Source: Patescibacteria group bacterium (GTDB lineage: Bacteria > Patescibacteriota > Patescibacteriia > 2-12-FULL-60-25). From it: a DNA stretch of 47,785 nucleotides. Below the pieces are notes generated by a model. That model had not been told where the DNA came from. It worked only from the letters and a program-made list of their open reading frames with translations, and searched no databases. How positions within the stretch are numbered: position 1 is the stretch's first letter; each line of letters begins with the position of its first letter. The DNA is taken from assembly GCA_018061755.1 (NCBI GenBank), contig JAGOTP010000008.1, positions 1 to 47,785 of the forward strand, read 5' to 3'. A program made the translations under genes and the position numbers. Below are positions 1 to 47,785 of this stretch, in pieces.

Positions 1-1
1 G

Positions 2-1063
2 GTCAACACAGAAGCCAAGAACGTCGGCATCAGCATTTTGTGGTTGTTCGCGAGCATGATTCCTGTCATTACGTTCCTCGCGAGCTGTGCCACACTGGTT
101 ATCTTGGGTATGGGTGGACGTTTCGTCATCAACGGACAAATGACCTTGGGTGAACTGGCCGCTTTCAACAGCTACTTGTCACTTCTCATCTTCCCGATCT
201 TTATCATCGGCTTCATGAGCAATGCCATCGGCCGCGCTTCCGCATCTTACGCTCGCGTATCTGAAACGTTGCTGGCTCCGGTCGTTATTCCAACCGGAAC
301 GGATGCAGGCGCCATTCGAGGCGATATCGACCTTCAAGATGTGACGTTAGAATACGGCGAGAAAACCGTTTTGAAGCATCTGTCTTTTTCCATAAAAGCC
401 AAGACCAAAACAGCCATCGTTGGACCAACCGCCGCTGGAAAAACGCAACTCCTTCAGCTCATGACCGGCCTACTTACCCCCACCAGTGGACACATCACCT
501 ATGATGGAAAACCGATTGAAAACTACGAAAAGAATCGTTTCCACGCGCAGGTTGGTTTCGTCTTCCAAGACAGTGTCATTTTCAACTTAAGCTTGCGTGA
601 GAACATCGCGTTCAGTGCAACCGCCAAAGGAGAAGCCTTAGACAAAGCCATTCAAACAGCTGAGCTGAATGATTTCATCCATGAATTACCAGAAGGACTG
701 GAAACGCGCGTCTCAGAGCGTGGTGTGAGTTTGTCCGGCGGACAAAAGCAGCGTCTCATGTTGGCGCGTGCTTTGACGCTCAATCCGAGCGTCCTGTTCT
801 TGGATGATTTCACCGCCCGCGTCGATACACGAACCGAGTCCAGAATTCTCGAAAACATCGAGAAAAACTATCCCAACCTCACCCTGATTTCGATTACGCA
901 AAAGATTGCCCCGATTGAAAATTACGACAAGATCATCCTTCTTATGGAGGGTGAAATCTTGGCGAATGGCACGCATGACGAATTAATGCATTCGAGCCCT
1001 GAATACGTCCAGATCGCCAATTCTCAACGCTCTACCGATGAATATGAATCAACCCAGCAATAA
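2..1063 (+). CDS. ABC exporter half-transporter with degenerate ATPase site (5' truncated by window)
   Basis: The reading frame is open from base 2, so the start codon and most of the membrane domain lie outside the window. What remains is the end of the transmembrane domain (hydrophobic segments at about 45-230) and a full nucleotide-binding domain. Walker A (GPTAAGKTQ) is near 421-447, a canonical signature LSGGQ near 730-745, and Walker B (VLFLDDF) near 791-811. The catalytic Glu after Walker B is Asp, and the switch-loop His is Gln (SITQK, near 889-903). This is the degenerate half of a heterodimeric type IV exporter such as TM287/TM288 (family knowledge). It overlaps the next ABC gene by 26 bp, so the two are probably co-translated and co-assembled. 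The substrate (drug, lipid or peptide) cannot be told from the sequence. Confidence 0.93.
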   Translation, partial: VNTEAKNVGISILWLFASMIPVITFLASCATLVILGMGGRFVINGQMTLGELAAFNSYLSLLIFPIFIIGFMSNAIGRASASYARVSETLLAPVVIPTGTDAGAIRGDIDLQDVTLEYGEKTVLKHLSFSIKAKTKTAIVGPTAAGKTQLLQLMTGLLTPTSGHITYDGKPIENYEKNRFHAQVGFVFQDSVIFNLSLRENIAFSATAKGEALDKAIQTAELNDFIHELPEGLETRVSERGVSLSGGQKQRLMLARALTLNPSVLFLDDFTARVDTRTESRILENIEKNYPNLTLISITQKIAPIENYDKIILLMEGEILANGTHDELMHSSPEYVQIANSQRSTDEYESTQQ

Positions 1064-2780
1064 ATCCATGATGGGAGCGGCCAAGCGCTTGTTTGCGCTC
1101 ATGGCCGAGGATAAAAAGAACATCATCCTTGCCTTTCTTGGCATGCTCATCACGTCTGGCGTCAACATTGCGACACCGGTCATCTTTGGACATGTCGTCG
1201 ACACCGCCATTCGGACCAGCGACTATCCGCGCGTCTTGTGGTACGTGGGTGGGCTGCTTATCGCTTTTCTTCTCACCTTTGCCATCAACTATGGGCAGAT
1301 GATGCTGATGGGTACGGTCGGACAGAACGTACTGTATAAATTGCGTAATCGCGTCTTCCTGAAACTCCAAGAACTCCCGATCGCCTTCTTCCATCAATCA
1401 AAGGCTGGTGACCTGATTTCACGCATCAACAATGACACGGACAAATTGAATCAGTTCTTTTCGGAAACGCTCATGCGCTTCATGGGCAGCATTTTCATCA
1501 TGATCGGCGCCGCTATCTTCATCATCGTTCTGCAACCGAAGTTGGCTTTGGCCGCTCTAGCTCCTGCCGTAATTCTGCTCTTTTTCACGCAAGCCGTATC
1601 AGGCTGGGTCAAACGAAAGAACGCGGAAAGTTTGCAAGCTGTTGGAGCCTTGAGTGGAGAAGTTCAGGAAAGTCTGGATAACTTCAAAGTCATCGTAGCC
1701 TTCAATCGTCGCGACTATTTCCGTGCTCGCTTTACCGAAACCAACCGGATTAATTTCAAGGCTTCGCTCAAAGCAGGCGCTGCTAACAACTTGTTCACAC
1801 CGATCTACGATCTCTCCTCCAACGTCGCGCTGTTGATTGTGACCGCCTTCGGTATTTTGCTCATCACACAAGGTCAATTCACCATTGGTCTCCTCTTGAG
1901 CTTCTTGATCTATATCGAACGCTTCTATACCCCACTGCGTCAGATCGCCACTTTCTGGTCTTCGCTCCAGGTTTCCCTGGCTGGTTGGGATCGTGTATCG
2001 GCGATCTTGAACAATCCACTGACCTTGGAAACGATCGCTGCTTCGACTCAAGCGAAGGAACCATCTATTTTAGCTTTCAAGAATGTCTCCTTCCATTATC
2101 CAGATGGAAAAACCGTCTTGAAGAACATCACGCTAGAACTTGTACCAGGAAAAACCTACGCTTTAGTCGGACCAACCGGCGGCGGCAAAACAACGACCGC
2201 CTCACTCATGGCACGTCTTTACGACCCATCGGAAGGAACGGTTCTCTTGAACGGCCAGGATATGCGATCGTATACCGCGGAAGAACGCACGAAACGTATC
2301 GGCTTCATCTTGCAAGAACCATTCCTGTTCACAGGCACGCTCATGGACAACTTGTTTCATGGAAATCCTGCCTACACGAACGCTTCGCCGGAAGCCCTGC
2401 ATGAGGCTATTGAACAAGCTGGTCTCAAGAACCTTCTGTCACGCTTCCCAGACGGCTTGGAAACAGAAGTAAAATCCGGTTCAGATACGATCAGTCTTGG
2501 TCAGCGTCAACTTATCGCCTTCATGCGAGCCGTCTTGCGCAAACCAGAGCTGCTGATCTTGGACGAAGCAACCGCCAACATCGATACCGTCACAGAACAG
2601 CTCTTGGAAGAAACATTGACTAAGCTACCTAAAACAACCACCACCGTCATCATCGCCCATCGCCTCAACACCATCGAAAACGCTGATGAGATTTTCTTCG
2701 TGAACAATGGAATGGTGACAGCAGCGGGATCATTTGATCACGCACTTGAGTTGCTGATGCAGGGAGAACGGAAAAGCTAA
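1038..2780 (+). CDS. ABC exporter half-transporter, catalytic partner
   Basis: 580 residues, the usual length of a half-exporter: an N-terminal six-helix ABC transmembrane domain (about residues 30-310) and a C-terminal ATPase domain. Walker A (GPTGGGKTT) is near 2170-2196, Walker B with catalytic Glu (LILDEATAN) near 2551-2580, and the switch His (IIAHRL) near 2646-2663. The signature is altered: ISLGQRQ instead of LSGGQ (near 2490-2510). The neighbouring half-transporter has a canonical signature but lost Glu and His, so the two lesions fall in the same composite ATP site, as expected for an asymmetric heterodimer. ATGs at 1038, 1044 and 1068 are all possible starts; 1038 is used because no clear Shine-Dalgarno decides. 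A strong terminator follows 12 bp after the stop. Confidence 0.94.
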   Translation: MNMNQPSNKSMMGAAKRLFALMAEDKKNIILAFLGMLITSGVNIATPVIFGHVVDTAIRTSDYPRVLWYVGGLLIAFLLTFAINYGQMMLMGTVGQNVLYKLRNRVFLKLQELPIAFFHQSKAGDLISRINNDTDKLNQFFSETLMRFMGSIFIMIGAAIFIIVLQPKLALAALAPAVILLFFTQAVSGWVKRKNAESLQAVGALSGEVQESLDNFKVIVAFNRRDYFRARFTETNRINFKASLKAGAANNLFTPIYDLSSNVALLIVTAFGILLITQGQFTIGLLLSFLIYIERFYTPLRQIATFWSSLQVSLAGWDRVSAILNNPLTLETIAASTQAKEPSILAFKNVSFHYPDGKTVLKNITLELVPGKTYALVGPTGGGKTTTASLMARLYDPSEGTVLLNGQDMRSYTAEERTKRIGFILQEPFLFTGTLMDNLFHGNPAYTNASPEALHEAIEQAGLKNLLSRFPDGLETEVKSGSDTISLGQRQLIAFMRAVLRKPELLILDEATANIDTVTEQLLEETLTKLPKTTTTVIIAHRLNTIENADEIFFVNNGMVTAAGSFDHALELLMQGERKS

Positions 2781-2792
2781 CGAGGGAGAAAC

Positions 2793-2823
2793 AAAAAGAC
2801 ACCATCTTGTATGGTGTCTTTTT
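2793..2823. terminator. Bidirectional intrinsic terminator
   Basis: A perfect 13-bp stem (AAAAAGACACCAT with ATGGTGTCTTTTT) encloses a 5-nt loop. The A-run and T-run make it usable in both directions, ending the ABC exporter operon (+) and the lipoprotein transcript (-). Confidence 0.93.
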
Positions 2824-2862
2824 GTTTGTGGAAGACGGAATACTTCCACAGATGAGAAGGTT

Positions 2863-2918
2863 AGCCTCTATCTCCGTGTCGACGAACTGCTGTCACTGCA
2901 GGATGCGTCGTAGAGGCT
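2863..2918 (-). other. Structured 3' untranslated element downstream of the lipoprotein gene
   Basis: Between the lipoprotein stop (2932) and the terminator lies a nested stem. AGCCTCTA (2863-2870) pairs with TAGAGGCT (2911-2918); inside, CGACG pairs with CGTCG and CTGC with GCAG. A further 8-bp hairpin (TGTGGAAG/CTTCCACA) occupies 2827-2850. Pairing was read by eye; the role is unknown (3' end protection or a small RNA are possible). Confidence 0.45.
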
Positions 2919-2931
2919 GGCTTGGACTCGC

Positions 2932-3342
2932 TCAGTCGCACTCGTGGAAGTGCAGGTGGCTCCGGTGGAGCTGTACGCCTCGGCAGGCGGCCCGGCACAG
3001 CTCCTCGTCCATGCGGCAGGCCTCGGCGACATTGACCTGGAGGCCAGCCACCTGGTCGTAGTCGTGGACGTGGCACCCCCACCGTCCCACGATGGCCTCG
3101 ACTTGGGCGAGGTTGTGCTCGCTCAAAGCGCGGAAGTAGGTGGAGCGGTCGGACGGAGCGGAGTAGCAGATGCCGCGGTAGTGCGTCGACTGGGACACGT
3201 CAGAAGATCCGGAGGACCACATCGTGGGGTCCGCCGTGCTCTCGTTCACGTAGCGCCATCCCTCCCGGCCCGTGTCGGTTGAGGCCGACGGGGTCGCGCA
3301 GCCGGAAACGAACAGAGCCAGAACACCGAAATACTTCTTCAT
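2932..3342 (-). CDS. Small cysteine-rich lipoprotein, orphan (G+C-rich cassette)
   Basis: 136 residues. The start at 3342 is chosen because GAGG sits 8 nt upstream and it opens a classic lipoprotein signal, MKKYFGVLALFVSGC, with lipobox VSGC. The mature part has six further Cys, enough for three disulfides, which fits the two DsbA-like genes just upstream and VKOR at 37.3 kb; Lgt at 5.1 kb could attach the lipid. I recognise no domain family. G+C is high (41 of 60 bases at 3061-3120, against 28 of 60 at 1681-1740 in the ABC gene), which suggests a separate origin. The gene is a self-contained unit with its own promoter, leader and terminator. The translation looks protein-like, but its reality rests on signal peptide, RBS and promoter rather than on homology. 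Confidence 0.72.
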   Translation of the reverse strand: MKKYFGVLALFVSGCATPSASTDTGREGWRYVNESTADPTMWSSGSSDVSQSTHYRGICYSAPSDRSTYFRALSEHNLAQVEAIVGRWGCHVHDYDQVAGLQVNVAEACRMDEELCRAACRGVQLHRSHLHFHECD

Positions 3343-3412
3343 CAGAGAAACCTCGTGGTCGGAAGGTCCAGACGTCCTACGCGAAGCGGAGTCTCCAACG
3401 CAGGAACGGGGC

Positions 3413-3442
3413 ACTATTCCACGGGAAAGGTGTGACTGTCAA
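3413..3442 (-). promoter_or_regulatory. Sigma-70-type promoter for the lipoprotein gene
   Basis: On the minus strand a perfect -35 TTGACA (3437-3442) is followed after 18 bp by AATAGT (3413-3418) as -10. The predicted leader is about 65 nt and ends with the GAGG site before the start at 3342. Confidence 0.6.
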
Positions 3443-3490
3443 CCATGCTCCTCTTTTCTTAAAAAAGCTTGATCGTTGCCGATAACAAAC

Positions 3491-3520
3491 AGAAAAGCTA
3501 CCCCATGGGGTAGCTTTTCT
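3491..3520. terminator. Bidirectional intrinsic terminator after the DsbA gene
   Basis: A perfect 30-bp palindrome (AGAAAAGCTACCCCA and its complement) with A- and T-rich ends lies 18 bp past the stop of the dsbA-like gene (minus strand). Confidence 0.9.
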
Positions 3521-3538
3521 CAGACCTAAGAGAAATCC

Positions 3539-4294
3539 TTAGTTCTTCGCACCAGCCGCCGTCAATTCCTGCTTCAAGGTGGCGTAAGGGACTGCGCCGC
3601 TTACGAGCTTGCCATTGATGAAGGTGGCAGGCGTGCCGTTCACACCAGCGTCGTTGCCGGAAGCCATGTCAGAGTTGACCTTGGCAGCCATTTCGCCGCT
3701 GTCCAAACACTTCTTGAAGTTCCCTTCGTTCAGACCGATCTCTTTGGCTACGCGAGCATAGAGATCAGCGCCAAGCGTTTGGTTATTTTCAAACAATTTC
3801 TTGTGCATCTTCCAGAAGGCATCATTGCCACCGAGTTTAGCCGCACATTCGGAAGCTTCAGCCGCCTTTTGGGCGTTCTCATGGAAGGACAATGGGAAGT
3901 GGCGGTAAACCAAACGGACGTCATTTGGGAATTCCGTCAACATCTGCTCAATACTTGGTTCAAGCTGAGCACAGAAAGGGCACTGGAAATCAGAGTATTC
4001 GATAACTGTGACCTTCGCGTCCTTTTTGCCCAACACATGATCCGTGTCCGAAACTTCGCGAACAGGACCACCAGCTGGAGGAGTCATCGTATCCCCCGTA
4101 TTGGCTGGAACCGTTCCAGATGGAGTTGGAGCCTGGGCAACCATGTTGCCGCCAGCCATCGAACGACCACTCATCATCATGCCGAACACGAGCACCAAAG
4201 CCAAAACAGAAGAAATCGCAATTCCGACGAACAATCCAAGGTAAAATGTTGTCTTGGGACTAGAATCCCACAACCCGGCGTTTGAATGATCCAT
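3539..4294 (-). CDS. DsbA-like thiol:disulfide oxidoreductase, membrane-anchored
   Basis: 251 residues from ATG 4294; an in-frame TTG 12 nt upstream is less likely. An N-terminal hydrophobic segment (about residues 17-42) anchors or exports the protein. A thioredoxin-fold DsbA domain follows, with active site CPFC in YSDFQCPFCAQ and the cis-Pro loop GTPATF near the C-terminus. It would oxidise cysteine pairs in exported proteins, with VKOR (37.3 kb) as the likely re-oxidant. It lies downstream of a second DsbA-like gene and lgt but has its own promoter (4340-4368) and terminator (3491-3520), so it can be expressed independently of the upstream run. Assignment to the Thioredoxin_4/DsbA group is from motifs; which partner proteins it oxidises is inference. 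Confidence 0.9.
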   Translation of the reverse strand: MDHSNAGLWDSSPKTTFYLGLFVGIAISSVLALVLVFGMMMSGRSMAGGNMVAQAPTPSGTVPANTGDTMTPPAGGPVREVSDTDHVLGKKDAKVTVIEYSDFQCPFCAQLEPSIEQMLTEFPNDVRLVYRHFPLSFHENAQKAAEASECAAKLGGNDAFWKMHKKLFENNQTLGADLYARVAKEIGLNEGNFKKCLDSGEMAAKVNSDMASGNDAGVNGTPATFINGKLVSGAVPYATLKQELTAAGAKN

Positions 4295-4339
4295 AAAAGA
4301 TCTCAAAGATCACATCGCAATGAATGAATAAGCACGGAA

Positions 4340-4368
4340 ATTATACGGAACGGGAAAACACTTGTCGA
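4340..4368 (-). promoter_or_regulatory. Promoter for the distal DsbA-like gene
   Basis: Minus strand: -35 TCGACA (4363-4368), a 17-bp spacer, and a consensus -10 TATAAT (4340-4345). It lies in the 92-bp gap between the two DsbA-like genes and gives a leader of about 40 nt. Confidence 0.75.
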
Positions 4369-4386
4369 TACCGGCCAAGAGATATA

Positions 4387-5136
4387 TCAGCGCGTTCCTG
4401 TCGCGGCACCCACTGTCGTCGTGGTCGGAGCCATAGGGACGACCGGGATAGTAGACGTAGGAGCAACCACTGGTACCGTTTGAGCCAGAGCCGTATCCAG
4501 CGTACGCTTCCAATCAGCCAAGGGCATAGCAAACACGCGCGAAGTTCCGACAAAGAAGGTCGGTGTGGCATCCACACGATTCATGAAGCCTTCACTGATC
4601 GACTTAGCCACTAACCCATCCTGAGCTTTCGACGCGACACAGCTACGGAATTGATCCGCGTTCAACCCAGCGACGTTCCGAGCTAGCCCGACAAAGGCTT
4701 CAACCTTATCGCTCGCGCTAATCCAATTACGTGTCTGGAAGAGCTGGTCCTGATATTCCCAGAATTTTCCTTGAACCTGCGCACAACGAGCCGCATTGGC
4801 GCTAATACGAGCGGCTGGGTGTATGCTTTCAAGTGGGAAGTCCTTCCAAACAAAGCGGACACGATCTTTATAGGCCTCCATCACCTGCTTGATGATAGGG
4901 TGTGAAACCTGACAAGCTGGACATTCGAAGTCTTCGTACATGTGAACCGTGACTTTCGCTTGTTCAGGGCCAACCGCTGGGTCAGCCGCATCTGAGAAGG
5001 TCACATTTTCTTGACCGGGCACGGTGTTGCCGCCTGGAACACGGCTGAGCAAAAAGACTAGACCGACGAAGAGCAGAACCGTGATGGCCACAATGCCCAC
5101 AATCAAGCCTGTATTTGAGGAAGAAGAATTTGTCAT
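4387..5136 (-). CDS. DsbA-like thiol:disulfide oxidoreductase with Pro/Thr-rich tail
   Basis: 249 residues from ATG 5136. This start is fixed by an ATGA overlap with the lgt stop, which implies translational coupling. One N-terminal transmembrane segment (about residues 9-31) is followed by a DsbA domain with active site CPAC (YEDFECPACQ) and cis-Pro loop ATPTFF. The last ~30 residues are a low-complexity Pro/Thr/Val tail, unusual for DsbA and possibly a wall spacer. The CPAC dipeptide differs from the CPFC of the neighbour, so the two probably have different redox potentials or clients (inference). Confidence 0.9.
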   Translation of the reverse strand: MTNSSSSNTGLIVGIVAITVLLFVGLVFLLSRVPGGNTVPGQENVTFSDAADPAVGPEQAKVTVHMYEDFECPACQVSHPIIKQVMEAYKDRVRFVWKDFPLESIHPAARISANAARCAQVQGKFWEYQDQLFQTRNWISASDKVEAFVGLARNVAGLNADQFRSCVASKAQDGLVAKSISEGFMNRVDATPTFFVGTSRVFAMPLADWKRTLDTALAQTVPVVAPTSTIPVVPMAPTTTTVGAATGTR

Positions 5137-5888
5137 ACGGAGGATGGTAACATGCGTGAAGAGCGAGAGATACACCAAATACCTATTGCCAACAGTGGGA
5201 TAGACAAATACTGAGTAGGCGTCAATCCCAAATAGCGAACGTCCTGAACACGTAGGAAATCTAAACAGAAACGCGTCAGACCTTCAATCAACATATACAC
5301 ACCCAGCCAAAACCCCTGACCACGTGGTTTTCGGTTCAACCAAAGAAAGAGAAAACCCGTCGCAAAGCCTAACAAAGACAAATATAGACCCAAATCGTGG
5401 CGAACTTGACCATCGGGATAACGGACACCCAACAAGGCATGCGTAAGCGTCCCTGGATGATCATGGATCAAAAAACAGCCGATTCGCCCCACCCCGCAGC
5501 CCCAGGGCAAGCCCCAGATTAAGGTATCAGCGTACGTAAAAAACGACAGCTTCTTCCGAAAAATCGTCCAGGAGAAGACGGCTGCCGCGCCTAAAAATCC
5601 TCCAAAGATGGCATAGCCAGGAGCTCGTGGGTCAAGCGCTTGCCAGGGATGGGCGAGGTAGTAAGCAGGATCGTAGGCCAAGACATGGAGGAGACGTGAA
5701 CCGACGAAGGCACCGATAAAAATCCAAAACGCCAGATCGAGCACGATGCTGCCGTCCAACCCTTTAGCTTTGGCTCGTCGCCAAGCCAGATAGGTTCCAA
5801 GACCATACCCCAAGGCCACTAACGTCCCCCAAACTTGAAGTGGGATGCCGAATAAGGGAAAGGTCGTAGCTTGAATAAATGGCAGCAT
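5133..5888 (-). CDS. lgt: Prolipoprotein diacylglyceryl transferase (divergent Lgt)
   Basis: 251 residues, polytopic with about seven transmembrane helices. Lgt moves diacylglycerol from phosphatidylglycerol to the lipobox Cys of prolipoproteins. The family signature is recognisable as GRIGCFLIHDHPG (canonical GRxGNFxNxE), retaining the key Arg. The usual His of the HGGxxG motif (H103 in E. coli) is Phe here (AIFGGFLGA). The family assignment is firm, but the catalytic details may differ from the E. coli enzyme. A client is visible nearby in the lipoprotein at 2932-3342. The gene follows the upstream membrane protein by 3 bp and overlaps the DsbA-like gene by 4 bp. Confidence 0.88.
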   Translation of the reverse strand: MLPFIQATTFPLFGIPLQVWGTLVALGYGLGTYLAWRRAKAKGLDGSIVLDLAFWIFIGAFVGSRLLHVLAYDPAYYLAHPWQALDPRAPGYAIFGGFLGAAAVFSWTIFRKKLSFFTYADTLIWGLPWGCGVGRIGCFLIHDHPGTLTHALLGVRYPDGQVRHDLGLYLSLLGFATGFLFLWLNRKPRGQGFWLGVYMLIEGLTRFCLDFLRVQDVRYLGLTPTQYLSIPLLAIGIWCISRSSRMLPSSV

Positions 5889-5891
5889 AGA

Positions 5892-6377
5892 TTAGAGAAC
5901 GCGGAGCAAGCGCAAGGCTTGTTCATAATCGTCCAGCACCCAACCGGCTTCTCCCTGCAATTCAAAGGCAGTTTCGTGCACCAGTTGATTGCGTATTTTA
6001 TGCGCTGGCCAAATGTCTTTGATCCGTGGATATTTGTAGGCAGCCATCTTGAGACGCTCGCCCATTGTTTCACCAGGAATCAACAGAGACTTCAAGACAT
6101 TATCGAGCAATTTGTCCGCTTCGATAACCGCGATTTTCTGGCCAAGTTTTCCCTGCTTGGCCGATTGGCGGATCTGTACCCAAAGCTGCTTGATTTTGTC
6201 TGGGGTCAATCCATTCAATTCAGGGCGTTGCAGTTTGCGTACAAGAGAGACAACGAGACCGATAAGGAAAAGAACTGCGAATAAAACACTGAAGACGATC
6301 ACGACGGTTGAATCCGAAACAGAGCCTGTCTCTTCAGACAGCGTGGGCGAAGACGGTTGAAGGACGATCTGGAGCAT
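5892..6377 (-). CDS. Single-pass membrane protein with HEPN-like RNxxxH motif, unknown function
   Basis: 161 residues. One transmembrane helix lies at about residues 24-46 (VVIVFSVLFAVLFLIGLVV), followed by a helical cytoplasmic domain. Near residues 128-135 it has KIRNQLVHE, which fits the R-x4-H pattern of HEPN-fold domains; whether the fold is really HEPN cannot be decided by eye. No N-terminal signal is needed, as the helix itself would insert. It starts inside the gatA stop (TAATG, one base shared) and lies 3 bp before lgt, so it is translated with gatA and lgt. Function not recognised. Confidence 0.82.
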   Translation of the reverse strand: MLQIVLQPSSPTLSEETGSVSDSTVVIVFSVLFAVLFLIGLVVSLVRKLQRPELNGLTPDKIKQLWVQIRQSAKQGKLGQKIAVIEADKLLDNVLKSLLIPGETMGERLKMAAYKYPRIKDIWPAHKIRNQLVHETAFELQGEAGWVLDDYEQALRLLRVL

Positions 6378-7807
6378 TAGGCGAGACGTTCAAAGGCGTG
6401 TGCAGCCGCAAGGACAAGGTCATCGCCCATGTGTGGACCGGTCAGCTGCATCCCGACTGGTAATCCTTCACTCTGGCCACACGGCAAAGAAATGGCCGGT
6501 AATCCAGCTACGCTGACGGAAACCGTGAACACGTCTTGCAGGTACATGGCGAGCGGATCTGCTGCCTTTTCTCCGATCTTGAAAGCCACCGTCGGCGAAG
6601 TAGGGGTCATGAGAAGATCGACTTGCTCAAAAGCTTTGGCGTAAGCGCGACGAATCTCGGCTTGCACCTGACGAGCTTTGACGTAATAGGCATCGTAGTA
6701 GCCTTTGGATAAGGCGTAGGTCCCAATCAAGATACGGCGACGGACTTCTTCACCTAAGCCTTTGGCGCGCGAATCAAGATAGACGTCCAAGAGACGCTCA
6801 TGTTGTGCACGATTGCCATAGCGAATACCGTCAAAACGTGCCATATTGGAAGACACTTCACACGGCATGATAATATAATAGACTGCCAAAGCTTCGTTCA
6901 TGTAGGGCAAATCGACTTCGACAAACTCAACGCCTAAGCGTTCATAGCGCTTCATCCCCTCTTCCAGCGCTTTCCTCACGCCTGGCTCGATGCCGCCCTG
7001 CGACCAAGCCTGTTTAGGCAAACCGATTTTCAAACGGTCGATCCCTTCAGCTGAATCGAACGTCAGTGGTTGAGTCGGACGAGTCGTTTGATCCTGTGCA
7101 TCTTGCCCCTGAATCAGTTCGAACATGAGAGCTGCGTCTTCGACCGTTTTTGTCATGGGACCGACCTGATCCAACGAAGAAGCCATCGCGATCGCACCGT
7201 AGCGAGAAACGCGACCATAGGTCGGCTTGAAACCGACAACTCCGCAGAAAGAAGCGGGCAAACGCACAGAACCACCGGTGTCGGTGCCAAGCGAACCGAT
7301 ACACAAATCAGCCGCGAGTGCCGATCCATTTCCACCAGACGATCCACCCGACACACGCGTCAGATCCAACGGGTTTTTACTTGGGCCGTAAGCTGAATTT
7401 TCCGTTGAACCACCCATCCCAAATTCATCCAGGTTCGTTTTTCCAATGATCACTGCCCCGGCATCGCGCAAACGCGCAACGACCGTCGCGTCATAGGGGG
7501 CAATGTATTTAGACAAGATATTCGAACCTCCCGTCGTCCGCGTACCCTTGGTCAACAAGTTATCTTTGATCGCAACGGGAATTCCATCCAAAACACTCAA
7601 CGCTTCTCCGCGCGAACGACGCTCGTCAGAGGCCGCCGCAGCAGCACGCGCCTCTTCCGGCATGAACGTCAGATAGGCGTTCAGTTCGTCGTTCCGCTGT
7701 TCACCACGCGTCAAGTAATCCTCGACCAATTCAGCCGAAGAGAATTCCTGCTTTGCGAGCGCGGTAGCAGCATCTTTGATCGTCCAGTGAAGATGAGGAA
7801 GAGACAT
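6377..7807 (-). CDS. gatA: Asp/Glu-tRNA(Asn/Gln) amidotransferase subunit A
   Basis: 476 residues, normal length. GatA hydrolyses glutamine and passes ammonia to GatB, which amidates Glu-tRNA(Gln) and/or Asp-tRNA(Asn). The amidase-signature triad is complete: Lys81 (VAIKDN), cis-Ser156 (GGSSGGN) and nucleophile Ser180 (DTGGSVR). The fold-defining block around 150-205 is well conserved. gatC lies 6 bp upstream; gatB is not in the window, so the complex depends on an unlinked gene. The start ATG at 7807 aligns with the usual N-terminus. Confidence 0.97.
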   Translation of the reverse strand: MSLPHLHWTIKDAATALAKQEFSSAELVEDYLTRGEQRNDELNAYLTFMPEEARAAAAASDERRSRGEALSVLDGIPVAIKDNLLTKGTRTTGGSNILSKYIAPYDATVVARLRDAGAVIIGKTNLDEFGMGGSTENSAYGPSKNPLDLTRVSGGSSGGNGSALAADLCIGSLGTDTGGSVRLPASFCGVVGFKPTYGRVSRYGAIAMASSLDQVGPMTKTVEDAALMFELIQGQDAQDQTTRPTQPLTFDSAEGIDRLKIGLPKQAWSQGGIEPGVRKALEEGMKRYERLGVEFVEVDLPYMNEALAVYYIIMPCEVSSNMARFDGIRYGNRAQHERLLDVYLDSRAKGLGEEVRRRILIGTYALSKGYYDAYYVKARQVQAEIRRAYAKAFEQVDLLMTPTSPTVAFKIGEKAADPLAMYLQDVFTVSVSVAGLPAISLPCGQSEGLPVGMQLTGPHMGDDLVLAAAHAFERLA

Positions 7808-7813
7808 ACACGA

Positions 7814-8116
7814 TTAATCTTTTGGTTTATCGAAAACACCTGGCACACGTAGGAGTGCACCTGCTCGATCAGGAAAGGCACCGTGAAGCGCGCTCAGCAA
7901 GTCGGGGGAAGATGGTTCTGGTTCATCCGATCGAATTACTGCCTGGAGTGACGCGTCATCGCTAGCGACCACAGCTGTTGTCTGTACGGTCTGCAAACGA
8001 TCAACATAGCCAAAAATAGCACTCAACTGAGCCTGTAACGCTTCGAGCCTGCTTTCATCGACTTGAATGCGGGCCAATTTCGCTAAATGCAGCAGTTCTT
8101 CTCTCGTAAAAGACAT
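7814..8116 (-). CDS. gatC: Asp/Glu-tRNA(Asn/Gln) amidotransferase subunit C
   Basis: 100 residues, typical of GatC, the small subunit that wraps between GatA and GatB. The N-terminal TREELLHLAKLARIQVDE block (first ~20 residues) is the conserved GatC signature, and a C-terminal segment with SDEPEPS matches the usual 'lRxDe' region. It immediately precedes gatA (6-bp gap). The 55-bp space upstream to the methyltransferase stop holds no terminator, so it probably belongs to the ligA transcript. Confidence 0.94.
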   Translation of the reverse strand: MSFTREELLHLAKLARIQVDESRLEALQAQLSAIFGYVDRLQTVQTTAVVASDDASLQAVIRSDEPEPSSPDLLSALHGAFPDRAGALLRVPGVFDKPKD

Positions 8117-8171
8117 AGATAGAGGTACGGTAGCGTATTGCCGATGGAAAGACTAGCCTAGATTAAACCTC

Positions 8172-10852
<2,681 letters not shown>

Positions 10853-10928
10853 CTACAAGTCTAGCAGATGAGCCATTTTTACGCACAACCCTGCGAAAAA
10901 CAGACATTTGGCAAAAGGCACAAAAACA

Positions 10929-10957
10929 TTGACATTTTTGATGAAATATGTTATTAT
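10929..10957 (+). promoter_or_regulatory. Near-consensus sigma-70 promoter for the orphan membrane protein
   Basis: A perfect -35 TTGACA (10929-10934), a 17-bp spacer and -10 TATTAT (10952-10957). The predicted leader is about 54 nt and ends with AGAGG 7 nt before ATG 11018. Confidence 0.85.
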
Positions 10958-11017
10958 TCTTCGTTCGTCACACAACTCGCCCCTTCACCCTCACACCAAG
11001 ACCAAAGAGGCTCCGCC

Positions 11018-11521
11018 ATGCGTAAATTCTGCCGCTTCGTGACCGTCCTTCTCATGCTCAGCTTCTGGGGAGTAATCGCCAGTCTCGGCAGGCAGCTCGA
11101 ACAAAGCGGCCCGATCAAACAGCTCGAAGCGGGAGTCTCGCTCGTCGACCTCCAGGTCCAGTCGAGCTGGGTCGACTTCCTGCAGAGCGACACGGGACAG
11201 GTCAACAGCGTGCAAGCGCTACTCGCCTTCATCGTCATCGCGACAGTGTGGCGTGGGGTCGGATTCCTGATCCGCATCCCGCTCTACTTCATCGCGAGCG
11301 CGGTCATCCTCGCTTTCGGCTCGGTCTGCATCTTCGCCTCCGTACAGTACTGGAGCGCATACCTACACAGAGGGGGCGCAGAGCTGGTCATACCGGTCTC
11401 CCTGTCGATTACATGCCTCTCGGTCTGGAGCATGACGTGTCGCAACGCGGCCAAGGCTTTGCGCTCCATCTTCAGCTACTTCGAGCTGATGCCGGAGGAC
11501 ATCGACGCGTCCAACGACTGA
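11018..11521 (+). CDS. Orphan multi-pass membrane protein (G+C-rich cassette)
   Basis: 167 residues from ATG 11018, chosen over the longer frame because AGAGG lies 7 nt upstream and a strong promoter ends between the two starts. An N-terminal hydrophobic segment (MRKFCRFVTVLLMLSFWGVI) could be a signal or first helix. It is followed by a polar loop, then about three transmembrane segments (about residues 66-80, 86-112, 122-142) and an acidic C-terminus. No family is recognised. Base composition is G+C-rich (38 of 60 at 11161-11220). It stands alone on the plus strand between two minus-strand operons, with its own promoter and terminator, like the other three cassettes in the window. Confidence 0.72.
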   Translation: MRKFCRFVTVLLMLSFWGVIASLGRQLEQSGPIKQLEAGVSLVDLQVQSSWVDFLQSDTGQVNSVQALLAFIVIATVWRGVGFLIRIPLYFIASAVILAFGSVCIFASVQYWSAYLHRGGAELVIPVSLSITCLSVWSMTCRNAAKALRSIFSYFELMPEDIDASND

Positions 11522-11543
11522 TACAACTCGCCGCTCAAACGAA

Positions 11544-11584
11544 CGCCCTCCCCGGGAACTCCTGGGGAGGGCGCGCGACGTTTT
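11544..11584 (+). terminator. Intrinsic terminator of the orphan membrane protein
   Basis: A 10-bp G+C stem (CGCCCTCCCC with GGGGAGGGCG) and 10-nt loop are followed by a short GCGACGTTTT tract. It starts 22 bp after the stop. Confidence 0.75.
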
Positions 11585-11596
11585 AGAGAAGTCCAG

Positions 11597-12070
11597 TTAT
11601 TTTAATGTTTCGTCACGATCAATCCCGTTTGAATGCATGTAGTAAATGTTAGCCTTGCCAAATTCGGTATCGCTTTCGGTTTTGAAGCGAATTGAGTAGC
11701 CATTTGGACCACCTTTATAGACATAAAACTCCCCCACCTTCGGACCGGTCGGGACGAGCGGCATGTAGATATTTCCCTGTGCCTCCGCACGAGCGGCAAA
11801 ACCATTGCTCGTCAGCACTTCTGTTTTGTTGGCAGCCTGACCAAGATTCACACCCTCATTCGTAGCCGGGTAGGTAGCTTTTTCCAACCAATACAGCTGT
11901 AACGCAGAACGCATGGTGCTCATGTTCGCAAGACGTTGGGCGTCTCTCGTCCGGGCGCGAGCACTATTCAATGAGACCGCTGCAAAAGCCGCCAAAAGAC
12001 CGATCATGGCGAGCACGATCAGCCCTTCGAGCAGGCTGAAACCGGGACGGGAGGTGCGAAAGAAAGACAT
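11597..12070 (-). CDS. Type IV prepilin-like protein
   Basis: 157 residues with a class III (prepilin) signal: a short basic leader, then RPG|FSLLEGLIVLAMIGLLAAF, with cleavage after Gly, Phe at +1 and Glu at +5. This is the hallmark of pilins and pseudopilins processed by a prepilin peptidase. A hydrophobic helix of ~20 residues follows, then a globular domain with YWLEKATYPATNEG typical of GspG/PilE-like subunits. It is last in the operon pilM - decayed ATPase - decayed receiver - pilin (10 bp from the receiver gene). Major or minor pilin status cannot be told. Confidence 0.92.
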   Translation of the reverse strand: MSFFRTSRPGFSLLEGLIVLAMIGLLAAFAAVSLNSARARTRDAQRLANMSTMRSALQLYWLEKATYPATNEGVNLGQAANKTEVLTSNGFAARAEAQGNIYMPLVPTGPKVGEFYVYKGGPNGYSIRFKTESDTEFGKANIYYMHSNGIDRDETLK

Positions 12071-12080
12071 AGGGAGAAAG

Positions 12081-12476
12081 TTAAGCGACTTGAGCTAAAC
12101 GCTGACGCCAGTGCTGAAACAACCGCTCCGCAACCTGGTCCAAGCGATGGTGTGGTTTAATAAAATAATCTTCGACGCCATGCGTGCGACAACGTTCAAC
12201 ATCTTCGCGCGTGCCTAAACGAGTCAGGATGAAGATAGGAGTATGTTCCAAATCAGCGTTACCACGAATCGCTTCGATGAGCTGATAGCCGTCGAGTCGC
12301 GGCAAGACCAGCTCCGTTACAACCACATCGAACGGTTCACGTGACAGCAGATCCAGACCCTCGACTCCATGAGTGACGTGCACCACTTCAAACCCCGCTC
12401 GACGTAAATGTCGGATCGCTACAGACGCGAAAAAAGCGTCTGATTCAGCGAAGAGGAGGCGAGGAGACGGGGTCAT
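12081..12476 (-). CDS. CheY-like receiver domain with altered phosphorylation site
   Basis: 131 residues, a stand-alone receiver fold. The start at 12476 is set by an ATGA overlap with the upstream gene. The conserved switch Thr (FILTRLG) and Lys (YFIKP) are present. The phosphoacceptor Asp is Glu (VVVTELVLPRLDG), and the acidic metal-binding pair is reduced to Glu-Ser (FAESD). It therefore probably cannot be phosphorylated in the normal way and may be locked in one state (inference; Asp-to-Glu can mimic activation in some receivers). No output domain. Its place between the decayed ATPase and the pilin suggests it acts as a pilus scaffold or regulator by protein contact. Confidence 0.88.
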   Translation of the reverse strand: MTPSPRLLFAESDAFFASVAIRHLRRAGFEVVHVTHGVEGLDLLSREPFDVVVTELVLPRLDGYQLIEAIRGNADLEHTPIFILTRLGTREDVERCRTHGVEDYFIKPHHRLDQVAERLFQHWRQRLAQVA

Positions 12477-13558
12477 ACGGCGTAAAGCATCCAAGCAGAT
12501 CCCTGTGGTGTCGGGCGACCGATACAGGCGGCATACGGAACGGATTGGGCCTCAGCCGCTAGCTCCCAAGCTCGCAGATCAGCCAGGCTGTGGAAATGCA
12601 CTGTTCCAGGATACCCGGAGAGCGCGAGATGGAACAACTCCTCTTGCAAGACGGGCTGAGCAGGTACTTCCCAGCGCTCACCCGCTCGCCAGTCTGCAGA
12701 ATCATATGCAAAATGTGTCGCAGCGCTAGCGTGGAGGTTATCACCGCTCGGATCAAGCAAAAAAACCAACTTTTTGTCCGTAAAAAAACGCTGCAGACCA
12801 TTTGTCCAATCACGAATAGGGTGCTCGGTCTCAGACTCCACAGGAAGAGGGGTACCTGTTTTAGGAACAGATCGTAGATGGAGTCCGTCTGACTTCTGCT
12901 CAAAAGCTGTGTCCGACCAAATAGCTCGACGTGCAAGACGTAGACGCAAAGCTGGCAAGCGGTGCGCTGAGATAGAGAAGGTCGCTGATTTTGGATGCTG
13001 TGCGCGCCCTTCGGGGGAAATATGCAAACTAGGGACGTTTTTTGCTCGCGCCAACGCTGTGCGAGCGAGTGCAAAATAATCAGACGAGGCTCGTCGGGCA
13101 CGCCCCATCCAATGCGTAGCAAACCAACGGTCAGCCAACGAAAGCGGAACATAAGCAAATGTGATCGCCCAGCCTTGCTCAGCCGCAATCGTTTCAAGCG
13201 CACTGCGCGCTTCTTGATCCCAAGGATTAGTGAGACCAATCGTCCAGCGCTTGTCTCCTACCCGTTCTGGAATCACTTGCCAGGCCGTCAGCGTAGATTC
13301 ATCAAGACCTGACGGAAGACGAAGCTCGCCTTTCGCCGGAACAATCATGGGCAGACCCGTAGCTTCTCGCATCCAGTCCGTAAAGGTCTGAAAAGAAATG
13401 AGACCGGTACCGACCAAGGCTTGTTCAAACGACAAACCACGTCGCAAGAGATCGTGGACTGCTGGAATCGCCGCTGACGCAATCTCATGACGACGAACCG
13501 CTTCGGTTAAGAGGCGGTCCGAGATCGCGGCAGGTGGGGCGAAGTGGGCGGTCGTCAT
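12473..13558 (-). CDS. Decayed PilB/GspE-type ATPase-like protein (MshEN-like N-terminus)
   Basis: 361 residues. ATG 13558 is preferred over the longer frame because GAGG lies 5 nt upstream and the 22-bp gap to pilM is respected. The N-terminal ~100 residues resemble the GspE/PilB N-domain (ALVGTGLISFQTFTDWMREATGLP). The second half follows the layout of the secretion ATPase core but has lost its motifs. The Walker A position reads FLLDPSGDNLHAS with no GK[ST], and the Asp/Walker B stretch is shortened. Only the His-box region (ALSGYPGTVHFHS) is still alignable. It should not hydrolyse ATP; a structural or regulatory role with PilM is inferred. The alignment was made by eye, so the call is moderately sure. 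Confidence 0.68.
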   Translation of the reverse strand: MTTAHFAPPAAISDRLLTEAVRRHEIASAAIPAVHDLLRRGLSFEQALVGTGLISFQTFTDWMREATGLPMIVPAKGELRLPSGLDESTLTAWQVIPERVGDKRWTIGLTNPWDQEARSALETIAAEQGWAITFAYVPLSLADRWFATHWMGRARRASSDYFALARTALARAKNVPSLHISPEGRAQHPKSATFSISAHRLPALRLRLARRAIWSDTAFEQKSDGLHLRSVPKTGTPLPVESETEHPIRDWTNGLQRFFTDKKLVFLLDPSGDNLHASAATHFAYDSADWRAGERWEVPAQPVLQEELFHLALSGYPGTVHFHSLADLRAWELAAEAQSVPYAACIGRPTPQGSAWMLYAV

Positions 13559-13580
13559 ACAACCTCGAACAAATTGGAGC

Positions 13581-14651
13581 CTAGCCATCAACCTCACGCA
13601 TGGCGCAGCCGATAGCGACGGCATAACGTGGTCCGAGCTCATCTAGAACTGGCCGAAGATCAGCTGGATAGACCACACGCGCCCAAGGATCGCCTAAATA
13701 GGTATTGATATTCAATTCCTGTGTCAAAAACTCGGCTAAACGTGGCAACAAAGAAGATCCACCAGTCAGAATAATCTTTTCGATGCGCTTGTTTGAACCA
13801 TCTGGTTCTTGCGATTGATACAAATTGATCGAGTAGCGAATTTCTTCGAGAATCGGTTTGACCAAGACGCCCAAGATCGGACGTAGATCACCGGTCGGGG
13901 TAAAGGATTGCATCGACTTGATGTCGCGCTTCATCGTTTCTGCTTGATCGATGGGAATACCCAAGGTTCGAGCAATGGTTTGACTGATGGCGTTGCCGCC
14001 TGTCCCGATTGAGCGAATGACGAACGGCACACCTTTTTCAACCACCATCACATTGGTACGCAGTGAACCCAAATCGAGCAACATGATGGTTGATTTGTCT
14101 TTCCCGATCAACGCACGAATTTCCGCAAACCCTTCCGTTTCAAGAGCCACCGCTTCCAAACCGACCATTTTGAACAGCTCAGTATACTTGGTAACCAGCG
14201 ATTTAGGCGCTGCCGATACCAAAACACGAGTCGAGGCCTTGGCCGCTTCACTTTTTTCGACTTTGTCGATGACTTTGAGATCAACTGCTGCTTCCTCGAT
14301 CGGCCAAGGCAACAGCTTTTTCACCTGAGCGAAAGCCAGGTCTTTGACTTCTTTCTCATCAATACTCGGAACACTGAGTACTGTCGAAAAGACAGAGGAT
14401 AACGGCAAAGCAGCAGCTACACGCTTGGTCGTGGTCCGAGCCTTGGCCAACATCTGTTTCAAAATCTCAGCCGAACCAGCCGTGTCGTTCAGCATGGACT
14501 TGTCCAAGCTGTCCGACGGCATGTTGACATAGGCGTACGTGATGAGACGCGCACGGCCTTTTTCGTTGCGCAATTCCACTAATTTCATGCCGCCGTAGCC
14601 GACATCCAAGCCGAGATAACTACTCTTATCTTGAGAAGAAAAAAGACCCAT
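13581..14651 (-). CDS. pilM: Type IV pilus assembly protein PilM (actin-like ATPase)
   Basis: 356 residues from ATG 14651. Actin-like fold with phosphate-1 motif (YLGLDVGYGGMKLVEL), phosphate-2 (MLLDLGSLRTNVMVV) and adenosine motif (ILTGGSSLLPRL). PilM sits on the cytoplasmic face and links the pilus inner-membrane complex to the PilN tail. PilN/PilO are not in the window. First gene of the four-gene pilus operon. A -10 box TATTCT lies 11 nt before ATG and there is no Shine-Dalgarno, which predicts a very short leader. Confidence 0.95.
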   Translation of the reverse strand: MGLFSSQDKSSYLGLDVGYGGMKLVELRNEKGRARLITYAYVNMPSDSLDKSMLNDTAGSAEILKQMLAKARTTTKRVAAALPLSSVFSTVLSVPSIDEKEVKDLAFAQVKKLLPWPIEEAAVDLKVIDKVEKSEAAKASTRVLVSAAPKSLVTKYTELFKMVGLEAVALETEGFAEIRALIGKDKSTIMLLDLGSLRTNVMVVEKGVPFVIRSIGTGGNAISQTIARTLGIPIDQAETMKRDIKSMQSFTPTGDLRPILGVLVKPILEEIRYSINLYQSQEPDGSNKRIEKIILTGGSSLLPRLAEFLTQELNINTYLGDPWARVVYPADLRPVLDELGPRYAVAIGCAMREVDG

Positions 14652-14662
14652 AGACAAGGGGT

Positions 14663-14668
14663 AGAATA
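14663..14668 (-). promoter_or_regulatory. Extended -10 box for the pilM operon
   Basis: Minus-strand TGGTATTCT (TGn extended -10) lies 11 nt before the pilM ATG, so transcription should start about 5 nt before the start codon. No good -35 was seen. Confidence 0.5.
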
Positions 14669-14745
14669 CCACAGCTCTTTCCTAAGAGCGAATGAGGTTA
14701 TCAGACCAACAAAGAGAGCATGAATGAAGGCAGAAGTCTTCTATA

Positions 14746-14809
14746 GATAAAAAGACGAACACCCGTACCGGAAGTGACTCCAAGAGCGGGGTCGTCGGTG
14801 ACGGGTGTT
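14746..14809 (-). terminator. Intrinsic terminator of the 14.8-15.5 kb orphan gene
   Basis: On the minus strand AACACCCGT (14801-14809) pairs with ACGGGTGTT (14758-14766) around a 34-nt, partly foldable loop, followed by CGTCTTTTT. It lies about 15 bp past the stop codon. Confidence 0.7.
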
Positions 14810-14823
14810 ACATTCCTCCTGTT

Positions 14824-15477
14824 TTAGCGTTTTGCCTCCCTGAACTCCACGAATGTTGTCCGCTCACGCATCTCCAATGCGCGGTTTTGGATACCGAGCA
14901 GAACATTCCTCCCGTGGGAATCGTTGTCGAATCCACCGCTGTAAGCCACGAAGCTTCGATGACCATCAGACATGCAATCACGAGGATCGATAGGCACAGA
15001 TGCGAAGAGTCCGTTCGTGCGATTGATTCTCCGCCATTGAATGAAGGCGGCTGTATGTCCGAACCAGCCGTCACGCGCTGCATGAACAGCCGCATCCTCA
15101 CCCCGTACCCTGTAGCCAGGAGTCCAGAGACGCCATTCGTAAGATCGACCCCTTCCCCCGATCATATATTCTCCCTCACCAGGAACAGGGCGCTTGAGAT
15201 AGAAATCCCAGCCTTCGAGATCATCTACATAGGCCTTATCCTGGTTGTCCTCACGAAACAACCTCAGAAGCTCTCCCGCGCTCACATCGGGCACCCGCAC
15301 AACATAGGCATCATAGATCAAGTCCATCATCTGTCGACGCAGCCCCCTCCCAGCCCGACTAGCCGCGAAGTAAAAAGCTTCAGGAGGAAGATCACGTTTC
15401 TCCGCAAGCCTCGCCAAGGCACGGGCCAGGCTGGAACCGTAAAAAGACAACACCATGCTAACCTCATGAGAGATCAT
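14824..15477 (-). CDS. Hypothetical protein, orphan cassette
   Basis: 217 residues from ATG 15477. AGGAG abuts the ATG at 15483 but is 6 nt from 15477, which decides the start. The protein is soluble, rich in Arg, Tyr and Trp, with no signal peptide or transmembrane segment apart from a mildly hydrophobic N-terminus. I recognise no domain. G+C is ordinary (30 of 60 at 14941-15000), unlike the other three cassettes. It is a single-gene unit with promoter 15519-15546 and terminator 14746-14809, divergent from the TrmB-like regulator at 15676. The shared 200-bp intergenic region invites the guess that the regulator controls it, but no operator is visible. Confidence 0.72.
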   Translation of the reverse strand: MISHEVSMVLSFYGSSLARALARLAEKRDLPPEAFYFAASRAGRGLRRQMMDLIYDAYVVRVPDVSAGELLRLFREDNQDKAYVDDLEGWDFYLKRPVPGEGEYMIGGRGRSYEWRLWTPGYRVRGEDAAVHAARDGWFGHTAAFIQWRRINRTNGLFASVPIDPRDCMSDGHRSFVAYSGGFDNDSHGRNVLLGIQNRALEMRERTTFVEFREAKR

Positions 15478-15518
15478 ATTCATCTCCTAGCGTGAGCACC
15501 TTTACTCACAAATTTAAT

Positions 15519-15546
15519 ATAATACAAATTACTTTTTAGTATTCAA
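15519..15546 (-). promoter_or_regulatory. Promoter for the 14.8-15.5 kb orphan gene
   Basis: Minus strand: -35 TTGAAT (15541-15546), 16-bp spacer, -10 TATTAT (15519-15524) within an A+T-rich tract. The leader is about 35 nt and contains a small hairpin (GTGAG/CTCAC) before the AGGAG site. Confidence 0.7.
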
Positions 15547-15640
15547 TGGGAGCGCAATAGCCATAGGAAAAAGATGAATTTTAGCTTAATTTGAGGCATT
15601 TTTTGTTGTCTTTGCTCAACAACAATTCTAGAGAAATTAT

Positions 15641-15669
15641 TTGCGATTTGCGTGAGTTTTGATTATCAT
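15641..15669 (+). promoter_or_regulatory. Promoter for a leaderless trmB-like mRNA
   Basis: -35 TTGCGA (15641-15646), 17-bp spacer, -10 TATCAT (15664-15669). The start codon at 15676 is 6 nt after the -10 box, so the transcript should begin at or next to the A of ATG. Confidence 0.65.
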
Positions 15670-15675
15670 TCTGAT

Positions 15676-16464
15676 ATGAAAAAAATGCCCTTGGTTCCTT
15701 CAATGTCAGCCCTTCAGACACTCGGCTTATCAGAGCAAGAATCCCGTTTCTATGTGGCCTCGCTCACATTAGGGAAATCTCCCGTTAGCAAAATTGCTCG
15801 AGAAGCAAATCTTAACAGAAGCAGCGTTTACTCAATAGTGAAACGACTAAGTGAGAGAGGGTTGGTTAGCCACAGTAAAACATCATCTGGATTGGTCATA
15901 TCCGCTACATCACCCAAGCACCTTCTAGCACTTCACGAAGAACAGACCACGAATTTCATCAAGCAAGTTGAGCAATTGCAGGAACTGTTCGTTGTTGCTA
16001 AAGCTGAACCAGGCGTTCGTTTCTATGAAGGCTCAGACGGATTAAGAGCAGTTCTTACTACCATTCTGGAAGAAGCCAAAGAGATTTGTGTATTCGGAGA
16101 TGGTGATGCTTTTCGCAAAGCCATACCAGGCTGGACGGAGCGCTATTCCGAGCGACGTTCTAATCAAAAAATTCACACTCGTCTTCTCTTAAAAGCTACG
16201 CAACAGAGTGTGAGTGCAGCCAAGTATCTTCGATCTTCAGAGGAAGATGGGAAGAAAGCCTATTCAAAGATTCGTTTACTTCCAGAGACACTGGGAATAA
16301 GAGGCGGTTTTGATGTCTATAACAATACTATTATTCTCTATTCGTTCGATGAACAGAATGTTGCTGTAATGGTAGAAAGTAAAATGATCAGCTCAATGAT
16401 GAAAGCAATCTTTGAGATTCTTTGGGAAATGGCTGAAGGGTACGAAAAGACGCTTATCCGATAA
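15676..16464 (+). CDS. TrmB-family transcriptional regulator
   Basis: 262 residues from ATG 15676 (GTG 15652 and ATG 15685 are alternatives; the promoter position favours 15676). An N-terminal winged helix-turn-helix (about residues 12-75: LGLSEQESRFYVASLTLG ... NRSSVYSIVKRLSERGLV) is of TrmB type. It is followed by a coiled segment and a C-terminal PLD-like sensor region (VRFYEGSDGLRAVLTTILEE, then AVMVESKMISSMMKAIFEILW). Such regulators are frequent in CPR genomes; ligand unknown. It is 2 bp from the next gene, so the two form one operon. Confidence 0.9.
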   Translation: MKKMPLVPSMSALQTLGLSEQESRFYVASLTLGKSPVSKIAREANLNRSSVYSIVKRLSERGLVSHSKTSSGLVISATSPKHLLALHEEQTTNFIKQVEQLQELFVVAKAEPGVRFYEGSDGLRAVLTTILEEAKEICVFGDGDAFRKAIPGWTERYSERRSNQKIHTRLLLKATQQSVSAAKYLRSSEEDGKKAYSKIRLLPETLGIRGGFDVYNNTIILYSFDEQNVAVMVESKMISSMMKAIFEILWEMAEGYEKTLIR

Positions 16465-16466
16465 GT

Positions 16467-16946
16467 ATGGAAGCCCATCTTCAAGCACGTCCCAAGAAAA
16501 ACCCTTTCTCTCTTCATGAACAGGATAGACTTCGCACTTTGGCGGTTGAGAAAATTCAAAATGTATTCCTTCCAAATGAAGGCATCGATAAAATTATTTT
16601 GATAGGCTCATCGGTCAAAGGGACATTTGGCTGCTATGAAGTCCCTGGTTTTAGAGGGAGTCTTTTTTCCGACTTCGACTTCATTATATTCGTATCAGAT
16701 ACCTACTCTATTCCACCTTGGCTAGAGCGAGAGCTGAGTGGTAAACCCTTCAATAACAAGACACTCGACCTCGCTTACCGTAAAAAAGCGTTTATTGAAG
16801 ATATATACGACGCTGAAATCTTCTTCATTCGAGAAAGCTCACTTAAAGATCAGCCTATTCGATCATTAGCTGAAGAAGCCGGGATCCCATTTGATAAGCA
16901 AAGTCTGAATCCGTTTATAACTGTTTGGGAGAAACAAGTTGATTGA
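16467..16946 (+). CDS. Nucleotidyltransferase-fold (MNT-like) protein
   Basis: 159 residues. The segment IILIGSSVKGTF followed by SDFDFIIFV matches the minimal nucleotidyltransferase signature (GS ... DxD), with a 9-residue insertion (CYEVPGFRG) between the two halves. A third acidic residue may be in YDAEIFFI. Small MNT enzymes transfer NMP to proteins, RNA or antibiotics; the target here is unknown and no HEPN partner is adjacent. Co-transcribed with the TrmB-like regulator (2-bp gap), without its own ribosome site. Confidence 0.78.
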   Translation: MEAHLQARPKKNPFSLHEQDRLRTLAVEKIQNVFLPNEGIDKIILIGSSVKGTFGCYEVPGFRGSLFSDFDFIIFVSDTYSIPPWLERELSGKPFNNKTLDLAYRKKAFIEDIYDAEIFFIRESSLKDQPIRSLAEEAGIPFDKQSLNPFITVWEKQVD

Positions 16947-17016
16947 GATTATTTCGAACAACATCCCTTATCTCCTGGACTTATGTCCTTCGCCGTCGCT
17001 CGGATGTGTCCCTTTC

Positions 17017-17052
17017 ATGAACCTAGTCAATCGTTCATTTTTATGTTTTTTT
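17017..17052 (+). terminator. Intrinsic terminator of the trmB-nucleotidyltransferase unit
   Basis: ATGAAC (17017-17022) pairs with GTTCAT (17033-17038), followed by a T-rich tract that runs into the 3' end of the convergent rnhA. The stem is short (6 bp). Confidence 0.55.
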
Positions 17053-17463
17053 AGCTCTTCCCATCCCCTCATCCATCGCCTGATTCGCCAAGGCATCCGC
17101 CGCTTTGTTGTATTCTCGACGAACGTGACGATAACTGACACGCGGCAATTGGCGCTCCAAGGCTTTCAATTCAGCAAAGCGTAAGGCGAGATCAGGGTTT
17201 TTGACGCGATATTCGCCTCGCGCTTGCTTGATGAGGAGTTCGCTGTCAGCGACGACTTCGACTTCTTTGGCACCCAAAACGACAGCGCGCTGTAAACCAA
17301 GGATAACCGCTTTGTATTCAGCCTGGTTGTTCGTGGTTGAACCAAGGAATTCGGCGTGTGTTTCAACGACTTCGTTATTCGCTGCATTTTCAAGCACGAC
17401 CCCAATCCCAGCTGGGCCAGGGTTGCCACGGGATCCTCCATCGGTACGGATAATCAGGTTCAT
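17041..17463 (-). CDS. rnhA: Ribonuclease HI-type protein
   Basis: 140 residues. RNase H fold that cuts the RNA strand of RNA-DNA hybrids. All four catalytic carboxylates are visible: Asp8 (TDGGSRGNPG), Glu49 (NNQAEYKA), Asp73 (VVADSELLI) and Asp123 (NKAADALANQA), plus the loop His113. The length fits the compact ypdQ/bacterial RNase HI subgroup. Last gene of the recJ - M48/ABC1 fusion - rnhA run, 14 bp after the fusion gene. Its stop is overlapped by the convergent terminator. Confidence 0.94.
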   Translation of the reverse strand: MNLIIRTDGGSRGNPGPAGIGVVLENAANNEVVETHAEFLGSTTNNQAEYKAVILGLQRAVVLGAKEVEVVADSELLIKQARGEYRVKNPDLALRFAELKALERQLPRVSYRHVRREYNKAADALANQAMDEGMGRAKKT

Positions 17464-17477
17464 AGACAGAAATACAG

Positions 17478-20400
17478 TTAGGCGTTGACGGCTTCAATCA
17501 TCCCTCTCCAACCAGCTTTTTTCGCCATACCATCGATCGAGCGCAAGTTTTTCACGACCAGAACGAAATTCGATGGTGGCCGTAAATCCGCTTCTCGCAG
17601 ACTCTGTAACAAGGTCTGAGAGGTACGGACATCCAGACTGCGACTGGCTTTTTTGATCGCACGCGTTACATCTGCGGGCATCTCCCGTCCAAGGACCGTT
17701 GTAAAATACTCCTCCAGAGCACGCGCTCGACCTGATTCCGACGGATCCATAAACAGGCTCTGCATCAATGACTGATCTGAGGCGCTGAGATCGAGATAGA
17801 GGGTACGATCGAACAAGACCAACTCATTATCCGTCGTAACCGCCTCATTCCCCGGATGAATATCAGACAAGGCCTGGCCTTGCAACAATTGACCGACGTA
17901 GGATACGGCTAATAGACGAACTAACGCTTTCACATCATGTTTATCTTTCTTCAGCTCCGACCAACGAGTGAAGTTCTTGGCTTCAACGAATTCTTCCTGA
18001 ATACACTCTGGTCGTTCCGGACCAAAAGAACGAGGAACACGTAGACGGTACCGACCGCCCTCATCCGAGAATTGATTCCAGCGTTCACGGAACGCAGCAT
18101 CTTTTTCAATAAATCCTCGGAAATCGATTTCACGATAGAGCGAATCAGCGACATCCTCAATCAATCCAGGGAGAAGACGGTACGCACCCCCATGCGCCTT
18201 GGCCAAACGGTCAGCCGAACGAAGATACAACCCCTTCGCACGATCCAAATGATAGGCGACGTTTGGGTTCAAGGTTTTCAGAACACGCTCTTCTCCCTCG
18301 TGGGTGGTTGCTCGCACAACCGTAAAGAGCGAACCGCCACCAATGCGAGCGCCGATCGTCCGATAGACCTTCCAAAAATCTGGCCAGACTCGCTCCAGAT
18401 AATGAAGCATAACGAAACGCGACTGTCCTTCTACCCGATCGTAGACATCGGCTAAATCGCGTTCTTCAGCGACCGTCAGGTTGGCCACCTGGCCTGCACT
18501 TTGTAAACCACGAACAGCTAAGGCAGAAGAATACGAAACGGTCGCCTTCACAAAACCGAGTGGCGTATGCTCCCCCACCTCCTTCACCTCACCCTGTCCA
18601 GTTTTTGAACGTATCGCCTCTAGCAACTTTCCTTCCGCATACCACATCCAGTTCTGATCATAATCCCACGGACGTTGCATTCCCACAGAACTCGGCACCT
18701 GCCAAGCATCAAGATCATTCACATCCAACTGTATCTCAAGATCCTTCTGCAACGTCTCAAGATAAGGGACTTGGCTCCAAGAAGTCTGAGCAGAAGCAGG
18801 TCCGCGTCTGAATGATTCATCTCGCAACAGAGCCACGAGACCAAGATAGATTGTTTCCCATTCGTCATCGTCCATCAACGAGGTCTCGACGCGCTCAATC
18901 ACCTTAGTCAAAGTGCTGTCTTCACCTTTTTTGATCCATTGTTCACGTAATGCTTTTACAACCTTAGCTTTTGACACATGATCGCGTAACAGTCCATTCG
19001 GCCCACCGAGTATTTTCCGAAGGAGTAAATGTCTACCAACATCTTTTGAACGGTACAATGCCTCCAAAAGAGAATTTGCCATCCTGACCACAGCTCCTCC
19101 CAGATACGCCCTATTTGCGTTTCTCGCTGAAGTTCGTACTTCGCCCGTCACATCTTCAGTCAGCATTTCCTCCACGTGCGCATCATCCGCGGCTTGTATC
19201 TCTAAGATCTGCATGTTTCTCCAAGCTTGCCGCAACAAAAACGTACGTAAACGACTATCATCCTCCTTCGTTAAAATAGCTGCCTGCACAAATTCCAGGA
19301 GTTCATCGGCAGAGAGGGCTGGCAATATTTTTTCAGCAAAAATCGCCATGCCATGAGAAAGTACTCCGTTTTGCTCAATATATTCGACCTTTTTTTCGAG
19401 AGTAGACACGGCTGCACGGTAATCCGTTTGGGTAAACGGCTCACGCTCGGCCAACTCCCTCGCCACCACGACGCCTGGTAACTCCGGATCCCGCTCCCCA
19501 GCACCAATCACAGCCGTTACTTTTTCAACAAATGAACGCTGTTTGAACATTAGTGACTGAGCCAACCAATCGGCATACTCCGCACGAATAGAAGCATCTT
19601 GAAGTAAACTCCCTAAACCAACACGTTCCTCAAAGGAAATCGTTTCCATTTCACCCGACGCCAGAGCTTCGGCTACGCGATTCAATACGGGACCGATTCG
19701 TCCACTTTCTTTCCATCTTATAGGCAGCAAAGCGACAATTCTAGGTTCATGCAATAGTCTGACAAGTTCTCGTACCGAAGGAGCTTTCGAGAGGAAGGCG
19801 ACAAAACAATGAATCTTAAATCTATCGCCGTCCTCAATTGTGCCAGTGAGATGCTGAGTCAGCTGAAGTACTTCGATAAGACCGGCTTCATCCAGATTCA
19901 TGATCTCATCCTGTGCAGCCATCGCCTCTTCCACCTCCTGAGCCATCTTGAGCACGAGTGAAATATTCAAGTTTTTACTATCCCGATCTCCAGACAAAGG
20001 AACTGCATCATCAAATCCCTCGTGTCGTCGCAGGTGGACAACATTTTCGTAAGTCTTTGACAAAGCACTGACACCCATCCGTGCCTTAGCATATAAAACT
20101 AACTGCTTGGCAACCGTTGAAAATCCTTCAAACGCGGGATGCGTCAACACCACTGTTCGAATAATCGAGAATTCCATCAATCGAAATACCGTCTCCTCCT
20201 CGTTCCTTGAAAGAGCCTCTATACCCTTCAATACGCCTTGAAAGGTCTTGAATTGTTTAAACAAATCGCACACATTCTCCGTAAACCCATCAAATGCCTC
20301 TTGCGTGTATCCCTCTCGAAAAAAATAATCCTTCTCACCGGTCTTCTTCTGGATCTTCATCAGTACATCGCTCTCGGGATCAATCACCTCCTCCTGTCCA

Positions 20401-21968
20401 AGCAAAGCAACCGCTCTTGGATGAGCGAATAATCTTCTTCTCAAAGCGATCACCCGCTGGCTCCCCGCGAACACATGATCTCGAATGAGCGAAGACACCT
20501 CTTTTGGTACAGCAACCGAGATCGCCCATTCGTCGAAGATGTGATGAGCTGCCTCCCTATAGCCAGTCGATACCTCCCCCGTCTGAGGAGCATCTTGCAG
20601 CATCTGCACGCTGGTACGCACCATAGGAGTTACCGCATCCCACCATGCTGCGCACGCTTCATCCGTTTGTGGCACAGTCGGAAATTTACTCACCAGCCAA
20701 TGGGCACAAGCGTCTTTTAGATCGGATTTCTGCCTGACCAACCCCAATCCTTCTTCTCCTGAACCACTGGTTAAGCTCTGCATCGTATCCAATGCAGCAC
20801 TTACACCCGTTCCTATAAAGCTCATGAACTCAAGCTCTCTACGCATGTAATACCAACAGTCTTGAGTAGCCTGTTCGGGCAATACCGTGCGTGCGGCATA
20901 GACGGCAGATACCGCCAAGCCAACCGCTAATGGCTCTTTTCGATAAGCGTCGTGCACCGATAGCCTCTCAGCCAACCGTCCGGCCAAAACGTTCATTGGC
21001 GGAAAAGCACAGTCATGCAGCATGCGTTTGCCAGCACGGATAGCCTTCGCAATAGGTACTTCATGGAAACGCTCCCACATTGCCTGTAAGGCTTCTGGCA
21101 AGAGACATACGGGGACTCGTCGAGCTTCAGCCAACTGCCGCTCCAGCAATTCTTTGGCCGCTGGCGCTTTCATTTCAAATGATCGCTCATGTAACGCAGG
21201 AAACCCATGGGTTCCCCGTCGTTCATCTGCCCAACCTGCAACACGCTCATCCAACGGCATCAATGGCCTATTCGTGTTCGGTAAATGGATGGTGGCAAGC
21301 AGCTCCGTGATATTCAGCCCACGCTCATGCGTAGACCCATGCACAGAGCCACCACTACCCCTCCCTTCACGACGCGCCATCTCTTCTAAAAATTGTTTGT
21401 ACGCCAAGGCATTAAACCCAAGTTTATCCAATTCGATAATGGCACCTTGCAGATCAGCAATAAATTCATGAGCACGACCAGCGCTCATGCCTTCCATGAC
21501 ACTCGTCATGACCGATTCTCCGGCTCGCTCTTTCCCTTGCACCTTCTTAGCTTTCTCGTATCTCGCCTCTGTATGTTTACGCTGAAAATGAGTCCACTCG
21601 TGCAACAATATCCCTAAAGTAGCCTCTGGGGCTTGCGCTTGCTTGACCAACTTAGGCGTAATAAAAAACGTTCCGTCAGCAAAAGCGCAAGCATTAGCCG
21701 TCGGATCGTAAGGCGCAACCAAGACGCGGCAATCTTTTAGCTGTGGCAATAGACCAGCTAATTTCGATACATATGTCTGTAACGGATGATCCGGATCGCA
21801 ATATCCGATATCAAAGGTCATTCGCCTTCTCGCGCGCAAAACGAGTCTCCCAAATTCTGTGTGAAGCGCCTCAACATCTTTTGGCCACCATAGCGGATCA
21901 TCAAAGCGTTTAGGCAACTCTTCTCGTTGCTCAGTTGAGTTCGCGTCTAGTTTATTTTCAAAGGACAT
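17478..21968 (-). CDS. Giant fusion: M48-like zinc metalloprotease domain plus ABC1/UbiB-like kinase domain
   Basis: 1496 residues with no signal peptide or transmembrane helix, so probably cytoplasmic. Residues ~60-230 follow the M48 peptidase layout: NACAFADGTFFITPKLV, zinc motif HEWTH (123-127), third-ligand region EFIADLQ (Glu168), then GSTHERGLNI in place of the usual STHP. A long alpha-helical middle (about 250-1150) matches nothing I know. Residues ~1190-1480 resemble the ABC1/UbiB/ADCK atypical kinase fold: glycine-rich IGGGSLFTVVRA, Lys in RVLKTLNP (~1230), REIDF (~1278), SDIHPGN (~1370) and Asp in LFDR (~1385). The chemistry-bearing residues are present in both domains. Lies 9 bp after recJ and 14 bp before rnhA. 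Substrate and role unknown. Confidence 0.82.
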   Translation of the reverse strand: MSFENKLDANSTEQREELPKRFDDPLWWPKDVEALHTEFGRLVLRARRRMTFDIGYCDPDHPLQTYVSKLAGLLPQLKDCRVLVAPYDPTANACAFADGTFFITPKLVKQAQAPEATLGILLHEWTHFQRKHTEARYEKAKKVQGKERAGESVMTSVMEGMSAGRAHEFIADLQGAIIELDKLGFNALAYKQFLEEMARREGRGSGGSVHGSTHERGLNITELLATIHLPNTNRPLMPLDERVAGWADERRGTHGFPALHERSFEMKAPAAKELLERQLAEARRVPVCLLPEALQAMWERFHEVPIAKAIRAGKRMLHDCAFPPMNVLAGRLAERLSVHDAYRKEPLAVGLAVSAVYAARTVLPEQATQDCWYYMRRELEFMSFIGTGVSAALDTMQSLTSGSGEEGLGLVRQKSDLKDACAHWLVSKFPTVPQTDEACAAWWDAVTPMVRTSVQMLQDAPQTGEVSTGYREAAHHIFDEWAISVAVPKEVSSLIRDHVFAGSQRVIALRRRLFAHPRAVALLGQEEVIDPESDVLMKIQKKTGEKDYFFREGYTQEAFDGFTENVCDLFKQFKTFQGVLKGIEALSRNEEETVFRLMEFSIIRTVVLTHPAFEGFSTVAKQLVLYAKARMGVSALSKTYENVVHLRRHEGFDDAVPLSGDRDSKNLNISLVLKMAQEVEEAMAAQDEIMNLDEAGLIEVLQLTQHLTGTIEDGDRFKIHCFVAFLSKAPSVRELVRLLHEPRIVALLPIRWKESGRIGPVLNRVAEALASGEMETISFEERVGLGSLLQDASIRAEYADWLAQSLMFKQRSFVEKVTAVIGAGERDPELPGVVVARELAEREPFTQTDYRAAVSTLEKKVEYIEQNGVLSHGMAIFAEKILPALSADELLEFVQAAILTKEDDSRLRTFLLRQAWRNMQILEIQAADDAHVEEMLTEDVTGEVRTSARNANRAYLGGAVVRMANSLLEALYRSKDVGRHLLLRKILGGPNGLLRDHVSKAKVVKALREQWIKKGEDSTLTKVIERVETSLMDDDEWETIYLGLVALLRDESFRRGPASAQTSWSQVPYLETLQKDLEIQLDVNDLDAWQVPSSVGMQRPWDYDQNWMWYAEGKLLEAIRSKTGQGEVKEVGEHTPLGFVKATVSYSSALAVRGLQSAGQVANLTVAEERDLADVYDRVEGQSRFVMLHYLERVWPDFWKVYRTIGARIGGGSLFTVVRATTHEGEERVLKTLNPNVAYHLDRAKGLYLRSADRLAKAHGGAYRLLPGLIEDVADSLYREIDFRGFIEKDAAFRERWNQFSDEGGRYRLRVPRSFGPERPECIQEEFVEAKNFTRWSELKKDKHDVKALVRLLAVSYVGQLLQGQALSDIHPGNEAVTTDNELVLFDRTLYLDLSASDQSLMQSLFMDPSESGRARALEEYFTTVLGREMPADVTRAIKKASRSLDVRTSQTLLQSLREADLRPPSNFVLVVKNLRSIDGMAKKAGWRGMIEAVNA

Positions 21969-21977
21969 ACAAACAAC

Positions 21978-23750
21978 TTAATCAAGCTGTACTTCAAAAT
22001 CCTTCATGACTAACTGTACGTCTTTTCGCCCATTCCATTCATTCATGCCCACATGATACACGAGATCAACTCGTGCGCCGACCCGCAATTCTGACAAACG
22101 ACCACCCAATTTGAACCCAATGACTTTGCGCATCACTCCCCCGTCGGCCACCGTCAAGCGCAAATGCGCTTGAGTTGAACCGATAGCATCAGCTTTCGTC
22201 ACCAACAGATTATTCGAACGAAAAAGTGGCTTCGCGTTACCTTCCCCGAATGGCTCCAGTCGTTTCACTTCATCGACAAATGCTTCCGTAGCCTGATTCA
22301 ACGAGAGATCAGCATCGATCAAGAGCGTTGGCGTTGGCAACCCTCCTTCAAAGGCTGCGGCCGCGTGCGCATGAAGATCTTCAGCAATCTTTGGCAAGTG
22401 TTCAGGATCAGCCAGAGCAAAGCCACAGGCCTGGATATGCCCTCCAATACGTGTCAGACGATCACCCCCCGCTGTCCGCATGGCTACTGTAATATCGTAG
22501 GCTGCTGTTGAACGACCGGATCCAATCCAAGTTCCTTCGTGCGAACCAACCACGACCGTGGGACGAGCAAATCGCTCCAAAAAGCGACCGGCCACCAACC
22601 CAACCAAGGCGGGCGACCAGTTCTCATCCCAAAGAAACAGAGCTGATTTATCCGCCTTATCCAATTCGCTAATGGAATAGCGCTCCAAGAGCTGTTTTTC
22701 CGCTTGATCCATCATACGACGGGTCGCCTCTTGCCGTTCGCGATTGCAACGCTCTAGCTCTGTCGCCAAAGTAGTGGCCTCTTCCTGTGATTCAGCCAAG
22801 AGTAAGCGGAGCGCCAAACTCGCATGATCCATCCGACCTGCTGCGTTAATGCGCGGACCGATCGCGAAGCCGATCGATTCGGTATCAATTGAACCAGGCA
22901 CCAAACCAGCCGCATCGATCAGAGCCAAAAGCCCAGGACGACGTGTCTTATTCAAGACGCGTAAACCGTAGGTTTCGAGCAGGCGATTTTCACCAATGAG
23001 AGGCACAACGTCTGTGATCGTCGCGATCGCAACCAGATCCAGCAACCACTTCTCCCAACCCACTGGAATCTCCAAACCACGACGACGCGCCTCGTCCAAC
23101 AAAGCCGTCGCAAATTTAAAGGCCACCCCAACCGCTGCAAGTTTTTTAAAAGGATAGGTTTCCTCTGGCAATCCTGGATGAATCAACCAACCATCGGGCA
23201 AAATATCACCAAACTGATGATGATCAACCACGATCACGTCCATATCAGCCTGGCGCGCCAGAGCCACCTCGTCCACACACGAAATACCACAATCGACCGT
23301 GATCAAGACTTTCGTGCCGCGCTCTTTCAGTTTCGCGATGGTGGCTTTATGGATCCCGTAGCCCTCTTTGTCACGATGAGGGATGTAATAGTCAATGACA
23401 CTGTCTTGGCCCGTTCGGCTCGTTAAACGCCGTTCTATCTCCCGTAAGGTGCTAATCAAGACAGTCGAACCCGTGATTCCATCGGCATCATAATCCCCGT
23501 GAACTGTGATCAAATCGCCCGCTTCGAGAGCCAAGAATACGCGATTCATCGCCGGCACCAGATGCCGGAATTGCGAGGGATCATGCACCTGCGTCTCCCA
23601 AGAGGGCGAGAGAAACATGTCTGCCTCCTCAAAAGAACGAATCCCCCGCTGCCAAAGCAAAGTCGCAACCAAAGGCGACACCCGTGGCTGCCAGGCTTCA
23701 ATCTCAGAGGCCTGCGGGGAAGGACGAAGGGACCAGGTATACGAAGACAT
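21978..23750 (-). CDS. recJ: Single-stranded-DNA-specific exonuclease RecJ
   Basis: 590 residues from ATG 23750 (MSSYTWSLRPS, a typical RecJ N-terminus). DHH phosphoesterase motifs are in order: HGDYDADGITGST (motif I), VDCGIS, VVDHHQFGD (DHH motif III) and the DHHA1 part with GRINAAGRMDHASLAL and GGHIQACGFAL. It degrades 5'-ended single strands in recombination and repair. First of three closely spaced genes with the M48/ABC1 fusion and rnhA. No strong ribosome site; a GGG lies 4-6 nt before ATG. Confidence 0.97.
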   Translation of the reverse strand: MSSYTWSLRPSPQASEIEAWQPRVSPLVATLLWQRGIRSFEEADMFLSPSWETQVHDPSQFRHLVPAMNRVFLALEAGDLITVHGDYDADGITGSTVLISTLREIERRLTSRTGQDSVIDYYIPHRDKEGYGIHKATIAKLKERGTKVLITVDCGISCVDEVALARQADMDVIVVDHHQFGDILPDGWLIHPGLPEETYPFKKLAAVGVAFKFATALLDEARRRGLEIPVGWEKWLLDLVAIATITDVVPLIGENRLLETYGLRVLNKTRRPGLLALIDAAGLVPGSIDTESIGFAIGPRINAAGRMDHASLALRLLLAESQEEATTLATELERCNRERQEATRRMMDQAEKQLLERYSISELDKADKSALFLWDENWSPALVGLVAGRFLERFARPTVVVGSHEGTWIGSGRSTAAYDITVAMRTAGGDRLTRIGGHIQACGFALADPEHLPKIAEDLHAHAAAAFEGGLPTPTLLIDADLSLNQATEAFVDEVKRLEPFGEGNAKPLFRSNNLLVTKADAIGSTQAHLRLTVADGGVMRKVIGFKLGGRLSELRVGARVDLVYHVGMNEWNGRKDVQLVMKDFEVQLD

Positions 23751-23836
23751 GCAACCCAGTGTGACGAGGATGCAGGCGCAGGGCAAGCAGTCGTCAGCTA
23801 TCAGCCTCCATCACCCACGGGCAGACCCTCCTACTG

Positions 23837-23929
23837 TTAAAACTGCAGCGCCAAAAGCGGCAACACCATCAAGGCGATCATGATAATCGCGACAATCTTC
23901 ATCCACATCGTCAAACGTTCACGTTGCAT
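23837..23929 (-). CDS. Predicted 30-residue single-pass membrane peptide
   Basis: A short frame 10 bp after the lepA stop encodes a basic N-terminus (MQRERLTMWMK) and one strongly hydrophobic helix of about 18 residues ending at the C-terminus. Topology looks like N-in with the tail in the membrane. No ribosome site is evident, so expression would depend on coupling to lepA. A similar-sized peptide precedes the flippase at 42.6 kb. It could be chance, but a charged cap plus a clean helix is unusual for random sequence. Confidence 0.42.
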   Translation of the reverse strand: MQRERLTMWMKIVAIIMIALMVLPLLALQF

Positions 23930-23939
23930 AGAGAAATAA

Positions 23940-25745
23940 TTAATTACCACGACGTAATACTTTAATAAAGGCTTCTGGTGGGATCTCAACACCGCCCACA
24001 CCCATCGATAACATGCGCTCTTTCCCCTTTTTCTGCTTTTGCAACAGCTTAGATTTGCGCGAGTAGTCACCCCCCGACATCTTGGCCAAAACATCTTTGC
24101 GGAACGGATTGATGCGATCAGACGCCAGAATCTTGGCACCGATGACCGCTTGGAGTTTGATTGCGAACTGCGCACGAGGCAACTCCTCTTTCAAGGTCGC
24201 GATAATCTCACGCCCGCGTCGATCTGCCTCGGTCGTATGCAGCAAAGTCGCCAGCGCCTCAACCGGTTCTTCCGCTACATGAATATCCAAACGAACAACC
24301 TCTGATGGCCGGAAGTCGGCGAAATCGTAGTTCAGCGAAGCATAACCGGCAGTAGCGCTCTTCAGTTTGTCATAGAAATCCACGATAACCGAAGCCAACG
24401 GCATAGCATAATGCAAAATCGCGCGCTGCATGTCCAAATATTCCGTTGTTTTATATTCGCCTCGACGATCCTGTACCAGAGCCATGACGTTCCCGATATA
24501 TTCTTTTGGACAGACGATATCGACCGTTGACCATGGCTCGCGCGTTTCAGCAATACGTGATGGATCAGGAAAATCTCCAGGCGATTTCACAAACTTCTCT
24601 TCCCCATCAGTTAATGTGACTTCATACCCCACGGACGGCGTCGTGATGACGATATCCATGTCGAATTCGCGGATCAACCGCTGCTGCAAAATTTCCAAAT
24701 GCAACATGCCAAGCAATCCACAACGAAAACCAAAACCGAGGGCAGTCGAATGCTCTGGATCAAACGTCAATGCCGCGTCACTTAACTTGAGTTTCAAAAT
24801 GGCATCACGCAACTTTTCATACTCGGACCCGTCCGATGGAAAGACACCCGCGTAAACCATGGGTCGTACTTCACGATAGCCAGGCAGCTGAGCAACGTCT
24901 GCGTCACCAGTTAACGAGACCGTATCACCAACACGCACGGCTTGAATATCTTTCAAACCAGTAACCAAATATCCAATCTCACCCGTTTCCAGTCGGCCAG
25001 ATTTCGTATGCTCTGGTTTCAGATAGCCGACTTCTAGCGCTTCACTCGTTGTTTCCGTCGCCAAGAAACGCACCTTACTACGCTCTTGCAACACGCCATC
25101 CATACAACGAATATAAGCAATGACGCCTTGGTAATCATCGTATTTCGAATCGAAAATGATCGCGCGACCACGAGCGTTCGGATCACCTTGGGGCGGAGGG
25201 ACATCTTGTACGATTCGTTCCAAAATTTCCTTCACACCTTCCCCCGTTTTGCCAGAAGCACAAAGAATTTCCTCCCGTTTGCAACCAATGAGCTGCATCA
25301 ATTCATTACCGCGACGTTCAACGTCCGAGTTTGGCAAGTCGACTTTATTCAAAACTGGGATAATCGTCAGATTTTGATCGATCGCTAAATAGAGGTTTGC
25401 GATAGTCTGCGCTTGAACGCCCTGTGTTGAGTCAACCAACAAAATAGCTCCTTCGACAGCTGCTAAAGAACGAGAGACTTCGTAGGTAAAGTCGACGTGA
25501 CCAGGGGTATCGATCAGATTCAGTTCGTACTCGATCCCATCCTTGGCCGTGTATTTCATGCGTGCCGGCTGAAGTTTGATGGTAATCCCACGTTCACGTT
25601 CCAGTTCCATCGTATCGAGCAACTGCTCTTTCATGCGACGCTTCTCGACCGTGCCTGTCAATTCCAACAAACGATCGGCTAAAGTCGATTTTCCATGATC
25701 GATATGGGCGATAATGCAGAAATTCCGGATGCGTGACTGGTCCAT
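23940..25745 (-). CDS. lepA: Elongation factor 4 (LepA), ribosome-associated GTPase
   Basis: 601 residues, full length. G-domain motifs: AHIDHGKST (G1), RERGITIK (G2), DTPGHVDF (G3), NKVD (G4). Then EF-G-like domains II, III and V, and the LepA-specific C-terminal domain ending near GGVEIPPEAF. LepA acts on the ribosome in biogenesis and at stalled or mis-translocated states. Start ATG 25745 (MDQSRIRNFCIIAHIDHGK) matches the family N-terminus. Confidence 0.98.
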   Translation of the reverse strand: MDQSRIRNFCIIAHIDHGKSTLADRLLELTGTVEKRRMKEQLLDTMELERERGITIKLQPARMKYTAKDGIEYELNLIDTPGHVDFTYEVSRSLAAVEGAILLVDSTQGVQAQTIANLYLAIDQNLTIIPVLNKVDLPNSDVERRGNELMQLIGCKREEILCASGKTGEGVKEILERIVQDVPPPQGDPNARGRAIIFDSKYDDYQGVIAYIRCMDGVLQERSKVRFLATETTSEALEVGYLKPEHTKSGRLETGEIGYLVTGLKDIQAVRVGDTVSLTGDADVAQLPGYREVRPMVYAGVFPSDGSEYEKLRDAILKLKLSDAALTFDPEHSTALGFGFRCGLLGMLHLEILQQRLIREFDMDIVITTPSVGYEVTLTDGEEKFVKSPGDFPDPSRIAETREPWSTVDIVCPKEYIGNVMALVQDRRGEYKTTEYLDMQRAILHYAMPLASVIVDFYDKLKSATAGYASLNYDFADFRPSEVVRLDIHVAEEPVEALATLLHTTEADRRGREIIATLKEELPRAQFAIKLQAVIGAKILASDRINPFRKDVLAKMSGGDYSRKSKLLQKQKKGKERMLSMGVGGVEIPPEAFIKVLRRGN

Positions 25746-25797
25746 GTTGGAATAGATCTTGCCGGATTTTCGCTAAACAGACAAGGTTATCCGCTTA

Positions 25798-25830
25798 TTC
25801 AAAACACCTCCCATCGGGAGGTGTTTTGAA
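25798..25830. terminator. Bidirectional intrinsic terminator
   Basis: A 15-bp perfect stem (TTCAAAACACCTCCC with GGGAGGTGTTTTGAA) encloses a 3-nt loop. It lies just past the stop of the coiled-coil protein gene (minus strand) and separates it from lepA. Confidence 0.93.
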
Positions 25831-25844
25831 TATTTCTGGAATAC

Positions 25845-26612
25845 TTAGGCTTTTAAGGCCGCCTGCAAGACTTCACGGGCTGTTTTTACCGCTGCTTCGT
25901 AGGCTTGCTTGGCTTGCGTTTCAGCTGCCTTGCGAGTGTTGCGAGCAGATTCTGTAACTGTCTTGAACTGAGTTTCAGCTGCCTTCACTGCAGACTTATA
26001 GGTATCGTTGGCCGACTTCACAGCTGCCTGGAAATCCTTGTTTGATTGGGCACGTTGCTCTTTCGTCCCCGTGCAACGTTGCTTCCAGACGTTGAAGGCG
26101 TTTTCAATAGCGGCTTTGCGAGTAGCGCTAGCGGCATCGACAGCGGCACGACGTGTAGCAAGAGCTGGGGCCTGCGTGGTGCGGAAAGTCTGTAGTGCCG
26201 CATCAATGGCAGTCTGACGGGTTTTCAGAGCAGTATCGACTGTTGCACGATACGTCACAAAAGCCTGCTTCTGAGCTTCTGTCAGATTCCGAGTTGAGAA
26301 TTTCACATCTTGTTCCGCACGGTTTTTGGTACGACGAGCTTCTTGTTCCGCTCGCTGATTACTCAATTTACTATTTTTTTCAGCGTAATTCTTTTCAATA
26401 CGCAGATTTTGCTCTTCACGATTATTTGAGACGCGCAACAAGTACTCAGCATAGCGATGTTCCAAGCCCAATTTCTTTTCTTCGTTGCGATAATTGCAAC
26501 GCACCAGATCAATCGCTGCAGGGGTAGAAGTTGGCTGCGCGGCAAACGTGGCTAGTGGAGCACCTGTCAAAATGGAAACCAGCGCAAAGGACGAGACAAA
26601 TTTCTTAAGCAT
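25845..26612 (-). CDS. Secreted coiled-coil protein of unknown function
   Basis: 255 residues. A signal peptide (MLKKFVSSFALVSILTGAPLATFA) is followed by an almost wholly helical chain. Residues ~50-105 are charged (Arg/Glu/Asn heptads). Residues ~120-255 are Ala-rich with a repeated TRxxAxxAA pattern (TRQTAIDAALQ, TRRAAVDAASA, TRKAAIENAF), suggesting 11-residue helical periodicity. Two Cys (after the signal and in KQRCTG) could form a disulfide via the Dsb system. It may be a periplasmic or surface spacer; no enzyme motif. Single-gene unit with terminator 25798-25830 and a -10 box 12 nt before ATG. Confidence 0.85.
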   Translation of the reverse strand: MLKKFVSSFALVSILTGAPLATFAAQPTSTPAAIDLVRCNYRNEEKKLGLEHRYAEYLLRVSNNREEQNLRIEKNYAEKNSKLSNQRAEQEARRTKNRAEQDVKFSTRNLTEAQKQAFVTYRATVDTALKTRQTAIDAALQTFRTTQAPALATRRAAVDAASATRKAAIENAFNVWKQRCTGTKEQRAQSNKDFQAAVKSANDTYKSAVKAAETQFKTVTESARNTRKAAETQAKQAYEAAVKTAREVLQAALKA

Positions 26613-26624
26613 AGGGTATTTTAA

Positions 26625-26630
26625 AGAATA
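26625..26630 (-). promoter_or_regulatory. -10 box for the coiled-coil protein gene
   Basis: Minus-strand TATTCT lies 12 nt before ATG 26612, giving a predicted leader of about 5 nt without a Shine-Dalgarno. No convincing -35. Confidence 0.4.
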
Positions 26631-26656
26631 AAGTCATTGAATGCCGCTATCTGGAA

Positions 26657-26677
26657 GAAAAGATGAGATCTTCATCT
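26657..26677 (-). terminator. Intrinsic terminator after murJ
   Basis: Minus strand: AGATGA, 5-nt loop, TCATCT, then TTTTC. It lies about 60 bp past the murJ stop and before the -10 box of the next gene. Stem only 6 bp, so moderate. Confidence 0.5.
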
Positions 26678-26734
26678 CCTCTGCACGTATGATACCGGTC
26701 GTTTCGTCTTTTGTTACAGAACAACACTAAGAAC

Positions 26735-28360
26735 TTATTTTTGTCCTTGATTTCGTATCAGCTTCTTCTTTAATGCGATCCACATATTGGCTTCAGGCAA
26801 GCCCATAGCCTTTGTAATCGCAAGAAAGAATACTCCTCCAGCCACACCCGCCACAGCCCCTTGCACAAACACCATCCAGGCACGCGACAAAGGGAACAAC
26901 CAGTGGCCGATTTGCTGTCTGACGAGATATGTCACACCTATTTGCATTGACAGAGCCAGGGCCATTCCCAATACAAAGCGCAAATTGGCGAATGTACAAA
27001 CGTTGAGGTATTTCTTGCGATACAAGACAAACGCCAGACACAAAACCTGCAAAGCAGAACCAATTACAATCGCCCAAGCGAGACCGTCGATACCCCAAGC
27101 GCCATAGGAAAGCCAAGCAACGAGAATCGTGGCCAGTTCTGAGACACAACCAATGACAAATGGTGTCCAAACTTGTTGCAGGGCATAGAGACCTCTGACG
27201 AACAATTGCGTCAGAGCCTGCGCGGGCAACGCGATCGTCAAAAGGGCAAAGACTTCAAGCGTACGACGCGTATCATTCCAATCGAAGCGACCATCCCCCA
27301 ACACGACACGTACGATCTGGGCACGTAGGAGCAAAAAGATGACACAGAGTGGGAGGATAAAATACAGAATGCGGCGAGCAGCACTCAACAGCGTCTCACG
27401 AAACAGTTCGGGCCGATCCGAACCGATGGCTTGTGCGAGGGCGGGAAAGGCAGCGATTGCAAAAGATACACCGATCAATCCCAAGGGAAAACTCTGCAAA
27501 TTCCCTGCCAAATTGAAGATCGAGACCGATCCTTCGCCGAGCGAAGAAGCAAAAAATAAAATAATGACCAAGTTGACCTGAGCGACTGCCAAACCAGCCG
27601 TACGCGGAATCATCAGCTTGAGCATCCGCCGAATCGGCAGAGGTGCGAGTGAAGGTCGTGACAAAGGTAATATGCCAAGTGGTCTTACTGCGGCATACTG
27701 CACAAGACCATGAACCAGCGCTCCCAAAACAACGCCCCAAGCCAGACCAGTCAGGCCAAGCATAGGAGTCAGTACGACAATCCCAAAAATAATGCCTAGG
27801 TTATAAAAAATTGGGGCGAAGGCGAAGGCGAAAAAGCGCTTGGTCGATTGAAGCACTCCCCCCATGATGGCGGAAATCCCCAAAAATAAAGGGGACAGGA
27901 ACATGATCCGTGTTAGCTCCGTCGTAATTTGCTGTTTTTCTGGATCAAAACCAGGCGCAAGCAGTGGAACAATCAAAGGTGCTGCGAAGATGCCTAATGT
28001 ACAAGCAATAACGAGCGCCGTTCCGACCAAAGTCAGTGCTTGGCCGGCAAAACGCAAAGCGGCCGCCAAGTTCTGACGCTCCTTAAGTTCCGTAAACAAC
28101 GGAATGAATCCCGCGCTCAGTGCTCCTACAATTAATAGATTATAAATGAAATCAGGCAAGCGAAAAGCGGCATAATAGGCATCAAGTTCCAAACCTGCTC
28201 CAAAATTGGTGGCGAGCAATCGATCACGAAGCACACCCAAAAGACGAGAGGCGAACGACGCCAGACTCACAATCGCAGCAGCGGCCGCAACGCCTTCGGT
28301 TTCGCCGTTCCAAATTCTTCGGATGAACCGGGTGATCTGCATGTTAGAAATCGAATTCAT
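26735..28360 (-). CDS. murJ: Lipid II flippase MurJ
   Basis: 541 residues, about 14 transmembrane helices, MOP superfamily. The N-terminal ASFASRLLGVLRDRLLA and FRLPDFIYNLLIVGALSAGF are the MurJ/MviN signature, with the functionally important Arg residues. It moves undecaprenyl-linked peptidoglycan precursor outward, so the organism makes a wall. ATG 28360 is chosen because AGGA sits 4 nt upstream; ATG 28342 would avoid the 17-bp overlap with the Rieske gene. It forms one transcript with the Rieske and GT2 genes. Confidence 0.95.
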   Translation of the reverse strand: MNSISNMQITRFIRRIWNGETEGVAAAAAIVSLASFASRLLGVLRDRLLATNFGAGLELDAYYAAFRLPDFIYNLLIVGALSAGFIPLFTELKERQNLAAALRFAGQALTLVGTALVIACTLGIFAAPLIVPLLAPGFDPEKQQITTELTRIMFLSPLFLGISAIMGGVLQSTKRFFAFAFAPIFYNLGIIFGIVVLTPMLGLTGLAWGVVLGALVHGLVQYAAVRPLGILPLSRPSLAPLPIRRMLKLMIPRTAGLAVAQVNLVIILFFASSLGEGSVSIFNLAGNLQSFPLGLIGVSFAIAAFPALAQAIGSDRPELFRETLLSAARRILYFILPLCVIFLLLRAQIVRVVLGDGRFDWNDTRRTLEVFALLTIALPAQALTQLFVRGLYALQQVWTPFVIGCVSELATILVAWLSYGAWGIDGLAWAIVIGSALQVLCLAFVLYRKKYLNVCTFANLRFVLGMALALSMQIGVTYLVRQQIGHWLFPLSRAWMVFVQGAVAGVAGGVFFLAITKAMGLPEANMWIALKKKLIRNQGQK

Positions 28361-28691
28361 CGTTTCCTGTTTTGAAAACGGCGTAGTAAGCGTCTTGCTC
28401 TTCGAATAGCTCGATGGGAGTCAAGCGGCTGCCTTGTGGCGCTTCTCCTTCGATCGCTTCGCCAGTGCAGGGAGAAAATTCTGCCTGATGCCAACGACAA
28501 CGAAAGACTTCTGATCCCCCTTTGGCGGGCCTCAGCTCCACCGGACCGCCCATATGCGTACAACGATTCATGTAGGCTTTAAGTTTCCCGTTATCGTTGT
28601 AGGCAATCGCGGCGTGTGGGCCTAGACGAAAAACTTTTGTTCGTCCGACTGGTATCTCTCCAGACTTGGCCACCAAAACCTTGCGTTCCAT
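28344..28691 (-). CDS. Stand-alone Rieske [2Fe-2S] protein
   Basis: 115 residues, a ferredoxin-type Rieske domain without a membrane helix. Cluster ligands are complete: CTHMGGP (Cys-x-His) and CRWHQAEFSPCTG (Cys-x2-His), separated by about 17 residues. Such soluble Rieske proteins pass electrons to oxygenases or reductases. No oxygenase is in the window, so the partner is unknown. It is embedded between GT2 and murJ (21-bp gap and 17-bp overlap), an unexpected place for a redox protein. Confidence 0.92.
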   Translation of the reverse strand: MERKVLVAKSGEIPVGRTKVFRLGPHAAIAYNDNGKLKAYMNRCTHMGGPVELRPAKGGSEVFRCRWHQAEFSPCTGEAIEGEAPQGSRLTPIELFEEQDAYYAVFKTGNDEFDF

Positions 28692-28712
28692 ACAAAAGTG
28701 GGCACCAGAAAC

Positions 28713-29471
28713 TTAACATTTATCACCATCTTTCAAGTCTGCCTTGACCCGCGTTTTCGCTTGTTCGCGAAAATTTCCAAACTCGTAAGTAAATGGCATG
28801 TGACGAAACGGACCACGTACCAACATGGATGCCTCGCTCCACACGAATTTAACCGCCGTGCGCACCATCCCCTCTTTGCGATAGCGACGCGGCGAGATAG
28901 CAATCTTGTGACTACGCAAAATACCCGCTTGATAGCCTGCTTTATTGGCTCGACGGGCGTAATCATGGTCTTCCGCAAATACCACCGTTTCATCAAAACC
29001 ACCGATCGCTTCATGCACGGAGCGACGCGCAATAATGGCACAACCTACGGCATGCGGCAGCACCGGTTGGACAGCGTAACTGTAGTGATTGTAGGCGCCA
29101 TGCAGAACATGATCGAGCAACGTTCCATTCTGAACGGTCAACGGACAAGCGGCTACATCAAGTTCGCGTGCTGCAAATTCGACCAACGAATCTTGTAAAA
29201 AGCAGGGATGAGGCAAAATGACATCCGCATCAAAAAAGCAGAGGATGTCACCCTTCGCAACAGCGGCACCTCGATTTCTTCCTGGACCAGGCATTCCTCC
29301 TTCAATGACTTTGGCTCCAGCACCCTCTGCAATCTCACGCGTTTTGTCGGACGAGTGTGCATCCGCCACAACTATTTCAAAATCTTGATAAGTCTGACCA
29401 CGCAAAGAGGCCAAGAGTAACGGCAAATACAATTCCTCGTTTTTGGTAGGAATGACGATACTAACGCGCAT
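28713..29471 (-). CDS. Family 2 glycosyltransferase
   Basis: 252 residues from ATG 29471 (MRVSIVIPTKNEELYLP, the GT-A nucleotide-sugar site). DxD-like motif FFDADVILP, acceptor-side GGFDETVVFAEDHDYARR (ED...) with the Q/RxxRW-like R segment downstream. There is one weak amphipathic stretch near the C-terminus and no clear transmembrane helix. It may build a lipid-linked or wall glycan together with MurJ next door (inference). The 85-bp upstream gap to the SpoU gene shows no clear promoter. Confidence 0.92.
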   Translation of the reverse strand: MRVSIVIPTKNEELYLPLLLASLRGQTYQDFEIVVADAHSSDKTREIAEGAGAKVIEGGMPGPGRNRGAAVAKGDILCFFDADVILPHPCFLQDSLVEFAARELDVAACPLTVQNGTLLDHVLHGAYNHYSYAVQPVLPHAVGCAIIARRSVHEAIGGFDETVVFAEDHDYARRANKAGYQAGILRSHKIAISPRRYRKEGMVRTAVKFVWSEASMLVRGPFRHMPFTYEFGNFREQAKTRVKADLKDGDKC

Positions 29472-29556
29472 GCCCAGAAGCCTAACAGAAGCAAGCACTT
29501 TTCGCTATATAACGATCACTCCTAACAGCTCATTTTTGGCTTAAATAAGCGTTATT

Positions 29557-30009
29557 CTATTGTAATATCTTCCAAGCAGCAATCGCGGTAGCAATCGTGA
29601 CATTCATTGATTCTTTGATACCCTGCTGTGGGATGTAAATGCAAGACACACAGGCTTCAAGTAATGATGGGGGGATCCCTGTCGTCTCTGTTCCAAGCAA
29701 CAAAGCCATTTCTTGTGGGGGTTGAAAATCGGCAAGATTCATTGCTTCCGGCGTCAATTCCAGCGCATACACAGGAATTTTGGCTTCCTTTAATCGTAAA
29801 AGTACGGTTTCGATATCTGGATGGACTTCAAACGAAACGGACTTCTCCGCTCCTAGTGCTACTTTAGAGATTTTTGGATCCGGTGGAACGGGCGTATAAC
29901 CCGATAACCAAATTTTGGTCACTCCTAACGAATCAGCCGTCCGAAACAGCGATCCTACATTTTCACGAGAGCGGATATTGTGTGCCAAGAGATGAAGACG
30001 GACGGACAT
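29557..30009 (-). CDS. SpoU/TrmH-family RNA 2'-O-methyltransferase
   Basis: 150 residues from ATG 30009; an in-frame GTG at 30051 is an alternative. SPOUT knot motifs: NIRSRENVGSLFRTADSLG (motif 1), LLLGTETTGIPPSLL (motif 2) and YIPQQGIKESMNVTIATAI (motif 3). It lacks an N-terminal substrate-binding extension, so it resembles the compact TrmL/TrmH-like forms that modify tRNA. The exact nucleotide is not predictable. Divergent from the hypothetical gene at 30093. Confidence 0.93.
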   Translation of the reverse strand: MSVRLHLLAHNIRSRENVGSLFRTADSLGVTKIWLSGYTPVPPDPKISKVALGAEKSVSFEVHPDIETVLLRLKEAKIPVYALELTPEAMNLADFQPPQEMALLLGTETTGIPPSLLEACVSCIYIPQQGIKESMNVTIATAIAAWKILQ

Positions 30010-30092
30010 AAGATCAGTCTGAGCATGACAAACAAAAAACGAATAGTCCACAATCTAGCGAGGAAGCAAACTGACTGTTATCTTAAGGTTAT

Positions 30093-30608
30093 ATGAAATA
30101 TTTTAACAATGAGGGTGCTCCTAAAGTATCCTGGCAAGAAATGGTTTCCGGGCTCACCTTTATCAATGAAGAAGAAAAAACCGTCTTAGCAAGCTATCTA
30201 GACAGTGTGGATCAGGAAACAGCGAGAGATATCGTTCAGTGGGTCAGTCAAATAGAACGAGGATGGAGCAAGACGAAGACTGTAGGGATCATGAAGATCA
30301 CTGTCACAAAGGATGATGCTGGGGTCATCCACTCAGTCGGCATCCGAGAAAGCAAATACGAGAGAGCAGAGGAAGTGAACGGGGTTAAAATTACTTGTCG
30401 CATTGGTGGTTCAGGCGGATACGGATACATCATCATGTTCCCCAATTCAGGGACAAACGACAATTTTATCGATGTTGGCAATCACCGAGAGCAAGCAGTC
30501 GCTGTGTTTGATCGAGCTCTAGAACTTGCTCAATCAGGTTATAAAGAAGCCGAGATCTTAGGTAAACTTAGAGAGGAATGGCCACCTGAAAGAGGTATAT
30601 TTTCCTGA
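30093..30608 (+). CDS. Hypothetical soluble protein
   Basis: 171 residues, no signal or transmembrane segment. An N-terminal helical part (to about residue 60) is followed by a beta-rich centre with a glycine loop (CRIGGSGGYGYIIMFP) and a C-terminal helix. No family recognised. A possible -10 TATCTT lies 8 nt before ATG, with AAGG inside that gap, so it may be near-leaderless. Divergent from the SpoU methyltransferase. Confidence 0.75.
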   Translation: MKYFNNEGAPKVSWQEMVSGLTFINEEEKTVLASYLDSVDQETARDIVQWVSQIERGWSKTKTVGIMKITVTKDDAGVIHSVGIRESKYERAEEVNGVKITCRIGGSGGYGYIIMFPNSGTNDNFIDVGNHREQAVAVFDRALELAQSGYKEAEILGKLREEWPPERGIFS

Positions 30609-30613
30609 AATTG

Positions 30614-30670
30614 TAGGGTAAAAAGGAGAAGTACAACCCTAGACGGACATGTCAACAACCAGTAGGGTTG
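30614..30670 (+). promoter_or_regulatory. Two mutually exclusive hairpins around the RlmD-like gene start
   Basis: TAGGGT (30614-30619) can pair with ACCCTA (30636-30641), placing AAAGGAG (30622-30628) in the loop. The same middle arm, extended as CAACCCTA (30634-30641), can instead pair 8 bp with TAGGGTTG (30663-30670). In the second fold the free GGAG lies about 10 nt of unpaired sequence from ATG 30676. The pairings are seen directly; a switching role is inferred. Confidence 0.45.
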
Positions 30671-32025
30671 CAGGTATGAAATTTGGCGAACTCCTGCAAG
30701 GAACCATAACCCGTATCGATGACAAAGGACGGGGCATGTTTGATTTCACCCTCCAAGACGGCGGAATCCGGCCCGTTGCCGTCCCCTTCACAGCGATTGG
30801 CGATGTGGTTGAGGCTCGTTTTGCCAAGCGTGAAGCAGGGGTCTGGTATGCCAAATTGGAAAAGATCTTGGCCGCTTCAGCAGATCGTGTTGATGCCCCT
30901 TGTCCACACGCGGGAAAATGTGGGGGCTGTTTGTGGCAGCATATGGCGTACCCTGCTCAATTGAAACTGAAACAAAGCATGATCAATCGAGCCTTTGAGG
31001 CAGCCGACCAAGAAGAACGAGTCGAGACCATCGAACCATCGTCAGACATATTTTATTATCGCAACCGAATGGATTATGCCTTCGGCTGGAAAGGTGAACT
31101 CGGCCTCAAAGAACACGGCGCCTGGAATCGCTATCTCGATTTGAAAACCTGTCTTTTGTTGGATGAAGAAACGCCGAAGATTCTCGCGTTTTTCCAAACC
31201 TTCCGCGAAATGTTCAAGCTTAGTCCTTGGGATGCAAAAACGCATGAAGGGTTACTGCGCTACGTCGTGATTCGTCTCGGCAAAGAAACCGGTGAACGTT
31301 TGATCATTTTGGTCGTCAAAGATGCCTCACAGATCACACAACCGATGAAGGACTTTTTGAAGCAAGGTCTGCAGGAACAAGCTACGACACTTTTGATTGG
31401 TGAGAATGCCTTGCTCAGCGATCTTTCCTACGCTCAGACCTTTGAGACGCTGCTTGGCAACCCAACCCTGACTGAAGAAGTCAACGGGATTCGCTACGCC
31501 ATTCATCCGAATTCGTTCTTCCAGACGAATACTCGTATGGCCGCCAAGCTGCAGACAACTGTTTTAGATTGGATTCAACCAAAACCAGGCATGACGGTAC
31601 TCGATCTATACTGCGGTCTTGGGTTTTTTGGTATCGCCTGCGCAAAACGAGGAGCAACCGTCTTCGGACATGAACTAGACGCTCAAGCGATCGAACTCGC
31701 CAAAGAGAATGCCGCTCAAAATGGTGTTGCGGAGCGCTGTACCTTTACCGCTGGCCCCGCCGAAGATCAATCTTGGAAAGACATTGCTTGCGATACGCTC
31801 ATCCTGGACCCACCACGCGCAGGGCTTCATCCAAAGGCGCTCGAAGCAGTGATGGAAATGCGTCCAAAAAATATCATTTACGTTTCGTGTAACTATCATC
31901 GCCTGGCGCAAGAGCTGAAAACCTTGAAAACGCACTATCAAATCGAACAACTCAAAGCCTTGGACCTCTTCCCACACACCCCTCACGTCGAAACGGTTGT
32001 ACGCCTGCGTCTCCGTTCAAGTTAA
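30649..32025 (+). CDS. RlmD/RumA-like 23S rRNA m5U methyltransferase
   Basis: 458 residues from ATG 30649; ATG 30676 (MKFGELLQG) fits the TRAM domain start better and is favoured by the leader hairpin. TRAM domain (~10-70), [4Fe-4S] cluster Cys (CPHAGKCGGC plus C in LKTCLLL), then the SAM fold (LDLYCGLGFFGIA), DPPRAG, and catalytic Cys in YVSCNYHRL. It methylates C5 of uridine in 23S rRNA (m5U1939 for RlmD, m5U747 for RlmC) or tRNA U54 in some lineages. The position is not decidable here. Followed by era after 53 bp. Confidence 0.93.
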   Translation: MSTTSRVAGMKFGELLQGTITRIDDKGRGMFDFTLQDGGIRPVAVPFTAIGDVVEARFAKREAGVWYAKLEKILAASADRVDAPCPHAGKCGGCLWQHMAYPAQLKLKQSMINRAFEAADQEERVETIEPSSDIFYYRNRMDYAFGWKGELGLKEHGAWNRYLDLKTCLLLDEETPKILAFFQTFREMFKLSPWDAKTHEGLLRYVVIRLGKETGERLIILVVKDASQITQPMKDFLKQGLQEQATTLLIGENALLSDLSYAQTFETLLGNPTLTEEVNGIRYAIHPNSFFQTNTRMAAKLQTTVLDWIQPKPGMTVLDLYCGLGFFGIACAKRGATVFGHELDAQAIELAKENAAQNGVAERCTFTAGPAEDQSWKDIACDTLILDPPRAGLHPKALEAVMEMRPKNIIYVSCNYHRLAQELKTLKTHYQIEQLKALDLFPHTPHVETVVRLRLRSS

Positions 32026-32078
32026 TCCAAAATGGTCACTGATTCGCGTTTGAGCCTATTTTAGACTATTATCCCTTC

Positions 32079-32963
32079 ATGTCCTCTCCCCTCAAAAAGT
32101 CCGGATTCGTCGTGCTCGCTGGTCGCTCAAACGTCGGTAAATCTACCCTTTTGAATGCTCTGGTTGGCAGCAAAGTCGCCATCATGAGTCCAAAACCCCA
32201 AACCACCCGCCATCCAGTGCGTGGCATCTTGAACGATCCACGCGGCCAAATCGTCTTCGTCGATACACCGGGCGTATTTTTAGGCAAAAAAGATGCTGTC
32301 TCCAAACGTCTGAATGAATTCGTGAAAGAGCAGTTGGAAGGCATCGAAGCGATTGTCTACGTCACCGATCCAACCCGCGCGCTTGGCCCAGAAGAAACCT
32401 TCATCCAGGAGTTATTGCGAGCGGCACATATCCCGATCATTCTTGCGATCAATAAATCGGATCTCCCAACCTTGCGACGTCCAGCGCTTGATTTGATGCG
32501 AGCGATCGATGTCGGACAAACTTCGACAGTCGAATGTTCGGCGATTAAGGATACTGGTCTCAAACCGCTCGTCGATGCCTTGTTCGCGATTCTACCTGAA
32601 GGCGAAGCCTACTACCCTGAATTCCAGCTAACCGACCTCGATCAAAAAACCTGGGTTGCCGAACTGATTCGCGAGAAAATCTTCCATCATCTTGAGGAAG
32701 AATTGCCTTACGCCATCGCTGTCCACGTCGAAAATGATGAACGACAGGACAACGGGGTACGTCACATTGACGCTACGATTCTGTCTAGTGAAGAGCGCTA
32801 CAAAGGCATGATCATCGGCGCCAAAGGTAGCATGTTGAAGAAAATCGGTAGCGATGTCCGAGCAGAACTTGAACTCGCCTCTGATCAAAAGGTCTTCCTC
32901 GCACTCACCGTTAAAGTCGATCCAAAATGGCAAGTGCGTTTCGCTGGTCGAAGCACAGAATAG
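32079..32963 (+). CDS. era: GTPase Era, 16S rRNA-binding ribosome assembly factor
   Basis: 294 residues. G1 GRSNVGKST, G2 QTTRHPVRG, G3 DTPG, G4 NKSD, G5 CSAIKDTG, then a C-terminal KH domain (IIGAKGSMLKKIGSDVR) that binds the 3' end of 16S rRNA. TATTAT ends 6 nt before ATG, predicting a leaderless transcript. A small protein follows after 44 bp. Confidence 0.97.
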   Translation: MSSPLKKSGFVVLAGRSNVGKSTLLNALVGSKVAIMSPKPQTTRHPVRGILNDPRGQIVFVDTPGVFLGKKDAVSKRLNEFVKEQLEGIEAIVYVTDPTRALGPEETFIQELLRAAHIPIILAINKSDLPTLRRPALDLMRAIDVGQTSTVECSAIKDTGLKPLVDALFAILPEGEAYYPEFQLTDLDQKTWVAELIREKIFHHLEEELPYAIAVHVENDERQDNGVRHIDATILSSEERYKGMIIGAKGSMLKKIGSDVRAELELASDQKVFLALTVKVDPKWQVRFAGRSTE

Positions 32964-33007
32964 AACCACTCGCTTGATCCTGGCGGGTTGGGTATTCTAG
33001 AAGGACT

Positions 33008-33553
33008 ATGCCAGAACCTTCTTCCCAAACACAGGACGCCCCACTTGAACACTTCGAATTAATCGAAGACGTCGTTGCTCATATTCGCACAAAACTCCCC
33101 GCCGATTCAGGCGCAGATTCTTGGAAAATGGTGTGTGAGGACGTGTTGCATTGTCAGCTGCCAGCCGTCGAGCCGATTCTTCTCAAAGAATTGGAGGCTG
33201 CCAAAGGCCAACCAGATGAAGAAGAGCAAATCCGCGGACTCTTGCGAGCCGTGAGCTGGTATCGCCATCCGAGACAAGACACGAAAGAATTACTTACTCA
33301 AATCAACCACCTGAAACCGACTCATCCCGAACCAGCCGATCAGACCTTGCTGACCACCATCCAAGATGCCTTGGAGCAACAACGCGAAGGTAAAGAAGCC
33401 CTGCCAGGAGCTGAAGCCGTTGATGCGTTGTTCGCTCGGGCGCGGAATGAAGAGGAAAAGACCAAACTTCGTCAGGTTCGTGATCAAGTCTACTATCAAC
33501 TCCTTTACCCTCACTGGTTCGAGGTCGTAAAACGCTGGGCCGCGAATCAGTAG
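33008..33553 (+). CDS. Hypothetical acidic helical protein
   Basis: 181 residues, Glu/Gln/Leu-rich, mainly helical, no signal or transmembrane segment, no motif recognised. A GGAC/AGAAGG sequence lies just before ATG 33008 and a TATTCT 9 nt before it, so it may have either a weak RBS or a near-leaderless start. It lies 9 bp before the peroxiredoxin gene, so it may belong to the oxidant-defence run. Confidence 0.8.
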   Translation: MPEPSSQTQDAPLEHFELIEDVVAHIRTKLPADSGADSWKMVCEDVLHCQLPAVEPILLKELEAAKGQPDEEEQIRGLLRAVSWYRHPRQDTKELLTQINHLKPTHPEPADQTLLTTIQDALEQQREGKEALPGAEAVDALFARARNEEEKTKLRQVRDQVYYQLLYPHWFEVVKRWAANQ

Positions 33554-33562
33554 ATCAAGTCT

Positions 33563-34024
33563 ATGACCAAAGAACTCACCGTCGGCACTCAAGCACCAAC
33601 CTTCAGCGCGAACGATCAGCAAGGAAAAACTTGGTCTTTAGAAGAGATCTTGCAAGCGGGCGGTGCTTTCCTCGTCTTCTACCCGGGCGATCTGACCCCA
33701 GGTTGTACGGTGCAACTCTGCACCTTACGTGATGATTGGAGTTCGTTTCAAAAGAAAGGCTTGGGCGTGTTCGGCATCAATCCTGGCGGTCAGAAGGGTC
33801 ACAAACTTTTCGCCTCGTTGTACCACCTCCCCTTCCCACTCTTGATCGACGAAGACAAAGCCATTTGTCGCGCCTATGGCGCCCTCAGCAAAACGCTCGG
33901 CATCGAGTTCGTGAAACGCACCGTCGTCGGGGTCGACAAGACAGGCACGGTTCGCTATATCAAAGAAGGGATGCCCAAACCAGCAGAGCTCTTAAAGGAA
34001 GCTGCTAAATGGGGATCTTCTTGA
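33563..34024 (+). CDS. PrxQ/Bcp-type peroxiredoxin
   Basis: 153 residues. Thioredoxin-fold peroxidase with YPGDLTPGCTVQLCTLRDD: peroxidatic Cys in PGCT and resolving Cys five residues later, the arrangement of atypical 2-Cys Bcp/PrxQ. It reduces H2O2 and organic peroxides; thioredoxin or the glutaredoxin at 36.0 kb could recycle it. It heads the run Prx - SOD - AhpC on the plus strand. Confidence 0.94.
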   Translation: MTKELTVGTQAPTFSANDQQGKTWSLEEILQAGGAFLVFYPGDLTPGCTVQLCTLRDDWSSFQKKGLGVFGINPGGQKGHKLFASLYHLPFPLLIDEDKAICRAYGALSKTLGIEFVKRTVVGVDKTGTVRYIKEGMPKPAELLKEAAKWGSS

Positions 34025-34073
34025 CCTATCATCTGTTTATTTGAAACCGGAATTTATTCTTCTCTCACATTTT

Positions 34074-34685
34074 ATGGCTAACGAAGTCAAACCGCTCGCT
34101 TATCAAACACTCGATGGCATCTCCGAAAAAACCTTAACCATTCACCACGACAAGCTCTACGCGGGTTACGTCGCAAAAGCCAAAGAAATCGGCGAGAAAC
34201 TCTCAGTTCTGTCTCATGGCGGCGATGTTTCCAGTGCAAACCAGAGCTATTCTGAATTACGCGCCTTGAAAGACGGGGAGACATTCGCCGTGAACGGTAT
34301 CTACTTGCACGAATGGTATTTCGACACCTTGGGCGGAAACGGCCAAGCTACAGGACCCCTCGTCGAAAAGATCGCGGAGCAATACGGTTCACTTGAGAAT
34401 TTCACTGCTTATTTCTCCGCAAACGGGATGGCTGCGCGTGGTTGGGTCGTTCTGTGCTGGGATCTGCATGAACAAGCACTTCGCATCTACAACGCTGATG
34501 CTCACAACCAAGGCGGTGTTTGGGGCTGCTTGCCAATTCTCGTACTCGACGTCTACGAACACGCCTACTTCATCGACTACGGCTCCGACCGCAAGGCTTA
34601 CATCGCGAGCTGGTGGAAGAACCTGAACTGGGACAAAGCAAATGAGCTCTACAATAAAGCTATAAAGATGTCCCAAGTCAGCTAA
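34074..34685 (+). CDS. Fe/Mn superoxide dismutase
   Basis: 203 residues from ATG 34074 (MANEVKPLAYQTL). Metal ligands are placed as in the family: His in TIHHDKLYAGYV, His in YLHEWYFDTLGG, and Asp and His in VLDVYEHAYFIDYG. The metal cannot be assigned by eye. Converts superoxide to H2O2, which the flanking peroxiredoxins remove. No signal peptide, so cytoplasmic. Gaps of 49 bp and 33 bp to the neighbours and no terminator between suggest one operon. Confidence 0.96.
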   Translation: MANEVKPLAYQTLDGISEKTLTIHHDKLYAGYVAKAKEIGEKLSVLSHGGDVSSANQSYSELRALKDGETFAVNGIYLHEWYFDTLGGNGQATGPLVEKIAEQYGSLENFTAYFSANGMAARGWVVLCWDLHEQALRIYNADAHNQGGVWGCLPILVLDVYEHAYFIDYGSDRKAYIASWWKNLNWDKANELYNKAIKMSQVS

Positions 34686-34718
34686 TCCCCTCTTTATTTC
34701 ATCTCACCTATCACTTGT

Positions 34719-35249
34719 ATGATTCAAGTCGGCATGAAAGCTCCAGACTTCTCAAAGATCAAAGCCTACCAAACAGGCAAAAGCGATTTCACCACCGTCA
34801 GCTTGTCTGACTACAAAGGCAAATGGTTGGTCTTCTTCTTCTACCCACGCGACTTCACCTTTATCTGCCCTACGGAATTGAAAGGCTTCTCTCAACACGA
34901 AGCTGAATTTCAAAAGCTGAGCTGTGAAGTCCTTGCCGCTTCGACGGATTCCGAATGGAGCCACAAAGCTTGGTTCGAACGCGATTTACCAGACGTGAAG
35001 TACCCCATTTTGGCCGACACCACACACAGCGTGTCCCGCGACTACCAAGTCTTCAACGAAACCGAGGGTCTCGCTGAACGCGGTCTCTTCATCATCGATC
35101 CAGATGGTATCATCAAGTACTCCTTGATCAGTTCAGGATCAGTTGGTCGTTCCGTAAAAGAGGTCTTGCGCGTTGTACAGGCTCTTCAGAGTGGGGATCT
35201 GTGTCCAATTGAGTGGACGCCGGGAGAGAAGACATTGGGAAAAGCGTAA
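34719..35249 (+). CDS. ahpC: AhpC-type typical 2-Cys peroxiredoxin
   Basis: 176 residues. Peroxidatic Cys in FTFICPTEL and C-terminal resolving Cys in GDLCPIEWTPGEKTL. The F motif (YPRDFTF) and the Arg in NETEGLAERG are in place. It reduces H2O2, peroxynitrite and alkyl hydroperoxides. AhpF is not in the window, so electrons may come from thioredoxin or another flavoprotein. A strong terminator follows. Confidence 0.95.
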   Translation: MIQVGMKAPDFSKIKAYQTGKSDFTTVSLSDYKGKWLVFFFYPRDFTFICPTELKGFSQHEAEFQKLSCEVLAASTDSEWSHKAWFERDLPDVKYPILADTTHSVSRDYQVFNETEGLAERGLFIIDPDGIIKYSLISSGSVGRSVKEVLRVVQALQSGDLCPIEWTPGEKTLGKA

Positions 35250-35266
35250 GCCTATCTCAAAGACAA

Positions 35267-35299
35267 ACAAAAATAGCGAGCTTGGCTCGCTATTTTTGT
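35267..35299. terminator. Bidirectional intrinsic terminator
   Basis: A 14-bp perfect stem (ACAAAAATAGCGAG with CTCGCTATTTTTGT) encloses a 5-nt loop. It serves ahpC on the plus strand and the orphan gene on the minus strand. Confidence 0.92.
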
Positions 35300-35419
35300 C
35301 TCTCAGAGATTCGATCCAGTTTGATCAAATCGTCAGTCGAGGCGAGAGTCGCTGCGCAAGCCCGTGGCCACCGAAGTGACAGACGGCGCGTGTGCGGTCT
35401 CGTTCTCTAGATGTAGAAG

Positions 35420-35809
35420 TCAGCGCGTCTGGGCCCGGTTCGGGGCGAGACTGCAGCGCCGGTAGCCGGTGCCAGCAGTGCTACCGCCCCGCACGATGGT
35501 GAGGCGGCACTGGATGGCCTCGGTGGCGCCGTGGCCGTTGCCAACCGTGCAGGAGACGTAGCCATCACGGTTGGAGTCGTCCGGCTGGCACTCGACCACG
35601 ATCTCCTGCCAGTCGTGGTGCATCTGGCGGGCGTAGTGGGTGGCGTCCTCGGTGACCCGCTCCTGGATGGTGCCGGAGAAGGCGTAGGAGACCGGATCGC
35701 TACCGGTGCAGCCCTTGAAGGCGTTGGAGAACATGCCCCAGGCGAAGAAGAGGACGATGCCTCCCAGGAAGAGGGCCTTGGGCAGATCGATGCGGTTGCT
35801 ACGTGACAT
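35420..35809 (-). CDS. Orphan membrane-anchored small protein (G+C-rich cassette)
   Basis: 129 residues. One N-terminal transmembrane segment (about residues 10-28: PKALFLGGIVLFFAWGMFS), then an extracytoplasmic domain with four Cys (GCTG, VECQ, SCTV, IQCR) and a fifth near the end (RCSL). No family recognised. AAGGAG lies 9 nt upstream of ATG 35809. G+C is high (40 of 60 at 35521-35580). A consensus promoter lies 130-160 bp upstream, and the ~120-bp 3' region before the terminator shared with ahpC includes a 9-bp hairpin (GATTTGATC/GATCGAATC). The Cys content again suggests a Dsb client. Confidence 0.7.
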   Translation of the reverse strand: MSRSNRIDLPKALFLGGIVLFFAWGMFSNAFKGCTGSDPVSYAFSGTIQERVTEDATHYARQMHHDWQEIVVECQPDDSNRDGYVSCTVGNGHGATEAIQCRLTIVRGGSTAGTGYRRCSLAPNRAQTR

Positions 35810-35939
35810 GGTACAATGCTCCTTTAGCCATCCGACTTGGAGGCTACACTCAGGTCAGTTCGACCGAGGACAATAACTCCTTCTCAAGAGAAAGAATCAG
35901 CGCTCTCGATCGAATAAAACACCACTTTTTTAACATAGT

Positions 35940-35968
35940 AGAATAGCATATTTTATTCTTTTTGTCAA
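35940..35968 (-). promoter_or_regulatory. Near-consensus promoter for the 35.4 kb orphan gene
   Basis: Minus strand: TTGACA (35963-35968), 17-bp spacer, TATTCT (35940-35945). It predicts a long 5' leader of about 124 nt containing an AAGGAG not followed by a long frame. Confidence 0.82.
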
Positions 35969-35992
35969 TGCCTCCATTCGCTAAAATGTAAC

Positions 35993-36019
35993 AAAAAAGA
36001 CCTATTTTAGGTCTTTTTT
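35993..36019. terminator. Intrinsic terminator after the glutaredoxin gene
   Basis: A 12-bp stem (AAAAAAGACCTA with TAGGTCTTTTTT) encloses a 3-nt loop, 18 bp after the glutaredoxin stop and just upstream of the orphan promoter. Confidence 0.9.
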
Positions 36020-36036
36020 GCTTCCCAACTTATTGC

Positions 36037-36318
36037 TTAAGCCGCCATCGCGAGCGGCTGGTTGTGCTGCCCTGCCTTTTTCTTCAACTTGGTATTAATC
36101 GTCTCTTCCAGCGCGGCTTTGTTCCAACCTACGATAATTTTGCCGTCGATATCAACGACTGGGACGCCCATCTGGCCGGACAATTTGACCATATCTTTCA
36201 CCGCCTGCTGATCAGACGTCACGTCGATTTCGTCGAAAGACAGGTGTTTCTCTGTCAAAAACTCTTTCACCAAACGGCAATAAGGGCAAGTAGGAGTGGT
36301 ATAGAGGCGAATCGTCAT
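36037..36318 (-). CDS. Glutaredoxin-like protein
   Basis: 93 residues from ATG 36318 (MTIRLYTTPTCPYC). Active site CPYC, cis-Pro in GVPVVDIDG, then IIVGWNKAAL, all as in NrdH/Grx-type proteins. It probably reduces ribonucleotide reductase, peroxiredoxin or protein disulfides in the cytoplasm. An extended -10 (TGCTATACT, 36349-36357) could drive it separately from the upstream HAD gene, whose stop is 104 bp away. Confidence 0.93.
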   Translation of the reverse strand: MTIRLYTTPTCPYCRLVKEFLTEKHLSFDEIDVTSDQQAVKDMVKLSGQMGVPVVDIDGKIIVGWNKAALEETINTKLKKKAGQHNQPLAMAA

Positions 36319-36422
36319 AAGAAAGGACAAGCGTTGTAACTCGTCCTGAGTATAGCACAGATCTAGGACCATCGCCTGGGGGTTGTAGATATCTCCTGTG
36401 ACATCGTAACAAGATTCCCCTC

Positions 36423-37262
36423 TTAGCCCGCTGGCGGCACTTGTTCTAAAGCCCGTAAACGTTTGGTAAGCAGCTCCGCTACATCAGCCGGTAACAAATC
36501 TTTCAAGGGGACTTCGCGAAATAGGAAGGCGTCTCCTCGCGTCTCAAAGGCTTCAGGATCAGTCCGATAGGCCATGACCACATTCTTTCGCTCCCAAATG
36601 ACTGGAGTCCCTGTTTGTCGAGCTTTGGTATGCAACATCTGTTCTGGATTGAAGGCGATTGGGTATTCCACCTGTTTCAAGACAGACCAATCGCTCAAGG
36701 TATCACCTAGCGCCACCGAACCATCGTGTAGAGATCCCTGTTTGAGCGCTTGCTGCACAATCGTGCTTTTCTGAGCCTCCATGGTCTTCGCCTTCGTTTG
36801 GTCACGCGTATACACTCTTAAGGTATCGAGAATGTATTCTGTACCAAAGGTTTGATCGAATTTCCATTCCTTGGCGAGTTCCTGAACCATGGGCAAGGGT
36901 GATCCACCAAGCGCAATCAATTGATAGCCACATTCTTTCAAGACACCGACCAACTCACGAGCGAACACATAGGCACGGGTCTTGGGCTGTCGCAGCACCT
37001 CATGCACTGCTAAACGTAATTCGCTCTCGGACAAGCCTCTCACGACCTTGGCTTCCCATTCATGGATGACTTGCGAGAGATAGGTATCTTCATTCGACAA
37101 GCGTTCTTCCCAAGTACGACGATGCGTCTGCGATTCAAAAAAACTGGCGGGCAAAGTGCGCTGAAAACGCATGAGCTGCTCGATCAGATCGATATACAAA
37201 GACCAACGATAGAGCGTGCCATCGAGGTCGATAAAGGCAAGACGAGGAACCGGTGTAGACAT
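36423..37262 (-). CDS. HAD-superfamily hydrolase (SerB-like)
   Basis: 279 residues. Motif I IDLDGTLYRW (nucleophile Asp and acid Asp), motif II region ALGGSP, motif III Lys in QTKAKTMEA, and motif IV LGDTLSDWSVL. A helical cap (about residues 25-90) separates motifs I and II, as in type I phosphatases such as phosphoserine phosphatase. Substrate unknown. Its start codon directly abuts the VKOR stop (TAGATG), so translation is coupled to VKOR. Confidence 0.88.
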   Translation of the reverse strand: MSTPVPRLAFIDLDGTLYRWSLYIDLIEQLMRFQRTLPASFFESQTHRRTWEERLSNEDTYLSQVIHEWEAKVVRGLSESELRLAVHEVLRQPKTRAYVFARELVGVLKECGYQLIALGGSPLPMVQELAKEWKFDQTFGTEYILDTLRVYTRDQTKAKTMEAQKSTIVQQALKQGSLHDGSVALGDTLSDWSVLKQVEYPIAFNPEQMLHTKARQTGTPVIWERKNVVMAYRTDPEAFETRGDAFLFREVPLKDLLPADVAELLTKRLRALEQVPPAG

Positions 37263-37805
37263 CTAGTTCAGCAACAGCCAGAGACCGGCCAGAAGGACTA
37301 CCGTCAACCCACCCATCGCATAAACCATGAGACGCAGCTCCTTGGAACGTTCATCCGGTGTCGCAGCCTCCAGAGACCTATCAAAGAAAGCACAAAACGC
37401 AAGTTCGAGTGAAGCGACTGCCGAGATCAAGCACCACAAGCAAAAAGCTCCGATCTCGCGCCACTGAACGAAAAACAAGATTGCCGATTCAACTACGCCG
37501 ATAACGATTAACACTTGCAAAAGACGCCAAAGAGCGCGTGGGTAAGTGCGCAGAGCAACTCGTACAAGCAACAAAACTAACACAGCTGCATAAAATGCAA
37601 CGCCCAAAAGTGGCCGTGGAATCGTGCCAAAAACATAGGCCCACTGAGACAAACGTACAATCTCACAACCGCTTGAGCTTCCACAGACAATCGGTGTGTG
37701 AGAGACGTAGGCGTAGAGCAGATAGCTTGAGGCAAACAAACCAAGGAAGGCCGCTTGCAAAGAAGCTAGACGGGCGATAACCGGAAACGACAGACGCGTA
37801 TTCAT
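37263..37805 (-). CDS. VKOR-family disulfide-bond-forming protein
   Basis: 180 residues, about five transmembrane helices. Loop Cys pair in VCGSSSGCEIVRLS and active CxxC in GAFCLWCLIS, with the conserved Ser/Trp region. Bacterial VKORs re-oxidise DsbA-like proteins and pass electrons to a quinone. There is no fused thioredoxin domain, so the two separate DsbA-like proteins at 3.5-5.1 kb are the natural partners (inference). Embedded in the glycan operon, 9 bp after the GT2-Wzy gene. Confidence 0.92.
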   Translation of the reverse strand: MNTRLSFPVIARLASLQAAFLGLFASSYLLYAYVSHTPIVCGSSSGCEIVRLSQWAYVFGTIPRPLLGVAFYAAVLVLLLVRVALRTYPRALWRLLQVLIVIGVVESAILFFVQWREIGAFCLWCLISAVASLELAFCAFFDRSLEAATPDERSKELRLMVYAMGGLTVVLLAGLWLLLN

Positions 37806-37814
37806 ACGATCAGC

Positions 37815-40004
37815 CTAGCTGCTTTTCCAGCGCTCGGCCATGCCCTCAAGGGCGATTAGCCAGGCGAAGCCCAGTGGATGGTTCAGATAGGGTGTTGAAA
37901 CGTGTACGGCGGCCAGAGCAACCAAAGACAGGATCAAGACACGCTTATGATCTGCTGGCAGGCTACTCAGCTGAATTCGACGACCGATGCGTATCAGAAT
38001 AAACAGCAGAAGCGGAATTCCCAAGATGCCGAACTTGATCCAATGTTCAAGCCAGCCCCACTCGAAAGCGTAAGTGGTATAGACCCCACCTGTAGCCTGG
38101 ACAACGCGTGGATCACGACTGGTATAGGTTACGGTCGCTCCAAAACCCGAGCCTAGTACCGGTCGCTCCTTGATTTTATTCCACATGGCCGGCAAGAGCT
38201 TCCAACGACTCGCCGAAGCGTCATCCTGAGCACTTACGCGCGATTGCCAGGCGTCCAGAAGAGAGGAGGATGAGAATGGAAGAGGAAAAAAACAGAGCGT
38301 GACGATGAAGGCGCTGGCTGCGGTTAGCGCCACGAGGAACCGGCCAGCTAATCCCAGAACGGCCTTGAAGCGACCCGATACCCAAGCCAATACACAGGCG
38401 ACTAGACCCGTAACGAACAGACCTAGGAAGAAACTTCGTGAGAGAGAAATCAAGGTTTGAGCCAGGAAAAGTGTGGAGAATCCAAACAGAATCAACGCGA
38501 CTCGACTTCGTTTGAAGCGCTGTACAAGCAAGAGGCCGGGCAACAACAACAGCGCGTAGATATGTGATTGGAAAAATATGCGGAAGACGTTGCCGCCAGC
38601 CCGCGTAATCTCCCCCACCCCGGTGCGACGAACCCAGAGATAAATCGGCTCCAAGAACCAAGCCGGAAATGAGTGACTGAAAAGATAAAAAAGCAGACTC
38701 GTTTTAATCCCACTCCAAAGCAAACCAGCCGCAATCCAGACGCCCAAACGAGTGATGTCTTCTTTACTCGCTCGTCGCATGAGATCAAGCACCGGCAAGA
38801 GCAGCAGCCAAAACCCCCAGGCATTGGCGTCAGCTAGAAGAAAGGACTGGTGGCGTAAGATTCCTTGGAGAAAGGCAAAGCCAAGAAGCAAACCGAAGAC
38901 GAGATATTCAACTCGACCCCTGAAAGCTTCTTTCAAGCTCGTCCATTTTCGCTGACGCAAGAAATTAATAAACCAGCCCGCAAAAAAGGCACAAAATAAA
39001 ATAATACGTAGCGATATACCACCGTTGTTACGCTCATCTCCGCCAAGATTGAATAACGCTCCTTTGGAACCGATCAGATATTCAACCGCCAGGATAGGCA
39101 AGGCTTGAGCGGGACGAATCAATGCCAACAAAAACACGGCTAAGCCGAACAAGACGCACAGCACCGTATTCAACGTTCCATGAAAGACTGTGAGAAATGA
39201 TAACGCCTCAAGAGCGATAATAAGCGCGAGTGGCAATGCAATCGTACGGAATGTCAGCAAGGCATGCGAAGCGGACAGACTCGATACCGCTGAGAGATGA
39301 TGTTTTTCTCGAATTTGCTCTTCCGCTTGCTGATATTTTTTTACTCGTTGCGGCATCCAGCCTAGTTTTTTCCAAGGCAAATGATACGCGAACGAAGGAA
39401 GCCATTGGCTGTAGCCTGTCTTACGAGGTTCGACGCGAAACAACACTTCCGGCAAGCCAATGGCTTTCGAACCTCGTTCAACCATCGAGAGCCACAAATC
39501 CCAATCTTGAAATTTGGTAAGCGATTCATCGAATCCAGGAAAGGCGGAACGACGTAATAATGAACTTGTGTGGATAAAATTCGACTGCTGTAAACGCTCA
39601 GGACTGAAAGGAACAAGCGGGAAATTCCAACCAAAATCATAGGCGCTGTAGACGATATCAACGTCCGGATGAGTTTCGAGTGTTTCTACGAAACGTTCCA
39701 GCATCACAGGTTCAAGCTCAATATCGGCATCAAGAAATAGCAGATATTCGCCGGTTGTTTGACGAGCTCCTTCATTGCGCGCCGCCGGCGCTCCCCGATT
39801 TTCCTCGAAACGGATATAGCGCAACGGGATAGGAAATTTCTTTAGGAAGGGTTGGATCTTTTCTTCTAACCCATCGCTCGATCCATCATCAACAACCACA
39901 ATTTCATCTGGTTGACGGGTTTGCACTTCAAACGAAGATAGCAAACGAATACACGCTTCAGCATGTTGATAGACCGGGATAACCAAGGACAAGCGTGATG
40001 GCAT
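37815..40004 (-). CDS. Fusion of GT2 glycosyltransferase and O-antigen ligase/polymerase-like membrane domain
   Basis: 729 residues. Residues 1-~240 are a GT-A family 2 transferase (LSLVIPVYQHAEACIRLL, VVVDDGSSDG, LFLDADIELE, then FQDWDLW). The rest has about 11-12 transmembrane helices and the large periplasmic loop pattern of the Wzy/WaaL family (RWKLLPAMWNKIKERPVLGSGFG). One polypeptide may thus add a sugar and ligate or polymerise the glycan. The two parts are in one uninterrupted frame, 3 bp from the GT4 gene. The fusion is seen directly; the reaction is inferred. Confidence 0.88.
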   Translation of the reverse strand: MPSRLSLVIPVYQHAEACIRLLSSFEVQTRQPDEIVVVDDGSSDGLEEKIQPFLKKFPIPLRYIRFEENRGAPAARNEGARQTTGEYLLFLDADIELEPVMLERFVETLETHPDVDIVYSAYDFGWNFPLVPFSPERLQQSNFIHTSSLLRRSAFPGFDESLTKFQDWDLWLSMVERGSKAIGLPEVLFRVEPRKTGYSQWLPSFAYHLPWKKLGWMPQRVKKYQQAEEQIREKHHLSAVSSLSASHALLTFRTIALPLALIIALEALSFLTVFHGTLNTVLCVLFGLAVFLLALIRPAQALPILAVEYLIGSKGALFNLGGDERNNGGISLRIILFCAFFAGWFINFLRQRKWTSLKEAFRGRVEYLVFGLLLGFAFLQGILRHQSFLLADANAWGFWLLLLPVLDLMRRASKEDITRLGVWIAAGLLWSGIKTSLLFYLFSHSFPAWFLEPIYLWVRRTGVGEITRAGGNVFRIFFQSHIYALLLLPGLLLVQRFKRSRVALILFGFSTLFLAQTLISLSRSFFLGLFVTGLVACVLAWVSGRFKAVLGLAGRFLVALTAASAFIVTLCFFPLPFSSSSLLDAWQSRVSAQDDASASRWKLLPAMWNKIKERPVLGSGFGATVTYTSRDPRVVQATGGVYTTYAFEWGWLEHWIKFGILGIPLLLFILIRIGRRIQLSSLPADHKRVLILSLVALAAVHVSTPYLNHPLGFAWLIALEGMAERWKSS

Positions 40005-40007
40005 AGT

Positions 40008-41084
40008 TTATTTTGAGAGCTCTGATAACGTTTTCCAACGATCCTCCCAACGTGCTTCTCGCATGACACGTGCACGACCACGCTCTCCCATGGCTTTTCT
40101 CAAGGCCTCATCCTGAACCAAGCGCTGAATCGCTCGTGTCAGCGCCGCTCGATCGTCCGCATTCACTACCAAGCCCGTCTCTTCTGGGACAACTGTTTCT
40201 GGAGCTCCACCGTTTTGCCCAACGATGATTGGCAGACCGGCCGCAGCGGCCTCTAAACAGACGATACCGTAGCCTTCAAGGTCGTCGCCGTCTTTTCGAA
40301 CAGGAAAGACGAATAGATCAGCGGCAGCGTACCACGTGTCTCTCACGTCATCCGCAACTTCACCTAGAAACTGAATACGATCAGCCAAAGGCTTGGCCAG
40401 CGCTTCGAGCCGATCGCGATCGAGCCCTTCCCCAATTACGACGAAATGAATGGTTGGTGGAAGTTCTTTCAAGACTTCGATGACACGATCTAATCCTTTA
40501 CGTGGGATCAGGCGACAGACACATAATAAAATAATTTCATTCTGTGCAATGTTCAGACTGTTACGCGCTTCAGCTCTTTGCGACAACAGATGCGGAACGT
40601 ACCCAGGCGTCAGCAAAACCGGTTCAATTCTAGCAAAAGTGCGCCGACAGTCTTCCGCGACAAAAACTGAATTTGCACACACCGTCTGTGCACGACCAAC
40701 GATGCGCCTCATAAGCCAACGCTTCCAAGCTGAACGTTTGGCAAGCTGGAGATCGAGCCCATGGAATAAGATCGTGTAGCGCAATCGACAAAAGAAAGAA
40801 GCAATCCAAGCTGCCGTTCCGATCGGGAGGACATGACTAATCAAAATATTTTGATCTGTTTGTCGACCAAGATCACGCATGAGTCGCACCAACGGCCACC
40901 AACGAATCACACCTTTGTGAAAGAACGGTCTTCTTTCAACCGCTTCCTTCGTAGGCGGATGTTCGAGAGGCACGATGACTCGCATGTCACCCTTCGCCGC
41001 CGCCGCCAGATCCGACAGATAACGAGCAACACCGCCCGTCATAGGCGGGTAATCGATCGTGACCAAGATCCAAGGCTTAGGCAT
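40008..41084 (-). CDS. Family 4 glycosyltransferase (GT-B)
   Basis: 358 residues. N-terminal glycine loop (YPPMTGGVARYLSDLA), C-terminal donor site with RLIPRKGLDRVIEVL and the retaining-GT E-x7-E motif in EGYGIVCLEAAAAGLP. A weak hydrophobic patch near residues 90-110 suggests peripheral membrane binding. It is probably an early enzyme of the surface glycan, together with the flippase and Wzy-like fusion in the same operon. Confidence 0.94.
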   Translation of the reverse strand: MPKPWILVTIDYPPMTGGVARYLSDLAAAAKGDMRVIVPLEHPPTKEAVERRPFFHKGVIRWWPLVRLMRDLGRQTDQNILISHVLPIGTAAWIASFFCRLRYTILFHGLDLQLAKRSAWKRWLMRRIVGRAQTVCANSVFVAEDCRRTFARIEPVLLTPGYVPHLLSQRAEARNSLNIAQNEIILLCVCRLIPRKGLDRVIEVLKELPPTIHFVVIGEGLDRDRLEALAKPLADRIQFLGEVADDVRDTWYAAADLFVFPVRKDGDDLEGYGIVCLEAAAAGLPIIVGQNGGAPETVVPEETGLVVNADDRAALTRAIQRLVQDEALRKAMGERGRARVMREARWEDRWKTLSELSK

Positions 41085-41106
41085 ATTCCAGCGAAAGTTC
41101 TACGTC

Positions 41107-42573
41107 TCACGAATTCGCTTCTTCGTTGGCGTCAGGCGGCGGAACAGCTCGTCGACGCAAGAATCCCCAGACCATCAACACGTCCTCGACTAAACACAGG
41201 CGCATTACGAATAAGACGAGCAATGATGACGCTCCTCCAAAGAGTAACTGCGCAATGAAAGGAAAACTGGCAGCTACAAAATGCATAAGGCCCCAGATAA
41301 GCGCGGCACTAGCCAGTCCTCGTAGAAAAAAGGACGCGAACCAACCTTTCTCTGGCAGATCGGCCCGTGCGAACCACAAACCTAGCAACAATAATAACCA
41401 AAAGGAAACAACGCCCGCATAAGCCGCACCTAACGGACCGTACTTAGGAACAAGCACCAGGTTTAGCAGGACATTGATTACCATCGTAACACCCATCGAA
41501 GTAGTCTTCAGGCTCGAACGTCGAGTTGCATTTAACAAGGAACCGACAGGGAAATCTAAGAAGATAGGGATCAGAACCCAAGGCAAAACCATCATGGGAG
41601 CAATCGCTCCGGCATATGGTTGGCCGTAGAAAGTGAGAATGATCGGCTTCGCCAAGGCAGACAGCAAAGCTGACAAAGGCACACCCGCCAACATCATGAG
41701 GCGTAAGCCATTCTTCAAAGATCGGCGTAACCCCTGATGATCACCCGACGCGAATTCCGAACTCATGGCCGGATAGAGGGCCGCAACAAATGTTAACGGC
41801 AAAAATTGCAGGGCGTAGGTCAACTTGTAGGCCACGGCATATTGCCCCACTGAGGCGTGGCCAAAATATTGACGCAACAAGAGCGAATCCGTGTAGGAAT
41901 AGATTTTCACGAAGAGCCCCGCTAAACCGAAGGGCAGAGCAGCAAGAAAAAGGCTTTTGAAAGAGATAAGGCTTGCCCCAATCGGGGTCGCTTTCCGTCG
42001 CCACGCTTGAACAAGGCTCCATCCGAGATTCCAGAGACTACCAAGCAGCAAAGCGCAGACTAAACCAATCACCCCGCCACCCGCTCGTAAAATCAAGACT
42101 GAAGCGATCGCTGTCGCCAACTGACAGACCAACATTCCGATAGCCTCAAAGCGCAGGTCTCGCTGACCACGCAAAGCTCCGTAAAAAATGAGAGAGAGTG
42201 AGTCGGCTAATAGAACAAAACATGCCACAACAACCGCTGCAAAGACATCAGGCTCGACTCGCACAATCCAGGCATAAGCTAAGGAAGCGAGTACGGCCAA
42301 CGGAAGCAAAACTACCTTGAACTGCAAAGCACGGGCTAAGTAAGCTCGACCGCGCTCCTGATTAGCTGCCAGCTCGCGAATAACGACCGGAGTCAGACCA
42401 AAATCAGCCAAAACCACAAAAACCGATGTGATGGAAACAGCGTAAAAATACTTGCCAGTAACCGTCGGACCAACTAGGCGAGCAATGATATAAAACGCCA
42501 GGAAAGAGACGACCTTTTGACCCAGCGTGGCTACCATCAGCCAAGCGGTATTGCGAGCAACCGTAGAGGACAT
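41107..42573 (-). CDS. Wzx-like polysaccharide/oligosaccharide flippase
   Basis: 488 residues, 12-14 transmembrane helices, MOP superfamily (RfbX/Wzx type). N-terminal NTAWLMVATLGQKVVSFLAF and KYFYAVSITSVFVVLADFG are typical. It would move an undecaprenyl-linked glycan outward. First long gene of the operon wzx - GT4 - GT2/Wzy - VKOR - HAD. The C-terminal ~15 residues are polar (Arg/Pro/Glu). Confidence 0.93.
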   Translation of the reverse strand: MSSTVARNTAWLMVATLGQKVVSFLAFYIIARLVGPTVTGKYFYAVSITSVFVVLADFGLTPVVIRELAANQERGRAYLARALQFKVVLLPLAVLASLAYAWIVRVEPDVFAAVVVACFVLLADSLSLIFYGALRGQRDLRFEAIGMLVCQLATAIASVLILRAGGGVIGLVCALLLGSLWNLGWSLVQAWRRKATPIGASLISFKSLFLAALPFGLAGLFVKIYSYTDSLLLRQYFGHASVGQYAVAYKLTYALQFLPLTFVAALYPAMSSEFASGDHQGLRRSLKNGLRLMMLAGVPLSALLSALAKPIILTFYGQPYAGAIAPMMVLPWVLIPIFLDFPVGSLLNATRRSSLKTTSMGVTMVINVLLNLVLVPKYGPLGAAYAGVVSFWLLLLLGLWFARADLPEKGWFASFFLRGLASAALIWGLMHFVAASFPFIAQLLFGGASSLLVLFVMRLCLVEDVLMVWGFLRRRAVPPPDANEEANS

Positions 42574-42585
42574 GGCCCTACGGTA

Positions 42586-42675
42586 TCAGAGTCGGCTGGC
42601 GTTCACAAAAAACCAAATCGAAGCAAGAAAAAAGATCCCAAGGGCTAACCAACGTGGCGCATCCTGAATGCTCAT
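42586..42675 (-). CDS. Predicted 29-residue membrane peptide ahead of the flippase gene
   Basis: ATG 42675 opens MSIQDAPRWLALG followed by a hydrophobic helix (IFFLASIWFFV) and NASRL. A well-formed promoter ends 11 nt before ATG, so it is the first frame of the flippase transcript, 12 bp before the flippase start. No Shine-Dalgarno. It could be a real microprotein or a leader frame for the flippase. Confidence 0.48.
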   Translation of the reverse strand: MSIQDAPRWLALGIFFLASIWFFVNASRL

Positions 42676-42686
42676 ACGGGAGCATC

Positions 42687-42715
42687 AGTATACACGGTAT
42701 GAAACGGCCGTTCAA
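42687..42715 (-). promoter_or_regulatory. Promoter of the surface-glycan operon
   Basis: Minus strand: -35 TTGAAC (42710-42715), 17-bp spacer, -10 TATACT (42687-42692). It predicts transcription starting about 5 nt before ATG 42675, a near-leaderless mRNA. Confidence 0.75.
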
Positions 42716-42743
42716 GGAAGTGAGGCGGAGACGAGCCTCGTAA

Positions 42744-43105
42744 GAGGTCCTTCTTGCGGGGGCAACGGCCGGCCAATCCCCCTTTCAAACATGGTAATTT
42801 TGTGAGCAGATCACCATGGCCCCGCCCGCTTTCGCGAGCACCGTTTCAGAGCTTGGCCGGGACGTGAGGGATGCCCAAAGACCAAGATGAGAACGGTATC
42901 TACGCAAGTCGTTGTCGATCTTGCAACGAGCATACCTGAAACCAGCTCCAGGCACGAACGCGCAAGCAACGCCTGCTACTGAGGGTTCACAACCGCCCAA
43001 AAGGCGGTGTGATCGACGGACGGGAGAAGGACCTCAACCGTCTATCGACGTCTAGTATGGTCGCGAACGATCTTCCGTTGGTCAATGGGACAAGTTCGGG
43101 ATAAC
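42744..43105 (-). ncRNA. Candidate structured RNA of unknown class
   Basis: No convincing protein frame lies between 42716 and 43111 (a 71-codon frame at 42785-43000 is judged a shadow), yet the stretch is full of helices. An 11-bp long-range pair (42744-42754 with 43025-43035) would close about 270 nt. Inside are hairpins of 5-9 bp: the bulged stem near 42990-43015 (CCGCC/GGCGG core), the extended stem near 42890-42935 (TCGTTG/CAACGA inside GGTAT/ATACC), CATGGT/ACCATG near 42790-42818, and GCTCGC-GAAA-GCGGGC near 42827-42842. The last has a GNRA loop and a G-U pair only if the RNA is on the minus strand. The size resembles RNase P RNA or tmRNA, but I could find neither signature. Ends are approximate and no promoter is evident. 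Confidence 0.45.
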
Positions 43106-43111
43106 CGGCTT

Positions 43112-46100
43112 TTAGCGCACGTAGCCCAGGACTCTGACCGCTGCCCATTCAAGAGGAGTGCTCGGCGCTCTGCGGAAGAGACTGCGATAGACCTGAATTC
43201 CACGAGCTTCTTGTGTCAAATTGCGTGGGAAGCGAATACGATACATGAGCGCATTCCAAGCCATGTTCTCTTGGGCATTTTGGAAATTCGGATCTCGTCG
43301 GTAGATCGTACGAAAGGCTGAACGAACGAGAGGCAGCTGGGCACGTTCACGCACAAGGCTTCTAGTAGCTGGTAATTCACCTGTCGTGACTCGATGCAAA
43401 TCTGCCTCAGTAGCGTTTGGACCAATCACTTGCAACAGATCTCGCACCACCGCCCGACGCTCACGTTCACCTAGACGACGCGTCTCAGCCGATACGCCAT
43501 AGGCAATAAAGTCCGCATAGACATTCTCTTGCTCTGGAGACAATGTCACACGGAATTCTCTCGCATCCGCCCCCACGCCTCGTTCCGCACGCGATTCAGC
43601 AGCTGGATCTTCAGCCAAGCCAAGAAACGCCAGCAAAGATGCTTCATCTTTCGTTGAAATGTAAGGCAAGATAGTTGGGGTCGGAACAACTTCATCAATC
43701 GGATCGAATACCGGAAGAGGGTTTGTTGGGACAGTTGTTCCAGGAAGTGGATTGGTTGAGGTCAGAACAGGATTCAACTGAAATACGTTCATCGGTGATC
43801 CTCCACCACCCCCGCCACCAACTGCACCGCCGCCGCCACCTCCTCCACCACCCCCGCCGCCGCCACTAGAAGCAGCACTCTCATCTTCGATGATTGAGAT
43901 GACGACCGGAGACAAGGATAACGAGGAATAACCAACTACCGTCGAAGAAACGGTCAGCGTCACGTTGGCGGAGCGATTGCCGCTATAGACACCGTCATCA
44001 ACCGAAGTGACGTAGACAGTCGCCGGTGTGGCGTAATTACCAGGCGTAAAGGCGATGCTTGAAGTCGATACCGATAAGCCAGATCCAGCTACCACCAGAA
44101 CCTCAACCGTCGTAGTAGGCGCAATCCCTAGCACGATCGTAAACGATTCCGCGCGACCTTCTATCAGCGAAACCGAACTTGTGGAAACAGCGATCGAGGC
44201 CGTTTCATCGTCAGCGATGGTAGCCACTATATTCGAGATACTTGGCCCACCGAAACTATAGCCGTAAGCATAACCAGACGGAACCGTCGCCACATGCGTA
44301 ATGGTTCCCGTATGTGTCCCCTCCAAATCAGTATCTTGGGCCGCGTTCAGGGTGATCGTTTGTGGGGTTGACCAGTTACTAGAGGTAAAGTCCAAGGTCG
44401 TCGTACTGACCGTCAACTCAGACTCTGCGACCAAAATAACGCGGATGGTCGAAGTGGGTTGCGAAGTCAAAACCAGAGTATAGGTCGACGAAGCACCACC
44501 TTCCGACAAGCTCATCGTCGTAATGCTTGGCGTCACTCCTGCAGTGTCATTATCGAGGATGGTATAGGTCGTTGTTGCGTTGCTACTGATCGTCGCATTT
44601 ACGGGAGAAGACAACGCAATCCCGATCGTCTCGCTCGTCTCAGCAATCGAATCATCGATGATTACGAGAGAGATGGTTGTGCTCGTTTGACCCGCCGTAA
44701 TTGTCGCTGTTCCTGGGGAAAAAGTATAATCAACTCCGGATCCAATAGCTGTCGACGAGGCTTCATAGACAGCATAATCAACGGTAATATCCTCAAAGTG
44801 CGCTGCGCTCAAAATGATCTTTACCGACGTTGCCGTAACAGATTCAGCCCCAGACAAGCTAGCTGACAAAAATTCGACACTCGGTGTAGCCGTATCAACC
44901 ACGAAGGCAATCGCTCCGCTATTAGCTACTGTATATGCTGATTCAGCTGCGTACTGGTCAATCGTTTTCACACGCCAGTAGTAGGAAGCGCTCGATAATG
45001 TTTGATCATTGCTTCCAACGGTATATGAGCCGGATCCAGCTGCTTGACCAACGAGAAATGAAAACGCTCCTTGTGCCGCCAAGGCACTGGTATAATCAAC
45101 CACTGGGGAACTAAAATCTGAAGAGTTATCGATTTGAATGCGATATTGGACTGTATCTGCTCCATTTGAGTCAGATAACGAAAAGAAAAAGGTTGGCGTA
45201 CCAGTGCCTGTTGTCGATCCGTTTACAAGTCCCGTTGGAGCAAGCGAAGCCGGAACAAACGGGCTGGTATTTGACTGGAAAGTATAGATCGTTCCGGCTG
45301 TACCCGCAGCACCACCACCTCCCGTACCAACTCGCCCAGCACTGGTCGAAGATGTTCCGCTAAAAGATACTCCACCGTAACTCATCGCAATTCGACCACC
45401 GCCTCCACCACCCGCGCCGCTCCCTCCATCAGCACCAGCACCACCATCAGCCGTAATCGCGCCGAACCCTGCCAAACTACCCAAGACAAGATTCACGCTA
45501 CCACCTGATCCACCGCCACCACCGGACCATGCGCCGCTGTAACGCCCCTGACCTCCATCAGCTCGAATCGAACCATCGACTGTCAAAGCACCCGTCACCG
45601 TCAAATGAACAACTCCACCGGCACCACCGCCCCAACCCGTATTGGTAAAATAACCACCACCACCGCTCGATCCAAACAAGATCGGATAGGTTGAAGATCC
45701 ATAGGTTGCCGTACTACCAGCCACGCCCGCCCCAAGACCAATTGATCCATTTCCCCCAACTCCGGCGTGTGCCGCGCCACTCCCACTATCTCCACTTCCA
45801 CCACTACCGCGTCCATATCCACCAACCGAGCGGCCACAAATCCCTGTCGTGACGTCCGGACCAAAACCATCATCAGCCCCCATTGAGCGAGGACAGCCAC
45901 GCGATGAAGCGTTAATACTCGAACGAGCATCAATCGAAAGAGAGGTTAGAGCGGTAGACGAGACGCTCGATGAAATGGTTGAACTCACCATCGTCAAAGG
46001 AATACTCTGCGGTAAAAACAGAAAACCCCCATTGATATCCAAAATACCTGCATCATTCGTAGAGAAGGTCAGATCACGCAAAGTAAGCGGTGACGAGATA

Positions 46101-47515
46101 TTCCAAGTAGAACGAGCACCCGACTGCCCCAACACAAGACTAGTCGTCACGTTTGTCCACGCTGGTGCGGTAATATTGACCGTGGTAGCCGCTGAAAAAG
46201 TCATCGATGTATTCGTCGTCGACAAACCAGCGGTTGAAGCAATTAAAATATCAGCAACTGAAGCCGTACAAGCCCAGGTGACATTATCGAGCACCAACCA
46301 AGCCACTGAAGAAACTGTCAACGCACTCGAAGTCGTACACCCAAGTGCCGTTCCTGTCGTCACTGAAAGAGCGTCTCTGGTGTAATCACCTCCTACTGGA
46401 AAATCAAAGCCGTAAGCCAAGCTCAGCGTTCCAGCTCCATCATCCGCATATCTGTTTAAAAAATAAGCAGTTCCAACTGAACCATTAACACCGTCTCCAT
46501 CAGCACCACCCGCACCACCAGCTCCAGCCGCCGCAGTGATATGCGACAAAGAAAAAGTTGAAGCCGCTCCGTAAAACACGGCTACTCTTCCAGCCGAACC
46601 ACCCCCACCACCAGCTCCACCGGTACCACCATTCACCGATACACTCCCGCTTCCGGCGAAGATTCCAGCATGAATCAAAATCGATCCACCAGCGCCTCCA
46701 CCGCCACCGTTAAAAACGCCATCATACCCCCCATTTCCACCGCGTGCGAGGATACGACCATTCACCGTTAATGTTCCCGTTGAAGTCACATGAATCAACC
46801 CACCGCCCGCTCCACCAAAAGCGGTCGTGTAATAGCCCGTACCACCACCTGAGCCAAGAAAATTAGGTGCTAGTGAATTTCCATAGATCACACTCCCCCC
46901 AGCTCTCGAAGGTCCGCCACCGCCGCCAACGCCGGCATGAGAGCCACCGCCGCCACCATTACCTGAACCATCACCACCACGACCATAACCACCCGTCTGA
47001 AAGCCACACAAACCCGTGCCAACATCCACGCCATAGCCATCAGCGCCATTCAATGCAGCCGCTCGACAGCCCTTCTCTGAAGCAGACAAATCACCTGAAA
47101 TCGTAATATTTCTCGCGGTAATTCTAATACCTCCTGGATCTTCAAACGTATGCGTCGTTGTCGCATTCGTTTCAATCACAAAATCATCCGTACTGCCCAA
47201 AATCATTTCGCTCGAAGAGCCCATGGCCATAATCGAGCCGCTCTTGACCGTAACCGTTCCAGCGCCTTGCAAATCGACTGTTCCAATCCAAGTCGTACTC
47301 ACACTCCCTAATGCATCGATTTCGATTGCACTACACGAACCAGCATCAACGTAGGCCTGATCAACAACGGTATCAGAAGCAATCGTACAAACGGCAGCTT
47401 GAACTGAAGAACCATTCATCAACCAAAATGCCGACAGAAACAAGATAAAAAAACCTTTTGACAAAGGTGAAAATACCCTCTCAGAAATGAGCGAAAGAAC
47501 TCGTCTAATAGCCAT
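43112..47515 (-). CDS. Giant glycine-rich surface protein with Calx-beta-like domains
   Basis: 1467 residues from ATG 47515, which opens a signal peptide (MAIRRVLSLISERVF ... SSVQAA); the longer upstream frame crosses a terminator. Order: beta-rich N-terminus; a ~175-residue Gly-rich domain; spacer; a second copy of that domain; an FN3-like segment with YYWRVKTID; a Calx-beta-like domain (GVDYTFSPGTATITAG); two more beta-sandwich repeats (~115 residues each, SEGGASSTYTLVL and IEGRAESFTIVLG); an almost pure Gly linker; and a helical, charged C-terminal domain of ~190 residues. No LPxTG or C-terminal helix, so the anchoring mode is unclear. It is probably a long surface fibre or adhesin. The upstream glycan operon and Dsb system may serve it. 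Confidence 0.88.
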   Translation of the reverse strand: MAIRRVLSLISERVFSPLSKGFFILFLSAFWLMNGSSVQAAVCTIASDTVVDQAYVDAGSCSAIEIDALGSVSTTWIGTVDLQGAGTVTVKSGSIMAMGSSSEMILGSTDDFVIETNATTTHTFEDPGGIRITARNITISGDLSASEKGCRAAALNGADGYGVDVGTGLCGFQTGGYGRGGDGSGNGGGGGSHAGVGGGGGPSRAGGSVIYGNSLAPNFLGSGGGTGYYTTAFGGAGGGLIHVTSTGTLTVNGRILARGGNGGYDGVFNGGGGGAGGSILIHAGIFAGSGSVSVNGGTGGAGGGGGSAGRVAVFYGAASTFSLSHITAAAGAGGAGGADGDGVNGSVGTAYFLNRYADDGAGTLSLAYGFDFPVGGDYTRDALSVTTGTALGCTTSSALTVSSVAWLVLDNVTWACTASVADILIASTAGLSTTNTSMTFSAATTVNITAPAWTNVTTSLVLGQSGARSTWNISSPLTLRDLTFSTNDAGILDINGGFLFLPQSIPLTMVSSTISSSVSSTALTSLSIDARSSINASSRGCPRSMGADDGFGPDVTTGICGRSVGGYGRGSGGSGDSGSGAAHAGVGGNGSIGLGAGVAGSTATYGSSTYPILFGSSGGGGYFTNTGWGGGAGGVVHLTVTGALTVDGSIRADGGQGRYSGAWSGGGGGSGGSVNLVLGSLAGFGAITADGGAGADGGSGAGGGGGGRIAMSYGGVSFSGTSSTSAGRVGTGGGGAAGTAGTIYTFQSNTSPFVPASLAPTGLVNGSTTGTGTPTFFFSLSDSNGADTVQYRIQIDNSSDFSSPVVDYTSALAAQGAFSFLVGQAAGSGSYTVGSNDQTLSSASYYWRVKTIDQYAAESAYTVANSGAIAFVVDTATPSVEFLSASLSGAESVTATSVKIILSAAHFEDITVDYAVYEASSTAIGSGVDYTFSPGTATITAGQTSTTISLVIIDDSIAETSETIGIALSSPVNATISSNATTTYTILDNDTAGVTPSITTMSLSEGGASSTYTLVLTSQPTSTIRVILVAESELTVSTTTLDFTSSNWSTPQTITLNAAQDTDLEGTHTGTITHVATVPSGYAYGYSFGGPSISNIVATIADDETASIAVSTSSVSLIEGRAESFTIVLGIAPTTTVEVLVVAGSGLSVSTSSIAFTPGNYATPATVYVTSVDDGVYSGNRSANVTLTVSSTVVGYSSLSLSPVVISIIEDESAASSGGGGGGGGGGGGGAVGGGGGGGSPMNVFQLNPVLTSTNPLPGTTVPTNPLPVFDPIDEVVPTPTILPYISTKDEASLLAFLGLAEDPAAESRAERGVGADAREFRVTLSPEQENVYADFIAYGVSAETRRLGERERRAVVRDLLQVIGPNATEADLHRVTTGELPATRSLVRERAQLPLVRSAFRTIYRRDPNFQNAQENMAWNALMYRIRFPRNLTQEARGIQVYRSLFRRAPSTPLEWAAVRVLGYVR
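43797..43866 (-). repeat. Poly-glycine codon tract
   Basis: A run of GGN codons encodes about 23 residues, all Gly except one Ala-Val pair, linking the beta-sandwich repeats to the C-terminal domain of the surface protein. Such tracts are prone to length change by slippage. Confidence 0.8.
45370..45905 (-). repeat. Second copy of the glycine-rich domain
   Basis: It encodes about 178 residues beginning with RGCPRSMGADDGFGPDVTTG and ending at GGGGRIAMSYGG. The order of Cys, GGYGRG, HAGVGG, LTVDGSI and GGxGGS blocks matches the copy at 46570-47085, so this is an internal domain duplication. Confidence 0.8.
46570..47085 (-). repeat. First copy of the glycine-rich domain
   Basis: It encodes about 172 residues from KGCRAAALNGADGYGVDVGTG to GSAGRVAVFYGA. 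Both copies start with the same Cys-x...-GxCG pattern (two Cys about 22 residues apart), which could be a disulfide in each domain. Confidence 0.8.
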
Positions 47516-47527
47516 ACAAGCGAGGGT

Positions 47528-47533
47528 AGCATA
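47528..47533 (-). promoter_or_regulatory. -10 box for the surface protein gene
   Basis: Minus-strand TATGCT lies 12 nt before ATG 47515; no Shine-Dalgarno and no good -35. The TATnCT-ACCC arrangement resembles that of pilM. Confidence 0.4.
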
Positions 47534-47599
47534 AACCGAACCCGCACAAAAGGGATAAGCCTTAAAAGGGCACGGGTGTGAAGGATCCTTTTTCGTCAA

Positions 47600-47641
47600 A
47601 AAACAAAGAACCCCTGGCATATGCCGGGGGTTCTTTGTTTT
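47600..47641. terminator. Strong bidirectional intrinsic terminator
   Basis: A 42-bp near-perfect inverted repeat: AAAACAAAGAACCCC pairs with GGGGTTCTTTGTTTT, and the inner GGC-ATAT-GCC extends it. It separates the surface protein gene from whatever lies beyond the window. Confidence 0.9.
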
Positions 47642-47785
47642 GATCTTCCTGAGAAGACTAGCGCTTGCTCCACTAAGGTTCGCGCGGCGACTCTTTTCTT
47701 CAGCCGCTTTCTGGCGGCTTCTCGGTATGAAAATGACGTTCTAACCTTGCTTAAAAGGTAATACCTACTTGCCTTTCGGTCAAGT
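47642..47785. other. Unassigned edge sequence with small hairpins
   Basis: On the minus strand a 60-codon frame is open from the window end and runs through the terminator, so it is probably not a gene end. Small stems are visible on that strand: ACTTG-a-CC-GAAA-GG-CAAGT (47767-47785) and AGCCGC-CAGAAA-GCGGCT. This could be the 3' part of a structured transcript ending at 47600, but too little is in view. Confidence 0.25.

Follow-up and report, generated by a model that had tools for sequence, protein, structure and literature searches.

A predicted soluble protein family of Patescibacteria joining an M48 metallopeptidase and an ABC1 kinase-like domain, kept as one gene or two touching genes

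Proteins of the ABC1/UbiB family are common in every domain of life, yet it is still debated whether they act as ATPases, lipid kinases or protein kinases. Among described M48 peptidases, BepA of Escherichia coli is a periplasmic protein of less than 500 aa whose TPR arm is short and which lacks a kinase, and its HPx4R active-site plug is an experimentally tested regulator (PMC7950410). Among ABC1 proteins, the A339G form of COQ8A is catalytically hyperactive (PMC7877690, PMC7263595). M48 and ABC1 proteins are known to meet in the plastoglobule, where the peptidase PGM48 and ABC1 kinases share the same lipid particle (PMC9725166, PMC12587418).

The window analysed here, a stretch of 47,785 nucleotides from a draft Patescibacteria genome (37 contigs), contains an open frame for a 1496-aa protein (Table 1), for which the original prediction proposed both domains, with intact active sites, within one soluble chain. 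This proved to be the case, and both sites are conserved in homologues. At 20 related loci spread over Patescibacteria, the M48 and ABC1 parts stay together, encoded by one gene or by two that touch, and this fused-or-adjacent pairing suggests an undescribed ATP-controlled protease. Judging by its sequence, the window protein is most likely a soluble, cytosolic member of this family. In the literature search, no description of an M48-ABC1 architecture was found.

Table 1. Features of the giant gene and its immediate neighbours (window coordinates)
Feature	Coordinates	Strand	Evidence
Whole gene, 1496-aa M48-helical-ABC1 protein	17478..21968 (incl. stop)	-	open frame; full-length homologues P0003, P0004, G080, G373
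M48 metallopeptidase domain, about residues 50-240	21249..21821	-	A3 profile vs PDB 3c37 4e-27, BepA 6ait 1e-19
HEWTH zinc/catalytic motif, H123-H127	21588..21602	-	H123, E124, H127 invariant, 12 aligned members
Third zinc ligand E168 in EFIAD (ExxAD)	21453..21467	-	E168 invariant, 12 aligned members
H210-GSTHE-R216, equivalent of BepA HPx4R plug	21321..21341	-	H210 invariant, R216 nearly so; aligns with BepA THPLPESR
Middle region (residues ~300-1130); all helix by prediction, matching no known family	18579..21071	-	no Pfam; low-confidence AF2 secondary structure
Pre-kinase motif ILGGPNGLL, residues 986-994, consensus LLxGExGLL/F	18987..19013	-	14/19 members vs 1.4 expected
ABC1/UbiB atypical kinase domain, about residues 1140-1490	17499..18551	-	Pfam 1.8e-13; A4 profile vs PDB 5yjz 1e-21, ADCK3 1e-12
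KxGQ-motif equivalent R1153-G-L-Q1156	18501..18512	-	aligned with AxKxGQxLS of 5yjz/ADCK3; K to R in window subfamily
GGGS nucleotide loop 1210-1213, replaces UbiB AAAS	18330..18341	-	motif table: giants and 11 UbiB-type proteins
K1231, VAIK-type lysine	18276..18278	-	Lys in 17/20 giants
Catalytic loop D1369-IHPG-N1374	17847..17864	-	D, H, G, N invariant, 13 aligned members
Metal-binding D1387, DFG position, here DRT	17808..17810	-	invariant
recJ, upstream neighbour (context only)	21978..23786	-	Pfam RecJ_OB, DHH, DHHA1
RNase H (rnhA), downstream neighbour (context only)	17041..17463	-	Pfam RNase_H, RVT_3

The two ends and the middle of the protein

The expected match to the Pfam M48 family (PF01435) stays under the gathering cut-off for the window protein (P0001) taken alone (E=0.0023; 18.2 bits vs 20.3), but is well above it in homologues (8.1e-10 for P0003, 3.1e-15 for P0004), and the cut-off is passed by most of them (P0003, P0004, G373, G719, G434, G597, G447, G098 and the scanned M48 halves of split pairs). 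The HExxH motif and the downstream Glu ligand are situated near the N-terminus, as originally described, and the domain is predicted to be a zinc-dependent protease. The stretch GSTHE, also ascribed to the active site, does belong there, although it was slightly misread, as the invariant histidine is H210 of HGSTHER and not H214. The resulting H210-x5-R216 segment has HG in place of HP in the window subfamily, most other members retaining HP.

At the other end, the window protein matches the ABC1 family above the cut-off, as anticipated (PF03109, residues 1209-1413, 50.7 bits vs 22.9), and the core described near the C-terminus (K1231, SDIHPGN at S1368-N1374, D1387-R) is in place, including the catalytic Asp and Asn and the Asp of the DFG position. 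Loss of HExxH or of the HPGN and Asp residues among homologues, which would speak against the two assignments, was not seen, the HExxH motif, the catalytic D, H, G and N and the metal-binding D being invariant in the aligned members. The VAIK lysine is replaced by Arg in G080 and G373 and by Ser in G434, hence strict kinase activity does not seem to be required in every member. Profiles from the homologous ends match solved structures for both domains.

The KxGQ position is R1153-x-L-Q1156 in the window protein, and a true KxGQ is present in the split members, G447 and G098; GQS at residues 1181-1183 was also considered for this role and dropped, as the alignment puts the true equivalent at R1153-Q1156. 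The Ala-rich nucleotide loop, AAAS-like in the UbiB-type controls, reads GGGS here, most of the remaining giants having GSAS or GAAS; residue 1212, at the position of the COQ8A A339G substitution, is Gly. The score against the UbiB equivalog TIGR01982 (35.8 bits) is far under the cut-off (487.55), thus the window protein is not UbiB itself, and in the kinase-domain tree the giants are set apart from UbiB-type proteins (support 86/98).

The two domains are joined by about 850 residues, predicted to be helical. AlphaFold2 models of both halves, built from two sequences (the window protein and L014), were unusable (mean pLDDT 33 and 43), and profiles of the middle region gave nothing usable against the PDB. 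The halves of the split form can be aligned to the fused proteins, helical sequence upstream of the kinase included, and the pre-kinase motif, picked post hoc, was found in 14 of 19 members (1.4 expected by shuffling). Common ancestry of the whole chain across subfamilies is likely, but not proven, as the homology of the middle region across subfamilies is weak (hhalign probability 16%) and the motif was chosen post hoc.

By hydropathy, the window protein has no transmembrane segment, in agreement with the original prediction (highest 19-residue Kyte-Doolittle mean, 1.38), and hence nothing resembling the UbiB/COQ8 membrane anchor; none was seen in the family either (maxima below 1.95 in the 15 sequences checked).

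Fused and split forms

We observed twelve fused M48-ABC1 proteins (1458–1965 aa) in Patescibacteria, counting the window protein, one of them being a paralogue encoded elsewhere in the window genome, on a different contig. In eight more genomes the halves are separate proteins: six of these have intact pairs of touching M48 and ABC1 genes, and in two the pair is broken by contig ends. Every giant ABC1 protein (20 of 20) has an M48 partner; in G003 and G235 the pairing spans a contig end or runs up to one. The kinase-only searches had the same outcome, and, reciprocally, the ABC1 part is present in each of the seven genomes where the M48 half was matched. By comparison, no M48 gene lies near any of the 14 UbiB-type ABC1 loci that stand alone. 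The catalytic and regulatory residues are kept across members that are only about 15-30% identical. Two ORFs of G533 (1365-1380 aa) with weak ABC1 hits were excluded, having neither an HExxH on the N-terminal side nor a DxHxGN. The member in G027 adjoins a DAGK-like gene, a single case.

Possible modes of action

We tentatively favour, at somewhat less than an even chance, a nucleotide-controlled protease in which the M48 domain is gated by an ABC1 switch through the long helical arm. At rest, the M48 site would be shut by its own plug, H210-R216 on zinc, while the arm would bind client proteins, as the TPR arm of BepA is thought to do. ATP binding, hydrolysis or autophosphorylation at the ABC1 domain would then move the arm, and this movement would open the plug and permit cleavage. 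The original suggestion that the kinase controls the peptidase is plausible, and gains likelihood from the conserved plug and from the two halves being fused or adjacent, but we still infer the direction of control, as well as the role of the arm as a substrate binder and the choice between ATPase and phosphotransfer activity. The opposite direction of control, or action of both domains on the same client, could also be the case. A broader claim, that ABC1 replaces the usual AAA+ motor or regulator in an ATP-dependent or ATP-gated cytosolic protease, yielding a new class that works as one chain or a two-gene machine across Patescibacteria, is possible but doubtful.

Alternatively, the protein could be a lipid-handling quality-control module, in which the ABC1 domain, as an ATPase like COQ8/UbiB, would act on membrane surfaces or on the enzymes of isoprenoid-lipid metabolism, the M48 domain would clear enzymes of that pathway when worn or in excess, and fusion would hold both domains on one surface. 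The plant plastoglobules with their ABC1 kinases and PGM48 (PMC9725166, PMC12587418) are in line with this, as are a UbiA-family prenyltransferase and the UbiE-like methyltransferase matches in the window genome; because of the latter two, an argument from absence of quinone biosynthesis was dropped. However, no member checked has a transmembrane helix or a UbiB-type C-terminal anchor, no lipid-gene neighbour is conserved, the DAGK-like gene being one case, and we consider this module unlikely.

It is also quite unlikely that the chain is a self-processing precursor, cut by its M48 domain to free the ABC1 kinase as a separate enzyme. In eight of the 20 members the halves occur naturally as separate proteins, and BepA appears to autoproteolyse once its plug is released (PMC7950410), but the M48 halves of the split pairs retain every active residue though nothing there needs separating, and no conserved segment resembling a cut site was seen in the middle region.

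An accessory conflict or defence effector, i.e. a protease armed by a kinase-like sensor, would explain patchy spread and fast divergence: the family occurs in 13 of 381 class-level genomes, identity between orthologues is low, and one genome has two copies. Still, this reading is very unlikely, as the neighbours are housekeeping genes rather than a defence island, PADLOC gave no anti-phage match, and the giant protein matched nothing of phage or viral origin, including phage records searched by tblastn. A phage family of unknown function, PHROG 9248, does match the separate ABC1 half of split members (E=8.9e-14); it differs in being a 439-position family.

The tight placing between recJ and rnhA, on which the proposed link to DNA stress was built, is real here (gaps of 9 bp and 14 bp, respectively). 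However, these families do not recur beside the other loci, where they were expected to be retained, and no neighbour family is found at more than 3 of 20 loci; the M48-ABC1 pairing depends on no particular neighbour. Thus, a DNA-stress protease tied to recJ and rnhA is unsupported, highly improbable and, by lack of conserved context, largely refuted. Finally, an assembly error or an accidental fusion of two genes, conceivable in a draft genome, has a negligible probability and is refuted by uninterrupted, full-length homologues from other genera and families that share the domain order, along with the paralogue on another contig.

Comparison with known systems

The M48 half resembles BepA by profile and in having HExxH, ExxAD and an H-x5-R plug, with a helical arm after them. 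It differs in showing no evident signal peptide or transmembrane segment, in the much greater length of the arm, in HG for the HP of the plug and in the ABC1 domain that follows. The ABC1 half shares with UbiB/COQ8 (ADCK3) the fold by profile, the KxGQ equivalent, the catalytic D and N and the metal-binding D, whereas the giants have no UbiB-type anchor and fall outside the UbiB-type clade; the window subfamily has GGGS for AAAS and Arg for the KxGQ lysine, and the window protein DRT for DFG. A soluble natural fusion to a plug-blocked protease would offer cleavage as a readout of ABC1 ATP use, and the family would add an undescribed protease system to bacteria whose genomes are very small; it is spread across Patescibacteria, though few of their genomes carry it. 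In plastoglobules, the peptidase and the kinases are separate proteins on lipid droplets, with neither fusion nor operon, so that the likeness is an analogy rather than shown homology of the pair; the present family supports, on genetic grounds, the joint occurrence of M48 peptidases and ABC1 kinases observed there.

Fused and split members of the family

P0001, encoded by a single open frame in the window, was originally predicted to combine an M48 peptidase with an ABC1 kinase-like domain. Pfam bore out the ABC1 domain, but left M48 sub-threshold, and the UbiB match (NCBIfam) was weak, far under the equivalog cut-off. The PDB search with the single sequence yielded no match, and structure prediction from two sequences alone no usable model. 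Both domains are also present in P0003 from another genus (1458 aa; each above the Pfam cut-off) and in P0004, a paralogue on a different contig of the source genome (1569 aa; M48 above the cut-off, ABC1 slightly under; genome about 1.15 Mb, 37 contigs), which upholds the two-domain architecture. No TM-like segment was seen in the 15 sequences checked.

Homologues retaining both domains were found. A full-length relative occurs in a family member bearing the name Candidatus Uhrbacteria (JAIOPK010000006.1). From class- and phylum-level genome sets, profile searches gained members in genomes G080, G373, G543, G719 and G434, plus the G234 split pair. When only the ABC1 part was used as query, which rules out bias towards M48, the searches gained first G597, G447, G404 and split pair G020, and later G098, split pairs G345, G006, G217, G062 and G003, and G235. 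Counting P0001, 12 fused and 8 split forms were observed, with both parts present in 20/20. The searches covered Patescibacteria samples; two all-species scans, run with short patterns, yielded P0003 alone.

In the split forms, the M48 gene (920-1013 aa) lies directly upstream of the ABC1 gene (1415-1529 aa) on the same strand, the ends touching or overlapping (loci L048, L042, L059, L061, L062, L064). In G003 the M48 half is truncated by the contig end, its remaining C-terminal part matching other M48 halves; in G235 the halves sit at the ends of two contigs, hence we infer that they are adjacent. Reciprocally, M48 halves matched 7/272 genomes, the ABC1 part being present in 7/7. In a control set of 14 stand-alone UbiB-type ABC1 loci, no M48 was found in the flanks, some of them short.

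BLAST matches tie the fused members G447, G098, G719 and G597 to the split halves over the kinase and 200-300 residues upstream of it. The kinase tree separates all UbiB-type proteins (86/98) from all those linked to M48; in it the split forms make one clade (96/97) and P0001 pairs with P0003 (99/97). The deeper order is unsure because of long branches (G404, G434, G543). In its middle region the window subfamily, to which P0001 belongs, aligns only weakly with the other members, but an LLxGExGLL-like motif, picked after being seen, occupies a similar place in 14/19 members versus 1.4 expected.

Coordinates of the genes and domains discussed
Feature	Position	Strand	Remark
P0001 gene	window 17478-21968	-	1496 aa
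P0001 ABC1 domain	residues 1209-1413		Pfam, 1.8e-13
P0001 M48 match	residues 83-141		Pfam, 0.0023
G080 member	L040 6708-11120	-	Lys to Arg
G373 member	L041 1390-5820	+	Lys to Arg
G434 member	L045 5515-10338	+	Lys to Ser
Split ABC1 half	L048 5149-9429	-	PHROG 9248, residues 948-1140, 8.9e-14
Diacylglycerol-kinase-like gene	L007 11760-12506	-
Gly-rich surface protein	window 43112-47620	-
Gly-rich surface protein	L008 13190-17017	-
G533 protein	L050 6825-10967	+
G533 protein	L051 5141-9238	-

Genomic context

No gene neighbourhood common to the loci was found; thus, the recJ/rnhA context of P0001, which had prompted a tentative link to DNA stress, is probably incidental. PADLOC, viral and phage searches gave no match, and the sole plasmid match was an ordinary archaeal ABC1 protein. 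One split ABC1 half matches a phage family, hence some phages seem to bear ABC1-like proteins. A possible pointer to lipid metabolism, seen at a single locus, is a diacylglycerol-kinase-like gene that overlaps the Uhrbacteria orthologue at the latter's start. Of two very large Gly-rich surface proteins, both apparently secreted, the one in L008 is encoded directly upstream of P0004. Towards the C-terminus the two resemble each other over about 120 aa (core NFQNxxENxAWNxLMYRxRFPRNL), which suggests a common domain for anchoring or sorting. Two G533 proteins of 1365-1380 aa with weak ABC1 matches have neither HExxH near the N-terminus nor the DxHxGN motif.

Active sites and possible control

The catalytic residues of both active sites are intact, in keeping with the prediction. 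H123, E124, H127, E168 and H210 do not vary across 12 aligned N-terminal regions, and R216 hardly does; the N-terminal profile matches 3c37 (4e-27) and BepA (1e-19), H210-R216 aligning with the HPx4R plug of BepA. This plug shuts the zinc site, and mutation of its His deregulates BepA (PMC7950410). The 13 C-terminal regions share, without exception, the Asp, His, Gly and Asn of the catalytic loop and the Asp at the DFG position, and their profile matches ABC1 5yjz (1e-21) and ADCK3 (1e-12). The window subfamily differs from UbiB-type proteins in having GGGS instead of AAAS, RxLQ instead of KxGQ, and DR instead of DF/DL. The VAIK lysine is replaced in G080, G373 and G434 and kept in the remaining members; these three, possibly pseudokinases or ATP-binding switches, retain the Asp/Asn residues and the M48 site.

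P0001 is best read as an M48 protease controlled by nucleotide-dependent movement of ABC1: the protease would be held closed by its own plug and opened by that movement via a predicted helical arm. The fused or touching linkage indicates that the domains cooperate, and the conserved plug that the protease is built for regulation; the conserved kinase residues indicate, at the sequence level, that nucleotide handling is retained, perhaps as ATPase rather than phosphotransfer activity in members lacking the VAIK lysine. The linkage and the plug make the proposed control of the peptidase by the kinase likelier, its direction, from ABC1 to M48, being presumed. In COQ8A, replacement of loop A339 by Gly makes the enzyme catalytically hyperactive, with raised autophosphorylation (PMC7877690; PMC7263595); P0001 naturally has Gly there, and by analogy the effect may be the same. 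The main rival to protease control is a module acting at a lipid or quinone surface, resembling plastoglobule PGM48 with ABC1Ks.
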